NCBI RefSeq assembly: GCF_011742555.1
Contig: NZ_JAAQQR010000004.1
Span: 1-64,000, forward strand
Length of the DNA stretch: 64,000 nt
DNA from: Luteibacter jiangsuensis
Lineage (GTDB): Bacteria > Pseudomonadota > Gammaproteobacteria > Xanthomonadales > Rhodanobacteraceae
Direction of reading: 5' to 3'
Shown here: piece after piece, positions 1 to 64,000 of the stretch
How positions within the stretch are numbered: position 1 is the first letter of the stretch
Layout: each line of letters begins with the position of its first letter
Notes under the pieces: model-generated
What the model was told of the DNA's origin: nothing
What the model saw: only the letters and a program-made list of their open reading frames with translations
The model's database searches: none
Translations under genes and position numbers: made by a program

Positions 1-58
1 CGTCAGCCTGCTTGATAAACCCGATGATCTGCTCGGTGGTGAAACGACTCTTCTTCAT
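1..58 (-). CDS. IS3-family transposase OrfA, N-terminal fragment
   Basis: Only the first 19 codons are in the window. They read MKKSRFTTEQIIGFIKQAD, the highly conserved start of IS3-family OrfA, which is the helix-turn-helix protein that binds the IS ends. The ATG is at 58. A GAGGACGG ribosome-binding-like stretch lies just upstream. The rest is cut by the window edge, so it cannot be said whether the transposase is intact. Confidence 0.85.
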   Translation of the reverse strand, partial: MKKSRFTTEQIIGFIKQAD

Positions 59-121
59 ATCCGTCCTCGTGATTGACGGACTTTACAGCTTCATGTGGTA
101 CGGCTCAGTGGGGGCAGGTCA
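1..121 (-). mobile_element. IS3-family insertion sequence, left part only
   Basis: This is the end of an insertion sequence that runs off the window. Read on the minus strand, the outer end begins TGACCTGCCCCCACTGAG at 121, a terminal inverted repeat typical of IS3-family elements. About 60 bp inside it a transposase OrfA begins at 58. Immediately outside, a plus-strand reading frame without a start is interrupted, as expected for insertion into a gene. The other end and OrfB lie outside the window, so the exact IS and the target duplication cannot be checked. Confidence 0.8.
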
Positions 122-247
122 GTTGAGGCCGCCGGGGCTGCGATCAGCGAAAACCTGGCGCTTGTCACCTTCGGCCAGAACGAGGTGACGAAGAAGCTCG
201 CGGGGTGGGTTGCCATGCTGGCGGCTCCCAGCCTGATTACAAGCTGA
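122..247 (+). pseudogene. C-terminal remnant of a gene truncated by the IS
   Basis: Directly beyond the IS end an open frame without a start codon runs 41 codons to TGA at 245-247. It reads VEAAGAAISENLALVTFG..., continues with a KKLAGW stretch and ends in a hydrophobic segment (VAMLAAPSLITS). The composition is protein-like: a helix followed by a membrane-like tail. The frame opens exactly at the IS boundary. I interpret it as the 3' end of a small membrane or secretion protein whose 5' part lies beyond the IS. I do not recognise the family. About 80 bp with no clear gene follow it. Confidence 0.4.
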
Positions 248-326
248 CACGGGATGGACTTCGTGCAGATGCCCGTTAGATAAGTCTTGTCTTATCCCGG
301 CTATTACGTGCCTTCCATTTTCGCCA

Positions 327-902
327 TCACCTGCCGGAAAATGACTTCCACAGCCCAAAAATCGCTACCCAAAAGATAACACTGCACGTACAAGGATCCA
401 CCCAGCCAAACAAGATCAACTGCACATTCGAACTGGCGATGTGCAGACCTCTCGTATCTCTCATGGGAGACACAGCGATACCAAAACTGATGATCCCGAC
501 AAAAGCGAACAAAAATGGCGAAAGCAACCGCTTCTTCACACTGAACTTTTTCGCCATCCTACCCCTGAATGGAAAACAAAACCTCAGCGCAAGAAATATC
601 ACAGGCAGGACGTAGCATATAAAACCAAAAGAGTAATAAACCTCTCGCAAGGCAGGCTGCGGTGACGGCGCCGCCCACATTCTTAGAGGTATCGTCGGAT
701 CCAGAAAATCGATCCATGGCGCGAAGTATTGATAGGCTTCGGGAACTTTCCAGACCCACGTAGTAGCGGCCGCTGCGGTCACGACACATGCAGCCGTAAA
801 TATTTCTAGCGCAAGAGCAGCCCGAATGACATTCGGCATTCGCACCTTCTTGCGGGTCATCAGACCATTCTCCGTCCCTAATCCTGCACGACTTCCAGTC
901 AT
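327..902 (-). CDS. Hypothetical membrane protein, four transmembrane segments
   Basis: I do not recognise this 191-residue protein. The ATG at 902 is preceded by GGAG at good spacing; a GTG at 914 would add four residues. Four hydrophobic stretches are visible: near the N-terminus (IRAALALEIFTAACVV), in the middle (FICYVLPVIFLAL), LLSPFLFAFVGIISFG, and VIFWVAIFGLW near the C-terminus. Base composition is clearly richer in A+T than the rest of the window, and it lies beside an IS and a truncated gene, so it looks acquired. The pattern could suit a small integral membrane accessory or immunity-like protein, but there is no motif to decide. Confidence 0.6.
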   Translation of the reverse strand: MTGSRAGLGTENGLMTRKKVRMPNVIRAALALEIFTAACVVTAAAATTWVWKVPEAYQYFAPWIDFLDPTIPLRMWAAPSPQPALREVYYSFGFICYVLPVIFLALRFCFPFRGRMAKKFSVKKRLLSPFLFAFVGIISFGIAVSPMRDTRGLHIASSNVQLILFGWVDPCTCSVIFWVAIFGLWKSFSGR

Positions 903-1018
903 CTTTCGCTCCACTCCTCACTCTCGTCCATGCGCCACGGGTGTGCGTTTCGGAGAACGTGGCTACGCCCTAGCCCGATATCGAAGATGGGCGACGAGAG
1001 TCGTCGCCCCATTGCGTC

Positions 1019-3109
1019 TTACTTGGCCTCAGGAGCCGTCCACTCCTTCAACCAAGCATTCACCGTCTCATGCCACTGCACGCTGTTCTGCGGCTTCAGC
1101 ACCCAATGGTTCTCATCCGGAAAGTGCAGCAGCTTGCTGGGGATGCCGCGACGCTGTAGCGCCGTGAAGGCGCCAAGCCCCTGCGTATCCGGAATGCGGA
1201 AATCCTTGCCGCTGTGGATGACGAGCATCGGCACACGCCAGTCCTTCACGTGGTTGACCGGATTGAAGCGCTCGTAGTTCTCCGGGTGGTCGAACTGCGT
1301 GCCGCCATTTTCCTTTTCCTCGAACCACAGCTCTTCGGTGTCGTAGTACATGGCGCGTGCGTCGAACACGCCGTCGTGGTCGACGAAGCACTTCCAGGGC
1401 TGGTTCCAGTTGCCGGCCATCCAGTAGACCATGTAGCCGCCGTAGCTGGCGCCGAGCGCGCATGCGCGGTCACCATCGAGGAACTTGTACTTCGACTGTG
1501 CTGCGTTCCAGCCGGCCTTCAGGTCTTCCAACGGCTTGCCGCCCCAGTCGCCGGAGATGGATTCGGTGAAGGCCTGCCCGTAACCGGTGGAGCCGTGGAA
1601 GTTGATCGTCACCACCGCGAAACCCTGGCCCGCATAGGTCTGCGCGTTCCAGCGGTAGCTCCAGCTGTTGGTCATCGCGCCCTGCGGGCCACCATGGATG
1701 ATGAAGGCAACCGGGTAGGACTTGCCGCGCTTGAAGCCCACCGGCTTTACCACGTAACCCTGCACGGTCTCGTTGTTCCAGCCCTTGAAGGTGAAGAACT
1801 CGAAGTCGCCGGTCTGCGCGCCCTTGATCCGCTTGGCGTTGAAATGGGTCACCTGCTTGAGACCCTTGCCGTTGAGGTCGGCGGTGTAGAGGTCGGCCGG
1901 CCGCTTCAGGTCGTCGCGGCTCAGCAGGATCTTCTTGCCCTGCGCCGAGAACGCCGACACCGAGCCGTCGGTCACCAGGATGGTGGCCTTGCCGGTCGCC
2001 GTGTCGATGGCAAAAAGCGGGTGCTGACCGTTGTCGTCGGTCGTGGTGTAGAGGGTCTTGCCGTCGGGCGAAATCTGCAACGCGCCGGAGGAACGGTCCC
2101 ACGAAGGAGCCACCTCACGCTTGCTGCCGGAAGCCAGGTCGAGGGCCATGATGCCGAAGCGATCCGCTTCGGAACCCGGCTCCTTCATGGCCGTGTAGTA
2201 GAGGGTCTTGCCGTCGGGCGACACGAGGGGGTTCGCGTCCCAGGCCAGGTTTTCGGCGGTGAGATTCGCCGGAGCCGCCGAGCCATCGGCCGGCACGCTG
2301 TAGATGTCGAAGTTGGTCGACCAGGGCTCGGTCTTGCCGGCAATGCGCACGTCGAAATAGACGGTCTTGCCGTCGGGCGAAAAAGTGAACTCGTCGTCGC
2401 CGCCGAAAGGCTTGCTCGGCACGTCGCCATCGATGCCGCGGGTGAGCAGCACCGGCTGCGACGGAGCATTTGCATCGGCGATGTACAGCTGCGAGCGCCG
2501 CCCGTCCGCCCAGGTGTCCCAGTGACGGACGAAGAGCTTGTCGTAGACGGTGCCGGTGGACTTGTCCTTCTCACGACCGTCCAGGTGCTCCTTGGTGCAG
2601 GCCAGGTCCGGGCAGTCGGTAAACACGTCGTAGTTCAGGAGCAGCTTCGAGCCGTCCGGCGAGAGCTTGAACGCATTGACGTCCAGCGGCGCGTTGGTCA
2701 CCGGCTCGCCGGCCCGGACGCTCAGCGCGAGCCCCTTGCCCGTGGCGTCCGCGTCGAAGGCGCGATGCCACACCTGGGCCGTGCCGTCCTGCGGCGCCGT
2801 GTAATAGATGGACTTGCCATCCGGAGCCCAGCGCGGGGAAGACCCCTTCTCCACCACCATCACCGGCTGGGGTGGCTTGTTGAGGTCCACCATATAGATG
2901 GAACTCACACCCTTGTTCGCCGCGTAATCCGTGGCCCGAACCGAAAACAGCGCATAGCGCCCGTCCGGCGACAGCTGCGGGTCGCTCACGCGGTCCATCA
3001 TCACCAGGTCGCGGATGGAGAACGGGTGCGGGGCGGCGTTGTCGGCGTCGGCTGCGAGGACGGGGCCGGAGGCTAGGGCCAGGGCTAGCGCGGCAAACAG
3101 TGGCTTCAT
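1019..3109 (-). CDS. Secreted S9-family prolyl oligopeptidase-like serine peptidase
   Basis: The 696-residue precursor starts with a signal peptide (MKPLFAALALALASGPVLAA) and has AGGAAG upstream of the ATG. The first two thirds contain WD40-like beta-propeller repeats with recurrent SPDGK/SPDGR motifs. The C-terminal third is an alpha/beta hydrolase. It shows the HGGP oxyanion region, the nucleophile elbow GASYGG with Ser near residue 555, a DFRIP segment that supplies Asp, and a catalytic His in DENHW. Family knowledge: such S9 enzymes (DPP/acylaminoacyl peptidase types) cleave short peptides in the periplasm, often after proline. The exact specificity is not visible. It is a single gene, convergent with nothing and divergent from the glycosyltransferase at 3246. 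Confidence 0.93.
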   Translation of the reverse strand: MKPLFAALALALASGPVLAADADNAAPHPFSIRDLVMMDRVSDPQLSPDGRYALFSVRATDYAANKGVSSIYMVDLNKPPQPVMVVEKGSSPRWAPDGKSIYYTAPQDGTAQVWHRAFDADATGKGLALSVRAGEPVTNAPLDVNAFKLSPDGSKLLLNYDVFTDCPDLACTKEHLDGREKDKSTGTVYDKLFVRHWDTWADGRRSQLYIADANAPSQPVLLTRGIDGDVPSKPFGGDDEFTFSPDGKTVYFDVRIAGKTEPWSTNFDIYSVPADGSAAPANLTAENLAWDANPLVSPDGKTLYYTAMKEPGSEADRFGIMALDLASGSKREVAPSWDRSSGALQISPDGKTLYTTTDDNGQHPLFAIDTATGKATILVTDGSVSAFSAQGKKILLSRDDLKRPADLYTADLNGKGLKQVTHFNAKRIKGAQTGDFEFFTFKGWNNETVQGYVVKPVGFKRGKSYPVAFIIHGGPQGAMTNSWSYRWNAQTYAGQGFAVVTINFHGSTGYGQAFTESISGDWGGKPLEDLKAGWNAAQSKYKFLDGDRACALGASYGGYMVYWMAGNWNQPWKCFVDHDGVFDARAMYYDTEELWFEEKENGGTQFDHPENYERFNPVNHVKDWRVPMLVIHSGKDFRIPDTQGLGAFTALQRRGIPSKLLHFPDENHWVLKPQNSVQWHETVNAWLKEWTAPEAK

Positions 3110-3245
3110 GAGGGCTTCCTTGGATGTGCTTGGATAAGTCTATCGTCTCGCCGGAAGGCGGTTGCACGAGCTGGTAGGGTATGGCGTATTCTGCCGTCCT
3201 TTGTCCACCTACACGAGTGACCGGTGGTCTACAGGGGAACCGATA

Positions 3246-4616
3246 ATGCTGGAAGTCAGCACGCCCAAGGCACTCGGGCGCCGAGGCTGGGCGCCCGGTG
3301 TATTGCGGCAGCATGCCGTCCTAATGGCCGTCGTCATCGTCGCACTGGCGATCAGGCTTTATTACGTCCAAACGGCTGTGGTGGACCATCCTTTGAGAGG
3401 GGACGCCGGCCAGTATTTCACCTACGCCCGGAACATCGTTCATCAGCAGGTGTTTTCCATTGTCTCGCCAGAAGAAGGGGCACCTATCGCCGACAACTTC
3501 CGGGATCCGGGATACCCCACGTTCCTTGCCGGGATCGTTGCCTTGTGCGGTGATGGCGAGGCGTTCTACACAACCGCTCTCGACGTCCAAGCCATCCTGT
3601 CCGCATTCACGGTCGCCCTATATGCGCTCCTGGCACGACGATGGCTTGGCTTTCGCTCGGCTGTAGTGACGAGCCTGGGCCTGACGTTCTGGCCGCTCTC
3701 GATAACGCTGGCAGGCTTCCTCCTGAGCGAGACCTTGGTCGGTTTCTTCCTGGCTGTAGCGCTCTGGTCCTTGCAACTTGGGCTCGAGAGAGGCACGCGC
3801 ACTGGAATGCTTATTTCGGGCGCCGCCTTCGCGGCTGCGGGACTGACGAACGCCGTCTTGGCCCCGGCGGCACCGCTGCTTGCCGCGGTCATGGCATGGC
3901 GTGACAAGGCCCGGCGGACCCTCTGGATTTGCTTGCTCATCGCAGCCACCCTCCCATGCGCGGCATGGATACTCCGTGGCACGCAGTTGCCGCCGGGCCT
4001 GAGTTCATCCAGTCGCATCGCCATGAATTTTGTCCAGGGATCATGGCCGGAATATCACAGCGCGTGGATTGCCAGCATTTATAGGAACCCCAATGCGCAG
4101 GCGACCCTGGGCTTGATCGATGGCGAAATTCGTCTAGTGCACGAAGATCGCCGAGCAGGGCTGAGGGCGATTGCGGAACGTATGGCGCGTGAGCCGATGC
4201 GTTACCTCGCCTGGTATGCGTCCAAACCGGCCGAACTGTGGGGCTGGTCGATCGGCATCGGGCAAGGGGACATATACGTATATCCGACTTATCGCTCGCC
4301 ACTGAGCGGCACCGGCGTCTTGCGATGGATTACAGACCTGCTTTACTTTGCGAACCCCTTTCTGATGCTACTGGCATTTGCTGGTGCCGTTATCACTCTC
4401 GCCACCTGGAAGCGGAGGGAACCCGTCCTTGCGCTCGCGATGCTACTCGCTGTCTACGCGACAGCGGTATTCACCGTGTTGCAGGCCGACGCCAGATACG
4501 CCGCGCCTTACCGCGGTAGCGAATGGATGGCCATTTGCGTCGCCATCGCCGGACTTGCCGGCTGGAGCCGGGAAGTAAGACGCCGGCCAAGATTGCGCGA
4601 CGCTCGTCACAGTTAG
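3246..4616 (+). CDS. GT-C fold glycosyltransferase-like membrane protein (family 39/83 type)
   Basis: The protein has 456 residues from the ATG at 3246, which has AGGGGA just upstream; the longer frame from 3162 has no such site. An N-terminal membrane segment is followed by an exposed loop with acidic residues (PLRGDAGQYFTYARN), then about ten hydrophobic helices. This is the arrangement of ArnT/PMT-like lipid-linked sugar transferases. These enzymes move a sugar from a polyprenyl-phosphate donor to a periplasmic acceptor. It lies directly upstream of the pilin genes, so a role in glycosylation of a surface structure is plausible but not shown. Donor and acceptor are unknown. Confidence 0.7.
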   Translation: MLEVSTPKALGRRGWAPGVLRQHAVLMAVVIVALAIRLYYVQTAVVDHPLRGDAGQYFTYARNIVHQQVFSIVSPEEGAPIADNFRDPGYPTFLAGIVALCGDGEAFYTTALDVQAILSAFTVALYALLARRWLGFRSAVVTSLGLTFWPLSITLAGFLLSETLVGFFLAVALWSLQLGLERGTRTGMLISGAAFAAAGLTNAVLAPAAPLLAAVMAWRDKARRTLWICLLIAATLPCAAWILRGTQLPPGLSSSSRIAMNFVQGSWPEYHSAWIASIYRNPNAQATLGLIDGEIRLVHEDRRAGLRAIAERMAREPMRYLAWYASKPAELWGWSIGIGQGDIYVYPTYRSPLSGTGVLRWITDLLYFANPFLMLLAFAGAVITLATWKRREPVLALAMLLAVYATAVFTVLQADARYAAPYRGSEWMAICVAIAGLAGWSREVRRRPRLRDARHS

Positions 4617-4645
4617 TCTTCTGCACCCTTGAACCATAGGGGCAT

Positions 4646-4661
4646 TGGTATGAAGCGTGCT
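4646..4661 (+). promoter_or_regulatory. Sigma-54 (-24/-12) promoter of first pilin gene
   Basis: TGGTATGAAGCGTGCT matches the RpoN consensus TGGCACG-N4-TTGCW with the key GG and GC dinucleotides correctly spaced. The implied transcription start is around 4673, about 20 nt before the ATG at 4693. This argues against the longer upstream start at 4657. RpoN/PilR control of pilA is known in several gammaproteobacteria. Confidence 0.65.
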
Positions 4662-4692
4662 ACGACGTCCGGTGACAACAGGGGCCCACGCC

Positions 4693-5139
4693 ATGCACTT
4701 CAAGAACAATCGGACGGTATCCGGTTTCACACTGATTGAATTGATGATCGTCGTTGCGATCATCGCTATCCTCGCTGCTATCGCCGTACCCCAATACAAG
4801 GACTATCTGATCCGCAGCCAAGCGTCCGAGGGGTTCGTTACAGCCGCCGGAGCCAAGGCAGCCGTATGGGAATACGTGCACAATACGGGGCGATTCCCCA
4901 CCTCCAACCAATCGGCGGGCCTTCCCGATGGGGCATCCATCAATGGCAAATACGTTTCCTCAGTCGCACTGCAGGATACGGGTGTCATTCTCATCGCCTA
5001 TCTACGCCCCGATTCCAACGAGGCGCTCAAGCATCAGACGATCACTCTCTCGCCCATCGATACGGTCGGCGCCATTGGCTGGACCTGCAAATCCACGCTT
5101 AACGACCGGTACCTGCCAACATCTTGCCGCTCAAACTGA
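4693..5139 (+). CDS. pilA: Type IV major pilin-like prepilin (first copy)
   Basis: The 148-residue prepilin has an 11-residue leader ending in Gly, then [20 protein letters not shown], with the conserved Glu at position 5 of the mature chain. PilD cleaves and N-methylates this type of junction. Two C-terminal cysteines (WTCK ... TSCRSN) form the usual disulfide loop. The start is set at 4693 because the sigma-54 promoter lies at 4646-4661. It shares its N-terminus and the YLPTSCR ending with the pilin at 5441 but differs in the middle. It may be an alternative major pilin. No terminator is seen after it. Confidence 0.92.
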   Translation: MHFKNNRTVSGFTLIELMIVVAIIAILAAIAVPQYKDYLIRSQASEGFVTAAGAKAAVWEYVHNTGRFPTSNQSAGLPDGASINGKYVSSVALQDTGVILIAYLRPDSNEALKHQTITLSPIDTVGAIGWTCKSTLNDRYLPTSCRSN

Positions 5140-5171
5140 CGACCTTCGTCACATAGTGACGCATAGCGTCA
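5137..5171. promoter_or_regulatory. Overlapping palindromes, candidate enhancer site upstream of second pilin
   Basis: Three dyads overlap, beginning at the stop codon of the first pilin: TGACGACCTTCGTCA (5137-5151), GTCACATAGTGAC (5148-5160) and TGACGCATAGCGTCA (5157-5171). The last two have perfect 5-6 bp arms around an ATA centre. They lie about 120-155 bp upstream of the sigma-54 box at 5292, the usual distance for a bacterial enhancer-binding protein such as PilR. The identity of the binder is inference. Confidence 0.5.
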
Positions 5172-5440
5172 CCTCGAGAGATGCACGCAATACACTGAAT
5201 AGTCGAAATTTTCCTGTTGATCCACAAGCGTGACCGGATGCACAATCCCATGACCGGCAGATATGAGGGAATATACCGGTCGCGAACGCAATGGCATGTT
5301 CGATGCACGCTTTGCGGCGAGCTTCCTGGTCGGTTCCTGACCAAAAGCAAGTGAGGGAGCTGCTGCCCCGAAAGGGGCGGATGCTTAGGGCTCAGGGGGC
5401 GTCACTTTTTTCGGTTAGTCCACAGTTACGAGGAAACTCC
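5140..5440. other. 301-bp regulatory gap between the two pilin genes
   Basis: No gene is seen here. The stretch holds the palindrome cluster at its left end, the sigma-54-like box at 5292-5307 and a leader of about 120 nt before the second pilin ATG. In the leader, CCCCGAAAGGGG at 5366-5377 can form a small hairpin. The open frame from 5291 into the pilin has no ribosome-binding site and is taken as leader. Confidence 0.6.
5292..5307 (+). promoter_or_regulatory. Sigma-54 (-24/-12) promoter of second pilin gene
   Basis: TGGCATGTTCGATGCA fits TGGCACG-N4-TTGCW at all but two positions, with GG at -24 and GC at -12. The predicted transcript starts near 5319 and has a leader of about 120 nt before the ATG at 5441. 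Together with the palindromes at 5137-5171 it forms a complete enhancer-dependent promoter layout. Confidence 0.7.
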
Positions 5441-5896
5441 ATGAAGAATGTCCAGAAGGGCTTCACGCTCATCGAACTGATGATCGTGGTCGCCATCATC
5501 GCGATCCTGGCTGCCATTGCCATCCCGCAGTATCAGAACTACATCATTCGCACTCAGGTCTCTGAAGGCATGAATCTCGCCGACGGTGCCAAGACGGCCG
5601 TCTCCGAGTTCTATAACAACACTGGCCGTTTCCCGAGCAAGAACGCGTCGGCCGGACTGCCTGCGGCTGCCTCCATCTCGGGCAAGTATGTGGTCAGCGT
5701 TGACGCTGGCGAGACCACGCCGGGCAAGATCATCGCCACTTTCGGTAACGAAGCGAATAGCAAGCTGACCGCTGGCGGCGCAAAGAAGGTCGTCCTCTCG
5801 GCGACCGACCAGGGCGGTTCGATCACCTGGAACTGCAAGTCCGGCGCGGGCACGACCGTTCCCGATGCCTACCTTCCGACGTCCTGCCGTACCTGA
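5441..5896 (+). CDS. pilA: Type IV major pilin-like prepilin (second copy)
   Basis: This 151-residue prepilin begins MKNVQKG and continues with [20 protein letters not shown], a typical seven-residue leader with Gly at the cleavage point and Glu5. The globular part carries two cysteines near the end (WNCK ... PTSCRT), the standard C-terminal disulfide loop. AGGAAA precedes the ATG by seven bases, and a strong terminator follows, so it is probably transcribed alone at high level. This suits the main pilus subunit. It is paralogous to the gene at 4693. In some Pseudomonas pilins the C-terminal residue after the loop is glycosylated; here it is Thr. Confidence 0.95.
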
Positions 5897-5914
5897 TACG
5901 CATCACGTTCTGCG

Positions 5915-5946
5915 AAAAAGGGGCCGTTTCGCGGCCCCTTTTTTTT
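5915..5946 (+). terminator. Rho-independent terminator after second pilin
   Basis: An AAAAAGGGGCCG stem pairs with CGGCCCCTTTTT across a short TTTCG loop and is followed by a run of T. It ends 3 bp before the start codon of the next gene at 5949, so transcription of the glycosyltransferase genes probably depends on partial read-through or an internal promoter. Confidence 0.9.
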
Positions 5947-5948
5947 GG

Positions 5949-7913
5949 ATGAATTCCGTGCACCTCGATCGCCCCCGTTTCGTCATGGTTGTCTGCACGC
6001 TTGCGACAATCGTCACGGCCGCCTGGATATATGCCCAAGGCCTCACGGGCGGGTTCGTCTTCGACGACTATGCGAACCTGCCTTCGCTTGGCGCACAGGG
6101 GCCTATAGACAATCTGCCGGCCTTCCTGCGCTTCATCACCTCAGGCACAGCCGACCCCACCGGGCGGCCGATCGCGCTGCTTTCCTTCCTGATCGATGGC
6201 CACGACTGGCCTACGGCCGCCGAGCCCTTCAAGCGAACTAACGTTGTCATCCACCTGCTCAACGGCACGCTTCTGGCGTGGTTGCTCTTTCGCCTGGGCG
6301 GTCTTCTGGGCGCGCAAGGTTTTCCGAGAGCGTTTGCCGCCTGCGTCGGTGCGGGTGCATGGCTACTCCATCCGCTGTTCGTTTCCACGGTGCTCTACGT
6401 GGTTCAGCGGGAGGCCATGCTTCCCACGGCCTTCGTTCTGCTCGGACTTCATCTATGGCTGACAGCAAGGTCCCAGGTCCAACGTGGACGAAGCGAGATC
6501 GGACTTCTCCTCGGCATCCCCCTGCTGACGCTTCTCGCCCTCTTGTCGAAGGCGAACGGCATCCTCTTGCCGCTCCTGATCGTCGCCGTCGACAGCTGCG
6601 TCCCGCCGCTGGCGAGTCATGACAGGCGCTACCGCCGCCTGCTGAGGATCAGTTGCTGGCCCTGGATCCTTGCTGTCGCCGCAGTACTGGCCTGGCTGGC
6701 GTACCGCGGTATCGACAATGCGTCTGCAGCCTATCGCGGCTGGACCATCGGGCAGCGCCTCCTCACCGAACCGTCCATACTTTGGGTCTATCTTGGGCAG
6801 CTTTGGCTGGTCCTGCCAACATCGGGCAGCGTGTTCCATGATCAGTACGTTGCGGCAACTGACCTCTGGCACCCACTCTGGACGCTGCCTGCGATCCTCG
6901 GATTGGCCGTCGTGCTTGGCATGGGGTTGCGTTACCGGAAGACCCACCCCGCGCTAGCCATGTCCGTGATCTTCTATTTCGCGGGGCATCTGATCGAATC
7001 CACGTCACTTCCCCTGGAACTGTACTTCGAACACCGCAACTATTTGCCTGGTTTGTTGATGTTCTGGCCAGCCGCCCTGGCCGCCGGCAGGCATTTCCGT
7101 GCCCGCACCGCTGTGGCTGGGGCAGTGATCCTGTTGACGGGCATGAGCCTGCTATCGCTCAGGCTTGTCCGGCTCTGGAACAATCCTCCCGCACAGGCCC
7201 TCTTCTGGGCGACCCAGTCGCCGGAATCGCCGCGTGCACAAGCCTATGCCGCGCAGATCGAAGGCGCCGCGGGTCGTGCCGACCTGGGCATACAGCGCTT
7301 GACGAAGCGGCAAAACAACTTCCCCAACGAACCGCAGATCGCCCTGACGCTGCTGGACCTGCGGTGCCAGGAGGGTTCGGTAACAGGAGACGATATCCTC
7401 AATGGCGCGAACACACTGCGCCATGCCGCGCGTGATCCCGGGCGCATCCTTCTGAACTGGAGCCTCGAGGCCATCGAGGAGGCGAAAGCGCAGCGCTGCA
7501 CCGGGCTCGATAACAAAGCGATCCTTACGATCCTTGACGCGGCTGCTTCGAATCCGATCATCGCATCGCTCCCTGGCCGGATGCAGGACATCGTCCATGC
7601 CCGGGGAGAACTCGCCCTCGCCCGTGGCGACACGCAGTCCGCGCTTGAGGACTTCAACAAGGCTCTAGCGCTGTCCCCGACCCCACAGGCGGCACTGGAG
7701 CAGGCCGCTGCCTTGGGGCGTGCAGGCGCGCCCGGCCTTGGCCTCCGGCACCTGGCCTATTTCAAGACGTTACCCGAGCCCCCGGGTCGCGGCCCCAGTA
7801 CGGCCATGGCATGGTTGCACGACCGGGTGCTCGAGCGGCAAGGTTACTGGCGCAACGAGATCGACCACCTAAACGCGGCCCTCGCCCGGGACGACAGGAA
7901 ACGAGCGCAATGA
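5949..7913 (+). CDS. GT-C type membrane glycosyltransferase-like protein with C-terminal TPR region (first of pair)
   Basis: The protein has 654 residues from the ATG at 5949. An N-terminal membrane helix is followed by a periplasmic FDDYAN motif (Asp 39/40), then RPIALLSF, NVVIHLLNG, VLYVVQR and FEHRNY among about ten to twelve membrane segments. The last 200 residues are soluble, helical and TPR-like (for example ARGDTQSALEDFNKALALSP). Acidic FDD loops with multi-helix bundles are seen in lipid-dependent glycosyltransferases such as the TMTC and PMT-like groups. The next gene is a paralogue. The position beside the pilins suggests a pilin-directed sugar transferase, but this is inference. 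Confidence 0.7.
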   Translation: MNSVHLDRPRFVMVVCTLATIVTAAWIYAQGLTGGFVFDDYANLPSLGAQGPIDNLPAFLRFITSGTADPTGRPIALLSFLIDGHDWPTAAEPFKRTNVVIHLLNGTLLAWLLFRLGGLLGAQGFPRAFAACVGAGAWLLHPLFVSTVLYVVQREAMLPTAFVLLGLHLWLTARSQVQRGRSEIGLLLGIPLLTLLALLSKANGILLPLLIVAVDSCVPPLASHDRRYRRLLRISCWPWILAVAAVLAWLAYRGIDNASAAYRGWTIGQRLLTEPSILWVYLGQLWLVLPTSGSVFHDQYVAATDLWHPLWTLPAILGLAVVLGMGLRYRKTHPALAMSVIFYFAGHLIESTSLPLELYFEHRNYLPGLLMFWPAALAAGRHFRARTAVAGAVILLTGMSLLSLRLVRLWNNPPAQALFWATQSPESPRAQAYAAQIEGAAGRADLGIQRLTKRQNNFPNEPQIALTLLDLRCQEGSVTGDDILNGANTLRHAARDPGRILLNWSLEAIEEAKAQRCTGLDNKAILTILDAAASNPIIASLPGRMQDIVHARGELALARGDTQSALEDFNKALALSPTPQAALEQAAALGRAGAPGLGLRHLAYFKTLPEPPGRGPSTAMAWLHDRVLERQGYWRNEIDHLNAALARDDRKRAQ

Positions 7914-7935
7914 CGACATCCCGAGGCTGCTTCTT

Positions 7936-9882
7936 TTGAATGCCCGGCAGAATATTCGGCAGTGGGTCATGCATCCTGGCCTGTGGGTGGCGATCGCCCT
8001 GCTTGTCACGTTCATCGCCTATGCACCGGGCCTGAAGGGCGCGTGGCTATTCGACGACTTTCCCAATATCGTCGATAACGCCGATCTCCATATCAAACAC
8101 CTATCCCTGCCGGAACTGACCTCCGCAGCGCTTTCCTCGCCGTCCAGCGATTTCAAGCGCCCGCTGGCGTCGCTCAGCTTCGCCCTCAACATTTACGCCA
8201 GCGGCGTGGATCCGGAGGCAATGAAACTGACGAACGTCATCATCCATTTGATCAACGGGCTTCTCGTCTTCCTGCTCGCACGCCGACTGATCGCGCGGGA
8301 TGTCTTGCCGGACGAACGGGACAGCCGGACCGCAGCCCTTGTTGCAGCCGCATGGTTGCTGCTCCCTATCAATCTCACAGCCGTTCTCTATGTCGTGCAG
8401 CGCATGGAGAGCCTCGCCAACGTTTTCGTCCTCCTGGGGCTCTACGGATATGTCGTTGGGCGACAGCGCATGGAACGTGCAAGGTACGGGTTCGCGCTTA
8501 GCGCGCTTTCACTCGTGCTGGGAACCGGCCTGGGGCTACTGGCCAAGGAAACGGCGGTTCTTACCCCACTTTATGCGTTTCTCATCGAATGGTTGGTCTT
8601 CCGTGACAAAGCACCCGAGCGACGGTTGCCACGGCGCATCTGGATACTCTTTGGCGTGGTGCTTTTCATGCCAGGAATCCTGGGTGTAGCCTGGATCGCA
8701 CCTGCGCTGTTTCGTGCGTCGACCTGGGCGACACGCGACTTCACGATGACCACCCGCCTTCTGAGCGAAGCACGGGTCGTCCTCGACTACCTCGCGTGGA
8801 CAGTCGTGCCCACGCCGTCGGCACTGTCTTTCTACCACGACGAATTCAGGATCTCGACGGGGCTGCTGTCGCCGCCCATCACCTTGCTCAGCATCGTGGG
8901 ACTGGTGGCCCTGGCCGGCCTGGCGTTCGCCGCACGACGACGCGCGCCTCTGCTTTCCCTCGGCATCGCGTGGTTCCTGGCCGCCCAGACGCTCACGGCC
9001 ACCATCGTTCCGCTCGAATTGATCTACGAACACCGCAATTACTTCGCCAGCTTTGGCGTGGTGCTCGCCGTGGTAACGACGCTGAGGAGACAAAGCGCGG
9101 CGGCGGAACCTCGATCATCGACGGCGAGCAGCGTCGCGCTCGGACTCGCCTTGGTCTATTGGGGTCTGCTGACCGCTTACTCCGCCTATCGCTGGGGAAA
9201 TCCGGTGCGGCTTGCCCAAGAGCTCGCTATCCGTGCCCCGGATTCGCCGCGCGCCCAGTATGAACTCGGCCGGACCTACATCATCGTTTCCGGCTACAAG
9301 GCGGATTCCCCGGTAGTTCCGCTTGTCGCGGCTCCGCTGGAGAAAGCCGCTGCCCTTCCCGGGTCCTCCACGCTGCCCGAGCAGGCGCTCATCTACTTCG
9401 CAGCGCGCATGCATCGCCCCATCAAGCAGGAATGGTGGGACTCGATGGAGCGCAAGTTGAAGCTGAGGTCGCCGACGATCGAGGACGAAAGCGCAATCAT
9501 GTCGTTGAGTTCGTGCAGCCTGAAGGAGCAGTGCGCCCTGCCTGCAGACCAACTCCTGCGCCTCTACATGGCCGCACTGAACCATCCGCGGCCCAGGGGA
9601 CGACTTCTTTCCGCGTACGGCGACTTCGCCTGGAATGGGTTGGGAGACAGGGCACTCGGTTTCCGCATGGCGCAAGCGGCATCTGCGGCGGAACCCTCGG
9701 AACCTGCCTATCACATCACTATCGTGAAGGAGGCCCTCGTGCTCGGTAACGAAGCGGCAGTGGCCGAACACATGGCAGCACTTCGCCGCCTGAACCTTAA
9801 TGGCCGCCTCGACGACTCCATCAAATCTCTTCAGGATCGGGCAGCAACGTATGGCAGCAGCGCTGCCAAGGCCAGCACATGA
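7936..9882 (+). CDS. GT-C type membrane glycosyltransferase-like protein with C-terminal TPR region (second of pair)
   Basis: The paralogue of the preceding gene has 648 residues from a TTG at 7936. An ATG at 7969 is the alternative start and would still keep the first membrane helix. It shares the same landmarks in the same order: LFDDFPN (Asp 40/41), RPLASLSF, NVIIHLING, VLYVVQRME, YEHRNY. The multi-helix core is followed by a soluble helical C-terminal third. The gap to the previous stop is about 20 bp and it overlaps the next gene by 4 bp, so it belongs to the downstream operon. The likely role is transfer of a lipid-linked sugar in the periplasm; acceptor unknown. Confidence 0.68.
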   Translation: MNARQNIRQWVMHPGLWVAIALLVTFIAYAPGLKGAWLFDDFPNIVDNADLHIKHLSLPELTSAALSSPSSDFKRPLASLSFALNIYASGVDPEAMKLTNVIIHLINGLLVFLLARRLIARDVLPDERDSRTAALVAAAWLLLPINLTAVLYVVQRMESLANVFVLLGLYGYVVGRQRMERARYGFALSALSLVLGTGLGLLAKETAVLTPLYAFLIEWLVFRDKAPERRLPRRIWILFGVVLFMPGILGVAWIAPALFRASTWATRDFTMTTRLLSEARVVLDYLAWTVVPTPSALSFYHDEFRISTGLLSPPITLLSIVGLVALAGLAFAARRRAPLLSLGIAWFLAAQTLTATIVPLELIYEHRNYFASFGVVLAVVTTLRRQSAAAEPRSSTASSVALGLALVYWGLLTAYSAYRWGNPVRLAQELAIRAPDSPRAQYELGRTYIIVSGYKADSPVVPLVAAPLEKAAALPGSSTLPEQALIYFAARMHRPIKQEWWDSMERKLKLRSPTIEDESAIMSLSSCSLKEQCALPADQLLRLYMAALNHPRPRGRLLSAYGDFAWNGLGDRALGFRMAQAASAAEPSEPAYHITIVKEALVLGNEAAVAEHMAALRRLNLNGRLDDSIKSLQDRAATYGSSAAKAST

Positions 9883-10985
9883 AGACTCTGATGACCAGTA
9901 CCTCCTATCCCGCGGACGAGAGTGACTGGCGCGGTGTGTTCATCCGCAATCTGGCAGGTGGCCTTGCCAGGATTCCAGGAATGGAACTGCGACTGTGGGC
10001 GCCACCGGGCGAACTACCCCAGCACGTGCGGAGTACGACCACTCCAAAGGAAGCCCGCTGGCTTGGCGAACTGATGGCCGCGGGTGGCGTATCCCATCTC
10101 ATGCGCAAGCACGGCCTGCGCGGTGCAAATGTTCCGTTCCGCCTCTTGCGCATGCTATGGAGCGCGTATCGTAGGGAACGCGACATCGATCTCTATCATG
10201 TCAACTGGCTGCAATGCGCTCTGCCGCTGCCATCCGACGTCAAGCCAGTTGTCATCTCGGTGCTGGGCAACGATCTCAATCTGCTCGACATCCCTACGGT
10301 AAAGGCGCTTCTTCGGAGGACGTTCAAGGGGCGCGCCGTCGCCATCTGTCCCAACGCCGAGTGGATGGTTCCGAGACTCGAGGCCGCCTTCGGCGACGTG
10401 GCACGCATCGTCCCGGTCTCCTTCGGCATCGATCCCATCTGGTACGACGTCGTCCGCCAGCCCCAATCCTATCCAGAGTGGATCGCAGTAACCCGGCTCA
10501 CGGCGAACAAGCTCGGTCCGCTGTTCGAATGGTCGGAACCCCTCTTCCGGAATCAGCCGCGCACCTTGCATCTGCTTGGCCCGATGCAGGAGCAAGTCGC
10601 CATTCCCGAATGGGTTCGATGGCACGGAGCGGCAACACCTGCTCAACTGGCATCGACATGGTTCCCCAGGGCCCACGGGCTCATCACCCTGAGCGTCCAT
10701 GCGGAGGGGAGGCCGCAGACCATGCTGGAAGCCCAGGCCGCCGGGCTGCCTATCGTCGCCTCCGATATGCCTGCGCATGCCACGGTAGTCGAGCACGGGA
10801 AAAATGGTTTGCTCTGCGGGAACCCTTCAGAATATGCCGAGGCCATCGCCACGTTGGAAGACCCGCACACGAACTCGACTTTCGGCGCCAATGCCCGATC
10901 CGCAGCGCGCACCGCGTTCGGAACCTGGGACGATGCGGCGCGCCGGTATGCTGCCATCTACGAGCTATTGGCGCCCAGGCGCTGA
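9879..10985 (+). CDS. GT4-type (GT-B fold) glycosyltransferase
   Basis: This 368-residue protein overlaps the preceding stop by ATGA. The N-terminal half begins MKTLMTSTSYPADES and has the N(G)FIRNL-like acceptor-side features of GT-B enzymes. The C-terminal half contains EGRPQTMLEAQAAGLPIVAS, the E-x7-E type nucleotide-sugar binding motif of glycosyltransferase family 4, followed by VEHGKNGLL. It lacks a signal peptide and is expected to act on the cytoplasmic face, adding a sugar to a lipid-linked intermediate. Sugar specificity cannot be read from the sequence. The aminotransferase gene starts 34 bp downstream. Confidence 0.88.
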   Translation: MKTLMTSTSYPADESDWRGVFIRNLAGGLARIPGMELRLWAPPGELPQHVRSTTTPKEARWLGELMAAGGVSHLMRKHGLRGANVPFRLLRMLWSAYRRERDIDLYHVNWLQCALPLPSDVKPVVISVLGNDLNLLDIPTVKALLRRTFKGRAVAICPNAEWMVPRLEAAFGDVARIVPVSFGIDPIWYDVVRQPQSYPEWIAVTRLTANKLGPLFEWSEPLFRNQPRTLHLLGPMQEQVAIPEWVRWHGAATPAQLASTWFPRAHGLITLSVHAEGRPQTMLEAQAAGLPIVASDMPAHATVVEHGKNGLLCGNPSEYAEAIATLEDPHTNSTFGANARSAARTAFGTWDDAARRYAAIYELLAPRR

Positions 10986-11019
10986 TACCGTCACACTGCG
11001 CCAAAAAGCGACCCAATCC

Positions 11020-12195
11020 ATGACGACCACGAACCGGTTCCCGCTCGCCATCCGAGGCGCTCCGCCGCGCTTCCAAGAGCCCGTGCACGTGGGGCGCCCC
11101 AATACCGGGGACCGATCCGCCTTCTTGGCGCGAATCGACGCGATGCTGGACAGGAAATGGCTGACGAACAATGGGCCGCTTGTCCAGGAGTTCGAGCAGC
11201 GCATCGCCGCCGACCTCGGCGTCCGCCATTGCGTGGCCATATGCAATGGAACCATCGCACTGGAAATCGCGATCCGAGCGATGGGCCTGACAGGTGAAGT
11301 CATCGTGCCCTCGTGGACCTTCATCGCCACCGCCCATTCTCTCGCATGGCAGGGAATCACTCCTGTTTTCGCGGACATCGATCCCACCACGCATAACCTC
11401 TCCCCAGCGTCGGTCCTGGCCGCTGTCACGCCCCGGACCACGGGCATCATCGCAGTGCACACCTGGGGCCGCGCGGCGGACATCAACGCGCTGGCCGATA
11501 TCGCCAATGAGCACGGCTTGCAGCTGATGTTCGACGCCGCCCATGCTTATCGTTGCACCTACCAGGGCAAGCGCATCGGCTCGTTCGGCGCCTGCGAAGT
11601 GCTCAGCTTCCACGCAACCAAGGTCTTCAACACGCTGGAAGGCGGCGCCGTCGTCACGAACGACGACACGCTGGCCGACACGATGCGGTTGATGCGCAAC
11701 TTCGGCTTCGCGGGTTACGACAACGTGGTACACCACGGCACCAACGGCAAGATGGTGGAAGCCAGCGCGGCCATGGGCCTGACCAATCTCGAAGCCTTAC
11801 CGTCGTTTGTCGAGGCGAACCGCATCCGTTACGAGGTCTACCGTGAACGACTGGCCGACATCCCAGGCGTGACGCTCGTGACATATGACGAGCACGAAGA
11901 AAACAATTATCACTACATTGTGGCTTCGGTTGACGAACCGTCGAGGGTGGGGCGCGACGAATTGATCGATATCCTTCACGCGGAAAATATCCTCGCACGC
12001 AAGTATTTCTGGCCCGGCTGCCATCGCATGAAGACCTACGCCGACATCGAGCCGACTGTATCGCTCGAACATACCGAACGTGTCGCCGCCCGCAATATCG
12101 TGCTTCCCAGCGGCCCGTCGCTTACGCTCGATGGCATCCATCTCATCTGCGACGTGATCGCGTTCTCGTGCAAGCAAGGCCTGGCTCAGCCATGA
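11020..12195 (+). CDS. DegT/DnrJ/EryC1/StrS family sugar aminotransferase
   Basis: The protein has 391 residues from the ATG at 11020; the longer frame overlaps the upstream gene and is not family-like. It is a PLP-dependent fold-type I enzyme. Visible features are the GTIALEIA cofactor-phosphate region, the DAAH motif and the Schiff-base lysine near residue 201 in SFHATKVFNTLEGG. Family members transaminate nucleotide-linked keto-deoxysugars to 3- or 4-amino sugars. The following gene, a left-handed-helix acyltransferase, overlaps by 4 bp, so the two probably make an N-acylated aminodeoxysugar nucleotide. The position aminated cannot be told. Confidence 0.92.
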   Translation: MTTTNRFPLAIRGAPPRFQEPVHVGRPNTGDRSAFLARIDAMLDRKWLTNNGPLVQEFEQRIAADLGVRHCVAICNGTIALEIAIRAMGLTGEVIVPSWTFIATAHSLAWQGITPVFADIDPTTHNLSPASVLAAVTPRTTGIIAVHTWGRAADINALADIANEHGLQLMFDAAHAYRCTYQGKRIGSFGACEVLSFHATKVFNTLEGGAVVTNDDTLADTMRLMRNFGFAGYDNVVHHGTNGKMVEASAAMGLTNLEALPSFVEANRIRYEVYRERLADIPGVTLVTYDEHEENNYHYIVASVDEPSRVGRDELIDILHAENILARKYFWPGCHRMKTYADIEPTVSLEHTERVAARNIVLPSGPSLTLDGIHLICDVIAFSCKQGLAQP

Positions 12196-12830
12196 CACCC
12201 TACGGCAAGCTGGCCATTTTCGGCGCCGGGGGCCACGCGCGCGAGGTCGCCTTCATCGCGGAGCGCTGCGGGGTGGCGCCGGCCACCATGGCATTCGTGG
12301 TCGAGGAAGCGCATTTACGTGAGACGACCGTCAACGGCATCGAAGTGCATGCCATAGAGTCCGGGCATTGCGACGGATGGCCCTTCGTCGCCGCGGTCGG
12401 CGATCCCGCGTTGAAAGAGCGTGCCACCGGCCTTTGCGTCTCCCGGCGAATGTCAGCGGCAACGCTTTGTGACCCAAGCGTTGGCCTGCACCGTACAGTG
12501 GTGCTCGGGGAAGGCTGCATTCTCTTTCCCGGCGCCGTTCTCACTGTCAATGTCTCGCTGGGCCGGCATGTCCACGTCAACGTGAACAGCTCGCTCTCGC
12601 ACGATTGCCGCGTGGGTGACTACTCCATTTTCTCCCCTGGCGCTCGTGTGGCCGGACACGTTCACATCGGCTCACGCGTGTTCGTCGGCATCGGCGCCAC
12701 CATCGTGAACGGCCTTCACAATGTCCCGCTGCCGATCGGCGACGATGCGTTCATAGCCGCAGGCGCGTGTGTGACGGGTCCGGTTGCCGATGGGGCCCGC
12801 GTCATGGGCGTGCCGGCGAAGGTCCGCTGA
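12192..12830 (+). CDS. NeuD/PglD-like sugar N-acyltransferase
   Basis: This 212-residue protein starts with ATGA overlapping the aminotransferase stop. The N-terminal part (LAIFGAGGHAREVAFIAE) is the Rossmann-like sugar-nucleotide binding domain of the NeuD/PglD group. The C-terminal part has hexapeptide repeats of a left-handed beta helix (VGDYSIFSPGARVAGHVHIG, VFVGIGATI). The catalytic His region is seen in NSSLSHDCRVGD. It uses an acyl-CoA, usually acetyl-CoA, to acylate the amino group made by the neighbouring aminotransferase. Confidence 0.9.
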   Translation: MTPYGKLAIFGAGGHAREVAFIAERCGVAPATMAFVVEEAHLRETTVNGIEVHAIESGHCDGWPFVAAVGDPALKERATGLCVSRRMSAATLCDPSVGLHRTVVLGEGCILFPGAVLTVNVSLGRHVHVNVNSSLSHDCRVGDYSIFSPGARVAGHVHIGSRVFVGIGATIVNGLHNVPLPIGDDAFIAAGACVTGPVADGARVMGVPAKVR

Positions 12831-12831
12831 C

Positions 12832-14265
12832 TTGAGCGTACCCGGCGCCGTCAAGCACGCGACTCGCTGGAGCGGGCTCGAAATCGGCGTTCGTTATGTG
12901 CTGCAGTTCGGCGTGACCATCGTGCTCGCCCATCTTGTCGAGCCCTCCGCCTATGGCGTCGTTGCCATGGTGTTGGTATTCACCGCCCTGGGAAATGTCT
13001 TCGTCGATTCCGGCACGGGCCTGGCTCTGATCCAGCGACAACGCACGACGGCCGACGAGGAAACCTCGGCGTTCATCATCAACCTTGCCATTTCCGTCGT
13101 GGTGATGGGTGCGTTGATCGCCGCGTCGCATGCGATCGCGAACTTCTACGGAAGGCCCGAAATCTCGGCGATGTGCATCGTCCTCTCGGCGATCTTTCCC
13201 CTGAACGCCCTCGCCGTCGTGCCGGATGCCCTGCTGACCCAGCGCTTGCGCTTTCAGGTCAGAACCCGCGTGGAACTAGGAAGCTCGCTGGCCTCCGGCG
13301 CCATTGCCATCGCGCTGGCCATGGCAGGTGCGGGGGCCTGGGCGCTGGTTGCGCAAGCCATCACATCGATCGGCACGAGGGCACTCATGCTCTATCTCGC
13401 TTCGGGGTGGCGCCCGTTGGGGCGGTATCGACGCGAAGATGCCCGGTCGATCCTCTCTTTCGGCGGTTACATGTTGGTGGCTGGCCTCATCGACACGGCT
13501 TACAACCGTCTCCAGGCAGTCATCATCGGTCGACTGTTCACCGCTCGCGACCTCGGCTTCTATTCGCTTGCCCAGAACACACAGCAGGCGCCCACGTCTT
13601 TCGCCTCTGCCCTTCTCAACCGGCTGGGTTTGCCCTTGCTTTCGGCCGCAAGGCACGACCTTGACGAGGTTAAACGGGTACACCGTGCCGCCCTCTTCAT
13701 GAGCCTCTTCGCCTTTGTTCCGCTCATGATCGTTCTCGCCGTCTATGCGAGCCCGATCGTTGTCTTCGTGTACGGCGAGCGCTGGGCGCCGGCAGGTCCG
13801 CTCCTGTCGATCCTCGCCTTGGGAGCCATTCCCTGGCCAGCCCATGTGCTCAGCCTGGTGGCCCTGAACGCGATGGGCGAGCCGCGGCTCGTGCTGCGGG
13901 TGGAAGTCGCAAAGAAAACGCTCGCGGTGGCATTGCTTCTCGGCAGCGCGCCGTGGGGGATAACGGCGATCGCCTGGTCCACCGTCATCACCAGCGCTGC
14001 ATCGTACCTGCTCAACGCGTATTTCGTGGGAAGGCGACTCCGTTACAATGGCGCGGCCCAGGCGCGCGATCTTGCGCCGACCCTGGTAGTGGCGGGATTC
14101 ACGGCCGCCGTCGCGATGACCTGCGCTGCCTGGCTGCCGCAGTCCTGGGTGGGTATCGGTAGTGGCATCAGCCTGGCGCTTCTCGTCCACGTATCGGTCG
14201 GTTGGATCGTGTCGCATCCGGCGGTTTCCGGTTTTCTGCAACTCATTCCCTCGAGGCTACGCTGA
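12832..14265 (+). CDS. Oligosaccharide flippase (Wzx/MATE-like polysaccharide exporter)
   Basis: The protein has 477 residues if translation begins at the TTG one base after the previous stop; an overlapping ATG at 12784 is less likely. About twelve to fourteen transmembrane helices cover the whole length, with an early VRYVLQFGVTIVLAHLVEP segment typical of the Wzx/polysaccharide-synthesis family. Such proteins flip undecaprenyl-linked glycans to the periplasm. Its presence in this cluster implies that the glycan is assembled on a lipid in the cytoplasm and used outside, by a polymerase, a ligase or a protein oligosaccharyltransferase. Confidence 0.87.
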   Translation: MSVPGAVKHATRWSGLEIGVRYVLQFGVTIVLAHLVEPSAYGVVAMVLVFTALGNVFVDSGTGLALIQRQRTTADEETSAFIINLAISVVVMGALIAASHAIANFYGRPEISAMCIVLSAIFPLNALAVVPDALLTQRLRFQVRTRVELGSSLASGAIAIALAMAGAGAWALVAQAITSIGTRALMLYLASGWRPLGRYRREDARSILSFGGYMLVAGLIDTAYNRLQAVIIGRLFTARDLGFYSLAQNTQQAPTSFASALLNRLGLPLLSAARHDLDEVKRVHRAALFMSLFAFVPLMIVLAVYASPIVVFVYGERWAPAGPLLSILALGAIPWPAHVLSLVALNAMGEPRLVLRVEVAKKTLAVALLLGSAPWGITAIAWSTVITSAASYLLNAYFVGRRLRYNGAAQARDLAPTLVVAGFTAAVAMTCAAWLPQSWVGIGSGISLALLVHVSVGWIVSHPAVSGFLQLIPSRLR

Positions 14266-14269
14266 CATC

Positions 14270-15202
14270 ATGGCCCCCACCCTGTCCCGGACCATGAAGC
14301 CGACATTGTTGGTCGCAGGTGCGAGTGGGTTCATCGCCTCGCATCTCCTCTCCCGCCTCCAGAACGTCGGATATGGCGTGGTGACGCTTTCAAGGCGACC
14401 TTTCGTTTTCGGGAACACGAAGTCGGTTGTCGCCAGGAACCTCACCGCCGATGGCTACACCGAACTGCTGCGCAATGTCGACGGCATCGTATGGCTGGCG
14501 GGTGCCAGCACTCCCAGCTCCAGCGCCGGGAGGCCGTTAGCGGAGCTTGACGATAACCTGCGGCCACTGCTGGAACTCATGGAGGCCAGCATCGGCTTAA
14601 CGCCGAAGCGCATGGTCTTCGTATCCACCGGGGGGGCCATCTACGGCGACGTAAGGGAACGGAACGCCACCGAAACGTCGCACGTGGAGCCGAAGGCCTA
14701 CTACAGCGCAGGAAAGGCCGCCGCGGAAGCATTCCTGTCGGCATGGGCACACGAAGGCAAGCACTCGGTCACGGTGCTTCGCCCATCCAACGTGTATGGA
14801 CCAGGACAACCCTATCGGCGGGGATTCGGCATCGTGCCGACCGTATTCCATTCGGCGATGACCGGTGAGCCCGTTGTGATACGTGGAGACGGTCAGGCGA
14901 TTCGCGACTACCTCTACGTGTCCGACCTTATCGACCTGATCATGAACGTCCTGGGCCAGCCTGCCACCATGGGAACGCACACCTTCAATGCCTCAAGCAG
15001 CATTCCGGTGCCGCTGAACCAACTACTCGACCTGATCGATGAGATAACCGGCAAGCCTGTGCTACGCGAGTACCGGCCGGCCTCGCCTTATGATGTCGAC
15101 AGAGTCGTGCTCGACAATAGCAAGGCTTGCGAAACATTCGGCTGGGCACCTCGGGTCGGGCTGCGCGATGGACTCGAGAGGTCATGGAGCGCAGATCGAT
15201 GA
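14270..15202 (+). CDS. NAD-dependent sugar epimerase/dehydratase (extended SDR)
   Basis: The protein has 310 residues. The Rossmann glycine motif GASGFIAS sits at the N-terminus, the catalytic Tyr-Lys pair at YYSAGKAAAE, and a RPSNVYGPGQ segment is typical of nucleotide-sugar extended SDRs. The ATG at 14270 is chosen because GAGG lies upstream; a second ATG at 14294 would trim eight residues. It follows the flippase by 4 bp and overlaps the next glycosyltransferase by 4 bp. It may supply a modified nucleotide sugar (4-epimer, keto or deoxy form) for this cluster. Confidence 0.88.
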   Translation: MAPTLSRTMKPTLLVAGASGFIASHLLSRLQNVGYGVVTLSRRPFVFGNTKSVVARNLTADGYTELLRNVDGIVWLAGASTPSSSAGRPLAELDDNLRPLLELMEASIGLTPKRMVFVSTGGAIYGDVRERNATETSHVEPKAYYSAGKAAAEAFLSAWAHEGKHSVTVLRPSNVYGPGQPYRRGFGIVPTVFHSAMTGEPVVIRGDGQAIRDYLYVSDLIDLIMNVLGQPATMGTHTFNASSSIPVPLNQLLDLIDEITGKPVLREYRPASPYDVDRVVLDNSKACETFGWAPRVGLRDGLERSWSADR

Positions 15203-16200
15203 TCTGTTCGATATGCATCGCCAATTACAATGGCGAGCACATGCTGGATGCATGCCTTGCCTCGATAAGCGCGCAGGACTTCGCCGGGCCTTACGAAATC
15301 ATCGTGCACGACGATGCCTCGACCGATGCCTCCCTCGCGGTCCTGGCGCGGCACCCTGGGGTCCGGGTCATTCGCAGCGAGTCCAACGTCGGATTCTGCG
15401 AATCCAACAATCGCATGGTGGCCGCCAGTCGCGGTGAGTACGTCCTGCTGCTCAACAACGACGCCGCTCTGTTTCCCGACGCCTTGTCGACCTTCCTGGC
15501 GCACGCCCGCGAGGCGTCTCGCCCCGCCATCCTCACCGCTCCCCAGTTCGACTGGTCGACTGGCGACCTGGTCGACCGGGGGTGCCTGCTCGACCCATTC
15601 ATGAATCCGGTCCCCGTCACTTCAGAAGGACATCCCGACGTCGCCATGAGCATCGGGGCATGCATGTGGATTCCCCGTGCATTGTGGTTTGCGCTCGGCG
15701 GCTTTCCGGCCTGGCTGGAATCCCTCGCCGAAGACATGTATCTCTGCTGTGCGGCGAGGCAGCGCGGATACGATGTTCGTTGCCTGCCCGCTTCCGGGTA
15801 TCGCCACATGCAAGGGCAGAGTTTCGGCGGCAATCGTGCGAATGAAGGGAAGCTGCTCACAACCTACCGGCGTCGACGACTCAGCGAGCGGAACAAGACC
15901 TTCCTGCTCGTGGTCTTCACCCCTGGCATGTGGCTGATTCCCGTGCTTGTCGCGCATCTGATGACCCTGATGGGCGAGGGCTTGATGTTCTCCGCGATTC
16001 GGCGGGATCGCCGGCTTCTGCAAGAGGTCTATGTCGGAGCGGCGCTCTCAGCATGGCGCGAACGTAAATCCCTCCTCGCCCACAGGCAGCGATTGCAGAA
16101 GGCCCGGACGATCGACAGTTCGCAGTATTACGCGGCATTTACCTGGTGCCCGCGCAAGCTCGCTCTGCTGTTTCGCTACGGCCTGCCCCGCTTCCGTTAA
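15199..16200 (+). CDS. GT2-family glycosyltransferase
   Basis: This 333-residue protein starts with ATGA overlap; GGAG lies eight bases upstream. The N-terminal GT-A domain has CIANYNGEHML, HDDASTD and the metal-binding LLNNDAAL. A second conserved stretch is SLAEDMYLCCAARQRGY. A hydrophobic segment (LLVVFTPGMWLIPVLVAHL) near residue 250 suggests membrane attachment. It resembles rhamnosyl- or other deoxyhexosyl-transferases of the WcaA/RfbN type, but specificity is not visible. The gene ends in a 4-bp TTAA overlap with the convergent methyltransferase gene. Confidence 0.9.
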   Translation: MICSICIANYNGEHMLDACLASISAQDFAGPYEIIVHDDASTDASLAVLARHPGVRVIRSESNVGFCESNNRMVAASRGEYVLLLNNDAALFPDALSTFLAHAREASRPAILTAPQFDWSTGDLVDRGCLLDPFMNPVPVTSEGHPDVAMSIGACMWIPRALWFALGGFPAWLESLAEDMYLCCAARQRGYDVRCLPASGYRHMQGQSFGGNRANEGKLLTTYRRRRLSERNKTFLLVVFTPGMWLIPVLVAHLMTLMGEGLMFSAIRRDRRLLQEVYVGAALSAWRERKSLLAHRQRLQKARTIDSSQYYAAFTWCPRKLALLFRYGLPRFR

Positions 16201-16976
16201 CGATCCTTCCGGAACAGGAAGAAAGGCTCCCTTGGGTTTATCCCATGTCGCCTCGCATCGATACCAGGCAAGGCCTCTGCGTGGGTACGCACGCAAGATC
16301 GCAGCCCCGACAGGCTGGTCATCTGCTCGACGATGTCATTGCCGAAGAGACGAACATGGTCTTCCTGACCGTAGAGTTCGAGGCGAGCCTGCGCAGTCGA
16401 AACACCGGGATCCTCGAACGTCCGGGTCAAAACGAGGCTATAGGGAGTTTGCAGTATGGCGAAGCCGCCCGGCGCAAGGACGCGCTCGATCTCCTTCAGC
16501 GCCGCCGCCAGGCCATCGACATGCTCCAGCACATGATTGGCGATCAGCACATCGAAGGACGCGTCAGGGAACGGCATCCTCGTGATATCGACCTTGATGA
16601 CGTCTGTTGACGGTGGCTCGATGTCGGCTCGCAAATATTCCGCCGGCAAGCTCGATTGAATCACTTCGACGAGCTTTTTCTCCGGCGCGAAATGAAGCAC
16701 CCGCGCCCCTTTCATGCGAGCCAGCAGGCCTTCAGCCTCGAGGTAGAGCTTCAAATGGCGTAAACGATCGGTCGCGCCGCAGCGCGGACATTCAAAGTTA
16801 TCCAGATCACTTCCGTTGAGTCCAAGTTGTCGCATCGCGCCGGAAAGGGACGACGTGCCATTCCTATAGGGCAGAAAGCCTCCAACGCCGTGTCCACATA
16901 CCACGCAAACATGGCGTCGCGGCGCGAGCCAACCGAGGATGCCGGCCCTTGCCAGCCTTGCAAAGCGCTTAAGCAT
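16197..16976 (-). CDS. SAM-dependent methyltransferase with N-terminal zinc-ribbon-like motif
   Basis: The protein has 259 residues from the ATG at 16976, 2 bp after the stop of the upstream gene. Two CxxC pairs near the N-terminus (CVVCG and CPRCGATDR) form a probable zinc ribbon. The methyltransferase core follows: a VLHFAPEK motif, an EPPSTD acidic loop, the class I VLIANHVLEHVDG motif, and IERVLAPGGFAILQTP. Similar proteins occur in glycan clusters, where they methylate sugars or control chain ends. It forms an operon with the two glycosyltransferases upstream on the same strand. Confidence 0.83.
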   Translation of the reverse strand: MLKRFARLARAGILGWLAPRRHVCVVCGHGVGGFLPYRNGTSSLSGAMRQLGLNGSDLDNFECPRCGATDRLRHLKLYLEAEGLLARMKGARVLHFAPEKKLVEVIQSSLPAEYLRADIEPPSTDVIKVDITRMPFPDASFDVLIANHVLEHVDGLAAALKEIERVLAPGGFAILQTPYSLVLTRTFEDPGVSTAQARLELYGQEDHVRLFGNDIVEQMTSLSGLRSCVRTHAEALPGIDARRHGINPREPFFLFRKDR

Positions 16977-16978
16977 GA

Positions 16979-17932
16979 TTACCGGAAGTAGAGGGTGCGC
17001 GTGCGTGTGCGCAGGACGGAAGTGGAAAACGCTTGCATCCCCTGCCTGACGGATTCCATGAGAAAGCTCCTCAGGCAACGAAATGCAAACCGGACTGGTG
17101 TCTCCGCTGATCCTTGCAGGGCAGCAGGCCACCATGCCTGGAGCATCGCCAGGCGCCTCAGCCGTAAGGCCCGGAATGCGACGCGGCGGAGAAAGTCGGC
17201 GCATGCTTCCGCTCGCACCTTGACCGAAATGACCGGTAAAGCCGCCTCGATAGCCTCGAAGTACTGGCGACGCACGGCATCGTTATCGTGAACCAGCATC
17301 GATCCCGAGGAGTTCGATCGATATCCCACGAGTACCTTCGACGTATACGCCATGCCACCCGCGGCACCAAGCGTCAGATGTATGCGGTAATCAATGAAAG
17401 GAGGCACCAGGTCCAGCAATATCTTCCGGAACTCCCCTCGATAGAGAAGCGAACTATGGTTCAGGAAATTGCCTCGCCGAAGCAATCCTTCCGTATCGAA
17501 TCGCTGTGAACGCGCATTACTGAAAACGCCCACGGGTTCGCGCTCGTCGTCGAACACGAAAGCGTTGGCGCAACAAGCTGCGCACTCCGGTGCGGCTTGC
17601 AGCATGGCAATTTGCTCACGAAGCTTACCAGGGAGCCAGAAATCGTCTCCATCCAAATGGGCGACGAAATCCCCATCGGCCATCGCGATCATGCTGCGCA
17701 GGTTGCCTATCGGACCTTGCCTCTCTGCATGGACGACATGATGTATCCGGCCTGGCCAGGCTTGGGCAAGGGAAGCGACGATATCGGAGGTACCGTCGTT
17801 GGACATGTCGTCGCCAACCCAGACCTCCACCTCGGCGTCGACATCCTGAGACAGCACGCTAAGCAGACAGTCCGCGATATATCGACGATGGTTGTAAGTC
17901 GACACGCAGACGCTGACCCTGGGACGCGTCAT
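16979..17932 (-). CDS. GT2-family glycosyltransferase
   Basis: The protein has 317 residues from the ATG at 17932, which overlaps the stop of the upstream gene by ATGA. The GT-A fold is shown by VSVCVSTYNHRRYI, WVGDDMSNDGTSD and the DXD-like AHLDGDDFWLPGK. The region around residue 180 (NFLNHSSLLYR) is typical of the family. The C-terminus is basic and helical, perhaps membrane-associated. It probably adds one sugar in the same glycan pathway; substrate unknown. Confidence 0.88.
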   Translation of the reverse strand: MTRPRVSVCVSTYNHRRYIADCLLSVLSQDVDAEVEVWVGDDMSNDGTSDIVASLAQAWPGRIHHVVHAERQGPIGNLRSMIAMADGDFVAHLDGDDFWLPGKLREQIAMLQAAPECAACCANAFVFDDEREPVGVFSNARSQRFDTEGLLRRGNFLNHSSLLYRGEFRKILLDLVPPFIDYRIHLTLGAAGGMAYTSKVLVGYRSNSSGSMLVHDNDAVRRQYFEAIEAALPVISVKVRAEACADFLRRVAFRALRLRRLAMLQAWWPAALQGSAETPVRFAFRCLRSFLMESVRQGMQAFSTSVLRTRTRTLYFR

Positions 17933-18783
17933 TCGTGGGGCCGGTATGTGAGGGACGTGATTTGTTCCGAAACCAGACCAATGAGGAAAACGATAACGGC
18001 CGCGCTCCACATCAGGGTACTGCCGTTGGTCAGGCGTCCATAGTGAAAGTACGTATACGCATAATTCGCACTACCCATGACGAAGAAGGCGAAACTGACG
18101 GGAACGAACAATTTCAGGGGCGAGTAGAGCGTCGCGATCTTGAAGATGATCAACAGAAAGCGAAGACCGTCCTTCAGTGGCTTGATATGGCTCTTGCCGA
18201 CGCGCTCCGCCGCCTTGATCGGCTCGTACGCCACGCCATAGGCACTGCGGAAGAACGCCATCGTGCTGGTGGTGGGATAGGAAAAGCCATTCGGCAGCAG
18301 GTGAATGAATTCCCGAAAACGGTTTGCACGGGCAACGCGGAATCCCGACGTCAGGTCAGCGACGACCTGACCAGTCATTCGGCTGGCGAGCCAGTTATAG
18401 AGCGTGTTCGCGAGGCCACGACCGACCCCGGCCTGGCTCTCCCAGGACCGCGCGCCGATGACCATGTCGTAGCCCTCGGCAAGGCGGCCCACAAGCCGCG
18501 CGATATCAGCCGGATCATGCTGCCCATCCCCGTCCATGAACACGAGGATATCCCCCGTTGCCGCCCTGGCCCCGCGCTTGATCGCCGCCCCATTACCCAT
18601 GGAATAAGGCGACGAAAGGCAGGTCACCCCGTTACCGGCGCACACGGTCTTGGTGTCGTCGGTCGACCCATCGTCGACCACGATGATCTCCGCCCCGGGC
18701 TGGGCAGCAGTCAATCGGGGCAGAAGATCTTTCAGGGCTGCCGCCTCGTTCTTGGCGGGCAGGATGATGCTTATACGGCTCAA
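17929..18783 (-). CDS. Dolichyl-phosphate-mannose-synthase-like GT2 glycosyltransferase with two C-terminal TM helices
   Basis: This 284-residue protein has the DPMS-type GT-A domain: IILPAKNEAAAL, VVDDGSTDDT, and the metal site FMDGDGQHDP. SGFRVARANRF is also typical. Residues about 215-275 hold two hydrophobic helices (PLKLFVPVSFAFFVMG and MWSAAVIVFLIGLV). Family members charge polyprenyl phosphate with a hexose to make the donor used by GT-C enzymes. Such GT-C-like genes exist at 3246, 5949 and 7936, so this could be their donor-supplying enzyme; that link is inference. It is the first gene of a three-gene minus-strand operon. Confidence 0.88.
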   Translation of the reverse strand: MSRISIILPAKNEAAALKDLLPRLTAAQPGAEIIVVDDGSTDDTKTVCAGNGVTCLSSPYSMGNGAAIKRGARAATGDILVFMDGDGQHDPADIARLVGRLAEGYDMVIGARSWESQAGVGRGLANTLYNWLASRMTGQVVADLTSGFRVARANRFREFIHLLPNGFSYPTTSTMAFFRSAYGVAYEPIKAAERVGKSHIKPLKDGLRFLLIIFKIATLYSPLKLFVPVSFAFFVMGSANYAYTYFHYGRLTNGSTLMWSAAVIVFLIGLVSEQITSLTYRPHE

Positions 18784-18904
18784 GATATCTCCCCCATGGT
18801 CGTTGAATCATAAGGGATATCGGCGGCGGGAAACGAGAAGGGCACCGCGGACCGCACCTTCGCCCGAACCCCCGCCCCATCACACCTCGCAGCGTGACCA
18901 ATCC

Positions 18905-18910
18905 TATAAT
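18905..18910 (+). promoter_or_regulatory. Candidate -10 box upstream of pilB
   Basis: TATAAT lies 46 bp upstream of the pilB ATG in the 167-bp gap between divergent operons. No good -35 is found at 17 bp spacing, so it may need an activator. No other element is visible in the gap. Confidence 0.35.
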
Positions 18911-18950
18911 CTAGAGTAGATTCAGGCGCGTATCTCGGGGAAACGTCCAG

Positions 18951-20678
18951 ATGGCTTCACAAATGCATACGCCGATCCTGGCTGGCCTCACCGGCATGGC
19001 TCGCCGCCTCGTCACGGAGAGCGTGCTGCCGGAGGCTGATGTCCGCAAGGCCGTGCAGGACGCCGCCGAGAAGCGTGTCTCACTTTCCGCCTGGCTGGTG
19101 GATCACAACCTGGTCGACAGTGCCAAGCTGTCCCAGGTCGCGTCGGCCGAGTTCGGCATGCCCCTGATGGACATCGGGGGGATGGCCGCGGCGAACATGC
19201 CGCTGGATCTGGTCACCGAAGCCCTGATCACCAAGCACCAGGCCCTGCCCCTCTTCAAGCGCGGCAAGCGCCTGTTCGTCGGCATTGCCGATCCGATGCA
19301 GTCGCACGCGCTCGACGAGATCAAGTTCCACTCGAACCATATGGTCGAGCCGGTGCTGGTCGAGCGGGGGCAGCTGCGCCGCATCATCGATACCGCGCTC
19401 TCCGCCATGAGCGCCAGCGTTCCCGGGTTCGAGGACCATGGCCTCGAAGATCTGGCCCTGGAAGGCGGCGACGAGGACGGCGAAGGCGCCACGGGCATCG
19501 ATGCCAACGCCAACGACGACGCCCCGGTCGTCAAGTTCGTGAACAAGATCCTGGTGGACGCGATCAAGCGTGGCGCCTCGGATATCCACTTCGAGCCGTT
19601 CGAGACGGTCTATCGCGTGCGCCTGCGCATGGACGGCATCCTGCGCGTCGTCGCCACCGCCCCGATCAAGCTGGGCAATCGCATTGCCTCGCGCATCAAG
19701 GTCATGAGCGGCCTGGACATCGCGGAGCGCCGCGTGCCGCAGGACGGCCGCATCAAGCTCAACCTGACCAAGACCCGCGCCATCGACTTCCGCGTCAGCA
19801 CCCTGCCGACGCTGTTCGGCGAGAAGATCGTGCTGCGTATCCTCGACGGCTCCTCGGCCAAACTGGGCATCGACAAGCTGGGCTACGAGGACGCGCAAAA
19901 GAAGCTCTACCTCGACGCCATCGAAAAACCTTACGGCATGGTGCTGGTCACCGGCCCCACCGGCTCGGGCAAGACGGTGTCGCTTTACACCGCCCTCAAC
20001 ATCCTCAACACCGAGGGGCGCAACATCTCCACGGTGGAAGACCCGGTCGAAATCCGCGTCGAGGGCATCAACCAGGTCCAGCAGAACACCAAGCGCGGCA
20101 TGACCTTCGCGGCGGCCCTGCGCTCGTTCCTGCGCCAGGATCCGGACGTGATCATGGTCGGCGAAATCCGCGACCTCGAAACTGCCGAAATCGCGGTGAA
20201 GGCGGCGCAGACCGGCCACATGGTGCTCTCCACCCTGCACACCAACGACGCGCCGCAGACCATCTCGCGCCTGATGAACATGGGCATCGCGCCCTACAAC
20301 ATCACGTCGTCGGTCACCCTGATCATCGCCCAGCGCCTGGCTCGGCGTCTGCACGACTGCAAGCGGCCGATCCAGCTACCGCCCGCGGCCTTGCTGGCCG
20401 AGGGTTTTACCCAGGAAGAAATCGACGAGGGCATCACCATCTACGAAGCCGTCGGCTGCGACAGCTGCAACGAGGGCTATAAGGGCCGCGTCGGCATCTA
20501 CCAGGTCATGCCCATGGTCGAGGAGATCCAGAAGATCGTCCTGGAGGGCGGCAATGCCATGCAGATCGCCGACGTGGCAAAGAAGGCCGGCATCAACGAC
20601 CTGCGCGCCTCGGCACTCCTGAAGGTCCGGAACGGGGTCACCAGCCTGGCGGAAATCAACCGCGTCACCAAGGACTGA
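18951..20678 (+). CDS. pilB: Type IV pilus assembly (extension) ATPase PilB
   Basis: The protein has 575 residues, the usual PilB length. The N-terminal MshEN-like domain is followed by the GspE/PilB ATPase. The Walker A GPTGSGKT is at about residues 335-342, the Asp box near PDVIMVGEIRD, and the His box at STLHTNDA. The tetracysteine zinc site is present (HDCK and CDSCNEGYKGR). It powers pilus extension at the inner membrane by acting on PilC. pilC follows 143 bp downstream. The N-terminus has MshEN-like repeats that bind c-di-GMP in some relatives; this could link it to the EAL/HD-GYP pair nearby, as inference only. Confidence 0.97.
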   Translation: MASQMHTPILAGLTGMARRLVTESVLPEADVRKAVQDAAEKRVSLSAWLVDHNLVDSAKLSQVASAEFGMPLMDIGGMAAANMPLDLVTEALITKHQALPLFKRGKRLFVGIADPMQSHALDEIKFHSNHMVEPVLVERGQLRRIIDTALSAMSASVPGFEDHGLEDLALEGGDEDGEGATGIDANANDDAPVVKFVNKILVDAIKRGASDIHFEPFETVYRVRLRMDGILRVVATAPIKLGNRIASRIKVMSGLDIAERRVPQDGRIKLNLTKTRAIDFRVSTLPTLFGEKIVLRILDGSSAKLGIDKLGYEDAQKKLYLDAIEKPYGMVLVTGPTGSGKTVSLYTALNILNTEGRNISTVEDPVEIRVEGINQVQQNTKRGMTFAAALRSFLRQDPDVIMVGEIRDLETAEIAVKAAQTGHMVLSTLHTNDAPQTISRLMNMGIAPYNITSSVTLIIAQRLARRLHDCKRPIQLPPAALLAEGFTQEEIDEGITIYEAVGCDSCNEGYKGRVGIYQVMPMVEEIQKIVLEGGNAMQIADVAKKAGINDLRASALLKVRNGVTSLAEINRVTKD

Positions 20679-20821
20679 CGCCTGCCCGCGGCCGCCGCGG
20701 CATGTGAAGATGTGCGCCAGACGGCAGAAAGACACCAGCCCTACCGTTCAAACTAGAATAAGAACATGGCCGTCCCGGGAGGGGCGGCCACGACGCATCA
20801 ACCCGGGGGGAACACCGCGCC

Positions 20822-22087
20822 ATGGCTACCGCCACCGCCACGAAGAACGCGCGCGCCATTGGCGCCGCGCGCGCCGAAGTCAATAAGCTGGTCATGTACG
20901 ACTGGACCGCCCTCGACAAGCGCGGCAAGCGCATGAAGGGCGAGATGCAGGCGAAGAACGCCGCGCTGGTGAAGGCGGAGCTGCGCCGCCAGGGCATGAA
21001 CCCGCAAACGGTGCGCGAGAAGGCGAAGCCGCTTTTCGGGTCGTCCGGTAGCACGGTCAAACCGAGGGACGTCGCGATCTTCAGCCGCCAGATCGCCACT
21101 ATGATGGCGTCCGGCGTGCCCATGGTGCAGGCCTTCGACATCATCGCGAACGGGCAGAAGAACGTCCGCTTCAAGAACATGCTGATCGACGTGAAGAGCG
21201 CCATCGAAGGCGGCGCCTCCCTGCACGAGGCCCTGGCGCAGTATCCGGTGCAGTTCGACGAGCTCTATAGAAACCTCGTCCATGCGGGTGAATCGGCGGG
21301 TGTGCTCGACACCGTGCTCGATACGGTCGCTACCTACAAGGAGCGCATGGAAAGCATCAAGTCGAAGATCAAGAAGGCGCTCTTCTACCCCGTCATGGTT
21401 CTGGTGGTGGCGCTGCTGGTCTCGATGATCCTGCTGCTGTTCGTCGTGCCGGTGTTCCAACAGACGTTCGCCGAGGCGAAGGCCGAGCTTCCCGCCCCTA
21501 CCCAGTTCGTGGTCGCGGCGTCGAAGTTCATGCAGTCATACTGGTGGGCCGTGATCGGCAGCATCGTCGGCTCCGTATTCCTCATCATCTTCTTCAAGAA
21601 GCGCTCCGAGAAGTTCGCCCATTTCCTGGACCGCTTCTCCCTGCGCATTCCGGTCATCGGCGATTTGCTGCACAAGTCGGCCATCGCCCGGTTCGCCCGC
21701 ACGCTCGGCGTCACTTTCCACGCCGGTGTGCCGCTCGTCGAAGCCTTGGACGCCGTGTCCGGCGCCACCGGCAGCGTGGTCTATGGCGACGCCGTGAAGC
21801 AGATGCGCGACGACATCGCGGTCGGACACCAGTTGCAGTTGTCCATGCGGCAGACCAACCTCTTTCCGAACATGGTGGTGCAGATGACCGCCATCGGCGA
21901 GGAATCCGGTTCTCTCGACCACATGCTGTTCAAGGTCGCGGAGTTCTATGAGGAAGAAGTGAACACCGCGGTGGACACGCTGAGCAGCCTGCTCGAACCG
22001 TTCATCATGATCATCCTCGGCGTCCTCGTGGGCGGCATGGTGATCTCCCTCTACCTCCCCATCTTCAAGCTCGCCGGCACGGTCTGA
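20822..22087 (+). CDS. pilC: Type IV pilus inner-membrane platform protein PilC
   Basis: The protein has 421 residues and GGGGGAA upstream of the ATG. Two GspF/PilC repeats are seen, each starting with a helical cytoplasmic bundle (VAIFSRQIATMMASGVPMVQA and SAIARFARTLGVTFHAGVPL). Three hydrophobic segments appear around residues 190-215, 240-260 and 395-420. It connects the PilB motor with the growing pilus. The protein is complete and ordinary. A hairpin terminator lies 30 bp after its stop. Confidence 0.97.
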   Translation: MATATATKNARAIGAARAEVNKLVMYDWTALDKRGKRMKGEMQAKNAALVKAELRRQGMNPQTVREKAKPLFGSSGSTVKPRDVAIFSRQIATMMASGVPMVQAFDIIANGQKNVRFKNMLIDVKSAIEGGASLHEALAQYPVQFDELYRNLVHAGESAGVLDTVLDTVATYKERMESIKSKIKKALFYPVMVLVVALLVSMILLLFVVPVFQQTFAEAKAELPAPTQFVVAASKFMQSYWWAVIGSIVGSVFLIIFFKKRSEKFAHFLDRFSLRIPVIGDLLHKSAIARFARTLGVTFHAGVPLVEALDAVSGATGSVVYGDAVKQMRDDIAVGHQLQLSMRQTNLFPNMVVQMTAIGEESGSLDHMLFKVAEFYEEEVNTAVDTLSSLLEPFIMIILGVLVGGMVISLYLPIFKLAGTV

Positions 22088-22116
22088 TCCCCGCCGCCGC
22101 AAGCAGGCACAATAAG

Positions 22117-22149
22117 AACCCTTCGCCTTCGCGGGCGGAGGGTTTTTCT
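22117..22149 (+). terminator. Hairpin terminator between pilC and pilD
   Basis: AACCCTTCGCC pairs with GGCGGAGGGTT around a TTCGCG loop, with one mismatch, and runs into TTTTTCTT. It separates pilC from pilD by only 17 bp to the pilD start, so it may attenuate rather than stop transcription of pilD and coaE. Confidence 0.7.
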
Positions 22150-22165
22150 TGACCACGGACCGTCC

Positions 22166-23035
22166 ATGCCCGAACTCCCGCTCGCCCTCTGGATCGCCTT
22201 CGCCGCCGTTTTCGGCATGCTTGTGGGCAGCTTCCTCAACGTCGTCATCCTGCGCACGCCGGCGCGCATGCAATGGGAATGGCGCCGGCAGGCGCGCGAG
22301 GTGCTGGAACTCGAACCGGTGGACGACCCGAAGCCGCCGGGCGTGGCCCTGGAAGCCTCGCATTGCCCCAAGTGCAAGCACCGGCTGGCCGCCTACGACA
22401 ACATTCCCGTGCTGGGCTGGCTGTTCCTGCGCGGGCGCTGCCGTTATTGCGGCACGAAGATCTCGGCCCAGTATCCGCTGGTGGAACTGTTCACCGGTGT
22501 GGCCAGCGCCCTGGTGGTCTGGCACTTCGGCCCCACGCCGGCGGCGCTGGCGGGGCTGGTCTTCACGTTCTTCCTCATCGCGCTTTCCGGCATCGACGCC
22601 CGGACGCAGTTCCTGCCGGACGAACTCAATTACCCCTTGCTCTGGATCGGCCTGGGCCTCTCGCTGATTCCCGCCTGGCAGCCACTGCCCGTGGCGCCCG
22701 GCTCGGCCATCCTGGCGGCGCTGATCGGCTACCTGAGCCTGTGGAGCGTCTACTGGCTGTTCAAGCTGCTGACCGGCAAGGAAGGCATGGGCTACGGCGA
22801 CTTCAAGCTGCTGGCCGCCCTCGGTGCGTGGATGGGGCCCGTGTCGCTCTTGCCGATCATCATGCTGTCGTCGCTCATCGGCGCCCTGGTGGGCGGCGGT
22901 CTCATGCTCTTCCGTAACCACCAGCGCGACGTGCCATTCCCCTTCGGCCCCTATATCGCCGCCGCGGGATGGGTGTGGTTCCTCGCCGGCGACCGCCTGC
23001 TGGCCGCCTACCTGCAATTCACCGGGCTGCGATGA
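22166..23035 (+). CDS. pilD: Prepilin peptidase / N-methyltransferase PilD
   Basis: This 289-residue membrane aspartyl protease removes prepilin leaders and methylates the new N-terminus. The cytoplasmic zinc-binding loop shows the two CxxC pairs (Cys 67/70 and 92/95). The catalytic aspartates are Asp144 in GIDART and Asp212 in the GYGDFKLL motif. About eight membrane helices are present. The gene overlaps coaE by ATGA. The pilA-B-C-D-coaE order matches the conserved gammaproteobacterial pil locus, interrupted here by the glycan genes between pilA and pilB. Confidence 0.97.
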   Translation: MPELPLALWIAFAAVFGMLVGSFLNVVILRTPARMQWEWRRQAREVLELEPVDDPKPPGVALEASHCPKCKHRLAAYDNIPVLGWLFLRGRCRYCGTKISAQYPLVELFTGVASALVVWHFGPTPAALAGLVFTFFLIALSGIDARTQFLPDELNYPLLWIGLGLSLIPAWQPLPVAPGSAILAALIGYLSLWSVYWLFKLLTGKEGMGYGDFKLLAALGAWMGPVSLLPIIMLSSLIGALVGGGLMLFRNHQRDVPFPFGPYIAAAGWVWFLAGDRLLAAYLQFTGLR

Positions 23036-23637
23036 GCTTCGTCGTCGCGCTCACGGGCGGCATCGCGTCGGGCAAGAGCGCCGTCGAGCGCCGTTTCGAG
23101 GCGCTGGGCATTCACACTTACGATGCCGATGCAGCCGCACGCGCCGTGGTCGAACCCGGGTCGGAGGCATTGGCGGAAGTGGCCCGTACCTTCGGGCCCG
23201 ATGCGCTGGATAACGACGGGCGGCTCGATCGCGCGGCGATGCGCAAGCGCGTGTTCGACGACCCGGCGGCCCGCACCGCGCTCGAAGGCATCCTCCACCC
23301 GCGCATCCGCACCTGGCTACGCGACGCCGTCGATGCCGACGACGGCCCTTACTGCATCCTGTCGATCCCGCTGCTGGCGGAGAACCGCGCGCATTACGCG
23401 TGGGTGGATCGCGTGCTGGTGGTGGATGCCCCGGAAGCGGTGCGCATCGAACGCCTGGTGCGGCGCGACGGCATCGACGCGGCCCTGGCGGCGAAGATGA
23501 TCGCGGCCCAGACGACGCGGGAACACCGCTTGTCCATGGCCGACGACGTGATCGTCAATGATGGGGACGAGGCGAAGCTGGATGTGGCGGTGCGCGAACT
23601 GGACGCGCACTACAGGATGCTGGCCGGCGGCGTTTGA
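23032..23637 (+). CDS. coaE: Dephospho-CoA kinase
   Basis: The protein has 201 residues, a normal length. The P-loop GGIASGKS is at the N-terminus, with the conserved YDADAAARAVVEPG and the lid region RRDGIDAALAAKMI. It phosphorylates the 3'-OH of dephospho-CoA in the last step of CoA synthesis. It is translationally coupled to pilD through an ATGA overlap, a linkage common in gammaproteobacteria. Confidence 0.96.
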   Translation: MSFVVALTGGIASGKSAVERRFEALGIHTYDADAAARAVVEPGSEALAEVARTFGPDALDNDGRLDRAAMRKRVFDDPAARTALEGILHPRIRTWLRDAVDADDGPYCILSIPLLAENRAHYAWVDRVLVVDAPEAVRIERLVRRDGIDAALAAKMIAAQTTREHRLSMADDVIVNDGDEAKLDVAVRELDAHYRMLAGGV

Positions 23638-23668
23638 ACCGCGCACCATGGCGACTGCATGGCACCTT

Positions 23669-23749
23669 GTGGGAGCCGGCTTTGCCGGCGATCCCGCGGC
23701 AGCGGGCAAGCTCGCCGCGAACACCCATCGCCGCTGAAGCGGCTCCCAC
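23669..23749. repeat. REP-type palindromic repeat, GTGGGAGC class
   Basis: The element opens GTGGGAGCCGGCTTTGCCGG and closes with GCGGCTCCCAC, giving an inverted-repeat pair about 81 bp long between coaE and the convergent EAL gene. A degenerate second pair (GTGGG at 23767, GCTCCCAC ending 23818) follows. The sequence differs from the GTAGGAGCGCGCC family seen elsewhere in the window. These two pairs fill the roughly 200-bp gap; no gene is present. Confidence 0.75.
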
Positions 23750-23840
23750 ACAAAGCTCGCATGCCCGTGGGAAACTTCTGTGCTTGGGAAGGGCTTCTGA
23801 AAAAACAGTTGCTCCCACAGGAGCACAGAAACACTTGGTT

Positions 23841-25091
23841 TCAGATCAGGCTGGCCGCCGCCAGCCGTTCGGCCACGAATTCCTCGGCTTTCATCGGTTC
23901 GGCGATGTGATAGCCCTGGACGAGGTCGCAGTCCATTTCCACGAGGCTGAGGAGCGTGGCTTCGTTCTCCACGCCTTCCGCGACGGCCTCCATGCCCAGG
24001 CGATGGGCCACGTCGATCATCGCCTGCACCAGCAACTCGGTACGGCTGTCCGTGTTCATCGCATCGACGAAGGTCCGGTCGATCTTCAGTTCCGTCGCCG
24101 GGAAATGGCGGAGGTAGGCGAACGAGGCATAGCCGGTGCCGAAGTCGTCGATGGCCACGCGCACGCCGCGATCGCGCAGGCAGCGCAGCACGCGCACGCT
24201 CATGTCCAGGTCGGTCAGCAGGGCGGTCTCGGTGATCTCGACGATCACTGCCGTGGGCGGCACGCCCCAGATTTCCATGGCGCCGAGCATCTGCTCCGCG
24301 AACCCCGATTCCGCGAAAACGCGCGGGGACAGGTTGATGGCAACGTCCAGCGGACATCCGCCACGATGCAAGGCGGCCGCGTGGCGCAGGGACGCGTTGA
24401 GGCTCCACCGCGTCAGGGGAACGATGAGGTCGCTGCGCTCGGCGAACTGGACGAAGTCGGCGGGTGCCACATGCACCTGAGCGGTGGTGGTCCAGCGCGA
24501 CAGGGACTCCACCCGCACCATCTCCCCGGAACGCAGGTCGCGTAGCGGCTGGAAGGCCACATGAAGGCGGTTGGCCTCGATGTCCTCGCGAAGTTCCCCA
24601 TAGAGGATTTCAACCGGCGTGGCGTCGGGCTGGTACAGCGCGAAGGCCTCGCCCACGCGCAAGGCTTCGTCGTGCGCGAGTTCCGCGCGGCGATAAAGCA
24701 GTTCCGCGGAGGTGCCGTGCTCCGGGTGCACCGCCACGCCCACGATGGGACGACCGTGCCAGGGACGATCGCCGCGCAGCAGGGGGGCATCGAAGGCCCC
24801 GACAATGCGGGTGGCGGCAAGCAACGCATGGGTGCGGTTGCGCACCGAGGGCAGCACCACCACGAAGGTGTCGTCGCCGGCGACGAAGACCGTGTCGAAA
24901 TGACGCACGGCTTCCACGAGCCGCTCGCGCGCCGCCAGCATGATCTGGTTGCCGAATTCGTATCCGAAGCGCAGCTGCGCCTCGCGCATCCCCTGCAACC
25001 GCACCACCAGCACGGCACGCCAACCGGAATCCGGAACGACCCGGTCGAGGATCATCTGCACCGCTGGCAGGATATCGGCACGCTCACTCAC
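23841..25091 (-). CDS. c-di-GMP phosphodiesterase with degenerate GGDEF and EAL domain
   Basis: This 416-residue cytoplasmic protein has a degenerate N-terminal GGDEF domain (AGDDTF in place of GGDEF). An EAL domain spans about residues 165-410. The EAL signature is VESLSRW with Glu195 kept. The other metal and catalytic motifs are present: NLSPR, EITE, IDDFGTGYASF, KIDRTFV and EGVE. It should therefore hydrolyse c-di-GMP to pGpG. It overlaps the upstream HD-GYP gene by 4 bp. Closeness to the pil locus suggests a possible link to pilus-dependent motility, as inference. Confidence 0.92.
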   Translation of the reverse strand: MSERADILPAVQMILDRVVPDSGWRAVLVVRLQGMREAQLRFGYEFGNQIMLAARERLVEAVRHFDTVFVAGDDTFVVVLPSVRNRTHALLAATRIVGAFDAPLLRGDRPWHGRPIVGVAVHPEHGTSAELLYRRAELAHDEALRVGEAFALYQPDATPVEILYGELREDIEANRLHVAFQPLRDLRSGEMVRVESLSRWTTTAQVHVAPADFVQFAERSDLIVPLTRWSLNASLRHAAALHRGGCPLDVAINLSPRVFAESGFAEQMLGAMEIWGVPPTAVIVEITETALLTDLDMSVRVLRCLRDRGVRVAIDDFGTGYASFAYLRHFPATELKIDRTFVDAMNTDSRTELLVQAMIDVAHRLGMEAVAEGVENEATLLSLVEMDCDLVQGYHIAEPMKAEEFVAERLAAASLI

Positions 25092-26335
25092 TGAATGAAA
25101 AACTCCCTGGGATCTATGCCATGACTGCCTGCCGGCAGGGTGCGCAGGATTTCTCGGCGGACGACGTCCACCTGGTTCATCAGGTCCACGATGAGGAAAT
25201 CGTCGCGCTGCCCCTTGTCCGCATGCGTCAGTATGGCTACCCGCGGCTGCAGGCGGCGCGCCTGATTCTGCACCATCACGACGGCGACTTCACCCGTGTT
25301 GAGTTCGACGATGGAGCCGGTGGGGTAGACCCCGAGGCAGGCCTGGAACTGTTCGACGAGCTCACCCTGGAAGGCGGCTTCCCGGCCCGCGTACAACTGG
25401 CGCAGGGCCACGTGCTGGGACACCGCCGGCCGATACGGGCGCGACGACGACATGGCGTGGTAGGTGTCGATGATGGCGGCCATGCGCCCGGGCAGCGGGA
25501 TCTCCGTGCCCGCCAACCCCGCGGGATAGCCACTGCCGTCGAAGCGCTCGTGGTGGGTGAGCACCATGTCGCGCACCTCGGCGTCGGTCACTCCCGAGTG
25601 GTCGAGGATCGCGATGCCCTCCCCCACATGCTGGCGCGCCAGCGTCCACTCGTCATCGTTGAGGGGGCCTTGGCGCGAGAGCAGTTCCTCCGGGATTCGC
25701 ACCTTGCCCACGTCCATCAGCAGGCCGCCCGCGGCAAGGCTCACGATGGCGTCGCTGGCGAAGCCCATGTGCCGGCCGAACGCGGCCGCCAGGGTGCTGC
25801 AGCCCACGGCGTGCTGATAGGTGTAAGTATCGCGTCGGCGCAGGCTCTCGATCCACACGAAGGCATCGCTGCTGCGCAATACGCTCGCGACGAGGGGGCG
25901 CACTGCCTCTTCCACCGCGACCGGCTCGATGCTGCGGCCATGCTGGACATCGTCTACCAGGCGCTCCGCGAAACGCGTCACCTTGTCGAATGCCGCCTGG
26001 GCATGGGGCACCTCGTCTTCGAAACGAACGGTGTCCCGATAGACGTGCCGGGATACCAGGCGCGGGTTCACGACCGGCCGTGGCGGTGCCGGACGTGCCG
26101 GGGCCGCCACGTGCGCCGGACGCAGGGCCGGCCGCTCGCGGGCCGCCTGCCGATGCAGGTCCACGAACACGTACTTGCAGAATCGCGCCAGCTTGTCGAT
26201 GTCTTCCTGGCACGTGATCGGCACGCCCTGCAGGGGAAACGTGGTGTCCGACCACTCGCAATCGAGACGGCTCACGTACATGCCCACCTCCAGGTCGGCA
26301 ACGAAGACGCGTCTCTCTACCAGGTCGTAAGCCAC
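25088..26335 (-). CDS. DUF3391 and HD-GYP domain protein with altered HD motif
   Basis: The protein has 415 residues from the GTG at 26335, preceded by GGAGAGGAG; an ATG at 26362 is possible but has no ribosome-binding site. The N-terminal DUF3391 domain (VFVADLEVGMYV) is joined to an HD-GYP domain. The GYP motif is intact (HHERFDGSGYP, IPLPGRM, SSRPYR). The metal-binding HD pair reads MDVGK: His is replaced by Met at about residue 207. Family knowledge says HD-GYP enzymes cleave c-di-GMP using this His-Asp pair, so activity may be lost or altered and the protein may act as a sensor. Operon with the EAL gene. Confidence 0.9.
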   Translation of the reverse strand: MAYDLVERRVFVADLEVGMYVSRLDCEWSDTTFPLQGVPITCQEDIDKLARFCKYVFVDLHRQAARERPALRPAHVAAPARPAPPRPVVNPRLVSRHVYRDTVRFEDEVPHAQAAFDKVTRFAERLVDDVQHGRSIEPVAVEEAVRPLVASVLRSSDAFVWIESLRRRDTYTYQHAVGCSTLAAAFGRHMGFASDAIVSLAAGGLLMDVGKVRIPEELLSRQGPLNDDEWTLARQHVGEGIAILDHSGVTDAEVRDMVLTHHERFDGSGYPAGLAGTEIPLPGRMAAIIDTYHAMSSSRPYRPAVSQHVALRQLYAGREAAFQGELVEQFQACLGVYPTGSIVELNTGEVAVVMVQNQARRLQPRVAILTHADKGQRDDFLIVDLMNQVDVVRREILRTLPAGSHGIDPREFFIQ

Positions 26336-26497
26336 TTGCTCCTCTCCACCACACCGGCCCATCCGATGGGATATCGGCGTCGTTTACCGAATCTTTAGGG
26401 CTCGGGGCGCCGAATGTGAAAGCCGGCACCGTCCGGACTGTCAGGAAATCGCGGGGCGGCCGGTCTGATCGGACAGGCCCACCCCCAGGAGCTCCCC

Positions 26498-27172
26498 ATG
26501 CGCCTTCGCCTGCTTCCCTCCCTGTTTCTCGCCCTCACCGCCTGTTCCGCCGCGTCCGCCGGCGAGGAAGGAGTGAAATTGCCCGCCCCGGTCGTCGACA
26601 CCAGGCCGGCCGCCACCGGCGATGCCACGGCCGTATTCGCGGGTGGCTGCTTCTGGGGCGTGCAGGGTGTGTTCCAGCACGTGCGGGGCGTCAAGAGCGT
26701 GCGCTCGGGCTACTCGGGCGGTGACGCCGCGCACGCGAACTATGACGACGTAAGCGACGGGGACACCGGCCACGCCGAATCCGTGCGGGTCGTGTACGAC
26801 CCCGCCCAGGTGAGTTATGGCCAACTATTGCAGGTGTTCTTCTCGGTAGCGCAGGACCCTACCCTGCTCAACCGTCAAGGTCCGGACGTGGGCACGCAGT
26901 ACCGGTCGGCCATCTTCTATGCCACCCCTGAGCAGAAGAAGGTTGCCGAGGCCTACGTGGCCCAGCTGAAGGCCGCCCATGCCTTCGCCGCGCCGATCGT
27001 CACGGAGGTCACGCCGCTGAAGGCCTTCTACCCCGCGGAGACTTACCACCAGGACTACATGCGCCTGAATCCGGACTCGATGTACATCGCCGTGAACGAT
27101 CGGCCGAAGGTCCTGGCGCTGCAGCGCCTGTACCCCGAGCGCTACACCCCCGAATGGGCCAACGGCCGCTGA
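26498..27172 (+). CDS. msrA: Exported peptide methionine sulfoxide reductase A
   Basis: The protein has 224 residues. The catalytic GGCFWG motif, with Cys51, identifies MsrA, which reduces methionine-S-sulfoxide. The enzyme is normally cytoplasmic, but this one starts with a signal sequence ending in LTAC, a lipobox-like site with Cys16, so it is predicted to act in the cell envelope. HAESVRVVYDP and YHQDYMRLNP are typical MsrA segments. CAGGAG precedes the ATG. No MsrB domain is fused to it. It probably repairs oxidised envelope proteins. Confidence 0.94.
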   Translation: MRLRLLPSLFLALTACSAASAGEEGVKLPAPVVDTRPAATGDATAVFAGGCFWGVQGVFQHVRGVKSVRSGYSGGDAAHANYDDVSDGDTGHAESVRVVYDPAQVSYGQLLQVFFSVAQDPTLLNRQGPDVGTQYRSAIFYATPEQKKVAEAYVAQLKAAHAFAAPIVTEVTPLKAFYPAETYHQDYMRLNPDSMYIAVNDRPKVLALQRLYPERYTPEWANGR

Positions 27173-27184
27173 TCGATCCGCAGG

Positions 27185-28855
27185 TCACAGCATCGGCAGG
27201 TCCAGGCCCTGTTCCTTCGCGCAGGCGATGGCTTCGGGGTAGCCCGCGTCCGCATGGCGCATCACGCCCGTGCCGGGGTCGTTCCAGAGCACGCGCGCGA
27301 TGCGCTTGTCGGCGGCCTCGCTGCCGTCGCACACGATCACCACGCCGCTGTGCTGGCTGTAGCCCATGCCGACGCCGCCACCGTGGTGCAGGCTGACCCA
27401 GGTGGCGCCGCCGGCCACGTTGAGCATGGCGTTCAGCAGCGGCCAGTCGCTCACCGCGTCGCTGCCGTCGCGCATGGCTTCCGTCTCGCGATTGGGGCTG
27501 GCCACGGAGCCGGAATCCAGGTGGTCGCGGCCGATCACCACGGGCGCCTTCAGTTCGCCGTTGCGAACCATCTCGTTGAAGGCCAGGCCGAGACGATGGC
27601 GCTGGCCCAGGCCCACCCAGCAGATGCGGGCCGGGAGGCCCTGGAAGCTGATGCGCTCCCGGGCCATGTCCAGCCAGCGATGCAGGTGCGGGTCGTCCGG
27701 AATCAGCTCCTTCACCTTGGCGTCGGTCTTGTAGATGTCTTCCGGATCGCCGGACAGCGCCACCCAGCGGAACGGGCCGATGCCCCGGCAGAACAGGGGC
27801 CGCACGAAGGCCGGGACGAAGCCCGGGAACGCGAAGGCCTCTGCAAGCCCCTCGTCCTTGGCCATCTGGCGAATGTTGTTGCCGTAATCGAAGGTGGGAA
27901 CACCCATGGCGTGGAAGGCGAGCATCGCCTCTACGTGGCGCCGCATGGACGCCTTGGCCGCGCGCGCGGTACCCGCCGGGTCCGCCTTACGGCGCTCGAA
28001 CCATTCCTCCACGCTCCATCCGGACGGCAGATAACCGTTCACGGGATCGTGCGCGCTGGTCTGGTCGGTCACCGCGTCGGGGCGGACGCCACGGCGGACG
28101 AGCTCGGGGAGGATGTCCGCGGCATTGCCCAGCAGGGCCACGGACACGGCCCGCCCTTCCTTGCCATAGCGTTCGAGCCGGGCCAGCGCGTCGTCGAGAT
28201 CCGTGGCCTGCTCGTCCACGTAGCGTGTCTTCAGGCGGAAGTCGATGCGGCTTTGCTGGCACTCGATGGTGAGCGACGAAGCACCCGCCAGGCTGGCCGC
28301 GAGCGGCTGCGCGCCGCCCATGCCGCCCAGGCCCGCCGTGAGGATCCAGCGGCCGGCGAGGTTGCCGCCGTAATGTTGCCGCCCCATTTCCACGAAGGTT
28401 TCGTACGTACCCTGCACGATGCCTTGCGAACCGATGTAGATCCACGAGCCGGCCGTCATCTGGCCGTACATCATCAGGCCCTTGCGATCGAGCTCGTTGA
28501 AGTGCTCCCAGTTCGCCCATGCCGGCACGAGGTTCGAATTGGCGATGAGCACGCGCGGTGCGTCGGGGTGCGACGGGAAGACACCCACCGGCTTGCCCGA
28601 CTGTACGAGCAGCGTCTGGTCGTCGCGCAGCTCGCGCAGGGTACGAAGGATGGCGTCGAAGCATTCCCAGTTGCGCGCCGCGCGACCGATCCCGCCGTAC
28701 ACCACCAGTTCCGCCGGATTCTCGGCAACGTCGGGGTCGAGGTTGTTCTGCAGCATGCGGAACGGCGCTTCCGTAAGCCAGCTGCGACACGTGAGTTCGC
28801 TGCCGCGCGGCGCGCGAACGATGCGGGTGGTGTCGATGCGCGTGACTGCGGTCAT
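27185..28855 (-). CDS. hutU: Urocanate hydratase
   Basis: The 556-residue protein has the full urocanase length. It contains the NAD-binding [13 protein letters not shown] stretch, the conserved [12 protein letters not shown]-like start region and the [15 protein letters not shown] segment with the conserved late Cys (VIVCDG). It converts urocanate to imidazolonepropionate in histidine degradation. GGAG lies upstream of the ATG. Other hut genes are not visible within the window, so this gene stands alone here. Confidence 0.97.
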
Positions 28856-28912
28856 CGGGGACTCCGTCGATCCTGGGAATCCCCGATTATGGTCCCGCGC
28901 CCGGGGGCGCCG

Positions 28913-29323
28913 CTAGCGGCCCGCGGTACCGGCGCGCGCCGGGGCGTTGCGGGTGCTGTCGGGCTGCGGCAGGGTCTGGTACTGGCGGGTGGCCGCATCC
29001 TGCCGGGCGCGGTAGAGCTGCTGCTGGCTGCGGTCCGCGGCATCGAGCTGGTTTCGCAGCGCCGGGTCGGTGGTATTGGCGCGTTGCCGGTCGAGTGAGC
29101 CTTGTCGCAGCTGCTCGCGCAGCGCGTTCTGGTTTTGCCGGTCCTGCAGCTGCTGGCGGTCGACCTGCCGCTGCCATTGCTCGTTGGGAGTCGGCGTGGT
29201 GATCACGACCGGCCTCGGACGCGGCGGCGGCGCGGGCTTCGCGGGCTGGCTCTGCGCCAGCGCCAGGACGGGCAGCGAGGCCGCGAGGAGGCCCAGCAGG
29301 ATTTTGCGTGATGAATTGGTCAT
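28913..29323 (-). CDS. Small secreted Gln/Arg-rich protein, unknown function
   Basis: This 136-residue protein has a signal peptide (MTNSSRKILLGLLAASLPVLALAQ). It is followed by a proline-rich stretch and then a long helical region rich in Gln, Arg and Asn (RQNQNALREQLRQG and similar), probably coiled coil. I do not recognise a family. It would be periplasmic and could be a small structural or chaperone-like protein. It is divergent from the phosphodiesterase gene at 29377. Confidence 0.7.
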   Translation of the reverse strand: MTNSSRKILLGLLAASLPVLALAQSQPAKPAPPPRPRPVVITTPTPNEQWQRQVDRQQLQDRQNQNALREQLRQGSLDRQRANTTDPALRNQLDAADRSQQQLYRARQDAATRQYQTLPQPDSTRNAPARAGTAGR

Positions 29324-29376
29324 GGGACTCGTCCATCATGGAAGGATTGTCTGTGCACGAGCCTACGTCTTTACCC

Positions 29377-30645
29377 ATGAACACCATGTTGTCGCGCTGG
29401 AGTGCGCTGCTCACCTTTTTGCTGCTGTTCCTGTGCGGCTGCGCCGCCCAGCCGACGGCGGCGCCTGCCCGCCACCCCGTGCTGCTCGTGTCGATCGATG
29501 CGTTCCGGGCCGACTACATCGAACGCGGTCTCACTCCGAACCTCGTCGCCCTGGCCAGCGATGGCGTCAGCGCGCCGTACATCCTGCCGTCGTTCCCGTC
29601 ACTGACGTTCCCCAATCACTACACGCTGGTGACCGGTCGGGTACCCGACCGCCACGGCATCGTCAACAACACGATGCAGGACACGAAGCTGGGCAGTTTC
29701 AGCCTTGCGAACCGCGATGCCACCAGCGACGGCCGCTGGTGGGCGGAAGCCGAACCGGTCTGGGTCACGGCGCAGAAGCACGGCCTGCGCACCGCGACCA
29801 TGTTCTGGCCGGGCACGGAAGCGAAAATCCACGGGATGAGGCCGGATCACTGGATCCCCTTCGACGATTCGCTGACGGCCCGCCAGCGCGTAAACAAGCT
29901 GCTGTCGTGGATCGACGAACCCGGCCCGAAACCTGTATTCGATACCCTCTATTTCGACGATGTCGACCACGCCGGCCACGAGTTCGGACCGGACTCCACG
30001 CAACTGAACGACGCCCTGCGCACGGTGGACGACGCGCTGGGCTACCTAGTGGCGCAACTGCGCCGCCGGGGGCTTTACGACGCCATCAACCTGGTGATCG
30101 TGTCGGACCATGGCATGGCCGATGTGCCCCGCGGCAACATTGTGTTCGCCGACGAGGAAACCGATCTGGCGTCGCTGGACGCCGTGTCCTACGGCGTCAT
30201 GGCCACGTTCAACGCAAAGCCGGGCGTAGACGCGTCGCGCGCGGTGGCACGCCTGCTCGCCCCCCACGCGCACATGCGCTGCTATCGCAAGGAAGACTTG
30301 CCGGCGCGGCTCGATTACGGCAAGAACCCCCGCGTGCCGGCCTATCTCTGCCTGGCCGAGACGGGCTGGTCGATCACCAGCCATGAGGTGCTGGCGAAAC
30401 GGAAGGAACCGATGTCGCGCGGCGAGCACGGGTACGACAACCTCGATCCCACCATGCGCGCCCTGTTCGTCGCCCGTGGCCCCGACATGGCGAGCGGCGC
30501 GCGCATCGCGCCGTTCCCGAACGTGGACATCTACCCGCTTCTGATGCACCTGCTGGGACTGCAGCCGCTGCCCAACGACGGCAGGCTCGACGACGTGAAG
30601 GGCGCATTGCGAGCCCCGGCAACCGGCACGGGCCGATTCCCGTAG
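29377..30645 (+). CDS. NPP-type alkaline-phosphatase-superfamily lipoprotein
   Basis: The protein has 422 residues from the ATG at 29377 (a further upstream start is possible). The N-terminal signal ends in a lipobox-like LFLCGC. Metal ligands of the superfamily appear in order: the first Asp in SIDAFRADYI, the Thr nucleophile in SLTFPNHYTL, then DHAGHEFGPDS, and the late DHGMADVP. This is the nucleotide pyrophosphatase/phosphodiesterase (ENPP) pattern. It probably hydrolyses nucleotides or phosphodiesters in the envelope. The DUF2007 gene begins 10 bp downstream. Confidence 0.9.
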   Translation: MNTMLSRWSALLTFLLLFLCGCAAQPTAAPARHPVLLVSIDAFRADYIERGLTPNLVALASDGVSAPYILPSFPSLTFPNHYTLVTGRVPDRHGIVNNTMQDTKLGSFSLANRDATSDGRWWAEAEPVWVTAQKHGLRTATMFWPGTEAKIHGMRPDHWIPFDDSLTARQRVNKLLSWIDEPGPKPVFDTLYFDDVDHAGHEFGPDSTQLNDALRTVDDALGYLVAQLRRRGLYDAINLVIVSDHGMADVPRGNIVFADEETDLASLDAVSYGVMATFNAKPGVDASRAVARLLAPHAHMRCYRKEDLPARLDYGKNPRVPAYLCLAETGWSITSHEVLAKRKEPMSRGEHGYDNLDPTMRALFVARGPDMASGARIAPFPNVDIYPLLMHLLGLQPLPNDGRLDDVKGALRAPATGTGRFP

Positions 30646-30655
30646 AATCGGGGGC

Positions 30656-31048
30656 ATGCGCCAGATCTACACTTCGCCACGCCAGGACAACATCGACCGT
30701 GTCGTCGCCCTGCTCACCGAGCAGGGCATCGAAACCACGGTGACCAACCGCTCGAGCTGGAACCGGCCCACCTATCAGCGATTCAGCTATTCGCAGCGGA
30801 ACAACGACCGCGATGCCTGGCCTCAGGTCTGGGTGAAAAGCGCCGACGACTTCCCGAAGGCGCGCGGCCTGCTGAAAGACATCGGCATCGAGCCCGTCGT
30901 GCGCTTCCAGGAGGAATTGCGCATGCACCGGCAACCGGACTACCGGCCCGCGGCGCAGCGCACCGCGTCGCGCGTTCGCCTCATGGTGCTCGCGATCGTC
31001 GCCGGCGTCATGCTGGTGGTCGTGCTCAAGGCCACCCAGGTGCTCTGA
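30656..31048 (+). CDS. DUF2007-type 'pathogenicity-like' protein with C-terminal TM helix
   Basis: The protein has 130 residues. The N-terminal 75 residues resemble the DUF2007 signal-transducing fold (RQIYTSPRQDNIDRVVALL, then EQGIETTVTNRSSW). The C-terminus has one hydrophobic helix (VRLMVLAIVAGVMLVVVL), so the domain faces the cytoplasm on the membrane. GGGGG lies just before the ATG. Related Xanthomonas proteins are called pathogenicity-like, with no defined function. The heme oxygenase GTG directly follows its stop codon. Confidence 0.8.
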   Translation: MRQIYTSPRQDNIDRVVALLTEQGIETTVTNRSSWNRPTYQRFSYSQRNNDRDAWPQVWVKSADDFPKARGLLKDIGIEPVVRFQEELRMHRQPDYRPAAQRTASRVRLMVLAIVAGVMLVVVLKATQVL

Positions 31049-31711
31049 GTGGAGGGCGCTCGCGCAGTTCGCCCTCCCGCCCACGTCGCTCTTCGCGAGT
31101 CCACGCGTGCCGCGCACGACGCGGCCGAGGCATCGCCGCTCATGCAACGGCTGCTCGCCGGCGCATTGGATGAAACGGCATACCGGGCATTGCTGGCGGC
31201 CCAGTGGCATCTGCTGAGCGAATGGGAAGCCGAGCGGTCGGCGTGGCTGGCAGGCATCGGTGTCGCGCAGGGCTGGCACTACGCCTCCCGCGTCGAGGCG
31301 CTGGCCCGGGACCTGGAGGATCTGTCCCACCCGGCTTGCGACAACACCCTCGTAGGAGCGCGCCCTGCGCGTGACATCTTTTCGCGGAAAGCGGCAGGTC
31401 CTGTGGCTCACGGCCCCAACAGCTGTCGCGCGCAGGGCGCGCTCCTACAGGGCTGGGGTGAGCTTTACGTCATCGAAGGCTCGGCGCTCGGCGGCCGCGT
31501 CATCGTGAAACGGCTCCGCGAACGGTTCCCTGCCCTGGCCCACCGTTTTTACGCCATCGGCGAAAACACCAAAGCGCCCTGGCACCGCTTCCAGGGGTTG
31601 CTCGACCGCATGCTGGCCGAGCCGGCCGCGCTGCGCAGCGCCGTGGAAGGCGCACTGCGCATGTTTGCGCGCTACCAACAGACGTTAAAGGATCACGCCT
31701 CGCATGTCTGA
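31049..31711 (+). CDS. bphO: Biliverdin-producing heme oxygenase with in-frame repeat insertion
   Basis: The protein has 220 residues from a GTG directly after the previous stop. The heme-binding His23 sits in STRAAHDAAE, and the distal GELYVIEGSALGG motif marks the BphO family. It opens heme to biliverdin, the chromophore of the phytochrome encoded next, with which it overlaps by 8 bp. Residues about 102-134 (VGARPARDIFSRK...) are encoded by a palindromic repeat at 31352-31448. They fall in the loop before the distal helix, so the protein is longer than usual by about 33 residues. Whether it folds normally is not known. Confidence 0.88.
   Translation: MEGARAVRPPAHVALRESTRAAHDAAEASPLMQRLLAGALDETAYRALLAAQWHLLSEWEAERSAWLAGIGVAQGWHYASRVEALARDLEDLSHPACDNTLVGARPARDIFSRKAAGPVAHGPNSCRAQGALLQGWGELYVIEGSALGGRVIVKRLRERFPALAHRFYAIGENTKAPWHRFQGLLDRMLAEPAALRSAVEGALRMFARYQQTLKDHASHV
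31352..31448. repeat. GTAGGAG-class inverted repeat element, copy A (inside bphO)
   Basis: The 97-bp element opens GTAGGAGCGCGCCCTGCGCG and closes with its near inverse, ending GCGCTCCTAC. It is related to the copies at 36701, 39345, 40886 and 52126. Its core shares GGCTCACGGCCCCAA-like sequence with the copy at 40886, and both are 97 bp, forming one subtype. This copy lies inside the heme oxygenase gene and keeps the reading frame open. Confidence 0.9.
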
Positions 31712-33215
31712 GCTTCCCGACCTCACCCTCTGCGATCGCGAGCCGATCCACATTCCCGGCTCGATCCAGCCGCATGGCGTCCTGCTCGTGGTCGACGCCG
31801 CCACGAAAACCGTCCTGCAGGTCAGCGAGAATATCGGCGACGTGACCGGGGTCGACGTGGAAACCGCGCTCGACGCGCCCCTGCACGAAATCGTCGAACT
31901 GCCCTCCGGCCTGTTCGACGGCACGCGGCCGGCGCATGACGCATGGGCTCCCGTGGCGCTCCCGCATGGGAGCGCCGGTGGCCCGTGGTACGCGGCCGTG
32001 CACGCCTACGACACTCGCTGGCTGATCGAGATCGAAAGGCGCGACGTCCATTTCGACGACGATCCCCGGCAGGTGGCGCGCGAGCTCGCACGGCTGATGG
32101 AAACAGACCTCCAGGTCGAGCGGGCCGGCGCGCGCGTGGCGCGAACCATCCGCAGCCTGCTGGGCTACGACCGGGTCATGGTCTATCGCTTCGACCGCGA
32201 CTGGCACGGTGAGATCATCGCCGAAGCGCGGCGCGACGACCTGGAGGCCTACCTAGGGCTGCACTACCCCTCCACGGACATCCCCGCGCAGGCCCGCGCG
32301 CTCTACCTGCGCAACCGCGTGCGTCAGATCAGCGACTGCAAATACGTGCCGGCGCGCATCCTGCCCGCTTACGACCCCGTCACCGCCGAAGCCACCGATC
32401 TCAGCGACGTGTCGCTCCGCAGCGTGTCGCCCGTGCACCTGGAATACCTGGGCAACATGGGCGTCACGGGAACCCTGGTGGCATCGATCATCGTGGGCGG
32501 CACGTTGTGGGGCCTCATTTCCTGCCACCACTACAGTCCGTTCTTCGCCGATCACCGCATGCGCGAGGCCGCCGATGGCATCGCTACCGCGTTCGCGGCG
32601 CGCGTGGCCGCCATCGAGGAACTCGGCGAGATCGAACTGGAAAGCGCCCTGCTGACGGTGCGCGAGAAGCTGATCACGGCCTTCGACGAGAGCGACCGGA
32701 TCGACCCCGCACTCCTTGGCCGCGTCGCGCCGGAACTGCTCGACATGGTGGATGCGGACGGCATCGCGATCGCCGCCGACGGACGCATGGTCCGGCACGG
32801 CGAACTACCCGGCGACACGGTACTGTCCCGTATTCTCGACAGGGCGAAAGACGCGCCGGCCACGTTCGCGGACATGGTGCACACGGACGACATCGGCGCA
32901 TGGTGCGCGGATCTGGCGGATCCCGCCGTGACCCAGATGGCCGCGGGCCTCGTGTACCTCCCGCTGCCCATCGGGCAGGACGCCGCGATCCTGTGGACCC
33001 GCACCGAGCAAGTGCGCCAGGTGCGCTGGGGCGGCAATCCTTCTCTCGCCAAGCTCGAGACGATCCCCGGGGCCCGGCTGTCGCCCCGGCAGAGTTTCGA
33101 AACCTGGCAGGAAACCGTTCGCGGACGCTCGCGTCCGTGGTCGCGCCAGCACCTCGAGTCGGCGCTCGCGTTGCGCTCGATGATCCGCGGACCGACGGAC
33201 GCCTCCGCCGACTGA
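31704..33215 (+). CDS. bphP: Bacteriophytochrome photosensory core (PAS-GAF-PHY), no output domain
   Basis: The protein has 503 residues. The biliverdin-attaching Cys10 is present in LTLCDREPIHIPGSIQPHG. The GAF domain shows YRFDRDWHGEIIAEA, the PSTDIPAQAR motif and SPVHLEYLGNMGV. The PHY domain ends with LSPRQSFETWQE, the PRxSF tongue motif. Thus PAS, GAF and PHY are complete. The protein stops about 20 residues later, with no histidine kinase, GGDEF or PAS output. It should sense red/far-red light. A signalling partner must be provided by another protein or be lost. The upstream heme oxygenase supplies the chromophore. Confidence 0.93.
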   Translation: MSELPDLTLCDREPIHIPGSIQPHGVLLVVDAATKTVLQVSENIGDVTGVDVETALDAPLHEIVELPSGLFDGTRPAHDAWAPVALPHGSAGGPWYAAVHAYDTRWLIEIERRDVHFDDDPRQVARELARLMETDLQVERAGARVARTIRSLLGYDRVMVYRFDRDWHGEIIAEARRDDLEAYLGLHYPSTDIPAQARALYLRNRVRQISDCKYVPARILPAYDPVTAEATDLSDVSLRSVSPVHLEYLGNMGVTGTLVASIIVGGTLWGLISCHHYSPFFADHRMREAADGIATAFAARVAAIEELGEIELESALLTVREKLITAFDESDRIDPALLGRVAPELLDMVDADGIAIAADGRMVRHGELPGDTVLSRILDRAKDAPATFADMVHTDDIGAWCADLADPAVTQMAAGLVYLPLPIGQDAAILWTRTEQVRQVRWGGNPSLAKLETIPGARLSPRQSFETWQETVRGRSRPWSRQHLESALALRSMIRGPTDASAD

Positions 33216-33303
33216 CCGCCCGCGATGCACCCATGCGTCGCTTCCGGAACAGCCTCCACGCCGCGGTGACGCGGCGTCGGCCGGGGCGCTATAAGATCGG
33301 GCC

Positions 33304-34005
33304 ATGACCGATCGTGTCCGCCTGTTCCAGACCTTGCCGCACACATGCGGCTACTTTGCCGAGCGGACGGCACAGAACCTCGTGGTCGATCCGGCCGCGC
33401 CGAACCTCGACCGGTTGTACGCCCCTGCGCTGGCAAAAGGATTCCGCCGCGCCGGCGGTCATCTTTACCTGCCGCAATGCAACGCGTGCCAGGCCTGTGT
33501 GCCGTGTCGCATCGACGTGGCCGCCTTCTCTCCCGATCGCTCGCAGCGCCGCTGCCTGAAACGCAACGCCGACATCGAGGTGAGCGAGCAGATGCCCGGC
33601 TTCACGCGCGAGCGCCATGCGCTCTACCGACGCTACCTGCATGCCCGGCACAGCGGCGGCGGCATGGATGCGGCGGACGCCGAGGATTTCCAGCGCTTTC
33701 TCGCGGCCCCCTGGAGCCCGACGCTATTCCTCGAATTCCGGACCGGAAACCGGCTGCTGGGCGTTGCCGTCACCGACGTCACCCTCGCGGGGCTTTCGGC
33801 CGTCTATACGTTCTTCGACCCGGAGGAGGACGCGCGCAGCCTCGGCACCTTCGGCATCATCCAGCAAGTGGAACTGGCGCGGCGCCGCGGCATCCCCTAT
33901 GTGTATCTGGGTTTCTGGATCGCGGGGCATCCCAAGATGGATTACAAGCGGCGTTTCAAGCCGCTCGAGATCCGCAGGCACGGCCGTTGGATTCCGATGC
34001 CCTAG
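33304..34005 (+). CDS. bpt: Aspartate/glutamate leucyltransferase
   Basis: The protein has 233 residues. The N-terminal LFQTLPHTCGYFAERTAQN contains the conserved Cys-Gly-Tyr motif of arginyl/leucyl-tRNA-protein transferases. QCNACQACVPCRIDV and the C-terminal YVYLGFWIAGHPKMDYK region complete the family signature. The enzyme adds Leu to N-terminal Asp or Glu, feeding the N-degron pathway. Its stop shares CTAG with the convergent periplasmic-binding-like gene. Confidence 0.95.
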   Translation: MTDRVRLFQTLPHTCGYFAERTAQNLVVDPAAPNLDRLYAPALAKGFRRAGGHLYLPQCNACQACVPCRIDVAAFSPDRSQRRCLKRNADIEVSEQMPGFTRERHALYRRYLHARHSGGGMDAADAEDFQRFLAAPWSPTLFLEFRTGNRLLGVAVTDVTLAGLSAVYTFFDPEEDARSLGTFGIIQQVELARRRGIPYVYLGFWIAGHPKMDYKRRFKPLEIRRHGRWIPMP

Positions 34006-34813
34006 GCACCCGGCTCCTGGCGGTGCGCCCAGCGCGCGATCACCGAGTGCAATGCGTCGATGCCGTCGAACAGCGCAGCGGGACCGGGCTGGAGGATGAT
34101 CGGCGACTTGATCTCGTGCAGTTCGCCGTCGCGCACCGCGGGCATGTCGGCCCAGCCGGGGCGAGCCGCCACGTGTTCCGGCCGGAACCGCTTGCCGCAC
34201 CAGGAACCGAAAACGATGTCGGGCGCACGGCGCACGACTTCCATGGGGTCGGCCAGGATGCGCTGCTTCGCCAGCGGTTCTTCCAGCAGCTCAGGGAATA
34301 CGTCGTCGCCGCCGGCAATACGCACCAGTTCGCCGACCCAGCGGATGCCGGTGATGAGCGGCTCGTCCCACTCCTCGAAGTAAACCCTGGGCCGGCGCGG
34401 CAACGCGGCGGCCTGCGCTGCCACGCTGGCGAGGTGCTCCTCCGCGCGCTGCGCCAGGGCTTCGGCCTTCGCGGTCGCCCCGACCATCGCGCCCAGGCGG
34501 CGAATGTAGGCAACGATGCCATCCACGCTGCGATGGTTGCTGATCCATACCTCCACGCCCGCGCGGATGAGTTCCTGGGCGATGTCGGCCTGCAGGTCGG
34601 AGAAACCGATGGCGAGATCCGGTTTCAGATCGAGGATCTGGCCAATCTTCGCGCTGGTGAATGCGGATACCTTCGGTTTTTCCTTGCGGGCCCGCGGCGG
34701 CCGCACGGTGAAGCCGGAAATGCCGACGATGCGATGATCCTCGCCGATCGCGTAAAGGACTTCGGTCGGTTCTTCGGTGAGGCAGACGATACGCTGCGGA
34801 TAGGCGTCGGACA

Positions 34814-34814
<1 letters not shown>
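34002..34814 (-). CDS. BtuF/FhuD-like substrate-binding protein without clear signal peptide
   Basis: The protein has 270 residues from the ATG at 34814. Motifs of the cobalamin/siderophore binding family are visible: RIVCLTEEPTEVLYAIGEDHRIVG, KIGQILDLKPDLAIG, and GPAALFDGIDALHSVIA. No signal peptide is seen, although related binding proteins are periplasmic; several similar bacterial proteins are annotated as cobalamin-binding without one. It is the last gene of a pdxH-yjbQ-btuF-like minus-strand run, and its start overlaps the yjbQ stop (TGATG). Confidence 0.83.
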
Positions 34815-35254
<440 letters not shown>

Positions 35255-35273
35255 GGCGAACTCCCGGGATGCG

Positions 35274-35861
35274 TTACGGATAAAGCAGGCAGCTGGTCCA
35301 GTGTGTACCGTCCCCGGCGTGCACGATGCGTTCATGCAGGCGGAACGTGGCGCCGTACCAGAACTCCACGCGGTCCGGTTCCACGAGGTAACCGCCCCAG
35401 TGCGGGGGACGGGGCACGTCGCGGCCGGCGAATTCCTTCTCGTAATGCGCCACCCGGTCTTCGAAGGTCTGCCGGTCGGGCAGTTCCCGGCTTTGCTTCG
35501 ACGCCCAGGCACCGATCTGGCTGCCGCGCGGGCGGGTCGCGAAATAGGCGTCCGATTCAGCGGCATCCGTCTTCGTGGCACGCCCCTCGAAGCGCACCTG
35601 GATGCCCTCGCGAATCTGCTTCCAGTGGAAACACAGCGCTACCTGCCCATGCTGCGCGATCTCGTTCGCCTTGGCGCTCTCGTAATTGGTGAAGAAGCGC
35701 AGCCCTCGCTCGTCGATGGCCTTGAGCAGCACGATGCGCGAATGCACCCTGCCGCCCGCGTCGACGGTGGAGAGGTTCATCGCGGTGGGTTCGGGATCGC
35801 CGCTGCCCTTGGCTTCGTCGAGCAGGCCACGGAAGGTGTCGAGGATGATCGGTGTAAGCAT
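35274..35861 (-). CDS. pdxH: Pyridoxamine 5'-phosphate oxidase
   Basis: The protein has 195 residues, a usual length. FMN-binding segments are visible: SRIVLLKAIDERGLRFFTNY, ALCFHWKQ and RGSQIGAWAS. It oxidises pyridoxine or pyridoxamine phosphate to pyridoxal phosphate. The C-terminus ends HWTSCLLYP, close to the RLxP-type family ending. Its start lies only 11 bp from the divergent kinase gene, so any promoter must overlap one of the coding starts. Confidence 0.95.
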   Translation of the reverse strand: MLTPIILDTFRGLLDEAKGSGDPEPTAMNLSTVDAGGRVHSRIVLLKAIDERGLRFFTNYESAKANEIAQHGQVALCFHWKQIREGIQVRFEGRATKTDAAESDAYFATRPRGSQIGAWASKQSRELPDRQTFEDRVAHYEKEFAGRDVPRPPHWGGYLVEPDRVEFWYGATFRLHERIVHAGDGTHWTSCLLYP

Positions 35862-35872
35862 GACGAGGGACT

Positions 35873-36733
35873 ATGCTGTCGGCCATGGAGTCCTTCGATG
35901 CTAGCACGCAGGCGGCCGCTGTCCTCGATCATTTTGCCGCACCCATCGGGCGTGCGAAAGGCCCCTTCGTGCTCGGCATCTCGGGATTGCAGGGCAGTGG
36001 CAAGAGCACCCTTGCGGCCAGTCTCGTCGCCGCGGCGCGCGCACGTGGGTGGGACGCCGTCTCGCTGTCGCTGGACGACGTGTACCTGACCCGCGCCGAG
36101 CGCGAAGCGCTTGCGATGGACGTTCACCCCCTGCTGCGCACCCGCGGCGTACCCGGCACGCACGACCTGGCGCTGCTCGCTTCCACCCTGGACAACCTGG
36201 GCAAGGCATCGCCGGACGCGCCGGTGCGCCTCCCGCGTTTCGACAAGGGCCGTGATGAGCGCCAGGAGCCGTCGTCGTGGCCTTCCGTGGTACGGCCGCC
36301 GCGACTGGTGGTGTTCGAGGGGTGGTGCCTGGGCGTGGAGCCTGCCGCGGATACCTCCGAGCTGGTCGAGCCAGCCAATGCACTGGAACGTGTCGAGGAC
36401 GCCGACGGCCGGTGGCGGCGATGGGTCGACGAGCGTCTCGCCGACTACCTCCCCATCTGGGCTCGCATCGACGCCCTCGTGCTTCTTCAGGCGCCGTCGT
36501 GGGACATCGTGGCGACGTGGCGCGACGAGGCGGAGGAGCCCTTGCGCCGACGCGGGGATCCGGCAGCGATGGACGCTGTCGCGCTGTCCCGCTTCCTGCA
36601 GCACTACGAGCGGATCAGCCGCAGGGCGTTGGAGACATTGGGCGCGAAAGTGGACCTGGTAATCCACCTGGATGCGCACCGCCACGCCATCGCCTCCGGG
36701 GTAGGAGTGCGCCCTGCGCGCGACATCTTTTGA
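35873..36733 (+). CDS. D-glycerate 3-kinase-like P-loop kinase
   Basis: The protein has 286 residues. The P-loop GLQGSGKST near residue 40 is followed by SLSLDDVYLTRAEREAL and HPLLRTRGVPGTHD, features of plant-type glycerate 3-kinase (GLYK). LVVFEGWCLGVEP gives the Walker-B-like region. The likely reaction is ATP-dependent phosphorylation of D-glycerate. The last residues (VGVRPARDIF) and the TGA stop are encoded by the palindromic repeat at 36701-36807, so the natural C-terminus was replaced or extended. Confidence 0.87.
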   Translation: MLSAMESFDASTQAAAVLDHFAAPIGRAKGPFVLGISGLQGSGKSTLAASLVAAARARGWDAVSLSLDDVYLTRAEREALAMDVHPLLRTRGVPGTHDLALLASTLDNLGKASPDAPVRLPRFDKGRDERQEPSSWPSVVRPPRLVVFEGWCLGVEPAADTSELVEPANALERVEDADGRWRRWVDERLADYLPIWARIDALVLLQAPSWDIVATWRDEAEEPLRRRGDPAAMDAVALSRFLQHYERISRRALETLGAKVDLVIHLDAHRHAIASGVGVRPARDIF

Positions 36734-36807
36734 GGCCGAGAATGGGAGCTGGCGCGCTGATTTTCAGATTGGCGCGAAGAGCTGTCGCGCGCAGGGCGCG
36801 CTCCTAC
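36701..36807. repeat. GTAGGAG-class inverted repeat element, copy B
   Basis: This 107-bp copy belongs to the second subtype, with GGGAGCTGGCGCGC in the core, also seen at 39345 and 52126 (the last with GGAGCTGG). It fills the gap between the convergent kinase and epimerase genes and supplies the stop codon of both: TGA at 36731-36733 for the kinase, and TAG (complement of 36804-36806) for the epimerase. Confidence 0.9.
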
Positions 36808-37670
36808 CCTTCTGGGTGCGAATCGAGCAGCGCGGCGTAGCCCTCGCGCGCGTCGGGCCACGCGCAGCGGAAGCCTGCGGCGCGCAGCCGAGCGTTCGAA
36901 AGGCGCTTGTTACCGATCCCTGCGGGGCCGGGGCCGTCCGGTGGCAGCGGCGCACCGGTGAGGCGGGCCAGGTGATCGTAAAGAACGTCGATCGGCAGCG
37001 GCGTGTCGTCCACGCCGACATACACCGCTTCCGGCGCGGGCAGCTCCAGGAGGAAGGCGAGCGCCGCTGCGGCGTCGTCCACGTGGATGCGATTGGCATA
37101 GACCTCGCGCCCACGCGGCACCGCCGCCTTGCCCTCGCGCAGGCGATCAAACAGCTGCGTGCGGCCGGGACCATAGAGGCCCGCCAGCCGCAGGGACACG
37201 CCACCCACCGGCAGCGCGGCAAGGCTGCGCTCCGCTTCCAGCAATACACGGCCATTGAATCCCGGCGGATCCGGCGGCGTGTCTTCGTCCACCCAGCCGC
37301 CCCCGTGCTCGCCATAGACGGCGGACGACGAGACGAACAAGGTCCGCTGCGGCGGTACAGGCAGCACGTCCAGCAGGTGGCGAAGGCCATCGACGAATAC
37401 CGCGCGATAGGAGGCTTCGTCCCGGGCATCGGCGGTCGGCGAAAAGACCACCGCATCCACCGCCGGCAAGCCGGAAAGCGTGCCCGGCCGGGTCACGTCG
37501 CCACGAAGCCAGACGATGCCGTCGCCGCCGGCTGCTTCGCCGCGGCGGAGGGCGAACACCTTCCGGCCCTTCGCCAGCAGGCGATGGGCCAGCCGGGTGC
37601 CCACGTCGCCGGCGCCCGCGATCAGCACAGAACGCGGAACGGGCCTCTCGGTGGTGTTTTCTGCGGACAT
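36804..37670 (-). CDS. NAD(P)-binding SDR/epimerase family protein
   Basis: The protein has 288 residues from the ATG at 37670; the much longer open frame runs through aroK on the other strand and is not real. LIAGAGDVGTRLAHRLL is the Rossmann glycine motif, and FVSSSAVYGEHGG follows the extended SDR pattern seen in YeeZ-like epimerases. The YxxxK pair is not obvious. The substrate is unknown. The TAG stop lies inside repeat copy B. It is divergent from aroK. Confidence 0.82.
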   Translation of the reverse strand: MSAENTTERPVPRSVLIAGAGDVGTRLAHRLLAKGRKVFALRRGEAAGGDGIVWLRGDVTRPGTLSGLPAVDAVVFSPTADARDEASYRAVFVDGLRHLLDVLPVPPQRTLFVSSSAVYGEHGGGWVDEDTPPDPPGFNGRVLLEAERSLAALPVGGVSLRLAGLYGPGRTQLFDRLREGKAAVPRGREVYANRIHVDDAAAALAFLLELPAPEAVYVGVDDTPLPIDVLYDHLARLTGAPLPPDGPGPAGIGNKRLSNARLRAAGFRCAWPDAREGYAALLDSHPEG

Positions 37671-37703
37671 GGCGCCTGCGACATTCGAACGGAGTGCCCT
37701 ATC

Positions 37704-38243
37704 ATGGGCGTAATGAATCCTTCGCCCAACCTCTTTCTCGTCGGGCCCACGGGCGCCGGCAAGACCTCGATCGGACAGCGCCTCGCGGCCCACTACGGAC
37801 TGCCTTTCGTCGATCTCGACGTGGAGATCGAAGCGCGCTGCGGCATGACCATCGCCGAACTTTTCGCGGCCGAGGGCGAAGCGGCCTTCCGCGCGCGCGA
37901 GTGCGCGCAACTTGAAGAGTCCAGCCTGCGCCAGGGCATCGTTCTGGCCACCGGCGCGGGCGCCGTGCTCGATCCGGCGAATCGCGAAGCGCTGATGTCG
38001 CGCGGTACCGTGCTCATGCTGGGAGTGGACGTGGACGAGCAACTCGACCGCCTCCAGCACGACACGGCCCGCCCCATGATCGCCGGCGGCGACCGCCGGG
38101 GCAGGCTGGAATCGTTGGCCGAACACCGCAATCATCTGTACGAGGACATCGCGGACCTGATCTTCCGTGGGCGCCGCGAAAGCGTCGACGAAGCGGTTCC
38201 CCGCGCCATCGCCCTCCTCGACCGTCACTGGAAACGCACCTGA
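37704..38243 (+). CDS. aroK: Shikimate kinase
   Basis: The protein has 179 residues from the ATG at 37704, with GGAG nine bases upstream; the internal ATG at 37713 is the alternative. The P-loop is GPTGAGKTS. The shikimate-binding motif is FVDLDVEIE, with [11 protein letters not shown] and ATGAGAVLD as further family segments. It phosphorylates shikimate in aromatic amino-acid synthesis. It overlaps aroB as TGATG, the usual aroK-aroB order. Confidence 0.96.
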
Positions 38244-39316
38244 TGGAAACCCTGCACGTCGACCTCGCCGGTCGCAGTTATCCGATCTGGATCGGCCCGG
38301 GCCTGCTGGAGGACCACGCTCGCTGGCGGGCCCTCGTCCGTGGCAGGCACGTGCTGGTGGTGAGCAATACCACCGTGGCACCGCTCTACCTCGACCGCGT
38401 GGCGAAGGGGCTGGATGGCCTGCATTGGTCCTCGTTCCTGCTCGACGACGGCGAGACGCACAAGACGTTCGCCAACGTGGGCAAGGTGCTCGAAGCCCTT
38501 GGCGCGCTCGGCGCCACGCGCGACGCCTGCGTCGTCGCCCTCGGCGGCGGCGTGGTGGGCGACCTCGCCGGGTTTGCCGCGGCGTGCTGGATGCGCGGCA
38601 TCGACTTCATTCAGATGCCCACCACCCTGCTGGCGATGGTCGACTCCTCGGTCGGCGGCAAGACGGGCGTGAACCTGCCCGTGGGCAAGAACCTCGCCGG
38701 TGCCTTCCACCAGCCCCGCGCGGTGGTTGCCGACATCGATCTCCTGCACTCGCTGCCGCAGCGCGAATACCGCGCGGGCCTGGCGGAAGTCGTGAAGGGC
38801 GCTGCCATCGGCGATCCCGCCTTCTTCGCCTGGCTAGAAACCCATGCCGACGCGCTTGCCGCGCGCGAGACCGCGCCCCTCATCGAGGCCATCGCGCGCA
38901 AATGCGCTTACAAGGCGGGCGTGGTGTCGCGCGACGAAACCGAACAAGGCGAACGCGCCCTGCTCAACCTCGGCCATACCTTCGGCCATGCCATCGAAAC
39001 CGCGGGGAATTACAGCGATCTGCTGCACGGCGAGGCCGTGGCCGTGGGCATGGTGCTGGCCGCGAGGCTCTCCGAGCGTCTGGGGCTGTCCGCTGCCGAA
39101 GACACCGCGCGCCTGATTGCCCTGCTCCACCGGCTGGGCCTTCCCACCGAGACCTCGCGCCAATACCCGGCGAGTCAGCTCATCGAACTGATGCGGCTCG
39201 ACAAGAAGAACAGCGCGGGCACGTTGCGGCTCATTCTCTGGCGCGGCATCGGCAAGGCTGAGATCGTGTCGGGCGTCGCCGAAGAAGCCGTGCTCGAAGT
39301 CCTTGGGGCGGGTTGA
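38243..39316 (+). CDS. aroB: 3-dehydroquinate synthase
   Basis: The protein has 357 residues. The NAD-binding glycine loop is [17 protein letters not shown], and the metal and substrate motifs are [22 protein letters not shown] and HGEAVAVGM. It makes 3-dehydroquinate from DAHP. Translational coupling with aroK is indicated by overlapping stop and start. Repeat copy C begins 29 bp after its stop. Confidence 0.97.
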
Positions 39317-39344
39317 CCGCTTTTCGCGCCAGGCAGGACCCGCT

Positions 39345-39450
39345 GTAGGAGCGCGCCCTGCGCGCGACATGTTTTGAGGCCAAAGCCGGGAGCTGGCGCG
39401 CCAGCCTGCAGACCGGTGCGAAAGGCTGTCGCGCGCAGGCGCGCTCCTAC
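39345..39450. repeat. GTAGGAG-class inverted repeat element, copy C
   Basis: This 106-bp copy lies between aroB and the WGR-domain gene. It opens GTAGGAGCGCGCCCTGCGCG and closes GCGCGCTCCTAC, with the GGGAGCTGGCGCGC core of the second subtype. Together with flanking bases it fills most of the 223-bp gap; no other feature is evident there. Confidence 0.9.
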
Positions 39451-39539
39451 ACGAGCCGACTGACCGTGAGGGTCGAGGCAGAGCAACCTCTTGGTAAAGG
39501 CCCTACAATGATCGGCCCTGCGCCTGTCACGGATCGCTG

Positions 39540-39803
39540 ATGCGGATCTACCTGCAAACCATGCCCGAAGCGGGGGCGGAGTCGCCCCGGTACGTGCAGA
39601 TCACGCTCGAGCAGGACCTGCTCGGCGGCTGGACCCTGTACCGCGAGAGCGGCGTGCAGGGCGGCAAGGCCATGCTCAAGCGCGAGGTCTTCGTCGACCG
39701 CGACGCCGCGCTGGCCGCGTTCACCAAAGCGCGCGACGCTCAGATCAAGAAAGGCTTCAAAGTGATGTTCAGCCAGGGACAGGAGTCGGCGCATGGCCGC
39801 TGA
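39540..39803 (+). CDS. Small WGR-domain protein
   Basis: The protein has 87 residues. The body reads [21 protein letters not shown], a WGR-type fold with GGW in the expected place, then [32 protein letters not shown] domains bind DNA or RNA ends in larger proteins; the stand-alone form has no assigned role. It overlaps hemE by 11 bp, and the hemE ribosome-binding site lies inside it, so the pair is cotranscribed. Confidence 0.82.
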
Positions 39804-40863
39804 ACTCCGCAACGACCGCTTCCTTCGCGCGCTGCGCCGCCAACCCACCGACACCACGCCCATCTGGGTCATGCGGCAAGCCGGCCGCTATCTGCCGGAA
39901 TACCGGGCCACGCGTGCCCGCGCAGGCAGCTTCATGGGGCTGGCGACGAATCCGGAGTACGCGTGCGAGGTCACGTTGCAGCCACTGGAACGGTTCGAAC
40001 TGGATGCCGCCATCCTGTTCTCCGACATCCTCACCATCCCTGACGCGATGGGCCTCGGGCTGTCGTTCGCACAGGGCGAGGGCCCGCGGTTCGCGCGCCC
40101 GTTGCGCGACGCGGCCGCCATCGAGGCACTTACCGTGCCCGACATGGACGGCGAACTGCGCTACGTGATGGACGCGGTGCGCCTGATCCGCCGGGAACTG
40201 GACGGCCGCGTGCCGTTGATCGGATTCTCCGGCAGTCCGTGGACACTCGCCTGCTACATGGTGGAGGGGCAAGGCTCGCGCGACTTCGCGCGGGTGAAGG
40301 CGCTGGCGTGGGACCAGCCCGCGCTCGCCCACCGACTGCTGGATACGATCGCTCGCGCCGTCGCCGCCTATCTTGTCGCCCAGGCCCATGCCGGTGCCCA
40401 GGCCCTCATGATCTTCGACACCTGGGGCGGCCTGTTGGGCCCGGGGCCCTTCCGCGAATTCTCCCTGCGTTACATGGCGCAGGTGGTCGAGGTGCTGAAA
40501 ACCGACGCGGCCAGCCGCGACCTGCCCGTGATTCTCTTCTCGAAAGGCGCGGGCGGCCAGTTGGAAGCACTCGCCGATACCGGCTGTGCCGGCCTTGGGG
40601 TCGACTGGACGCTCGACATCGGCGAAGCCCGCCGCCGCGTGGGCGACCGCGTCGCGCTACAGGGCAATCTCGATCCGGCGGTGCTGCTGGCGTCGCCGGA
40701 GGTCGTGGCGCGTGAGGCGCGCGCCGTGCTCGACGCCTTCGGCAACCATCCGGGTCACGTCTTCAACCTCGGCCATGGCATCACGCCGGAGGTGAATCCG
40801 GAGAACGTGAAGGTGCTGGTGGATACCGTGCATGAGCACGGACGGGTGATTCGCGCCCTCTGA
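39793..40863 (+). CDS. hemE: Uroporphyrinogen decarboxylase
   Basis: The protein has 356 residues. The N-terminal [20 protein letters not shown] is the classical URO-D signature. [16 protein letters not shown] and the C-terminal [16 protein letters not shown] are further hallmarks. It decarboxylates uroporphyrinogen III to coproporphyrinogen III in heme synthesis. AGGAG precedes the ATG. Heme is the substrate of the oxygenase encoded 8 kb upstream, but no direct regulatory link is visible. Confidence 0.97.
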
Positions 40864-40885
40864 CGGCCCGCCGCACTGCAATCCC

Positions 40886-40982
40886 GTAGGAGCGCGCCTT
40901 GCGCGCGACAGTCTTTCGCGAGGAGCAACAGGGCCTGTTACTCACGGCCCCAAGAGCTGTCGCGCGCAGGGCGCGCTCCTAC
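40886..40982. repeat. GTAGGAG-class inverted repeat element, copy D
   Basis: This 97-bp copy has the same core subtype as copy A in bphO, with a CTCACGGCCCCAA segment, and lies between hemE and the convergent lipoprotein gene. It opens GTAGGAGCGCGCCTTGCGCG. It makes up most of the roughly 150-bp gap. Confidence 0.9.
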
Positions 40983-41014
40983 CATGGTCCACTTCCGTCG
41001 AGACCTGCGTGGAT

Positions 41015-41527
41015 TCAGAACCGATTCGGCCCCGCGATGTGGCACTTCGCCAGCGCACCGCGCGCGGCGTTCGCGCCGTTGGTGTCGCCGGCCTGGAGCC
41101 GCATTTCCACCACGGTCTGCCAGTTGCGCGCGCACAGGCTGCCCGACTTCGGGCCCATCTCGAACGACTGCTTCGAAAGTTGCTCGGCCAGCGGGTAATC
41201 CTGCCGGCGAATGGCAATCTCGGCGCGGTCCTGGATGAGTTCCGGGGCTTCAGGCGCCAGCTTCAGCGCCTGCAGCAGCTTCGCGTCGGCCTCGTCGTAC
41301 TTGCCCGCGCGTTCGTCCGCCCGGGCGGCCTGCTCCAGGCCCTGCACGCCCGGATCGCGCAGCGGCGCGACCTCGATGGCGGATTTCTCCCTTTCGCCCG
41401 CGGCGCGAACCTGGGCCACGATGTCGTAAGTGGGCTTGCTGGGGCGGGTGGCCTGCGGCGGCGCAGGCTGGCTGCAGGCGGCGACGAGCGTAACGGCGGC
41501 GATGGCACAAAGACGAAGGCGATGCAT
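41015..41527 (-). CDS. TPR-containing lipoprotein, LpoP-like PBP1b cofactor candidate
   Basis: The protein has 170 residues from the ATG at 41527, 2 bp after the PBP1b stop. The signal peptide ends with a lipobox LVAAC, so it is an outer-membrane lipoprotein candidate. After a Pro-rich linker, TPR-like helices are visible (AGKYDEADAKLLQALKLAPE and DYPLAEQLSKQSFEMGP). In Pseudomonas aeruginosa a TPR lipoprotein, LpoP, encoded next to the PBP1b gene activates that enzyme. The same arrangement here suggests the same role. Sequence identity cannot be checked. Confidence 0.75.
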   Translation of the reverse strand: MHRLRLCAIAAVTLVAACSQPAPPQATRPSKPTYDIVAQVRAAGEREKSAIEVAPLRDPGVQGLEQAARADERAGKYDEADAKLLQALKLAPEAPELIQDRAEIAIRRQDYPLAEQLSKQSFEMGPKSGSLCARNWQTVVEMRLQAGDTNGANAARGALAKCHIAGPNRF

Positions 41528-41529
41528 GG

Positions 41530-43863
41530 TCAATCCGTAGGATTACTGGGTACCGGGGACGCCGGCACTTCAGGCTCGGCGTCGCCGCCGAACATACCCT
41601 TGAATCGCTGCCAGAAACAGCCCTCTTCCGCTTCGGGCACGTAACCCGACACAAAGGGGAACTGCCGCGCACCCTCACAGGAGGGGTCGGTGCGCTTGCC
41701 GCTCTGCGGATTCACATAGGCCATTTCCAGGCCGTCGCCCAGCGTGGTGGGCAGCGGGCGCGTGGGCATCTTGCGGAACAATTCCTGCCACACGCGCATG
41801 CTGCCGGTGGCGCCGTAGAGCCCTGTCGGCTTGTTGTCGTCGCGGCCCATCCAGACGATGGCGAGGCGGTCGCCCGTGAAGCCCGCGAACCAGCTGTCGC
41901 GTTGGCTGTCGCTGGTGCCGGTCTTGCCGGCCGCATGCAGCCAGGAAAGGCCGGAGTTGCCGATGGCCGCGGCGGTACCGCTGTTCACCACCTGCTGCAT
42001 GGCCCACGTGGTGAGCCGTGCCGCGGTCTGATACTCGCCCTCACCGCCCTTCACCTCGTAGCGCTTGATCGCCTGGCCCTTGGCGTCCATGACGCCGCGT
42101 ACCGCCACCAGGGGCAGCGCGTGGCCGTCGGCGGCGATGTATTCGTAAAGCTGCGCGACCTGCAAGGGCGACAGATCCACCGCGCCGAGGAGCAGCGACG
42201 GGCTGGGATTCACGTTCTCCAGTCCGAAGGATTCAAGGAAGCCCTTGATGCGCGGCACGCCCACCTGCAAACCCAGGTTCACCGTGGCCAGGTTCCACGA
42301 ATGCACCAGCGCGTCGAGCATGGGCACCTGGCCGTGGATCTGGCGATCGTCATTCTGCGGCGTCCACGGTGTGCCGTCGGGCTGGCGCATGTTGATCGGG
42401 GTGTCGTCCAGAATGGATGACAGCGACCACCGCGACGGCTGCGCCAGCGCCACGAGGTAAACGAACGGTTTCACCAGCGAACCGATGGGCCGACGCGCGT
42501 CGAGAGCACGGTTGAAACCCTGGTCGCCCGGATCGCGCGAGCCGACCACGGCCAGCACGCTGCCGTTGGTGGTATCGGTGACCACCGCCGCCGCCTGCGC
42601 CGCCGCGCCGCGCTTGCCCAACGCCTTCGCGGTAGTGAGGATCGCCTGCTCGGTGTAGAGCTGGGCCGCGGGGTCCAGCGTCGTGAAGATGGAAAGGCTG
42701 CCGTCGCGCAGCGCCGCCTCGTCGAAATCGGCTGTGATCTGCGAGCGGACCAGCTGCATGAACGCCGGGAAACGGTTGTGCGGCAACTGCGCGTTCGCCG
42801 CGATGCCGAGCGGCGTCGCTTGCGCCGCCTTCGTCTGCGCGTCGTCGAGCAGGCCCGTGTCGTGGAACTGCTGCAGCACGAGGTTGCGGCGCGCCAGCGC
42901 GCGCTCCGGATAGCGGCGCGGATCGTAGTAGCTGGGGCCCTTCACCAGTCCAATGAGCAGGGCGATCTCCTGCGGGCGAAGATCTTCGAGGCGGCGTCCG
43001 AAGAAGAACTCGCCGCCGGCCGCGAACCCATGCACGGCCTGGTTGCCCTGCTGTCCGAGGAACACCTCGTTCACATAGGCCTCGAGGATGCGTCCCTTCG
43101 AGTAGTGCGCTTCCATGAGCAGCGAGAGGATGGCCTCGTTCACCTTGCGCAGCATGTTCTGGCTGCGGTCGAGGAAGAGGTTGCGTACCAGCTGCTGGGT
43201 GAGCGTGGAGCCGCCCTGCACCGTATGCCCGGCGCGCAGGTTCGCGAAGGACGCGCGCAGGATGGCGGAGAAGTCGAGACCGATGTGGTTCTTGAAGTCG
43301 CGGTCTTCCACGGCCTGCAGGCCCTGCACGAGCAGCGGCGGCACATTCTCGAGACGCACGATCCGGCGCTCTTCCTGCTGTGCACCGTAAAGCGTGGCGA
43401 TGCGCGCGGGATCGAGGTGAATCGCCTTGATGGGCTTGTCGTTCGTGTCGTCGACTACCGACGCCACTTGTCCGCCGGACAGCGCGACGCGGATGCGATG
43501 CGGCAGCTCGCCGCCGTCCGGTCCCGCGTAACCATGCGAGGCAATGAGGAACCGGGAGCCGTTCTTGGAATAGCTGCCCTGGATCTTGCCACCCCCTTCA
43601 GTGGTGTAGCCCGCGAAGGTGAGTTCCAGTTCGAGCGCCGCCGGCGTCATAGGCACGCCCTGGGCCAGCGGCAGCGGCCGCGCATACACCCGCGTCGGCA
43701 CGGCGAATACGAGGTCGCTGAAGCGGCTCTGCAGGCGCGAATTCAGCACCAGTGTGTACGGCAGCAGGAAGCCGAAGACGAGGCCCATCACCAGCCAGAA
43801 GGGGACGCGCAGCCAGGGCCAGCTGGCGCGCAGGAGGGAGCCGAGACGATTCAGGAAGGCCAA
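41530..43863 (-). CDS. mrcB: Bifunctional penicillin-binding protein 1B
   Basis: The protein has 777 residues if it starts at the TTG at 43863 with CAGGA upstream; the open frame beyond has no family-like sequence. A cytoplasmic segment and one TM helix (WLVMGLVFGFLLPYTLVL) lead into a UB2H-like region. The GT51 glycosyltransferase follows (AVEDRDFKNHIGLD, GGSTLTQQLVRNLFL). The transpeptidase has the active-site motif GSLVKPF (SxxK), SWN and GKTGTSD. It polymerises and crosslinks peptidoglycan. The downstream lipoprotein may be its activator. Confidence 0.95.
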   Translation of the reverse strand: MAFLNRLGSLLRASWPWLRVPFWLVMGLVFGFLLPYTLVLNSRLQSRFSDLVFAVPTRVYARPLPLAQGVPMTPAALELELTFAGYTTEGGGKIQGSYSKNGSRFLIASHGYAGPDGGELPHRIRVALSGGQVASVVDDTNDKPIKAIHLDPARIATLYGAQQEERRIVRLENVPPLLVQGLQAVEDRDFKNHIGLDFSAILRASFANLRAGHTVQGGSTLTQQLVRNLFLDRSQNMLRKVNEAILSLLMEAHYSKGRILEAYVNEVFLGQQGNQAVHGFAAGGEFFFGRRLEDLRPQEIALLIGLVKGPSYYDPRRYPERALARRNLVLQQFHDTGLLDDAQTKAAQATPLGIAANAQLPHNRFPAFMQLVRSQITADFDEAALRDGSLSIFTTLDPAAQLYTEQAILTTAKALGKRGAAAQAAAVVTDTTNGSVLAVVGSRDPGDQGFNRALDARRPIGSLVKPFVYLVALAQPSRWSLSSILDDTPINMRQPDGTPWTPQNDDRQIHGQVPMLDALVHSWNLATVNLGLQVGVPRIKGFLESFGLENVNPSPSLLLGAVDLSPLQVAQLYEYIAADGHALPLVAVRGVMDAKGQAIKRYEVKGGEGEYQTAARLTTWAMQQVVNSGTAAAIGNSGLSWLHAAGKTGTSDSQRDSWFAGFTGDRLAIVWMGRDDNKPTGLYGATGSMRVWQELFRKMPTRPLPTTLGDGLEMAYVNPQSGKRTDPSCEGARQFPFVSGYVPEAEEGCFWQRFKGMFGGDAEPEVPASPVPSNPTD

Positions 43864-43960
43864 CGCGGAGGAGTCCTGGGGGAGAAGACGTGCGGAGATG
43901 ATAGGGGCACTTTCCCGGCAGCCATCTGAACGGATGCTGGCAAGGGTATGGCGACCGGGC

Positions 43961-44794
43961 TCAGGTGAGCGGCCGCCACGTGTCCGGGGAGGGTCTGAAA
44001 GAGCGCGGGTGAATGCCCAGGATGCGCTCCAGTTCTCCGTTGTCGGCGACAAGGTCGTCGTCGAGCCGCTCCACCGGTCCGCGCAGCGCGGGGACGACGA
44101 GTGTGGCGAGGCGCAGGGCCAGCCGGGGGATCGGCAATGGCAGGGTGGCGCCGCCGGCACTGCGCCGTGCGCGCCGGAACATCTCCCGCGCCTTCATGCG
44201 CTCGCCCCCGCCGATCGGGAAGGTCTTGCCACGGGCGAACGGCGAGCCGAGCGCGGCGACGACGGCCGCCGCGATGTCGTCGGCATGCACCGGCTGCCGG
44301 AGCCCACGTCCCGCTGGCAGAGGGAACACCTTGCGGCGCAAGGCGGCGTTCACGATCGGGGTGAGGCTCTTGTCGACGCCGGCTCCATAGATCAGGGTCG
44401 GTCGCAGCAGGGTCCACGGCATGCCGCGAGACGCGCAGGTGGCGACCAGGGTGGTTTCGGCATCGCGCAGCCGGCGCGACAGGTCGCGCTCCGCGGGGAC
44501 CGCCGAGTCGCGCTTAGTCTCCGCGCTCATCGACGAGGTGGCCACGAGGTGCGGCGTTCCGGCAAGCCGCGTGGCCGCAAGCCACGGCGCCAGGTGATCG
44601 AGCGGACCAAGGCTGATCACCGCACGCAGCGGAGGAAGGTCGGGCATGGCATCGGGAAGACCGCCGCGTATCCAGCGAGGATCGCTTCCCGTCGCCTGAC
44701 GGCTCAGCGCCAGGTAATCGAAGCCGGCGTCAGTCAGGCGAGGCAGGAGGAATTGTCCTATCTGCCCCGATGCTCCGATCACCAGAACCGTCAT
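43961..44794 (-). CDS. NAD(P)-binding SDR/NmrA-like protein
   Basis: The protein has 277 residues from the ATG at 44794; a TTG at 44806 would add four. The Rossmann motif VLVIGASGQIGQFLL is at the N-terminus. HLVATSSMSAETKR and LLRPTLIYGAGVD follow the extended SDR pattern. The substrate is unknown. It overlaps or abuts the TPR membrane-protein gene upstream and probably shares its transcript. The mrcB start lies about 100 bp downstream on the same strand. Confidence 0.78.
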   Translation of the reverse strand: MTVLVIGASGQIGQFLLPRLTDAGFDYLALSRQATGSDPRWIRGGLPDAMPDLPPLRAVISLGPLDHLAPWLAATRLAGTPHLVATSSMSAETKRDSAVPAERDLSRRLRDAETTLVATCASRGMPWTLLRPTLIYGAGVDKSLTPIVNAALRRKVFPLPAGRGLRQPVHADDIAAAVVAALGSPFARGKTFPIGGGERMKAREMFRRARRSAGGATLPLPIPRLALRLATLVVPALRGPVERLDDDLVADNGELERILGIHPRSFRPSPDTWRPLT

Positions 44795-44802
44795 GCCCGT
44801 GT

Positions 44803-46512
44803 TCAACGCCCCGTCGCGATGCGCTCGTACGCGCTCTGCAGGCGGGGGTCGTCCGGCGCGTAGCGGCGGGCACGGTCGAGCGCCTGGAACGCGCCCTGGC
44901 GGTCGCCTTGCGCCGCGCGCTGCAACGCGTTGTCGATCCAGGCGCTGCCGAGCCGGTGGCGTGCCTCGCCCTGGGTGGCATCGCCCGGGGCCAGGTCGGA
45001 CAGCGTGCCGTAGAGGTTTTCGGCGCGCTGCACGTTGCCGTTCGCCACGGCCTGCTGCATCTGCTTTTCCACCTGGGTGGGGAGGCCCTGCAGCCCCGCG
45101 CGTGCCGCTGGATCGTTTCCGTCGATGGCCAAGGCGTTGCGGTACAGGTCGTAGGCACTGTCGCCGGGAGGATCCATGATGTCGCCCCGCGCGGCGGCGG
45201 CCTGCGCGCGCCGGACGAGATCGGCCACCTTCGCCTTCTGCTCCGGGCTCACGGCCATCGAGGCCTCGGGAATCGCGTCGTCGCCACCGCTGGCGTTCGC
45301 ATCGCCGCCGCCGGCGGCCGGATGCCGGTCGCCACCGGCGATGCGCGCACGGGCCGCGGCCAGCTCCGCCGACTTGGGGGCGAGCTTCGCCGCGCGGTCG
45401 AGCAACCGCGTGGCCTGATCGTCGTCCTCGCTGTCGATGGCCGCGTTCGCCTGCACGATCAGCGCCTGCGCGACCCGCCCCACCCCAGCCTTCGCCTCGG
45501 CATTGTCGGGATCGGCCGCGAGTGCCGCCTGGAAGCGCGACAGCGCATTGTCCTCGCCGTCGCCGACGAATCGTCCTGCGCGCAGGGCTTCGTTGCCCTG
45601 CTGGATCAGCATGGCAACGGCCTGGCCGTCCTGCTTCTTCGTTTCCGCCAATGCCGCACGCAAGGAAGGGAGATCGCCGTAGCGGGGGACGAGGATGGCG
45701 ATGCGGTCGACGATGGCGTTCGCCTTTTCCTTGTCGTTGGCGGCGATCGCCTGGCGAGCCTGGGCGGCCAGTGCGTCGCCCACCTTGTCGAGCCCGCGCG
45801 CGGCCACGGCGTTGGTCTTGTCGGCATCGAGCACACGGCGATACAGCGCTCCCGCACCGTCGTCGCCATCCAGGCGCCCGGCGGCCAGCGCCTGCTGCGC
45901 CTGATCGATCAGCGTTTCGGTGCGCGCTTCCGGATTACGGGCCTGGGAAAGTCTCTGCGACAGCCGCTCCACGTCGGCTCCACCGCCCAGAAGTTCGCGG
46001 GCGACATTGAGCGCGGCCTCGGCCTGGTCGAGATTCCCCGCCGTCAGTGCGGCGTCGGCCCTGGCCACCTCGGCCAGACCGACGCGGCGCAAGCCGTCGC
46101 GTGCCTGATCGCTGTCGGGCTGCTGGTCGCGCGCCTTTTCGAACAGTTCGCGCGCACTGTCGCCGTTCGTGCCGTCCAGGCGGCCTTCGTCGAGCGCGCG
46201 GTTGGCCTGCGCCAGCGTGTCGTTGAGTTCGGTGGCGGGCATCATGTTGCGCAGGCGGTCCTGCTGCAACCACAAGCCCGTGACTGCGCCGATCAGCACC
46301 AGCACGAGGACAGGAATGAGCCACCCGCGCTTGCGCGGCCCACGGGGCGATGCCGGCGGCGGCGGCGTACGGCGGCGGGGAGCGTCCACGACGATGTGCG
46401 GCAGCCCGTCGTCGATCGGCGAAGCCGGCTTGTCGAGGTCGTCGAGCCGGCCCAGGGTGGGTTCGGTGCGACCGCGGGGCTCGCGGTCGTTGGAATCTCT
46501 GCGTCCGCTCAT
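44803..46512 (-). CDS. TPR-like single-pass membrane protein, unknown function
   Basis: The protein has 569 residues. The first 60 residues are charged and Pro/Arg-rich and face the cytoplasm. One membrane helix follows at about 62-84 (WLIPVLVLVLIGAVTGLWL). The remainder is a long run of alpha-helical repeats with TPR-like spacing and ALxxGxLDG motifs (ANRALDEGRLDG, AQQALAAGRLDGDDG, GNEALRAGRFVGDGE). The helical array is likely periplasmic. I do not recognise the family; it may be a scaffold for envelope complexes. Confidence 0.78.
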   Translation of the reverse strand: MSGRRDSNDREPRGRTEPTLGRLDDLDKPASPIDDGLPHIVVDAPRRRTPPPPASPRGPRKRGWLIPVLVLVLIGAVTGLWLQQDRLRNMMPATELNDTLAQANRALDEGRLDGTNGDSARELFEKARDQQPDSDQARDGLRRVGLAEVARADAALTAGNLDQAEAALNVARELLGGGADVERLSQRLSQARNPEARTETLIDQAQQALAAGRLDGDDGAGALYRRVLDADKTNAVAARGLDKVGDALAAQARQAIAANDKEKANAIVDRIAILVPRYGDLPSLRAALAETKKQDGQAVAMLIQQGNEALRAGRFVGDGEDNALSRFQAALAADPDNAEAKAGVGRVAQALIVQANAAIDSEDDDQATRLLDRAAKLAPKSAELAAARARIAGGDRHPAAGGGDANASGGDDAIPEASMAVSPEQKAKVADLVRRAQAAAARGDIMDPPGDSAYDLYRNALAIDGNDPAARAGLQGLPTQVEKQMQQAVANGNVQRAENLYGTLSDLAPGDATQGEARHRLGSAWIDNALQRAAQGDRQGAFQALDRARRYAPDDPRLQSAYERIATGR

Positions 46513-46578
46513 GGGGTTGAATCGTCCATAGGAGCGGTGCAGCTTAACATTGGGGCGTGAACGGTCGTTGTAGGCCCC

Positions 46579-47760
46579 TCACAGCTCCACGCGGATACGG
46601 CTGGCCGCGCGCGTGGCTTTCGCGAGCGCCTCCTCCACCGTGGCGGCACGTGCCAGCGTCACGGCCATGCGCCGCCGGCCACGAACCTCCGGTTTGCCGA
46701 AGATGCGAAGCATGGTGCCAGTCTCGGCCAGGGCTTCCGCAACGCCGTGATACCTCGGCGCCGTGCCTTCGCCATCGACCAGCACGGCGCAGGACGCGGC
46801 GGGCGCGAACAGGTGGATGTCGGGCACGGGCAAGCCGAGGATCGCGCGAGCGTGCAGCGCGAATTCCGAAAGGTCCTGAGAGATCAGCGTCACGAGCCCG
46901 GTGTCGTGCGGCCGCGGGCTCACTTCCGAGAAGATCACCTCGTCGCCACGCACAAAGAATTCCACGCCGAAGACGCCGCGCCCGCCCAAGGCGGCGGTGA
47001 TCGCGTCGGCCTGGCGCCGGGCGGACGCCAGAGCGGCATCGCTCATCGGTTGCGGCTGCCACGATTCGCGGTAATCGCCGTCCTCCTGGCGATGCCCGAT
47101 CGGCGCGCAGAACGACACGCCGTCGCGGTGGCGAACCGTAAGCAGGGTGATCTCGTAATCGAAGTCGACGAACCCCTCCACGATGACGCGCCCACGCCCT
47201 GCCCGGCCACCCGATTGGGCGTAATCCCACGCGGCCCCCGCTTCCTCGATGTGCCGCACCACGCTCTGTCCCTTCCCTGACGAGCTCATCACCGGCTTGA
47301 CGACACAGGGCGTGCCCAGTGCGGCGACGGCGGCAAGAAAGCTCTCGCGGTCGTCGCAGAAGCGATACGGCGACGTGGGCAGGCCGAGTTCTTCCGCGGC
47401 GAGGCGGCGGATGCCCTCGCGGTCCATCGTGAGCCATGCCGCGCGCGCGGTGGGGATCACCTTGACCCCTTCCTTCTCCATCTCGACCAGCGTCGGCGTG
47501 TGGATGGCTTCCACCTCGGGCACCACGAGGTCCGGCTTCTCCTGCTCGATGAGTGCACGCAACGCCGCGCCGTCCAGCATGTCGATGACGTGGCTGCGAT
47601 GGGCCACCTGCATGGCCGGCGCGTTCGCGTAGCGGTCCACCGCCACTACCTCGACGGCGAAGCGCTGCAGTTCGATGGCCACTTCCTTGCCGAGTTCGCC
47701 CGAACCGAGCAGAAGGACCTTGAAGGCCGTAGGGGAATGCGGCGTGCCGAAAGTTTTCAC
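46579..47760 (-). CDS. purT: Formate-dependent phosphoribosylglycinamide formyltransferase
   Basis: The protein has 393 residues from a GTG at 47760, near the usual 392. The ATP-grasp fold is visible. [21 protein letters not shown] is the substrate and nucleotide entry, [16 protein letters not shown] is the glycine-rich ATP loop, and [20 protein letters not shown] provides metal ligands. It forms formyl-GAR from GAR and formate in purine synthesis. GAGGAC lies upstream of the GTG; the longer frame is not family-like. Divergent from the transglutaminase gene. Confidence 0.95.
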
Positions 47761-47885
47761 GAAAAGCGTCCTCGCAGGCGATGGGAGCGATTCTATCCTG
47801 CCCGCGCACACCGGATCGTATCCTGGCATTGACGTATACCCGCAGATGACCTCATATGGTTGGGGTTGGCCCCGGGGAGTTTTCC

Positions 47886-49400
47886 ATGAGACGCAGGATC
47901 GCCGTCGTTTCCCTCTTGTCATTCCTGGGCGTCGCCCAGGCGACCGCGACCGAAACGTGGATGTCCGTGACGCTCGACGGGCGCAAGATCGGGAAGATGC
48001 TCGTAGAGCGGCACCGGCAAGACGACAGCGTCGTCACCACCCAGACGATCGATCTCCGGATCAATCGCGGGAAGACCCCTCTCGTCGTACACAGCGAAGT
48101 GGCGGCAACCGAAACGGCAGTGGGGAAGCCGGATGCCTTCACTGCCAGCAGCCGGTCTTCCGGGCAGGAAACACGCACTGAAGGACACCGACGCGACGAT
48201 GGCAGGTTCCAGGTCAGCACGACCGTCGGTGGGCGATCGTCTGTGGGTCTCCTGACATGGCCAAAGGGGGCGGCCCTGGCCGAAGGGCAACGGCTGACCA
48301 TCGTCGCGCACGGATTTGCACCAGGAACGCGATACAAGGTGCGGAACTTCGATGCGACGAAACAACAGGTGGCGAACCTCGACGTCGAGGTGGTCGGCGA
48401 CGAAGTCGTCGAGCTTCCTGGCGGGAACGAAACGTTACACCATCTACGGCAGGGTCTCGTGGGATCGGACAGCACCCGCCGCATCGACCTGTGGGTGGAC
48501 GACAACGGCAATCCGCGCAAGACGCTATCGCCGATGCTCGGCCTGCGGATGGAAACCGTTGCCTGCGACGAGGCATGCGCGAACGCGCCGGACCAGGATC
48601 TCGATGTCCTTCGTTCGTCGATGGTGCAGGCGCCACGCGCGATGGGCAGCCTTCGCGTGCTTCCACTGCGTTACACCATCGGTATCGAAGGCGACGCGCA
48701 TTCCCCTCTGGCTACGACCGACGAGCAGCAGGTAACACGGGTGCGGCAGGGCGTCTACGACGTGACGATCGGCGACGCGCAGGCGCATGGCGAAGCTCGA
48801 CCGACAGCGGAAGACATCGCGCCCAATCCCTGGGTGCAGTCGAACGCCCCAGAGATACATGCCCTGGCGGAGAAGGTCGCGGGCGGCGCATCGAACGATC
48901 TCCAGCGCATGCGCCGGCTGCGGAGCTTCCTGAGCGACTACGTCGACCAGACAGGCCTCGACGTGGGCTACGCCTCGGCACTCGAAACCCTCGAGACGCG
49001 CCGTGGAGACTGCACCGAACATGCCGTGCTCCTCGCCGCGCTGGGACGCTCGCTGCACATCCCCACGCGCATCGTCACGGGGCTCGTCTATTCCGACCGG
49101 TTCGCCGGTGCTTCGCGCGTTTTCGTCCCACACACGTGGGTGCAGTCGTGGATCGACGATCGCTGGGTGAGTTTCGACTCGGCACAACGGCGATTCGATG
49201 CCACCCACATCGCACTAGGGGTCGGCGATGGCGATCCCTGGCGCTTTTTCTCGGCCATGGCGTCTTTGGGGAATATCCGGATCGACCGGGTTGCTCCCGT
49301 CGGAGGCATACCATTCATGCGACAGGAGCCTGTGCTGCGAACGCCGCCGCGGGAGCCGAACAGGTCCCAGCCCGTGACGCCGCCCCGGAACAAGCCCTGA
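47886..49400 (+). CDS. Exported transglutaminase-like protein (first of tandem pair)
   Basis: The protein has 504 residues from the ATG at 47886, preceded by GGGGAG. A signal peptide ([21 protein letters not shown]) leads into a beta-rich N-terminal region. The transglutaminase core is in the last third: Cys376 in [17 protein letters not shown], His in [10 protein letters not shown] and Asp in [10 protein letters not shown]. Such periplasmic cysteine enzymes are seen in bacterial protein-processing systems, but substrates are unknown. The next gene is a close paralogue with the same layout. Confidence 0.88.
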
Positions 49401-49488
49401 CGCCTCCTGCCTTCCCCGAATGTGGCACTTGACTGGCGCCACGAACGTGCTGTGATGGCGGCGTCCCCAACAATCCGGAAGTACGCTC

Positions 49489-50985
49489 ATGAGACGCTTT
49501 CTTGCCGTCCTCGCCGTACTGTGCGCTGTTCCTGCCGTTTCCATGGCGGAAGATCGCTGGATGACCGTGTTGTTGGACGGCCGCAAGGTCGGAAGCCTGC
49601 ACATCGACCGCCAGGTGCAGCCGGACAAGGTGGTCACCTGGCAGGTCCTGGACTTCCGCATGACCCGCTCGCGCACGCCGATGACGTTGCGCACGGAACT
49701 CCGCTCCACCGAGTCCCCGGCCGGCGCCCCCCTGGCGTTCTACGCCAGCACACGCATGTCGTCGCAGGAAAACCTCGCCACCGGCGAGGTCCGTGACGAC
49801 GGTCTGTTCCAGGTGGCCAACACCGTCGGTGGCCAGTCGAAGATCAACCTGCTGATCTGGCCGACCGGCGCCACACTCGCCGAAGGGCAGCGGCTGGCCA
49901 TGGTGGCGAACGGCTTCAAGGCCGGCACCACCTACCGGCTGCGCAATTTCGATTCGGTACGGCAGCAGGTCGCCAACGTCGACGTGCAGGTGCTCGGCGA
50001 CGAAGTGGTGGTCATGCCCGACGATCGCAGGGAGACCCTGCACCACCTGCGGCAGTCGATCGCCGGGGCGGGGCCCGACCGGGCCGTGGACATCTGGGTG
50101 GACAACGAGGGCTTCATCCGCCGTAGCCTCGCGCCCCTGCTAGGCTTCCGGTTGGAAATGGCCTCGTGCAGCGCCGCCTGCGCGCAGGCGCCCGACCAGG
50201 ACATCGACCTGCTTCGCGCCGCGATGATCACCTCGCCGCGGCCGATGGTGGCCGCGCTGCGGATAGCGCCCGTGCGCTACACCATCACCGTGCGTGGTTC
50301 CGATTCCGGTGCCAATCCCTTCGTCGACACCGACGAGCAGGTGGTGCGCTCGCTGGGCGATGGCGTGTACATCGTGGACGTGGGCTTCGGCATGCGCCAT
50401 AGCGACGAGCCGGGCCCGCTTCCCGAGGACACGGCGCCGAACGCCTGGGTGCAGTCGGAAAGCCCGGAGGTGGTGGCGCTGGCGCGTCGCGCGGCCGGCG
50501 ATGCATCCACGGATCTGCAGCGCATGCGACGCCTGCGCTCGTTCCTTTCCGACTACATCGACGCCAAGGGCCTGGACGTCGGCTACGCTTCGGCCCTCGA
50601 AACTGTCTCCACACGCCGCGGCGACTGCACCGAACATGCCGTACTCCTGACGGCCATGGCGCGCGCCCTCGGCATTCCCGCACGCGTGGTCACCGGCATC
50701 GTGTACGCGGAGCGCATGGGCGGCGCGACACGTGTGTTCGTGCCACATGCCTGGACCCAGGCATGGATAAACAACCGCTGGGTCAGCTTCGACTCGGCGC
50801 AGCGGCGCTTCGATTCCACGCATATCGCGCTCGGCACCGGCAGCGGCGAACCCTGGCGGTTCTTCTCGGCGATAAACGCGCTCACCCGGATCCGGATCGA
50901 CCGGGCCATTCCGTCGTCGAACCTGATGGACATGCCCGCACCCAGCGATGGGCCTGTGATGCCGGCGGGACGGGACGCTCCGTAA
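49489..50985 (+). CDS. Exported transglutaminase-like protein (second of tandem pair)
   Basis: The protein has 498 residues with a signal peptide (MRRFLAVLAVLCAVPAVSMA). The beginning of the mature part (DRWMTVLLDGRKVGSLHIDR) aligns by eye with the first copy. The catalytic triad positions are preserved: Cys380 in RRGDCTEHA, His in VPHAWTQAW and Asp in [10 protein letters not shown]. The gap to the first copy is 88 bp. A weak TTGACT/TGTGAT pair at 49429-49456 may be its own promoter. Both copies appear intact, so both may be active. Confidence 0.88.
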   Translation: MRRFLAVLAVLCAVPAVSMAEDRWMTVLLDGRKVGSLHIDRQVQPDKVVTWQVLDFRMTRSRTPMTLRTELRSTESPAGAPLAFYASTRMSSQENLATGEVRDDGLFQVANTVGGQSKINLLIWPTGATLAEGQRLAMVANGFKAGTTYRLRNFDSVRQQVANVDVQVLGDEVVVMPDDRRETLHHLRQSIAGAGPDRAVDIWVDNEGFIRRSLAPLLGFRLEMASCSAACAQAPDQDIDLLRAAMITSPRPMVAALRIAPVRYTITVRGSDSGANPFVDTDEQVVRSLGDGVYIVDVGFGMRHSDEPGPLPEDTAPNAWVQSESPEVVALARRAAGDASTDLQRMRRLRSFLSDYIDAKGLDVGYASALETVSTRRGDCTEHAVLLTAMARALGIPARVVTGIVYAERMGGATRVFVPHAWTQAWINNRWVSFDSAQRRFDSTHIALGTGSGEPWRFFSAINALTRIRIDRAIPSSNLMDMPAPSDGPVMPAGRDAP

Positions 50986-51002
50986 TCGAGGCAGTTGAAA
51001 TC

Positions 51003-51020
51003 TGATATCAAAGTGATATC
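51003..51020. promoter_or_regulatory. Candidate operator: paired TGATATC boxes
   Basis: TGATATCAAAGTGATATC contains two TGATATC boxes 11 bp apart, about one helical turn, and lies 30 bp upstream of the SPFH ATG at 51050. The GATATC cores are palindromic, so a dimeric repressor or activator could bind them. The Arc-like protein of the same operon is an obvious candidate. This is inferred from position only. Confidence 0.45.
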
Positions 51021-51049
51021 TTTTTTCAACCAACCAGGGGTCCATCGTC

Positions 51050-51916
51050 ATGAACGAGCGCGCCGCCGCCTCCCTTCCGGGCATTCCTGCCCTTCTCGGT
51101 TTCATTGTCCTGATCGTTCTCATCTCCGGCGCCGTTCTTGGCCAGGTCGCCCATGACGGCAGCCCCCTGGCGGCCGCCAGCGTCGCACTCGTGCCCGTCT
51201 TCGCCTTTCTTGCCAAGGGCTTCTTTCAGGTTCAGCCGAACCAGGGTCAGGTGATGCAGTTGTTCGGCAAATACGCGGGCACCGAGCGTCGCGAGGGCCT
51301 GCGCTGGACGAACCCGTTCTATTCCCGCCGTCCGGTAAGCCTGCGCGTGCGCAACTTCGAAAGCAGCCGGCTGAAGGTGAACGACAGCGATGGTAATCCC
51401 ATCGAGATCGCGGCCATCGTCGTCTGGCAGGTGGTGGATACCGCGGAAGCCGTGTTCTGCGTCGACGACTACGAGAACTTCGTGCAGATCCAGAGCGAAT
51501 CGGCCCTCCGGCAGATGGCGCAGAGCTATGCGTACGACGCACACGACGACGCCAAGCCCTCGCTGCGCAGCCATGGCGAGGAGGTGAACAATCATCTGCG
51601 CCAGGAGATCGAGGAACGACTGCAGAAGGCCGGCGTGCAGGTGATCGAATCGCGCATCAGTCACCTTGCCTACGCACAGGAAATTGCCCAGGCCATGTTG
51701 CAGCGGCAACAGGCGAGCGCCATCGTCGCCGCACGGGAGCGCATCGTGGAAGGTGCGGTGGGCATGGTGGCCCTGGCGCTCGACAGGCTCCGCGCCGAAG
51801 GCGTCGTGGAACTCGACGAGGAACGGAAGGCCGCCATGGTGTCCAACCTGCTGGTGGTCCTCTGCGGCGACCGCGCCACGCAACCGGTGGTCAACGCCGG
51901 CAGCCTCTACAGCTGA
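51050..51916 (+). CDS. SPFH/Band-7 family membrane protein
   Basis: The protein has 288 residues. Two N-terminal hydrophobic segments ([18 protein letters not shown] and [18 protein letters not shown]) precede the SPFH domain: [55 protein letters not shown]. The tail has the long helical stretch [32 protein letters not shown] proteins form membrane microdomain rings. A small Arc-like DNA-binding protein follows at 51924, and this pairing is recurrent in related bacteria. Confidence 0.9.
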
Positions 51917-51923
51917 GTCCCGC

Positions 51924-52112
51924 GTGGCGGCCGAGAAAAAAGCATACCCGCTGCGTATCAGTGCGGCCGTGCTCGAAGCCATGCAGGCATGGTCGGAGGA
52001 CGAACTGCGCTCGCTCAACGCGCAGATCGAATACGTGTTGCGCGACGCGCTGCGCCGCGCAGGGCGCCTTAAGGCACGCAAGGTCGATCCGGTGGAAGAC
52101 CCGGACGAGTGA
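51924..52112 (+). CDS. Arc-like ribbon-helix-helix protein
   Basis: The protein has 62 residues from a GTG at 51924, 7 bp after the SPFH stop. The core KKAYPLRISAAVLEAMQAWS... contains the beta-strand and two-helix pattern of the Arc/MetJ fold (LRSLNAQIEYVLRDALRRAG). It would bind DNA as a dimer. In this operon it may regulate the SPFH gene, or it may be a moonlighting partner. It is too small to be a toxin. Confidence 0.8.
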   Translation: MAAEKKAYPLRISAAVLEAMQAWSEDELRSLNAQIEYVLRDALRRAGRLKARKVDPVEDPDE

Positions 52113-52125
52113 GCGACGCTGTTTT

Positions 52126-52232
52126 GTAGGAGCGCGCCCTGCGCGCGACATATTTTGGAGCCGTGGCCTGGAGCTGGCGCGCACGCTTGATGATCGACGC
52201 GAAAAGCCGTCGCGCGCAGGGCGCGCTCCTAC
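52126..52232. repeat. GTAGGAG-class inverted repeat element, copy E
   Basis: This 107-bp copy lies between the Arc-like gene and the convergent DUF423 gene. It has the GGAGCTGGCGCGC core of the second subtype. The TAG stop of the DUF423 gene (complement of 52229-52231) lies inside its right end. Confidence 0.9.
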
Positions 52233-52609
52233 ATCTGGCCGGGGCGGAGTGCTGAAACGACGGCCAGCCAGCCTGCAATGAACGCCACGCCGCCCACGGG
52301 CGTGATCAGTCCCACCATGCGCGGTGCCCCGAGCGCCAACGCATAGAGGCTTCCCGAGAAAAGAACGATGCCGGCAGCGAACGCACCGATCGCGACGCTT
52401 CGTGCCCGCCCTTCGCGCAGCCCGACCGCCGCCACCAACAAGGCCAGCGCATGCCAGAAGTGGTATTCGACGCCGGTATGCCATGTGGCCATGGCCGCCG
52501 CGTCCAGGCTGCCGCGCAGCGCGTGCGCGCCGAATGCGCCCAGGGCGACCGCCGACGCGCCCGCGAGACCGACGACGATGGCGGTGGCCGTGCTGACAGG
52601 TTGTCGCAT
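52229..52609 (-). CDS. DUF423 family small membrane protein
   Basis: The protein has 126 residues from the ATG at 52609, with GAGG upstream. Four hydrophobic helices (AIVVGLAGASAVALGAFGAHAL, HALALLVAAVGL, AIGAFAAGIVLFSGSLYALAL, PVGGVAFIAGWLAVV) match the DUF423 family, found widely in bacteria as an integral membrane protein without known function. The stop codon is inside the palindromic repeat, which suggests that the C-terminus was modified by it. Confidence 0.87.
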   Translation of the reverse strand: MRQPVSTATAIVVGLAGASAVALGAFGAHALRGSLDAAAMATWHTGVEYHFWHALALLVAAVGLREGRARSVAIGAFAAGIVLFSGSLYALALGAPRMVGLITPVGGVAFIAGWLAVVSALRPGQM

Positions 52610-52688
52610 GCGCTGGGATTCCTCTGTGTGCGCGCCTTCGGGCAGGCAGGGTGGCGTATCCTGCGCAGGATATCTCGTGGAGACTCGC

Positions 52689-53306
52689 ATGACGCCATCC
52701 ATCTTCCGTCGGGCCCTCATGGTCCTGCTGACCGCCGCTGCGGTGGCTTCGCTCGCCGCGTGCCAGCGCGAAGCGCAGCCCGAGTGGCGGCTGAACGACG
52801 TATCGGGCCATCTCCCCGACCTCGACTTCAAGCTGACCGACGACAACGGCAATCCGGTGACCGGAGCCGACTACAAAGGCAAGGTCGCGGTCATGTATTT
52901 CGGCTACACGCACTGTCCGGACGTTTGTCCGCTGACGCTTACGCAGTTGCACGTGATACTCGACCGCCTCGGTCCCGCAGCCGAGAACGTGCGCATCCTC
53001 TTCGTCAGCGTCGATCCGGCTCGCGACACGCCGGCCGTGATGCATGCCTATGTCAACGCGTTCGACAAGCGCGCGGTGGGCCTGGTCGGTTCGCAGGCAG
53101 CCGTGGAAGCCCTGGCCAAGCGCTACCGTTCCGCCTTCACCCGCGAACCCGACCGCGGCGACGGCAATTACGAAGTCAGCCACAGCTCCGCGATCTACTT
53201 CTTCGATGCGGAAGGCAAGGCTCGGCTGCTCGCGACACCGTCGGCATCCCAGGACGATATCGTCCACGACCTGCACCTGCTCACTTCGCTGGAGACACGC
53301 TCATGA
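52689..53306 (+). CDS. SCO1/SenC-type copper chaperone lipoprotein
   Basis: The protein has 205 residues. The signal ends with a lipobox LAAC (Cys25). The thioredoxin-fold core has the copper-binding CPDVC (Cys76 and Cys80) in YFGYTHCPDVCPLT, and the third ligand His165 in EVSHSSAIYF. It probably delivers copper to the CuA site of cytochrome oxidase or keeps it reduced. TGGAG precedes the ATG. The PCuAC gene overlaps by 4 bp, an established copper-chaperone pairing. Confidence 0.94.
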   Translation: MTPSIFRRALMVLLTAAAVASLAACQREAQPEWRLNDVSGHLPDLDFKLTDDNGNPVTGADYKGKVAVMYFGYTHCPDVCPLTLTQLHVILDRLGPAAENVRILFVSVDPARDTPAVMHAYVNAFDKRAVGLVGSQAAVEALAKRYRSAFTREPDRGDGNYEVSHSSAIYFFDAEGKARLLATPSASQDDIVHDLHLLTSLETRS

Positions 53307-53752
53307 TGGCCCGTTCCCTCGCCCTCGCGTTGATCCTGTCCATCGGCGGCGCCGCGCACGCAGCCGATAAGCCGGCCGTCGAGGCGAAGAGCGGATGGGT
53401 ACGCGTGCTGCCGGGCAACCTGCCCGCCGGCGGATACGTCACGTTCGAGAATCGCTCCGATCGCGCACTGTCCATCGTAGGTGCTGCGAGCCCGCAGTAC
53501 GGTAACGCGATGATCCATCGCAGCAGCACGGATGGCGGCATGGGTCGCATGGAGATGGTCGACAGCGTGCCGCTCCCGGCGAAGGGCTCCCTCGCGTTCG
53601 CACCGGGTGGCTACCACGTGATGCTGATGCAACCGAAACAGGCGGTGAAGCCTGGCGACAAGATCGTCGTGACCTTCACGCTCTCGGACGGCGAGACCAT
53701 TCCGGCAACCCTGCTGGCCCGCCCGGCGAATGCATCGGGGCCGACGGACTGA
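53303..53752 (+). CDS. PCuAC-family periplasmic copper chaperone
   Basis: The protein has 149 residues and an N-terminal signal peptide (ALALILSIGGAAHA). The copper motif H-x10-M-x21-H-x-M is exact: His72, Met83, His105 and Met107. Family members pass Cu(I) to cytochrome oxidase together with SCO1, which is encoded just upstream with an ATGA overlap. The pair is complete and ordinary in layout. Confidence 0.93.
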   Translation: MMARSLALALILSIGGAAHAADKPAVEAKSGWVRVLPGNLPAGGYVTFENRSDRALSIVGAASPQYGNAMIHRSSTDGGMGRMEMVDSVPLPAKGSLAFAPGGYHVMLMQPKQAVKPGDKIVVTFTLSDGETIPATLLARPANASGPTD

Positions 53753-53775
53753 GTGCGCTGCGCCGCCGGGCTTCT

Positions 53776-53851
53776 GTGCAGGAGTCGTATAGCGGCGAGG
53801 AAATCCTGCCATGGTGCGGCACGTTTCGCTCGCCGCCATGGCGGCTCCTAC
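53776..53851. repeat. Imperfect inverted repeat related to the REP family
   Basis: GTGCAGGAGTCGTATAGCGG at the left end and GCGGCTCCTAC at the right end form an imperfect inverted pair around a core. It resembles the short REP class rather than the five GTAGGAGCGCGCC copies. It lies between the PCuAC and acylphosphatase genes and accounts for most of that gap. Confidence 0.6.
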
Positions 53852-53857
53852 AACTTT

Positions 53858-54130
53858 CTAACCCACGACCCGGAAGCCGGGCAGCACGTCGTGCACACCC
53901 AGGTCTTCGCGATACAGCTCGGTGACTTCGGCCGATGGCGGGCCATCGTGCAACCAGGTTTCCATCCTGTCGATGGCGGCAGCGTCGCCTTGAACCACGA
54001 CTTCGACACTGCCGTCGCCCAGGTTCCGCGCGTGTCCGTCAAGCCGCAACGCCAAGGCATGCTCGCGCGCCGACGCGCGGAAGAAGACGCCCTGCACCCT
54101 GCCCCTCACGATGAAGCGCGCGGCTTTCAT
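53858..54130 (-). CDS. acyP: Acylphosphatase
   Basis: The protein has 90 residues. The catalytic Arg18 in GVFFRAS and Asn36 in HARNLGDGSVEV are the two essential positions of this small alpha/beta fold. It hydrolyses acyl phosphates. It starts 1 bp after the tlpA stop, so it is the third gene in yihY-tlpA-acyP. Confidence 0.94.
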   Translation of the reverse strand: MKAARFIVRGRVQGVFFRASAREHALALRLDGHARNLGDGSVEVVVQGDAAAIDRMETWLHDGPPSAEVTELYREDLGVHDVLPGFRVVG

Positions 54131-54131
54131 G

Positions 54132-54599
54132 TCATGACCCCTTGGCGATGGCCGCGTTGAGCTTGGCGGCGTCGACCGGGCCCACGAAGCGATGGGCGAC
54201 GTGGCCATCCGGCGCGATCAGGTAGGTGGTGGGCAGACCCTTCGGCGGGTCGAAATCCTTCGGCGGCTCCGTGACGTCCACCTGCGCGATGGGGTAATCC
54301 ACCGGGTGCTTGCGCAGGAACGCCTCGATGTCCTTCTTCTCGGTGTCCTCGAAGGCCAGGCCGATGGCCGCAACATCCTTGCGGCTTTTCACGAACGCGG
54401 AGATGTCGGGCATTTCCTTGATGCAGGGCACGCACCATGTCGCCCAGTAATTCACCACCACCCACTTGCCGCGCTGTGCGGCGAGATCGAACGGCTTGCC
54501 GTCCAACGTGGTGACCTTGAGTTCGGGATTCGCGGCCGGGGCAGCGGCGATGGGCAGGGCCATGGCCAATGCGGCGGCGGCGAGGAAGCGGCGGATCAT
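54132..54599 (-). CDS. TlpA-like periplasmic thioredoxin
   Basis: The protein has 155 residues. A signal peptide (MIRRFLAAAALAMALPIAAA) precedes a thioredoxin fold with the WCVPC active site (Cys56 and Cys59). GLPTTYLIAPDG is the cis-proline region. It probably maintains reduced thiols of periplasmic proteins, perhaps for cytochrome biogenesis. ATGA overlap with the YihY stop. Confidence 0.91.
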   Translation of the reverse strand: MIRRFLAAAALAMALPIAAAPAANPELKVTTLDGKPFDLAAQRGKWVVVNYWATWCVPCIKEMPDISAFVKSRKDVAAIGLAFEDTEKKDIEAFLRKHPVDYPIAQVDVTEPPKDFDPPKGLPTTYLIAPDGHVAHRFVGPVDAAKLNAAIAKGS

Positions 54600-55879
54600 G
54601 CGGGGGTATCCTCGGTGGGGACGGGAACCGGCGGGGGCGGGAACAGCTTGTCGAGGCGCGCGCCAAGCGTGGCGTCGAGCGCTTCGGCCAGATTGTCCAA
54701 CAAACCCAGGAGCTCCGGGGGCAAGTTGATACCGAGCCGCTGCACCTCCGAACGCGGGGCCAGCGGAAGCCGGTACTGCGTGCAACGGTACACCCGCAGC
54801 AACTCGGTGGCGTCGAGACTGCGGCTGAGCATCCAGCCGCCGGACTCGCAGCGCTGGATCATGTCGGCCCGCTGAAGGTCGTCGAAATAACATGCGATGG
54901 CGCTCGAGGGCAGGTAAGGCTCGCGCAGCCGGATCATGGCCGGGTCCACGCTTTCACCCGTGCGCTGGGCACCGACGAAGTGCTGGAGCACCACCAGCAG
55001 TCCGATGAACTCCGCGCCTTCCGGCAAGGCCTCGTGCGGTACCGTGTACTCGAACGCCGAGATGGATGCCGAAATGGACGCGCCCAGGATCACGATGATC
55101 CACGACAGATAGATCCAGAGCAGGAAGATCGGGATGGCCGCGAGGGCGCCGTAGATTTCCTCGTAGTTCGGCGAGTTGCGGATGAACGCCGCGAAGCCTC
55201 CGCGCGCAAGCTCGAAGAGGATGGCCCCGAGCAACGCACCCACCGCCGCGTGACGCCACGACACCCGCCGGTTCGGCACCATCGTGTACATGAGCACCAG
55301 CGTGATGAAGGTGATGCCGAAGGGAAGGAAGTTGATCAGGCGGCTTTGCGTAGCGATCTGATCGGCGGCCTGGTGCAGCAAGGGGAACGCCGCAATATAA
55401 GAGGACAACGCCAGCCCGCCCACGACGAGGATGGGGCCCAACGTCAGTGCGGCCCAATACAGCAGCACACGCGACGTCCATCCGCGGGGCTTGCGCACAC
55501 GCCAGATGCGATTGAGGCGGTCCTCGATGCTGATCATCATCGACACGGCGCTGAACAGCATCACGAGGATGGAAATACCCGTGAGCTGGCTGGCCTTGTC
55601 GGCGAAGGCCAGCATGTATTCCTGGATCTTCATGCCCGTGGCGGGCACGAAATTCTGGAACGCGTAATTGGCCAGGGATCCTCGCCATTCCGCGAACACG
55701 GGGAACGCGGAGAGCACGGCGAACACCGCCACGGTGAGCGGCACCAGCGACACCAGGGTGGTGTAGGAAAGGGCACCGGCCGTCTCGAAGCACTTGTCGT
55801 CGACGAAGCGCAGCCAGGTGAAGCGCATGAAACTCAGCGCGCGGTCGCGGTCGATGCGCAGCGGCATGTCCATCCTCAT
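54596..55879 (-). CDS. YihY/UPF0761 family membrane protein
   Basis: The protein has 427 residues from the ATG at 55879; the ATG at 55948 would leave almost no space to the divergent gene. The early segment FETAGALSYTTLVSLVPLTVAVFAVL matches the YihY family (formerly RNase BN). About six membrane helices are followed by a soluble C-terminal part of about 140 residues. The family function is unclear. Confidence 0.88.
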   Translation of the reverse strand: MRMDMPLRIDRDRALSFMRFTWLRFVDDKCFETAGALSYTTLVSLVPLTVAVFAVLSAFPVFAEWRGSLANYAFQNFVPATGMKIQEYMLAFADKASQLTGISILVMLFSAVSMMISIEDRLNRIWRVRKPRGWTSRVLLYWAALTLGPILVVGGLALSSYIAAFPLLHQAADQIATQSRLINFLPFGITFITLVLMYTMVPNRRVSWRHAAVGALLGAILFELARGGFAAFIRNSPNYEEIYGALAAIPIFLLWIYLSWIIVILGASISASISAFEYTVPHEALPEGAEFIGLLVVLQHFVGAQRTGESVDPAMIRLREPYLPSSAIACYFDDLQRADMIQRCESGGWMLSRSLDATELLRVYRCTQYRLPLAPRSEVQRLGINLPPELLGLLDNLAEALDATLGARLDKLFPPPPVPVPTEDTPA

Positions 55880-55926
55880 CTTACGTCCCGAACGATTGGG
55901 AACGCGTGGCAGTTCTGCGAGACTAA

Positions 55927-56876
<950 letters not shown>

Positions 56877-57001
56877 CCCTACCCGCGCGTAATGCGCACC
56901 GCGCGTCACGGCGCGGCACCCCACCCATGCTGCGCAGCGTATCGACGAACGCGTGCCCGCGGTGCAGGCTAGAACCATCGATTGCAACGGTGGACGCCAC
57001 G

Positions 57002-58654
57002 ATGAGTTTCGTACAGAGCGCACCCAGGCTCGCGCACCCGTACCGCGACGATCGCGTGCTGAACGCCTGGCTGGCGCATACGCTGCCGTCGGCAAGGCTG
57101 GAGGCGATGCGCCCGGACCTGGATGCCCTTGCGGACTACGCGCTCATGGCGTGGGACCGGCGCTGCCGCACGCCGCGCACCGAGCCCGTGCTAACGCAGT
57201 GGGACGCGTGGGGTTCCCGGGTGGACCGCATCGCGCTCACGCCTGCATGGGAAGAAGGGCCTGACATCACGACGCGGCATGCCGTGCTCGCCGCCGGCCA
57301 TGCGGGTTCGCCATGGGCCAGAGTGGAGGAATTCGCGCGCGTCTACCTCTATCACGTCGCCAGCGAGTTCTACTGCTGTCCGCTGGCCATGACCGACGGT
57401 GCGGCCACCGCGCTCCACGCGTCCGGCAACCGCGCCCTCATCGAGCGCGCCTTGCCGCACTTTCTCAGCCGCGATCCGGCCACCTTCTGGCTCTCCGGCC
57501 AGTGGATGACCGAAACGCCCGGCGGATCCGACGTCGGTCGCACGGAAACGGTGGCTCGCCAGGACGCCGAGGGCCAGTGGCGCCTGTACGGCCGCAAGTG
57601 GTTCAGTTCGGCCGTGGTGGGCGAAGCGGCGCTTGCCCTCGCGCGCCCCGAGGGCGCCGGCAACGGCACGGCGACCCTTGCGCTTTTCTACGTGGAAACG
57701 AAGGACGAAACCGGCGCGTGGCGCGGCGTCACCATCGACCGCCTCAAGAAGAAACTGGGCACGCATGAGTTGCCGACGGCCGAGATCCACCTCGACGGCC
57801 TTCCCGCCACGCCGGTCGGCCCGCTCGATCACGGCGTGCGCCAGATCGCGCCGATGCTGAACGTCACGCGCACCTGGAACGCGGTCTGCGCGGTGGCGAG
57901 CATGGCCCGAGCGATCGCGCTGGCCCGCGATTACGCCACGCGCCGCAGTGCTTTCGGTGCCCGGCTGATCGACCAGCCGTTGCACGCGCGCACGCTCGCC
58001 GACATGCAGGCCGAGTACGAGGGCGCGTTCTCGCTCACCTTCCACGTTGCGGAACTGCTCGGCCGCGTCGAGCACGGCGAGCACGCGACCCACGAAGCCG
58101 CGCTGCTCCGACTGCTCACGCCCCTGGCCAAGCTGTGGACGGCGAAGGTGTCCATTCGCGTCGTTTCGGAAGCGCTGGAATGCTTCGGCGGCGCGGGCTA
58201 CATCGAAGACACCGGCCTCCCGCAGCTGCTGCGCGATGCGCAGGTCTATGCGATCTGGGAAGGCACCACCAACGTGCTTTCGCTCGACATGCTGCGAGCG
58301 CTGTCGGCCGGCCTGGCACCGCTGCGCCAGGCCGTGGACGAACTGGTTCCCGACGACGGAACACCGGCGCGGCACACCGTGGTCGCGGCGCTGGACGCAG
58401 CGGAAGCGCTCCTGGGCGAGGTCGCGGCCGATCGGGCGTCGCTGGAGGCTTCGGCTCGGGGTATCGCCTTCACCCTGGCACGGACCATGGCCGCTGCCCT
58501 GCTGCTGCGCTCGGCACGTTGGGGCGCGGCGACCGGCGACCTCCGCCCTGCAGCGGCCAGCCGGCGGTTCCTCGCCCGCGGCCTGGACCGCCTGGCCTTG
58601 CCGGACAACGAGGACGACAGCCTCCTGGCCGGCGATGGGGCAGCCGCCATGTAG
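57002..58654 (+). CDS. AidB-like acyl-CoA dehydrogenase
   Basis: The protein has 550 residues, close to the 541 of AidB. The FAD-binding stretch WMTETPGGSDVG, the KLGTHELPTAEIHLDG segment and a long C-terminal helical region with ECFGGAGYIED and EGTTNVLSLDMLRAL are present; the AidB subfamily has this form. AidB reports link it to alkylation stress; other members are ordinary acyl-CoA dehydrogenases. The upstream 125 bp (56877-57001) holds no gene. Confidence 0.88.
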   Translation: MSFVQSAPRLAHPYRDDRVLNAWLAHTLPSARLEAMRPDLDALADYALMAWDRRCRTPRTEPVLTQWDAWGSRVDRIALTPAWEEGPDITTRHAVLAAGHAGSPWARVEEFARVYLYHVASEFYCCPLAMTDGAATALHASGNRALIERALPHFLSRDPATFWLSGQWMTETPGGSDVGRTETVARQDAEGQWRLYGRKWFSSAVVGEAALALARPEGAGNGTATLALFYVETKDETGAWRGVTIDRLKKKLGTHELPTAEIHLDGLPATPVGPLDHGVRQIAPMLNVTRTWNAVCAVASMARAIALARDYATRRSAFGARLIDQPLHARTLADMQAEYEGAFSLTFHVAELLGRVEHGEHATHEAALLRLLTPLAKLWTAKVSIRVVSEALECFGGAGYIEDTGLPQLLRDAQVYAIWEGTTNVLSLDMLRALSAGLAPLRQAVDELVPDDGTPARHTVVAALDAAEALLGEVAADRASLEASARGIAFTLARTMAAALLLRSARWGAATGDLRPAAASRRFLARGLDRLALPDNEDDSLLAGDGAAAM

Positions 58655-58692
58655 AATGGCGGGCCCGCTCCACCCGCTCCCAGGCGAAGACC

Positions 58693-59178
58693 ATGCAGCA
58701 ACTCACCATCGTGACCACCGGCGGCACGATCGACAAGGTGTACTTCGACGACAAGTCGGACTACCAGATCGGCTCGCCGCAGATCGGCGACATCCTCCAG
58801 CAACTGGGCGTCGCGTTTCGTTTCGACGTGATTCCCATCCTGCGCAAGGACAGCCTGCACGTGACCGACGAGGATCGCGCCCTCATCCGCAGCACGATCG
58901 AGGCACAGCCGCACCGGCATGTGCTCGTCACGCACGGCACCGACACGATGGTGGAAACGGCCCGCGTCCTCGCCGGCATTCCGGGCAAGGTCATCGTCCT
59001 TACCGGCGCGCTCAATCCGGCCCGGTTCCAGGGATCGGATGCCGTTTTCAACATCGGTTGCGCCGTGGGCGCCGTGCAGACGCTCGACGACGGCGTTTAC
59101 ATCGCGATGAACGGCCGCGTGTGGGATCCGGCCAAGGTGCGAAAGAATCGCGACGCGAACCGGTTCGAGGCCATCTGA
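58693..59178 (+). CDS. Short asparaginase-domain protein
   Basis: The protein has 161 residues, half the length of full L-asparaginases. It carries TTGGTIDK with the nucleophilic Thr region and VTHGTDTMVETA with the second Thr-Asp pair, then ends soon after ALNPARFQGSDAVFN. It therefore corresponds to the N-terminal domain only. Such short proteins are recurrent and may be tuned enzymes or have another role. AGGCGA lies upstream of the ATG. No frameshift is seen around its stop. Confidence 0.85.
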   Translation: MQQLTIVTTGGTIDKVYFDDKSDYQIGSPQIGDILQQLGVAFRFDVIPILRKDSLHVTDEDRALIRSTIEAQPHRHVLVTHGTDTMVETARVLAGIPGKVIVLTGALNPARFQGSDAVFNIGCAVGAVQTLDDGVYIAMNGRVWDPAKVRKNRDANRFEAI

Positions 59179-59217
59179 GTCGACATCGCGCCGGACGATC
59201 AAGGCACGGCACCGTGC

Positions 59218-60540
59218 TCAGTGGCGGCGCGCACGATCCTCGACCACGGCGTCGACCGTCGCCCCCGCATCCATCAACCCGGCGCCGCAGCCCTTCGGGC
59301 AGCGGCCGGGAATGGGACGCGCGTTGTCGACGAGTTGAGCCGTCACCTCGTCCACGCCGATGTCCGGATCGGCCGAACGCATGAGCGCAACCAGCGCGGA
59401 TACCAGCGGCGCGGCCGCGGACGTACCGCCCCGGTAACCGAACACCGAGCGTTCGTGGCCACGCTTGCCCGTATCCCAGGTGGAAAGGATGTTGTCCATG
59501 CCGACGGCGAGCAGGTTGCCGCCGGGCGCGGACAGCGTGACCTGCTGTCCGAAGTTCGAATACCACGCCATGCCGCCGTCCCTGCCTAGCGCGGCCACCG
59601 AGATCACCCCCGGGCAGTTTGCCGGCGTGTTCGTGTTGACGTTTTTCTGGTCGTTACCGGCGGACGTGACCACCACCGAGCCGCGGGCGCGTGCATCTTC
59701 GATGGCCTGCCGCAGTGACGACACACAGGGACCGCTCGTTCCCATGCTCACGTTGATCACGTCGGCGCGGCGACTCACAGGCGGCACGCCGGGCACGTGG
59801 CCGCCACTGGCCCAGACGATGGCGTCGGCGAGGTCGGAAGCGCGTCCGCCGCACCGGCCCAGCACGCGGACGGGAATCAGTTTTGCCTCCGGCGCCAGCC
59901 CCACGATGCCGGCGCGGTTGCCTGCCCGTGCCACCACGAGACCGGCCATATGCGTGCCGTGCCATGTGGAGCGCCTGGCCTCCGCGAATCCGCAATCGCC
60001 GGGCTCGCTCCAGTTGCCCGGATCGGTAGGGTCCGCATCGCGCCCGTCGCCGTCGCGCGCCGTGTCCACGTTACTGACGAAGTCGTAGCCCGGCAGCAGC
60101 TGGCCGTCGAATTCCGGATGCGGGGTGATGCCCGTATCGAGCATGGCCACCACCGCACCTGCGCCGCGCGTGTATTTCCATGCCACTTGTGCGTCGACAC
60201 CCACCCTGGCGTCGTGCATGTACCACTGCCGCTTCCAGAGCGAATCGACGATCGTGTGCGGCGCAAGGAGGAGGTCCTCCTCCACGGTGACACCCGGCTG
60301 CCGGGCGAGCGCCGCGGCTTCCTCGGTGCGCAGTTCGACGACCTCGCCGCCAGAGGCAAGGGTTCGGATAGGACGCAGCCCGCCGGTGCGTGCAAGCGCG
60401 AGGAAAGACGCGTCAGGAACGCTGCGTGCAACACGCGCATGTGTTTCGGCGGGAAAGTGCACGATGTACTGGGCGGGTGAGGCGGTCGCCAGGGTCGATA
60501 TCGTCAGCAGGGCAATCGCCATAGGGGGAACGAAGCGCAT
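59218..60540 (-). CDS. Secreted S8 subtilisin-like protease
   Basis: The precursor has 440 residues. A signal peptide (MAIALLTISTLATASPA) precedes a pro-domain of about 90 residues. The catalytic triad is Asp135 in AMLDTGIT, His194 in WHGTHMAG and Ser374 in GGTSAAAP; the oxyanion Asn296 is in SAGND. It is a typical extracellular subtilase. AAGGA lies before the ATG. The M4 protease is the next gene on the same strand, transcribed towards it. Confidence 0.95.
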   Translation of the reverse strand: MRFVPPMAIALLTISTLATASPAQYIVHFPAETHARVARSVPDASFLALARTGGLRPIRTLASGGEVVELRTEEAAALARQPGVTVEEDLLLAPHTIVDSLWKRQWYMHDARVGVDAQVAWKYTRGAGAVVAMLDTGITPHPEFDGQLLPGYDFVSNVDTARDGDGRDADPTDPGNWSEPGDCGFAEARRSTWHGTHMAGLVVARAGNRAGIVGLAPEAKLIPVRVLGRCGGRASDLADAIVWASGGHVPGVPPVSRRADVINVSMGTSGPCVSSLRQAIEDARARGSVVVTSAGNDQKNVNTNTPANCPGVISVAALGRDGGMAWYSNFGQQVTLSAPGGNLLAVGMDNILSTWDTGKRGHERSVFGYRGGTSAAAPLVSALVALMRSADPDIGVDEVTAQLVDNARPIPGRCPKGCGAGLMDAGATVDAVVEDRARRH

Positions 60541-60647
60541 GGGAGGTCCTTCGGAGTCGCGAGATACGCGGGTCCGACAAACCTAGATTCCGGCTGGCGA
60601 TGCGGGTACGCGGCCACGCCCGTAGTGTCGCGTGGGTTTCCCACCAT

Positions 60648-60682
60648 AAAAGAAAAAAGGCCCGGGCGTCGCCGCCCGGACC
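60648..60682 (-). terminator. Rho-independent terminator after the M4 protease gene
   Basis: On the minus strand GGTCCGGGCG pairs with CGCCCGGGCC around GCGA, followed by TTTTTTCTTTT. It lies 25 bp after the protease stop and before the S8 gene, so the two proteases are separate transcripts. Confidence 0.88.
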
Positions 60683-60707
60683 TCCTCGTCGATCGACGCT
60701 TGCGCCG

Positions 60708-62848
<2,141 letters not shown>

Positions 62849-63301
62849 ATGAGTGTCACCTCCGATATCGACGGCGACCTCAGGCGGCTCACCCCGTCCG
62901 TGCGGGCTGCATTCCGGCTGACGTCGGAACGGCACCCGCTGGAACGGCTGCTCACGGAGATCGCACTCCCCGGAGCGACCACCTGGCAGAAAGGCGAGAG
63001 CATTGCGTCGTCGGATCTGCAACGCCGCACCAACGGCTGGTGCGTGGAGTTGCCCTGGCAGCGCACCTACATGCTCGACGGCCCGCTGACGGAGTTGCTG
63101 GCCGTGCTCGCGCCCGGGCGCGACGACATCGTGGCGGCGATTCATGCGCTCGAACTCGACGCGCACGTGGGTCTGCATGTGCGCATGTATGGCCAGGAGG
63201 TACCGGCCTGTCTGTTTTCGCCGGCCAGCATCAAGGCCCTGGCGGCTTATGGCGCGTCGCTCGAGGTCGGCATCGTTCCTTCCGAAACGCCCGAACGCTG
63301 A
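62849..63301 (+). CDS. DUF4279 family protein
   Basis: The protein has 150 residues, with GGGAGAGG upstream of the ATG. The pattern ATTWQKGESIASSD and NGWCVELPWQRTYML is typical of DUF4279, a small family often found near toxin or immunity genes and in phage-like contexts; the function is unknown. The protein is soluble and compact. It lies beside the CCTAGGG array and is convergent with sufT. Confidence 0.75.
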   Translation: MSVTSDIDGDLRRLTPSVRAAFRLTSERHPLERLLTEIALPGATTWQKGESIASSDLQRRTNGWCVELPWQRTYMLDGPLTELLAVLAPGRDDIVAAIHALELDAHVGLHVRMYGQEVPACLFSPASIKALAAYGASLEVGIVPSETPER

Positions 63302-63312
63302 GGCGAAGCGTT

Positions 63313-63870
63313 TCAGAGCATGCCGGTTTCGAGCTTCGCCGCGTCGGACATCATCGAGTGGTTCCACGGCGGGTCGAACACGAGGTCGACGTCCGCTTCC
63401 ATCACCGTGGGAATGATTTCGAGCTTGGTCCGCACGTCGTCGACGAGGATGTCGCCCATGCCACAGCCCGGGGCGGTGAGGGTCATCTTCACGTAGACCT
63501 TTCGACCGCCCTCGTCGCCGGTTTCCAGGCTCACGTCGTAGACGAGGCCCAGTTCCACCACGTTGATGGGAATTTCCGGATCGAAACAGGTGCGCAGCTG
63601 CTGCCACACCAGCTTCTCGACGTCCTCGTCGGAGGCATCGTCCGGCAGCTCGATGGGTTTCGGCGGCTCCTTGCCGAGCGCGTCGGCGTCGTTGCCCGCG
63701 ATACGGAACAGGTTGCCTTCCACGTACACGGTGAAGCTGCCGCCGAGGGCCTGCGTGATGTAGCCGATCTGTCCGGCCGGAAGCGTCACCGTCTCGCCCT
63801 GCGGAACCATGACCGCGTGGCAGTCGCGCTCGAGGGTGAAGGGCTCGCTGCTGAGGCTGAAACCGCTCAT
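63313..63870 (-). CDS. sufT: Putative Fe-S cluster assembly protein SufT
   Basis: The protein has 185 residues from the ATG at 63870, with AGGA upstream. The N-terminal extension of about 85 residues is followed by a MIP18/DUF59-like domain: QQLRTCFDPEIPINVVELGLVYDVS, LTAPGCGMGDILVDDV and DLVFDPPWN. SufT-type proteins help mature Fe-S enzymes. The rest of the suf genes are outside this window. Confidence 0.9.
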   Translation of the reverse strand: MSGFSLSSEPFTLERDCHAVMVPQGETVTLPAGQIGYITQALGGSFTVYVEGNLFRIAGNDADALGKEPPKPIELPDDASDEDVEKLVWQQLRTCFDPEIPINVVELGLVYDVSLETGDEGGRKVYVKMTLTAPGCGMGDILVDDVRTKLEIIPTVMEADVDLVFDPPWNHSMMSDAAKLETGML

Positions 63871-63945
63871 TGCTGTCCTGTAAAGGCCGCCGGGCGGCCG
63901 CAAAGTCGTCAATTATGCCCTAGGTCGGGGCGGCGGCCGGCCCCC

Positions 63946-64000
63946 TCAAGAGCGCGAAGCTGCCATGGCCGCTATCATGCCCGCTTTGCCCGCCGTCACG
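63946..64000 (-). CDS. Possible C-terminal end of the next minus-strand gene
   Basis: An open frame enters from the right edge and ends at TGA (complement of 63946-63948), reading VTAGKAGMIAAMAASRS. With only about 18 codons nothing can be assigned. A plus-strand start at 63985 is equally possible. It is listed only so that the last 130 bases are accounted for. Confidence 0.2.
   Translation of the reverse strand, partial: VTAGKAGMIAAMAASRS

What the first reader, a model, noticed from the sequence alone, without database searches (positions are those of the whole stretch)
31352..31448. Palindromic repeat inserted in frame inside the heme oxygenase gene
A 97-bp GTAGGAG...CTCCTAC element, otherwise intergenic in this window, lies inside bphO and is translated as about 33 residues (102-134) in a loop just before the distal heme helix. 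The frame stays open and the catalytic motifs on both sides are intact. This is a natural case of repeat-driven protein extension.
Basis: partly seen in the sequence, partly recalled or inferred. Interest (0 to 1): 0.72.

Follow-up and report, generated by a model that had tools for sequence, protein, structure and literature searches.

The report
Mobile repeats rewriting a protein loop
In Luteibacter bacteria a short mobile DNA repeat that otherwise sits between genes lives inside the gene for a heme-cutting enzyme, is predicted to be translated as a loop of the protein, and differs from species to species in step with the repeats of each genome.

Summary
A 97-bp inverted pair of GTAG-type REP sequences (a REPIN) lies at 31352-31448 inside bphO and is read in frame as residues 102-134. 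It is not one odd insertion. Of 23 Luteibacter genomes searched, 21 have bphO, and in 17 of the 21 the same loop, just before the conserved GELYVIEGS motif, carries REP-derived sequence (codon-shuffle p at most 0.015; 2 of the 17 borderline). None of 14 outgroup genes from five other genera does. Loops are 28-74 residues in Luteibacter; the spacing is constant in the outgroups. The REP type in the loop tracks the REPs of its own genome (0 of 20,000 permutations as good; 10 species have an exact 20-nt copy elsewhere in a 28-104 kb sample). Sister species often differ in type. Between the window's species and its nearest relative the REPIN is inverted. Elsewhere in 1.6 Mb of samples, 1 of 263 REPs lies inside a gene, near its end. 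Most likely one ancestral insertion made this loop a tolerated REP address whose occupant is then replaced, flipped, eroded or lost while selection keeps the frame. In-frame REPs are known; a genus-wide, renewed in-gene site was not found in the papers searched. No protein or expression data.

The parts
31049..31711 (+). bphO, heme oxygenase gene (220 aa, GTG start directly after the upstream stop codon)
   Evidence: the upstream gene abuts the bphO start in 17 of the 20 genomes where the pair was compared (in G000 and G089 the home-made caller chose a later start; G123 gave -1)
31292..31453 (+). variable loop, residues 82-135, between the conserved SR and WGELYVIEGS
31352..31448 (+). REPIN, 97 bp, read in frame as residues 102-134
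   Evidence: RNA of 31340-31460 folds at -81.6 kcal/mol, z -8.07
31352..31375 (+). left REP arm; first 20 nt identical to 4 other REPs in the sample of the same genome
31425..31448 (-). right REP arm (inverted copy)
31457..31495 (+). GELYVIEGSALGG, conserved motif after the loop (distal heme helix by recall of the heme oxygenase family)
31704..33215 (+). bphP-like phytochrome gene overlapping bphO by 8 bp
   Evidence: same 8-bp overlap in 18 of 21 genomes

Best explanation
A REPIN entered the linker before the distal helix of BphO in an ancestor within Luteibacter (inferred). Because that linker tolerates almost any residues and REPINs are open in many reading phases, the gene survived and the place became a lasting REP address (inferred). 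Since then the occupant has been rewritten in lineage after lineage so that it resembles the REPs of that genome (shown as a pattern), by copying from other REPs, either RAYT-linked replication or recombination between REPs (mechanism inferred). It can also flip, since the two arms are inverted repeats (one pair of species shows opposite orientations), and it decays or is lost where the genome has few REPs (shown as a pattern). Selection on the enzyme keeps the frame open; the REP-coded residues themselves are not conserved. The loop therefore behaves like an intergenic spacer that happens to be translated.
For: REP-derived sequence in the loop of 17 of 21 Luteibacter bphO and 0 of 14 outgroups; the rest of the gene shows no close REP match (4-6 mismatches in 20 in all 21). 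Loops 28-74 aa in Luteibacter, constant spacing in 14 outgroups. Match of loop to own-genome REPs: 0 of 20,000 permutations as good, own genome ranked first in 10 of 20, one of these a tie; exact 20-nt own copy in 10 species. Different REP types in sister species on the bphP tree: G120 against G124, G117 against G130, G076 against G127. G000 and G089 REPINs in opposite orientation: spacer identity 67% direct, 91% inverted, and the G000 bphO copy, inverted, is the best match to the G089 copy other than itself in both genomes (90%, next 82%). REPs elsewhere are rarely in genes: 1 of 193, 0 of 70, and 0 of 39 other full-length REPINs recognised in 40 fetched loci of G000, which speaks for one founding event rather than many. 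Low REP load goes with absence from the loop (4 genomes without against 17 with, one-sided exact p 0.002, GTAG heads only). A RAYT family match in 22 of 23 genomes: one match in 20, two in G129, three in G130. The occupant also changes at intergenic sites: at 2 of 4 compared G000/G089 sites the REPIN class differs.
Against: Codon phase of the left arm differs between species (0 and 1), which a single insertion explains only with later small indels. Seven of the 17 have no exact own copy in the sample (2-4 mismatches): G112, G101, G118, G033, G130, G128, G120. In G101 the loop REP is exact to a type of other species but 4 mismatches from its own sample; the loop REP of G033 has no other copy within 1 mismatch in its genome. 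G118 and G128 are borderline (p 0.010, 0.015). Own genome is not ranked first in 10 of 20. G076 and G127 each hold both of the REP types in which their loops differ, so that pair is weak evidence of replacement. Related species share REP types and samples differ in size, so the permutation result overstates independence.
Confidence: 0.6

Rival explanations
1. Repeated independent insertions: the loop is simply the most tolerant landing place in the genome and REPINs enter it anew in each lineage, with old copies lost.
For: Different phases and positions of the left arm between species; different REP classes in sister species; G121, nested among REP bearers on the bphP tree, has a clean 28-aa loop, so absence or loss occurs.
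Against: If REPINs entered genes often, other tolerant loops should show them: 1 of 193 and 0 of 70 non-bphO REPs are inside called genes and 0 of 39 in the G000 census. Five species with at least two REP types (G076, G127, G122, G125, G119) share the same junction and phase after the DL codons.
Confidence: 0.25
2. The element is kept because it does something: the strong hairpin in the bphO-bphP mRNA slows ribosomes or alters decay and so tunes biliverdin supply against phytochrome.
For: RNA hairpin -81.6 kcal/mol, z -8.07; loop RNA z below -3 against 100 codon shuffles in 12 of 21 Luteibacter genes; occupancy 15 of 21 by the strict pattern, slightly above the highest of 51 conserved gene pairs (11 of 16).
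Against: z above -1 in 8 of 21: G047, G126, G121, G123 (no REP) and G112, G129, G033, G128 (eroded or single REPs); absence follows genome REP load; a REPIN folds like this wherever it sits (inference).
Confidence: 0.1
3. Convergent GC-rich low-complexity coding sequence or assembly error that only looks like REPs.
For: The loop in G033 is partly a tandem repeat, and its palindrome could come from codons for ADLSA (inference).
Against: Exact 20-nt matches to own-genome REPs in 10 species, where codon shuffles give at best 3 mismatches; several single-contig assemblies.
Confidence: 0.02

Closest known systems
Intragenic GTAG REPs (BMC Genomics 2013, PMC3733652; passages read)
   Same: GTAG-tagged REPs and dimers inside ORFs, more than half encoding 20-30 residues; different REPs in recB of X. 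campestris and X. oryzae at about the same site; the authors suggest that loops or linkers may tolerate them.
   Different: The passages seen do not describe one gene occupied across a genus with the occupant tracking each genome's REP type, nor an inverted copy between sister species. Its supplementary gene list was not seen.
REPIN/RAYT system (PMC3116915: start of abstract in a listing, and one reference-list passage; PMC8049555: passages; general description recalled)
   Same: Inverted REP pair of about 100 bp, many copies, RAYT gene in the genome.
   Different: Described as extragenic; here one copy is coding.
REP 'orthoswitch' (BMC Genomics 2013, PMC3686654; passages read)
   Same: Orthologous RAYTs with different REP classes in related strains; new variants spread and may partly replace old ones.
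   Different: In that model old REPs stay and decay; here the occupant of one fixed, in-frame site appears to change type.
Rickettsia palindromic elements, RPE (mentioned in PMC3733652; otherwise recalled)
   Same: Palindromic repeats inserted in frame in ORFs.
   Different: CGTC-tagged in that paper, not GTAG; many genes rather than one persistent site.

Membership tests
REPIN (GTAG class) | GTAG (or GTGG) head followed by a short imperfect palindrome | tested here: met
REPIN (GTAG class) | two REPs in inverted orientation with a short spacer | tested here: met
   97 bp
REPIN (GTAG class) | many copies in the genome | tested here: met
   86 matches counting both strands; 127 GTAG REPs by pattern
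REPIN (GTAG class) | RAYT transposase gene in the genome | tested here: met
   G000:C4:25722-26132, 135.2 bits, over the cut-off of NF047646
REPIN (GTAG class) | extragenic position | tested here: not met
   inside bphO, while 39 of 39 other full-length copies recognised in fetched loci of G000 are intergenic. I count this as usual rather than defining, since intragenic REPs are published
REPIN (GTAG class) | mobilised by the RAYT | not testable with these tools
   needs experiment
Heme oxygenase (PF01126) | family profile over the cut-off | tested here: met
   67.3 bits against 23, residues 13-214; no NCBIfam family matched at E 0.001
Heme oxygenase (PF01126) | proximal His region and distal-helix glycines intact | tested here: met
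   H23 and GELYVIEGSALGG conserved in the alignments; their roles are recalled
Heme oxygenase (PF01126) | enzyme activity with the loop present | not testable with these tools
   no biochemical data

The most novel reading that the evidence does not exclude
The bphO loop is a living REP site: the RAYT/REP system goes on rewriting and inverting it within populations, so that Luteibacter cells carry alternative BphO loops and alternative mRNA hairpins, a repeat-driven diversification of a protein segment.
Probability: 0.15. Interest if true: 0.82.

Novelty: new variant of a known kind. Interest (0 to 1): 0.62.

Why it matters
How REPs spread and change was given as unknown in a 2013 paper (PMC3686654, passage), and as far as I recall is still not settled. 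A REP site locked inside a conserved gene gives a frame-checked record of what happens at one address through a genus: replacement by the current REP type, inversion, decay, loss. It also points to a protein whose loop is supplied by the genome's mobile repeats, and it warns that a hypervariable loop in an alignment can be a repeat rather than an adaptation.

Tried and rejected
Structure: one AlphaFold2 job on window BphO with two relatives gave mean pLDDT 54.9 and pTM 0.48. The stretches under 50 include 91-108 and 118-151 (loop and beyond), but the model is too poor to place the loop, so its position rests on sequence motifs; no fold search was run. Solved structures: only weak matches (best E 0.0018). 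Direction of the flip between G000 and G089: not resolved; the spacers of G101, G130 and G117 do not clearly favour either orientation. Whether only arms, not spacers, are swapped in the G117/G130/G101 group was considered and left open. G112: its loop matches 80-bp-class REPINs, better in the G000 sample (score 56) than in its own (43).

Literature: Luteibacter with repetitive extragenic palindromic (listing: two papers, neither on this by title), heme oxygenase with bacteriophytochrome or Luteibacter (97 papers, none of the 15 listed mentions Luteibacter), REPIN with coding sequence, REPIN with inversion showed no report of this site; one further search was left unused, and subscription papers and preprints are not held. 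PMC12306157 (RepRanger, passages) has no occurrence of Luteibacter or 'intragenic'. Supplement look-ups are capped at 0 here and were not tried, so the gene list of PMC3733652 was not checked for bphO.

Scripts: one search read minus-strand loci in the wrong orientation and was redone; ended in error and were redone. An earlier count said own genome first in 11 of 20; the output gives 10. Limits: genes are called by a home-made codon-score caller (82% and 86% coding); a REP counts as inside a gene only if the gene reaches 15 bp beyond it on both sides; samples centre on bphO except the 400 kb; one genome per species; one search counts GTAG heads only; the G000 census rests on capped searches, and 4 of its 40 loci (L177, L184, L187, L213) gave no REPIN of 90 bp or more by the pattern.

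Full report
What is there. bphO (31049-31711) encodes a 220-aa heme oxygenase and overlaps a phytochrome gene by 8 bp. At 31352-31448 it contains a 97-bp inverted pair of GTAG REPs, read in frame as residues 102-134. Eleven GTAGGAG heads in the window against 2.41 expected, none of 100 shuffles as many, and 86 matches in the genome counting both strands, make chance untenable. As RNA the stretch folds at -81.6 kcal/mol, z -8.07.

The same loop in relatives. 21 of 23 Luteibacter genomes have a bphO match (none in G010 and G062). The gene is alignable on both sides of one variable stretch, between SR..L..DL and WGELYVIEGS. Its length is 28-74 aa in the 21. For comparison 15 loci of other genera were examined: the 14 non-Luteibacter loci returned, the best-scoring of 47 non-Luteibacter genomes with a match among 398 genomes searched, and G034. 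One (G425) was dropped because the motif search failed. In the remaining 14, from five genera and only two of them from the same family, the two flanking motifs are a constant 97-98 residues apart; more distant relatives were not looked at.

REP content. Compared with all 61 distinct REPs found outside bphO, 17 of 21 Luteibacter loops are closer to a REP than codon-shuffled versions of themselves (15 at p 0.005, the floor with 200 shuffles; G118 0.010, G128 0.015; uncorrected). G047, G126, G121 and G123 are not, nor is any of 14 outgroups (lowest p 0.139), and the rest of the gene has no match closer than 4 mismatches in 20 in any of the 21. G123 is an 80%-complete assembly whose contig ends in a fold-back just past the loop.

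The occupant tracks its genome. REP types differ greatly between species. Scored against 28-104 kb samples of each genome with bphO masked, the loop's own genome is ranked first in 10 of 20 (G123 left out, its sample is too short; G076 ties with G000), and none of 20,000 permutations reaches the summed own score; the same holds for 16 loops with G047, G126, G121 and G128 dropped as well. Ten species have an exact 20-nt copy of a loop REP elsewhere in their own sample; the other 7 of the 17 are 2-4 mismatches away. On a bphP tree (17 genomes with near-full genes), sister species hold different types: G120 and G124 (support 100/100), G117 and G130 (90/87), G076 and G127 (90/85). The last pair is weak, since both types occur in both genomes. 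Exceptions: G101 carries a type exact to other species but 4 mismatches from its own sample, and the REP of G033 has no second copy within 1 mismatch in its genome.

A flipped copy. G000 and G089 are sisters (100/100). Their bphO REPINs have the same length, but the spacer matches well only after reverse-complementing (67% direct, 91% inverted). Over both whole genomes the best match of the G089 copy other than itself is the G000 bphO copy, inverted (90%; next 82%). In-place flipping keeps the frame open in both. Of 65 sampled REPINs 54 have a phase open in both orientations, and 224 of 390 phase and orientation choices are open. So REPINs are moderately easy to translate, and I read the open frame in all 20 full-length genes as selection on the enzyme.

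REPs otherwise rarely lie in genes. In 1.235 Mb around bphO from 21 genomes with 1074 called genes, 24 strict REPs lie in bphO (15 of 21 genomes), 1 in another gene, 16 bp from its end, and 192 are not inside a gene. In 400 kb from six genomes away from bphO, 0 of 70 are inside genes. Around matches to this REPIN in G000, 40 loci were fetched and 39 full-length copies recognised: 39 of 39 are intergenic, while the flank test used there detects the bphO frame. Among 51 gene pairs adjacent in at least 6 genomes, 39 have REPs in under a tenth of genomes; six reach 60-69%, five of them convergent (highest 11 of 16). bphO at 15 of 21 is about as occupied as the best intergenic sites. Intergenic sites also change occupant: of 4 G000/G089 sites compared, 2 hold different REPIN classes, and one G076/G127 site looks inverted.

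REP load. By GTAG pattern the four genomes without REP in the loop have 60, 30, 16 and 1 REPs; the 17 with have 14-1489 (one-sided exact p 0.002). Species are not independent and GTGG heads were not counted. A RAYT family match is found in 22 of 23 genomes, not in the incomplete G123.

Interpretation. The most economical account is one founding REPIN in an ancestor within the genus, followed by renewal in place. Rarity of REPs in any other sampled gene speaks against frequent independent insertions, and five species with at least two REP types share the same junction and phase. Different phases in other species and the lack of strain data keep independent insertion alive. A role for the hairpin is possible: loop RNA z is below -3 in 12 of 21 species, but it is above -1 in 8 of 21, which argues that it is not essential. 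Which enzyme does the rewriting is not shown, and no data here show the protein or its activity.

What is known. In-frame GTAG REPs, including different REPs at about the same site of recB in two Xanthomonas species, are published (PMC3733652, passages), and switching of a RAYT's cognate REPs is published as orthoswitch (PMC3686654, passages). The library searches made here (listings, with passages of five papers) showed no report of a REP site in bphO. I therefore call it a new variant of a known kind.

Noticed in passing
31704-33215 and bphP of other species: The phytochrome ends soon after the PHY region here and in several species (498-525 aa) but is 613-628 aa in others; the Pfam scan of the window copy shows only PAS_2, GAF and PHY.
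   Followed up: no
36701-36807: A REPIN overlaps the last 33 bp of a called gene, so the repeat seems to supply the end of a protein.
   Followed up: no
L043 (G033) bphO loop: Loop partly made of a short tandem repeat (PTAMSQ), and its palindrome could also arise from native codons for ADLSA.
   Followed up: partly
L013 (G076) and L053 (G120) bphO loops: Several REP heads in tandem, as if units had been duplicated inside the gene.
   Followed up: no
L061 (G119) and L062 (G125): A second, weaker match to the heme oxygenase query in a 195-aa open frame in two genomes.
   Followed up: no
L103 (G123): Contig ends in a fold-back copy of the bphO loop region, probably an assembly artefact.
   Followed up: yes
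convergent gene pairs near bphO, e.g. spacers at window 40864 and 23638: The same convergent spacers hold REPs in 9-11 of 15-16 species, at some sites with different REPIN classes, so site persistence with changing occupant may be general.
   Followed up: partly
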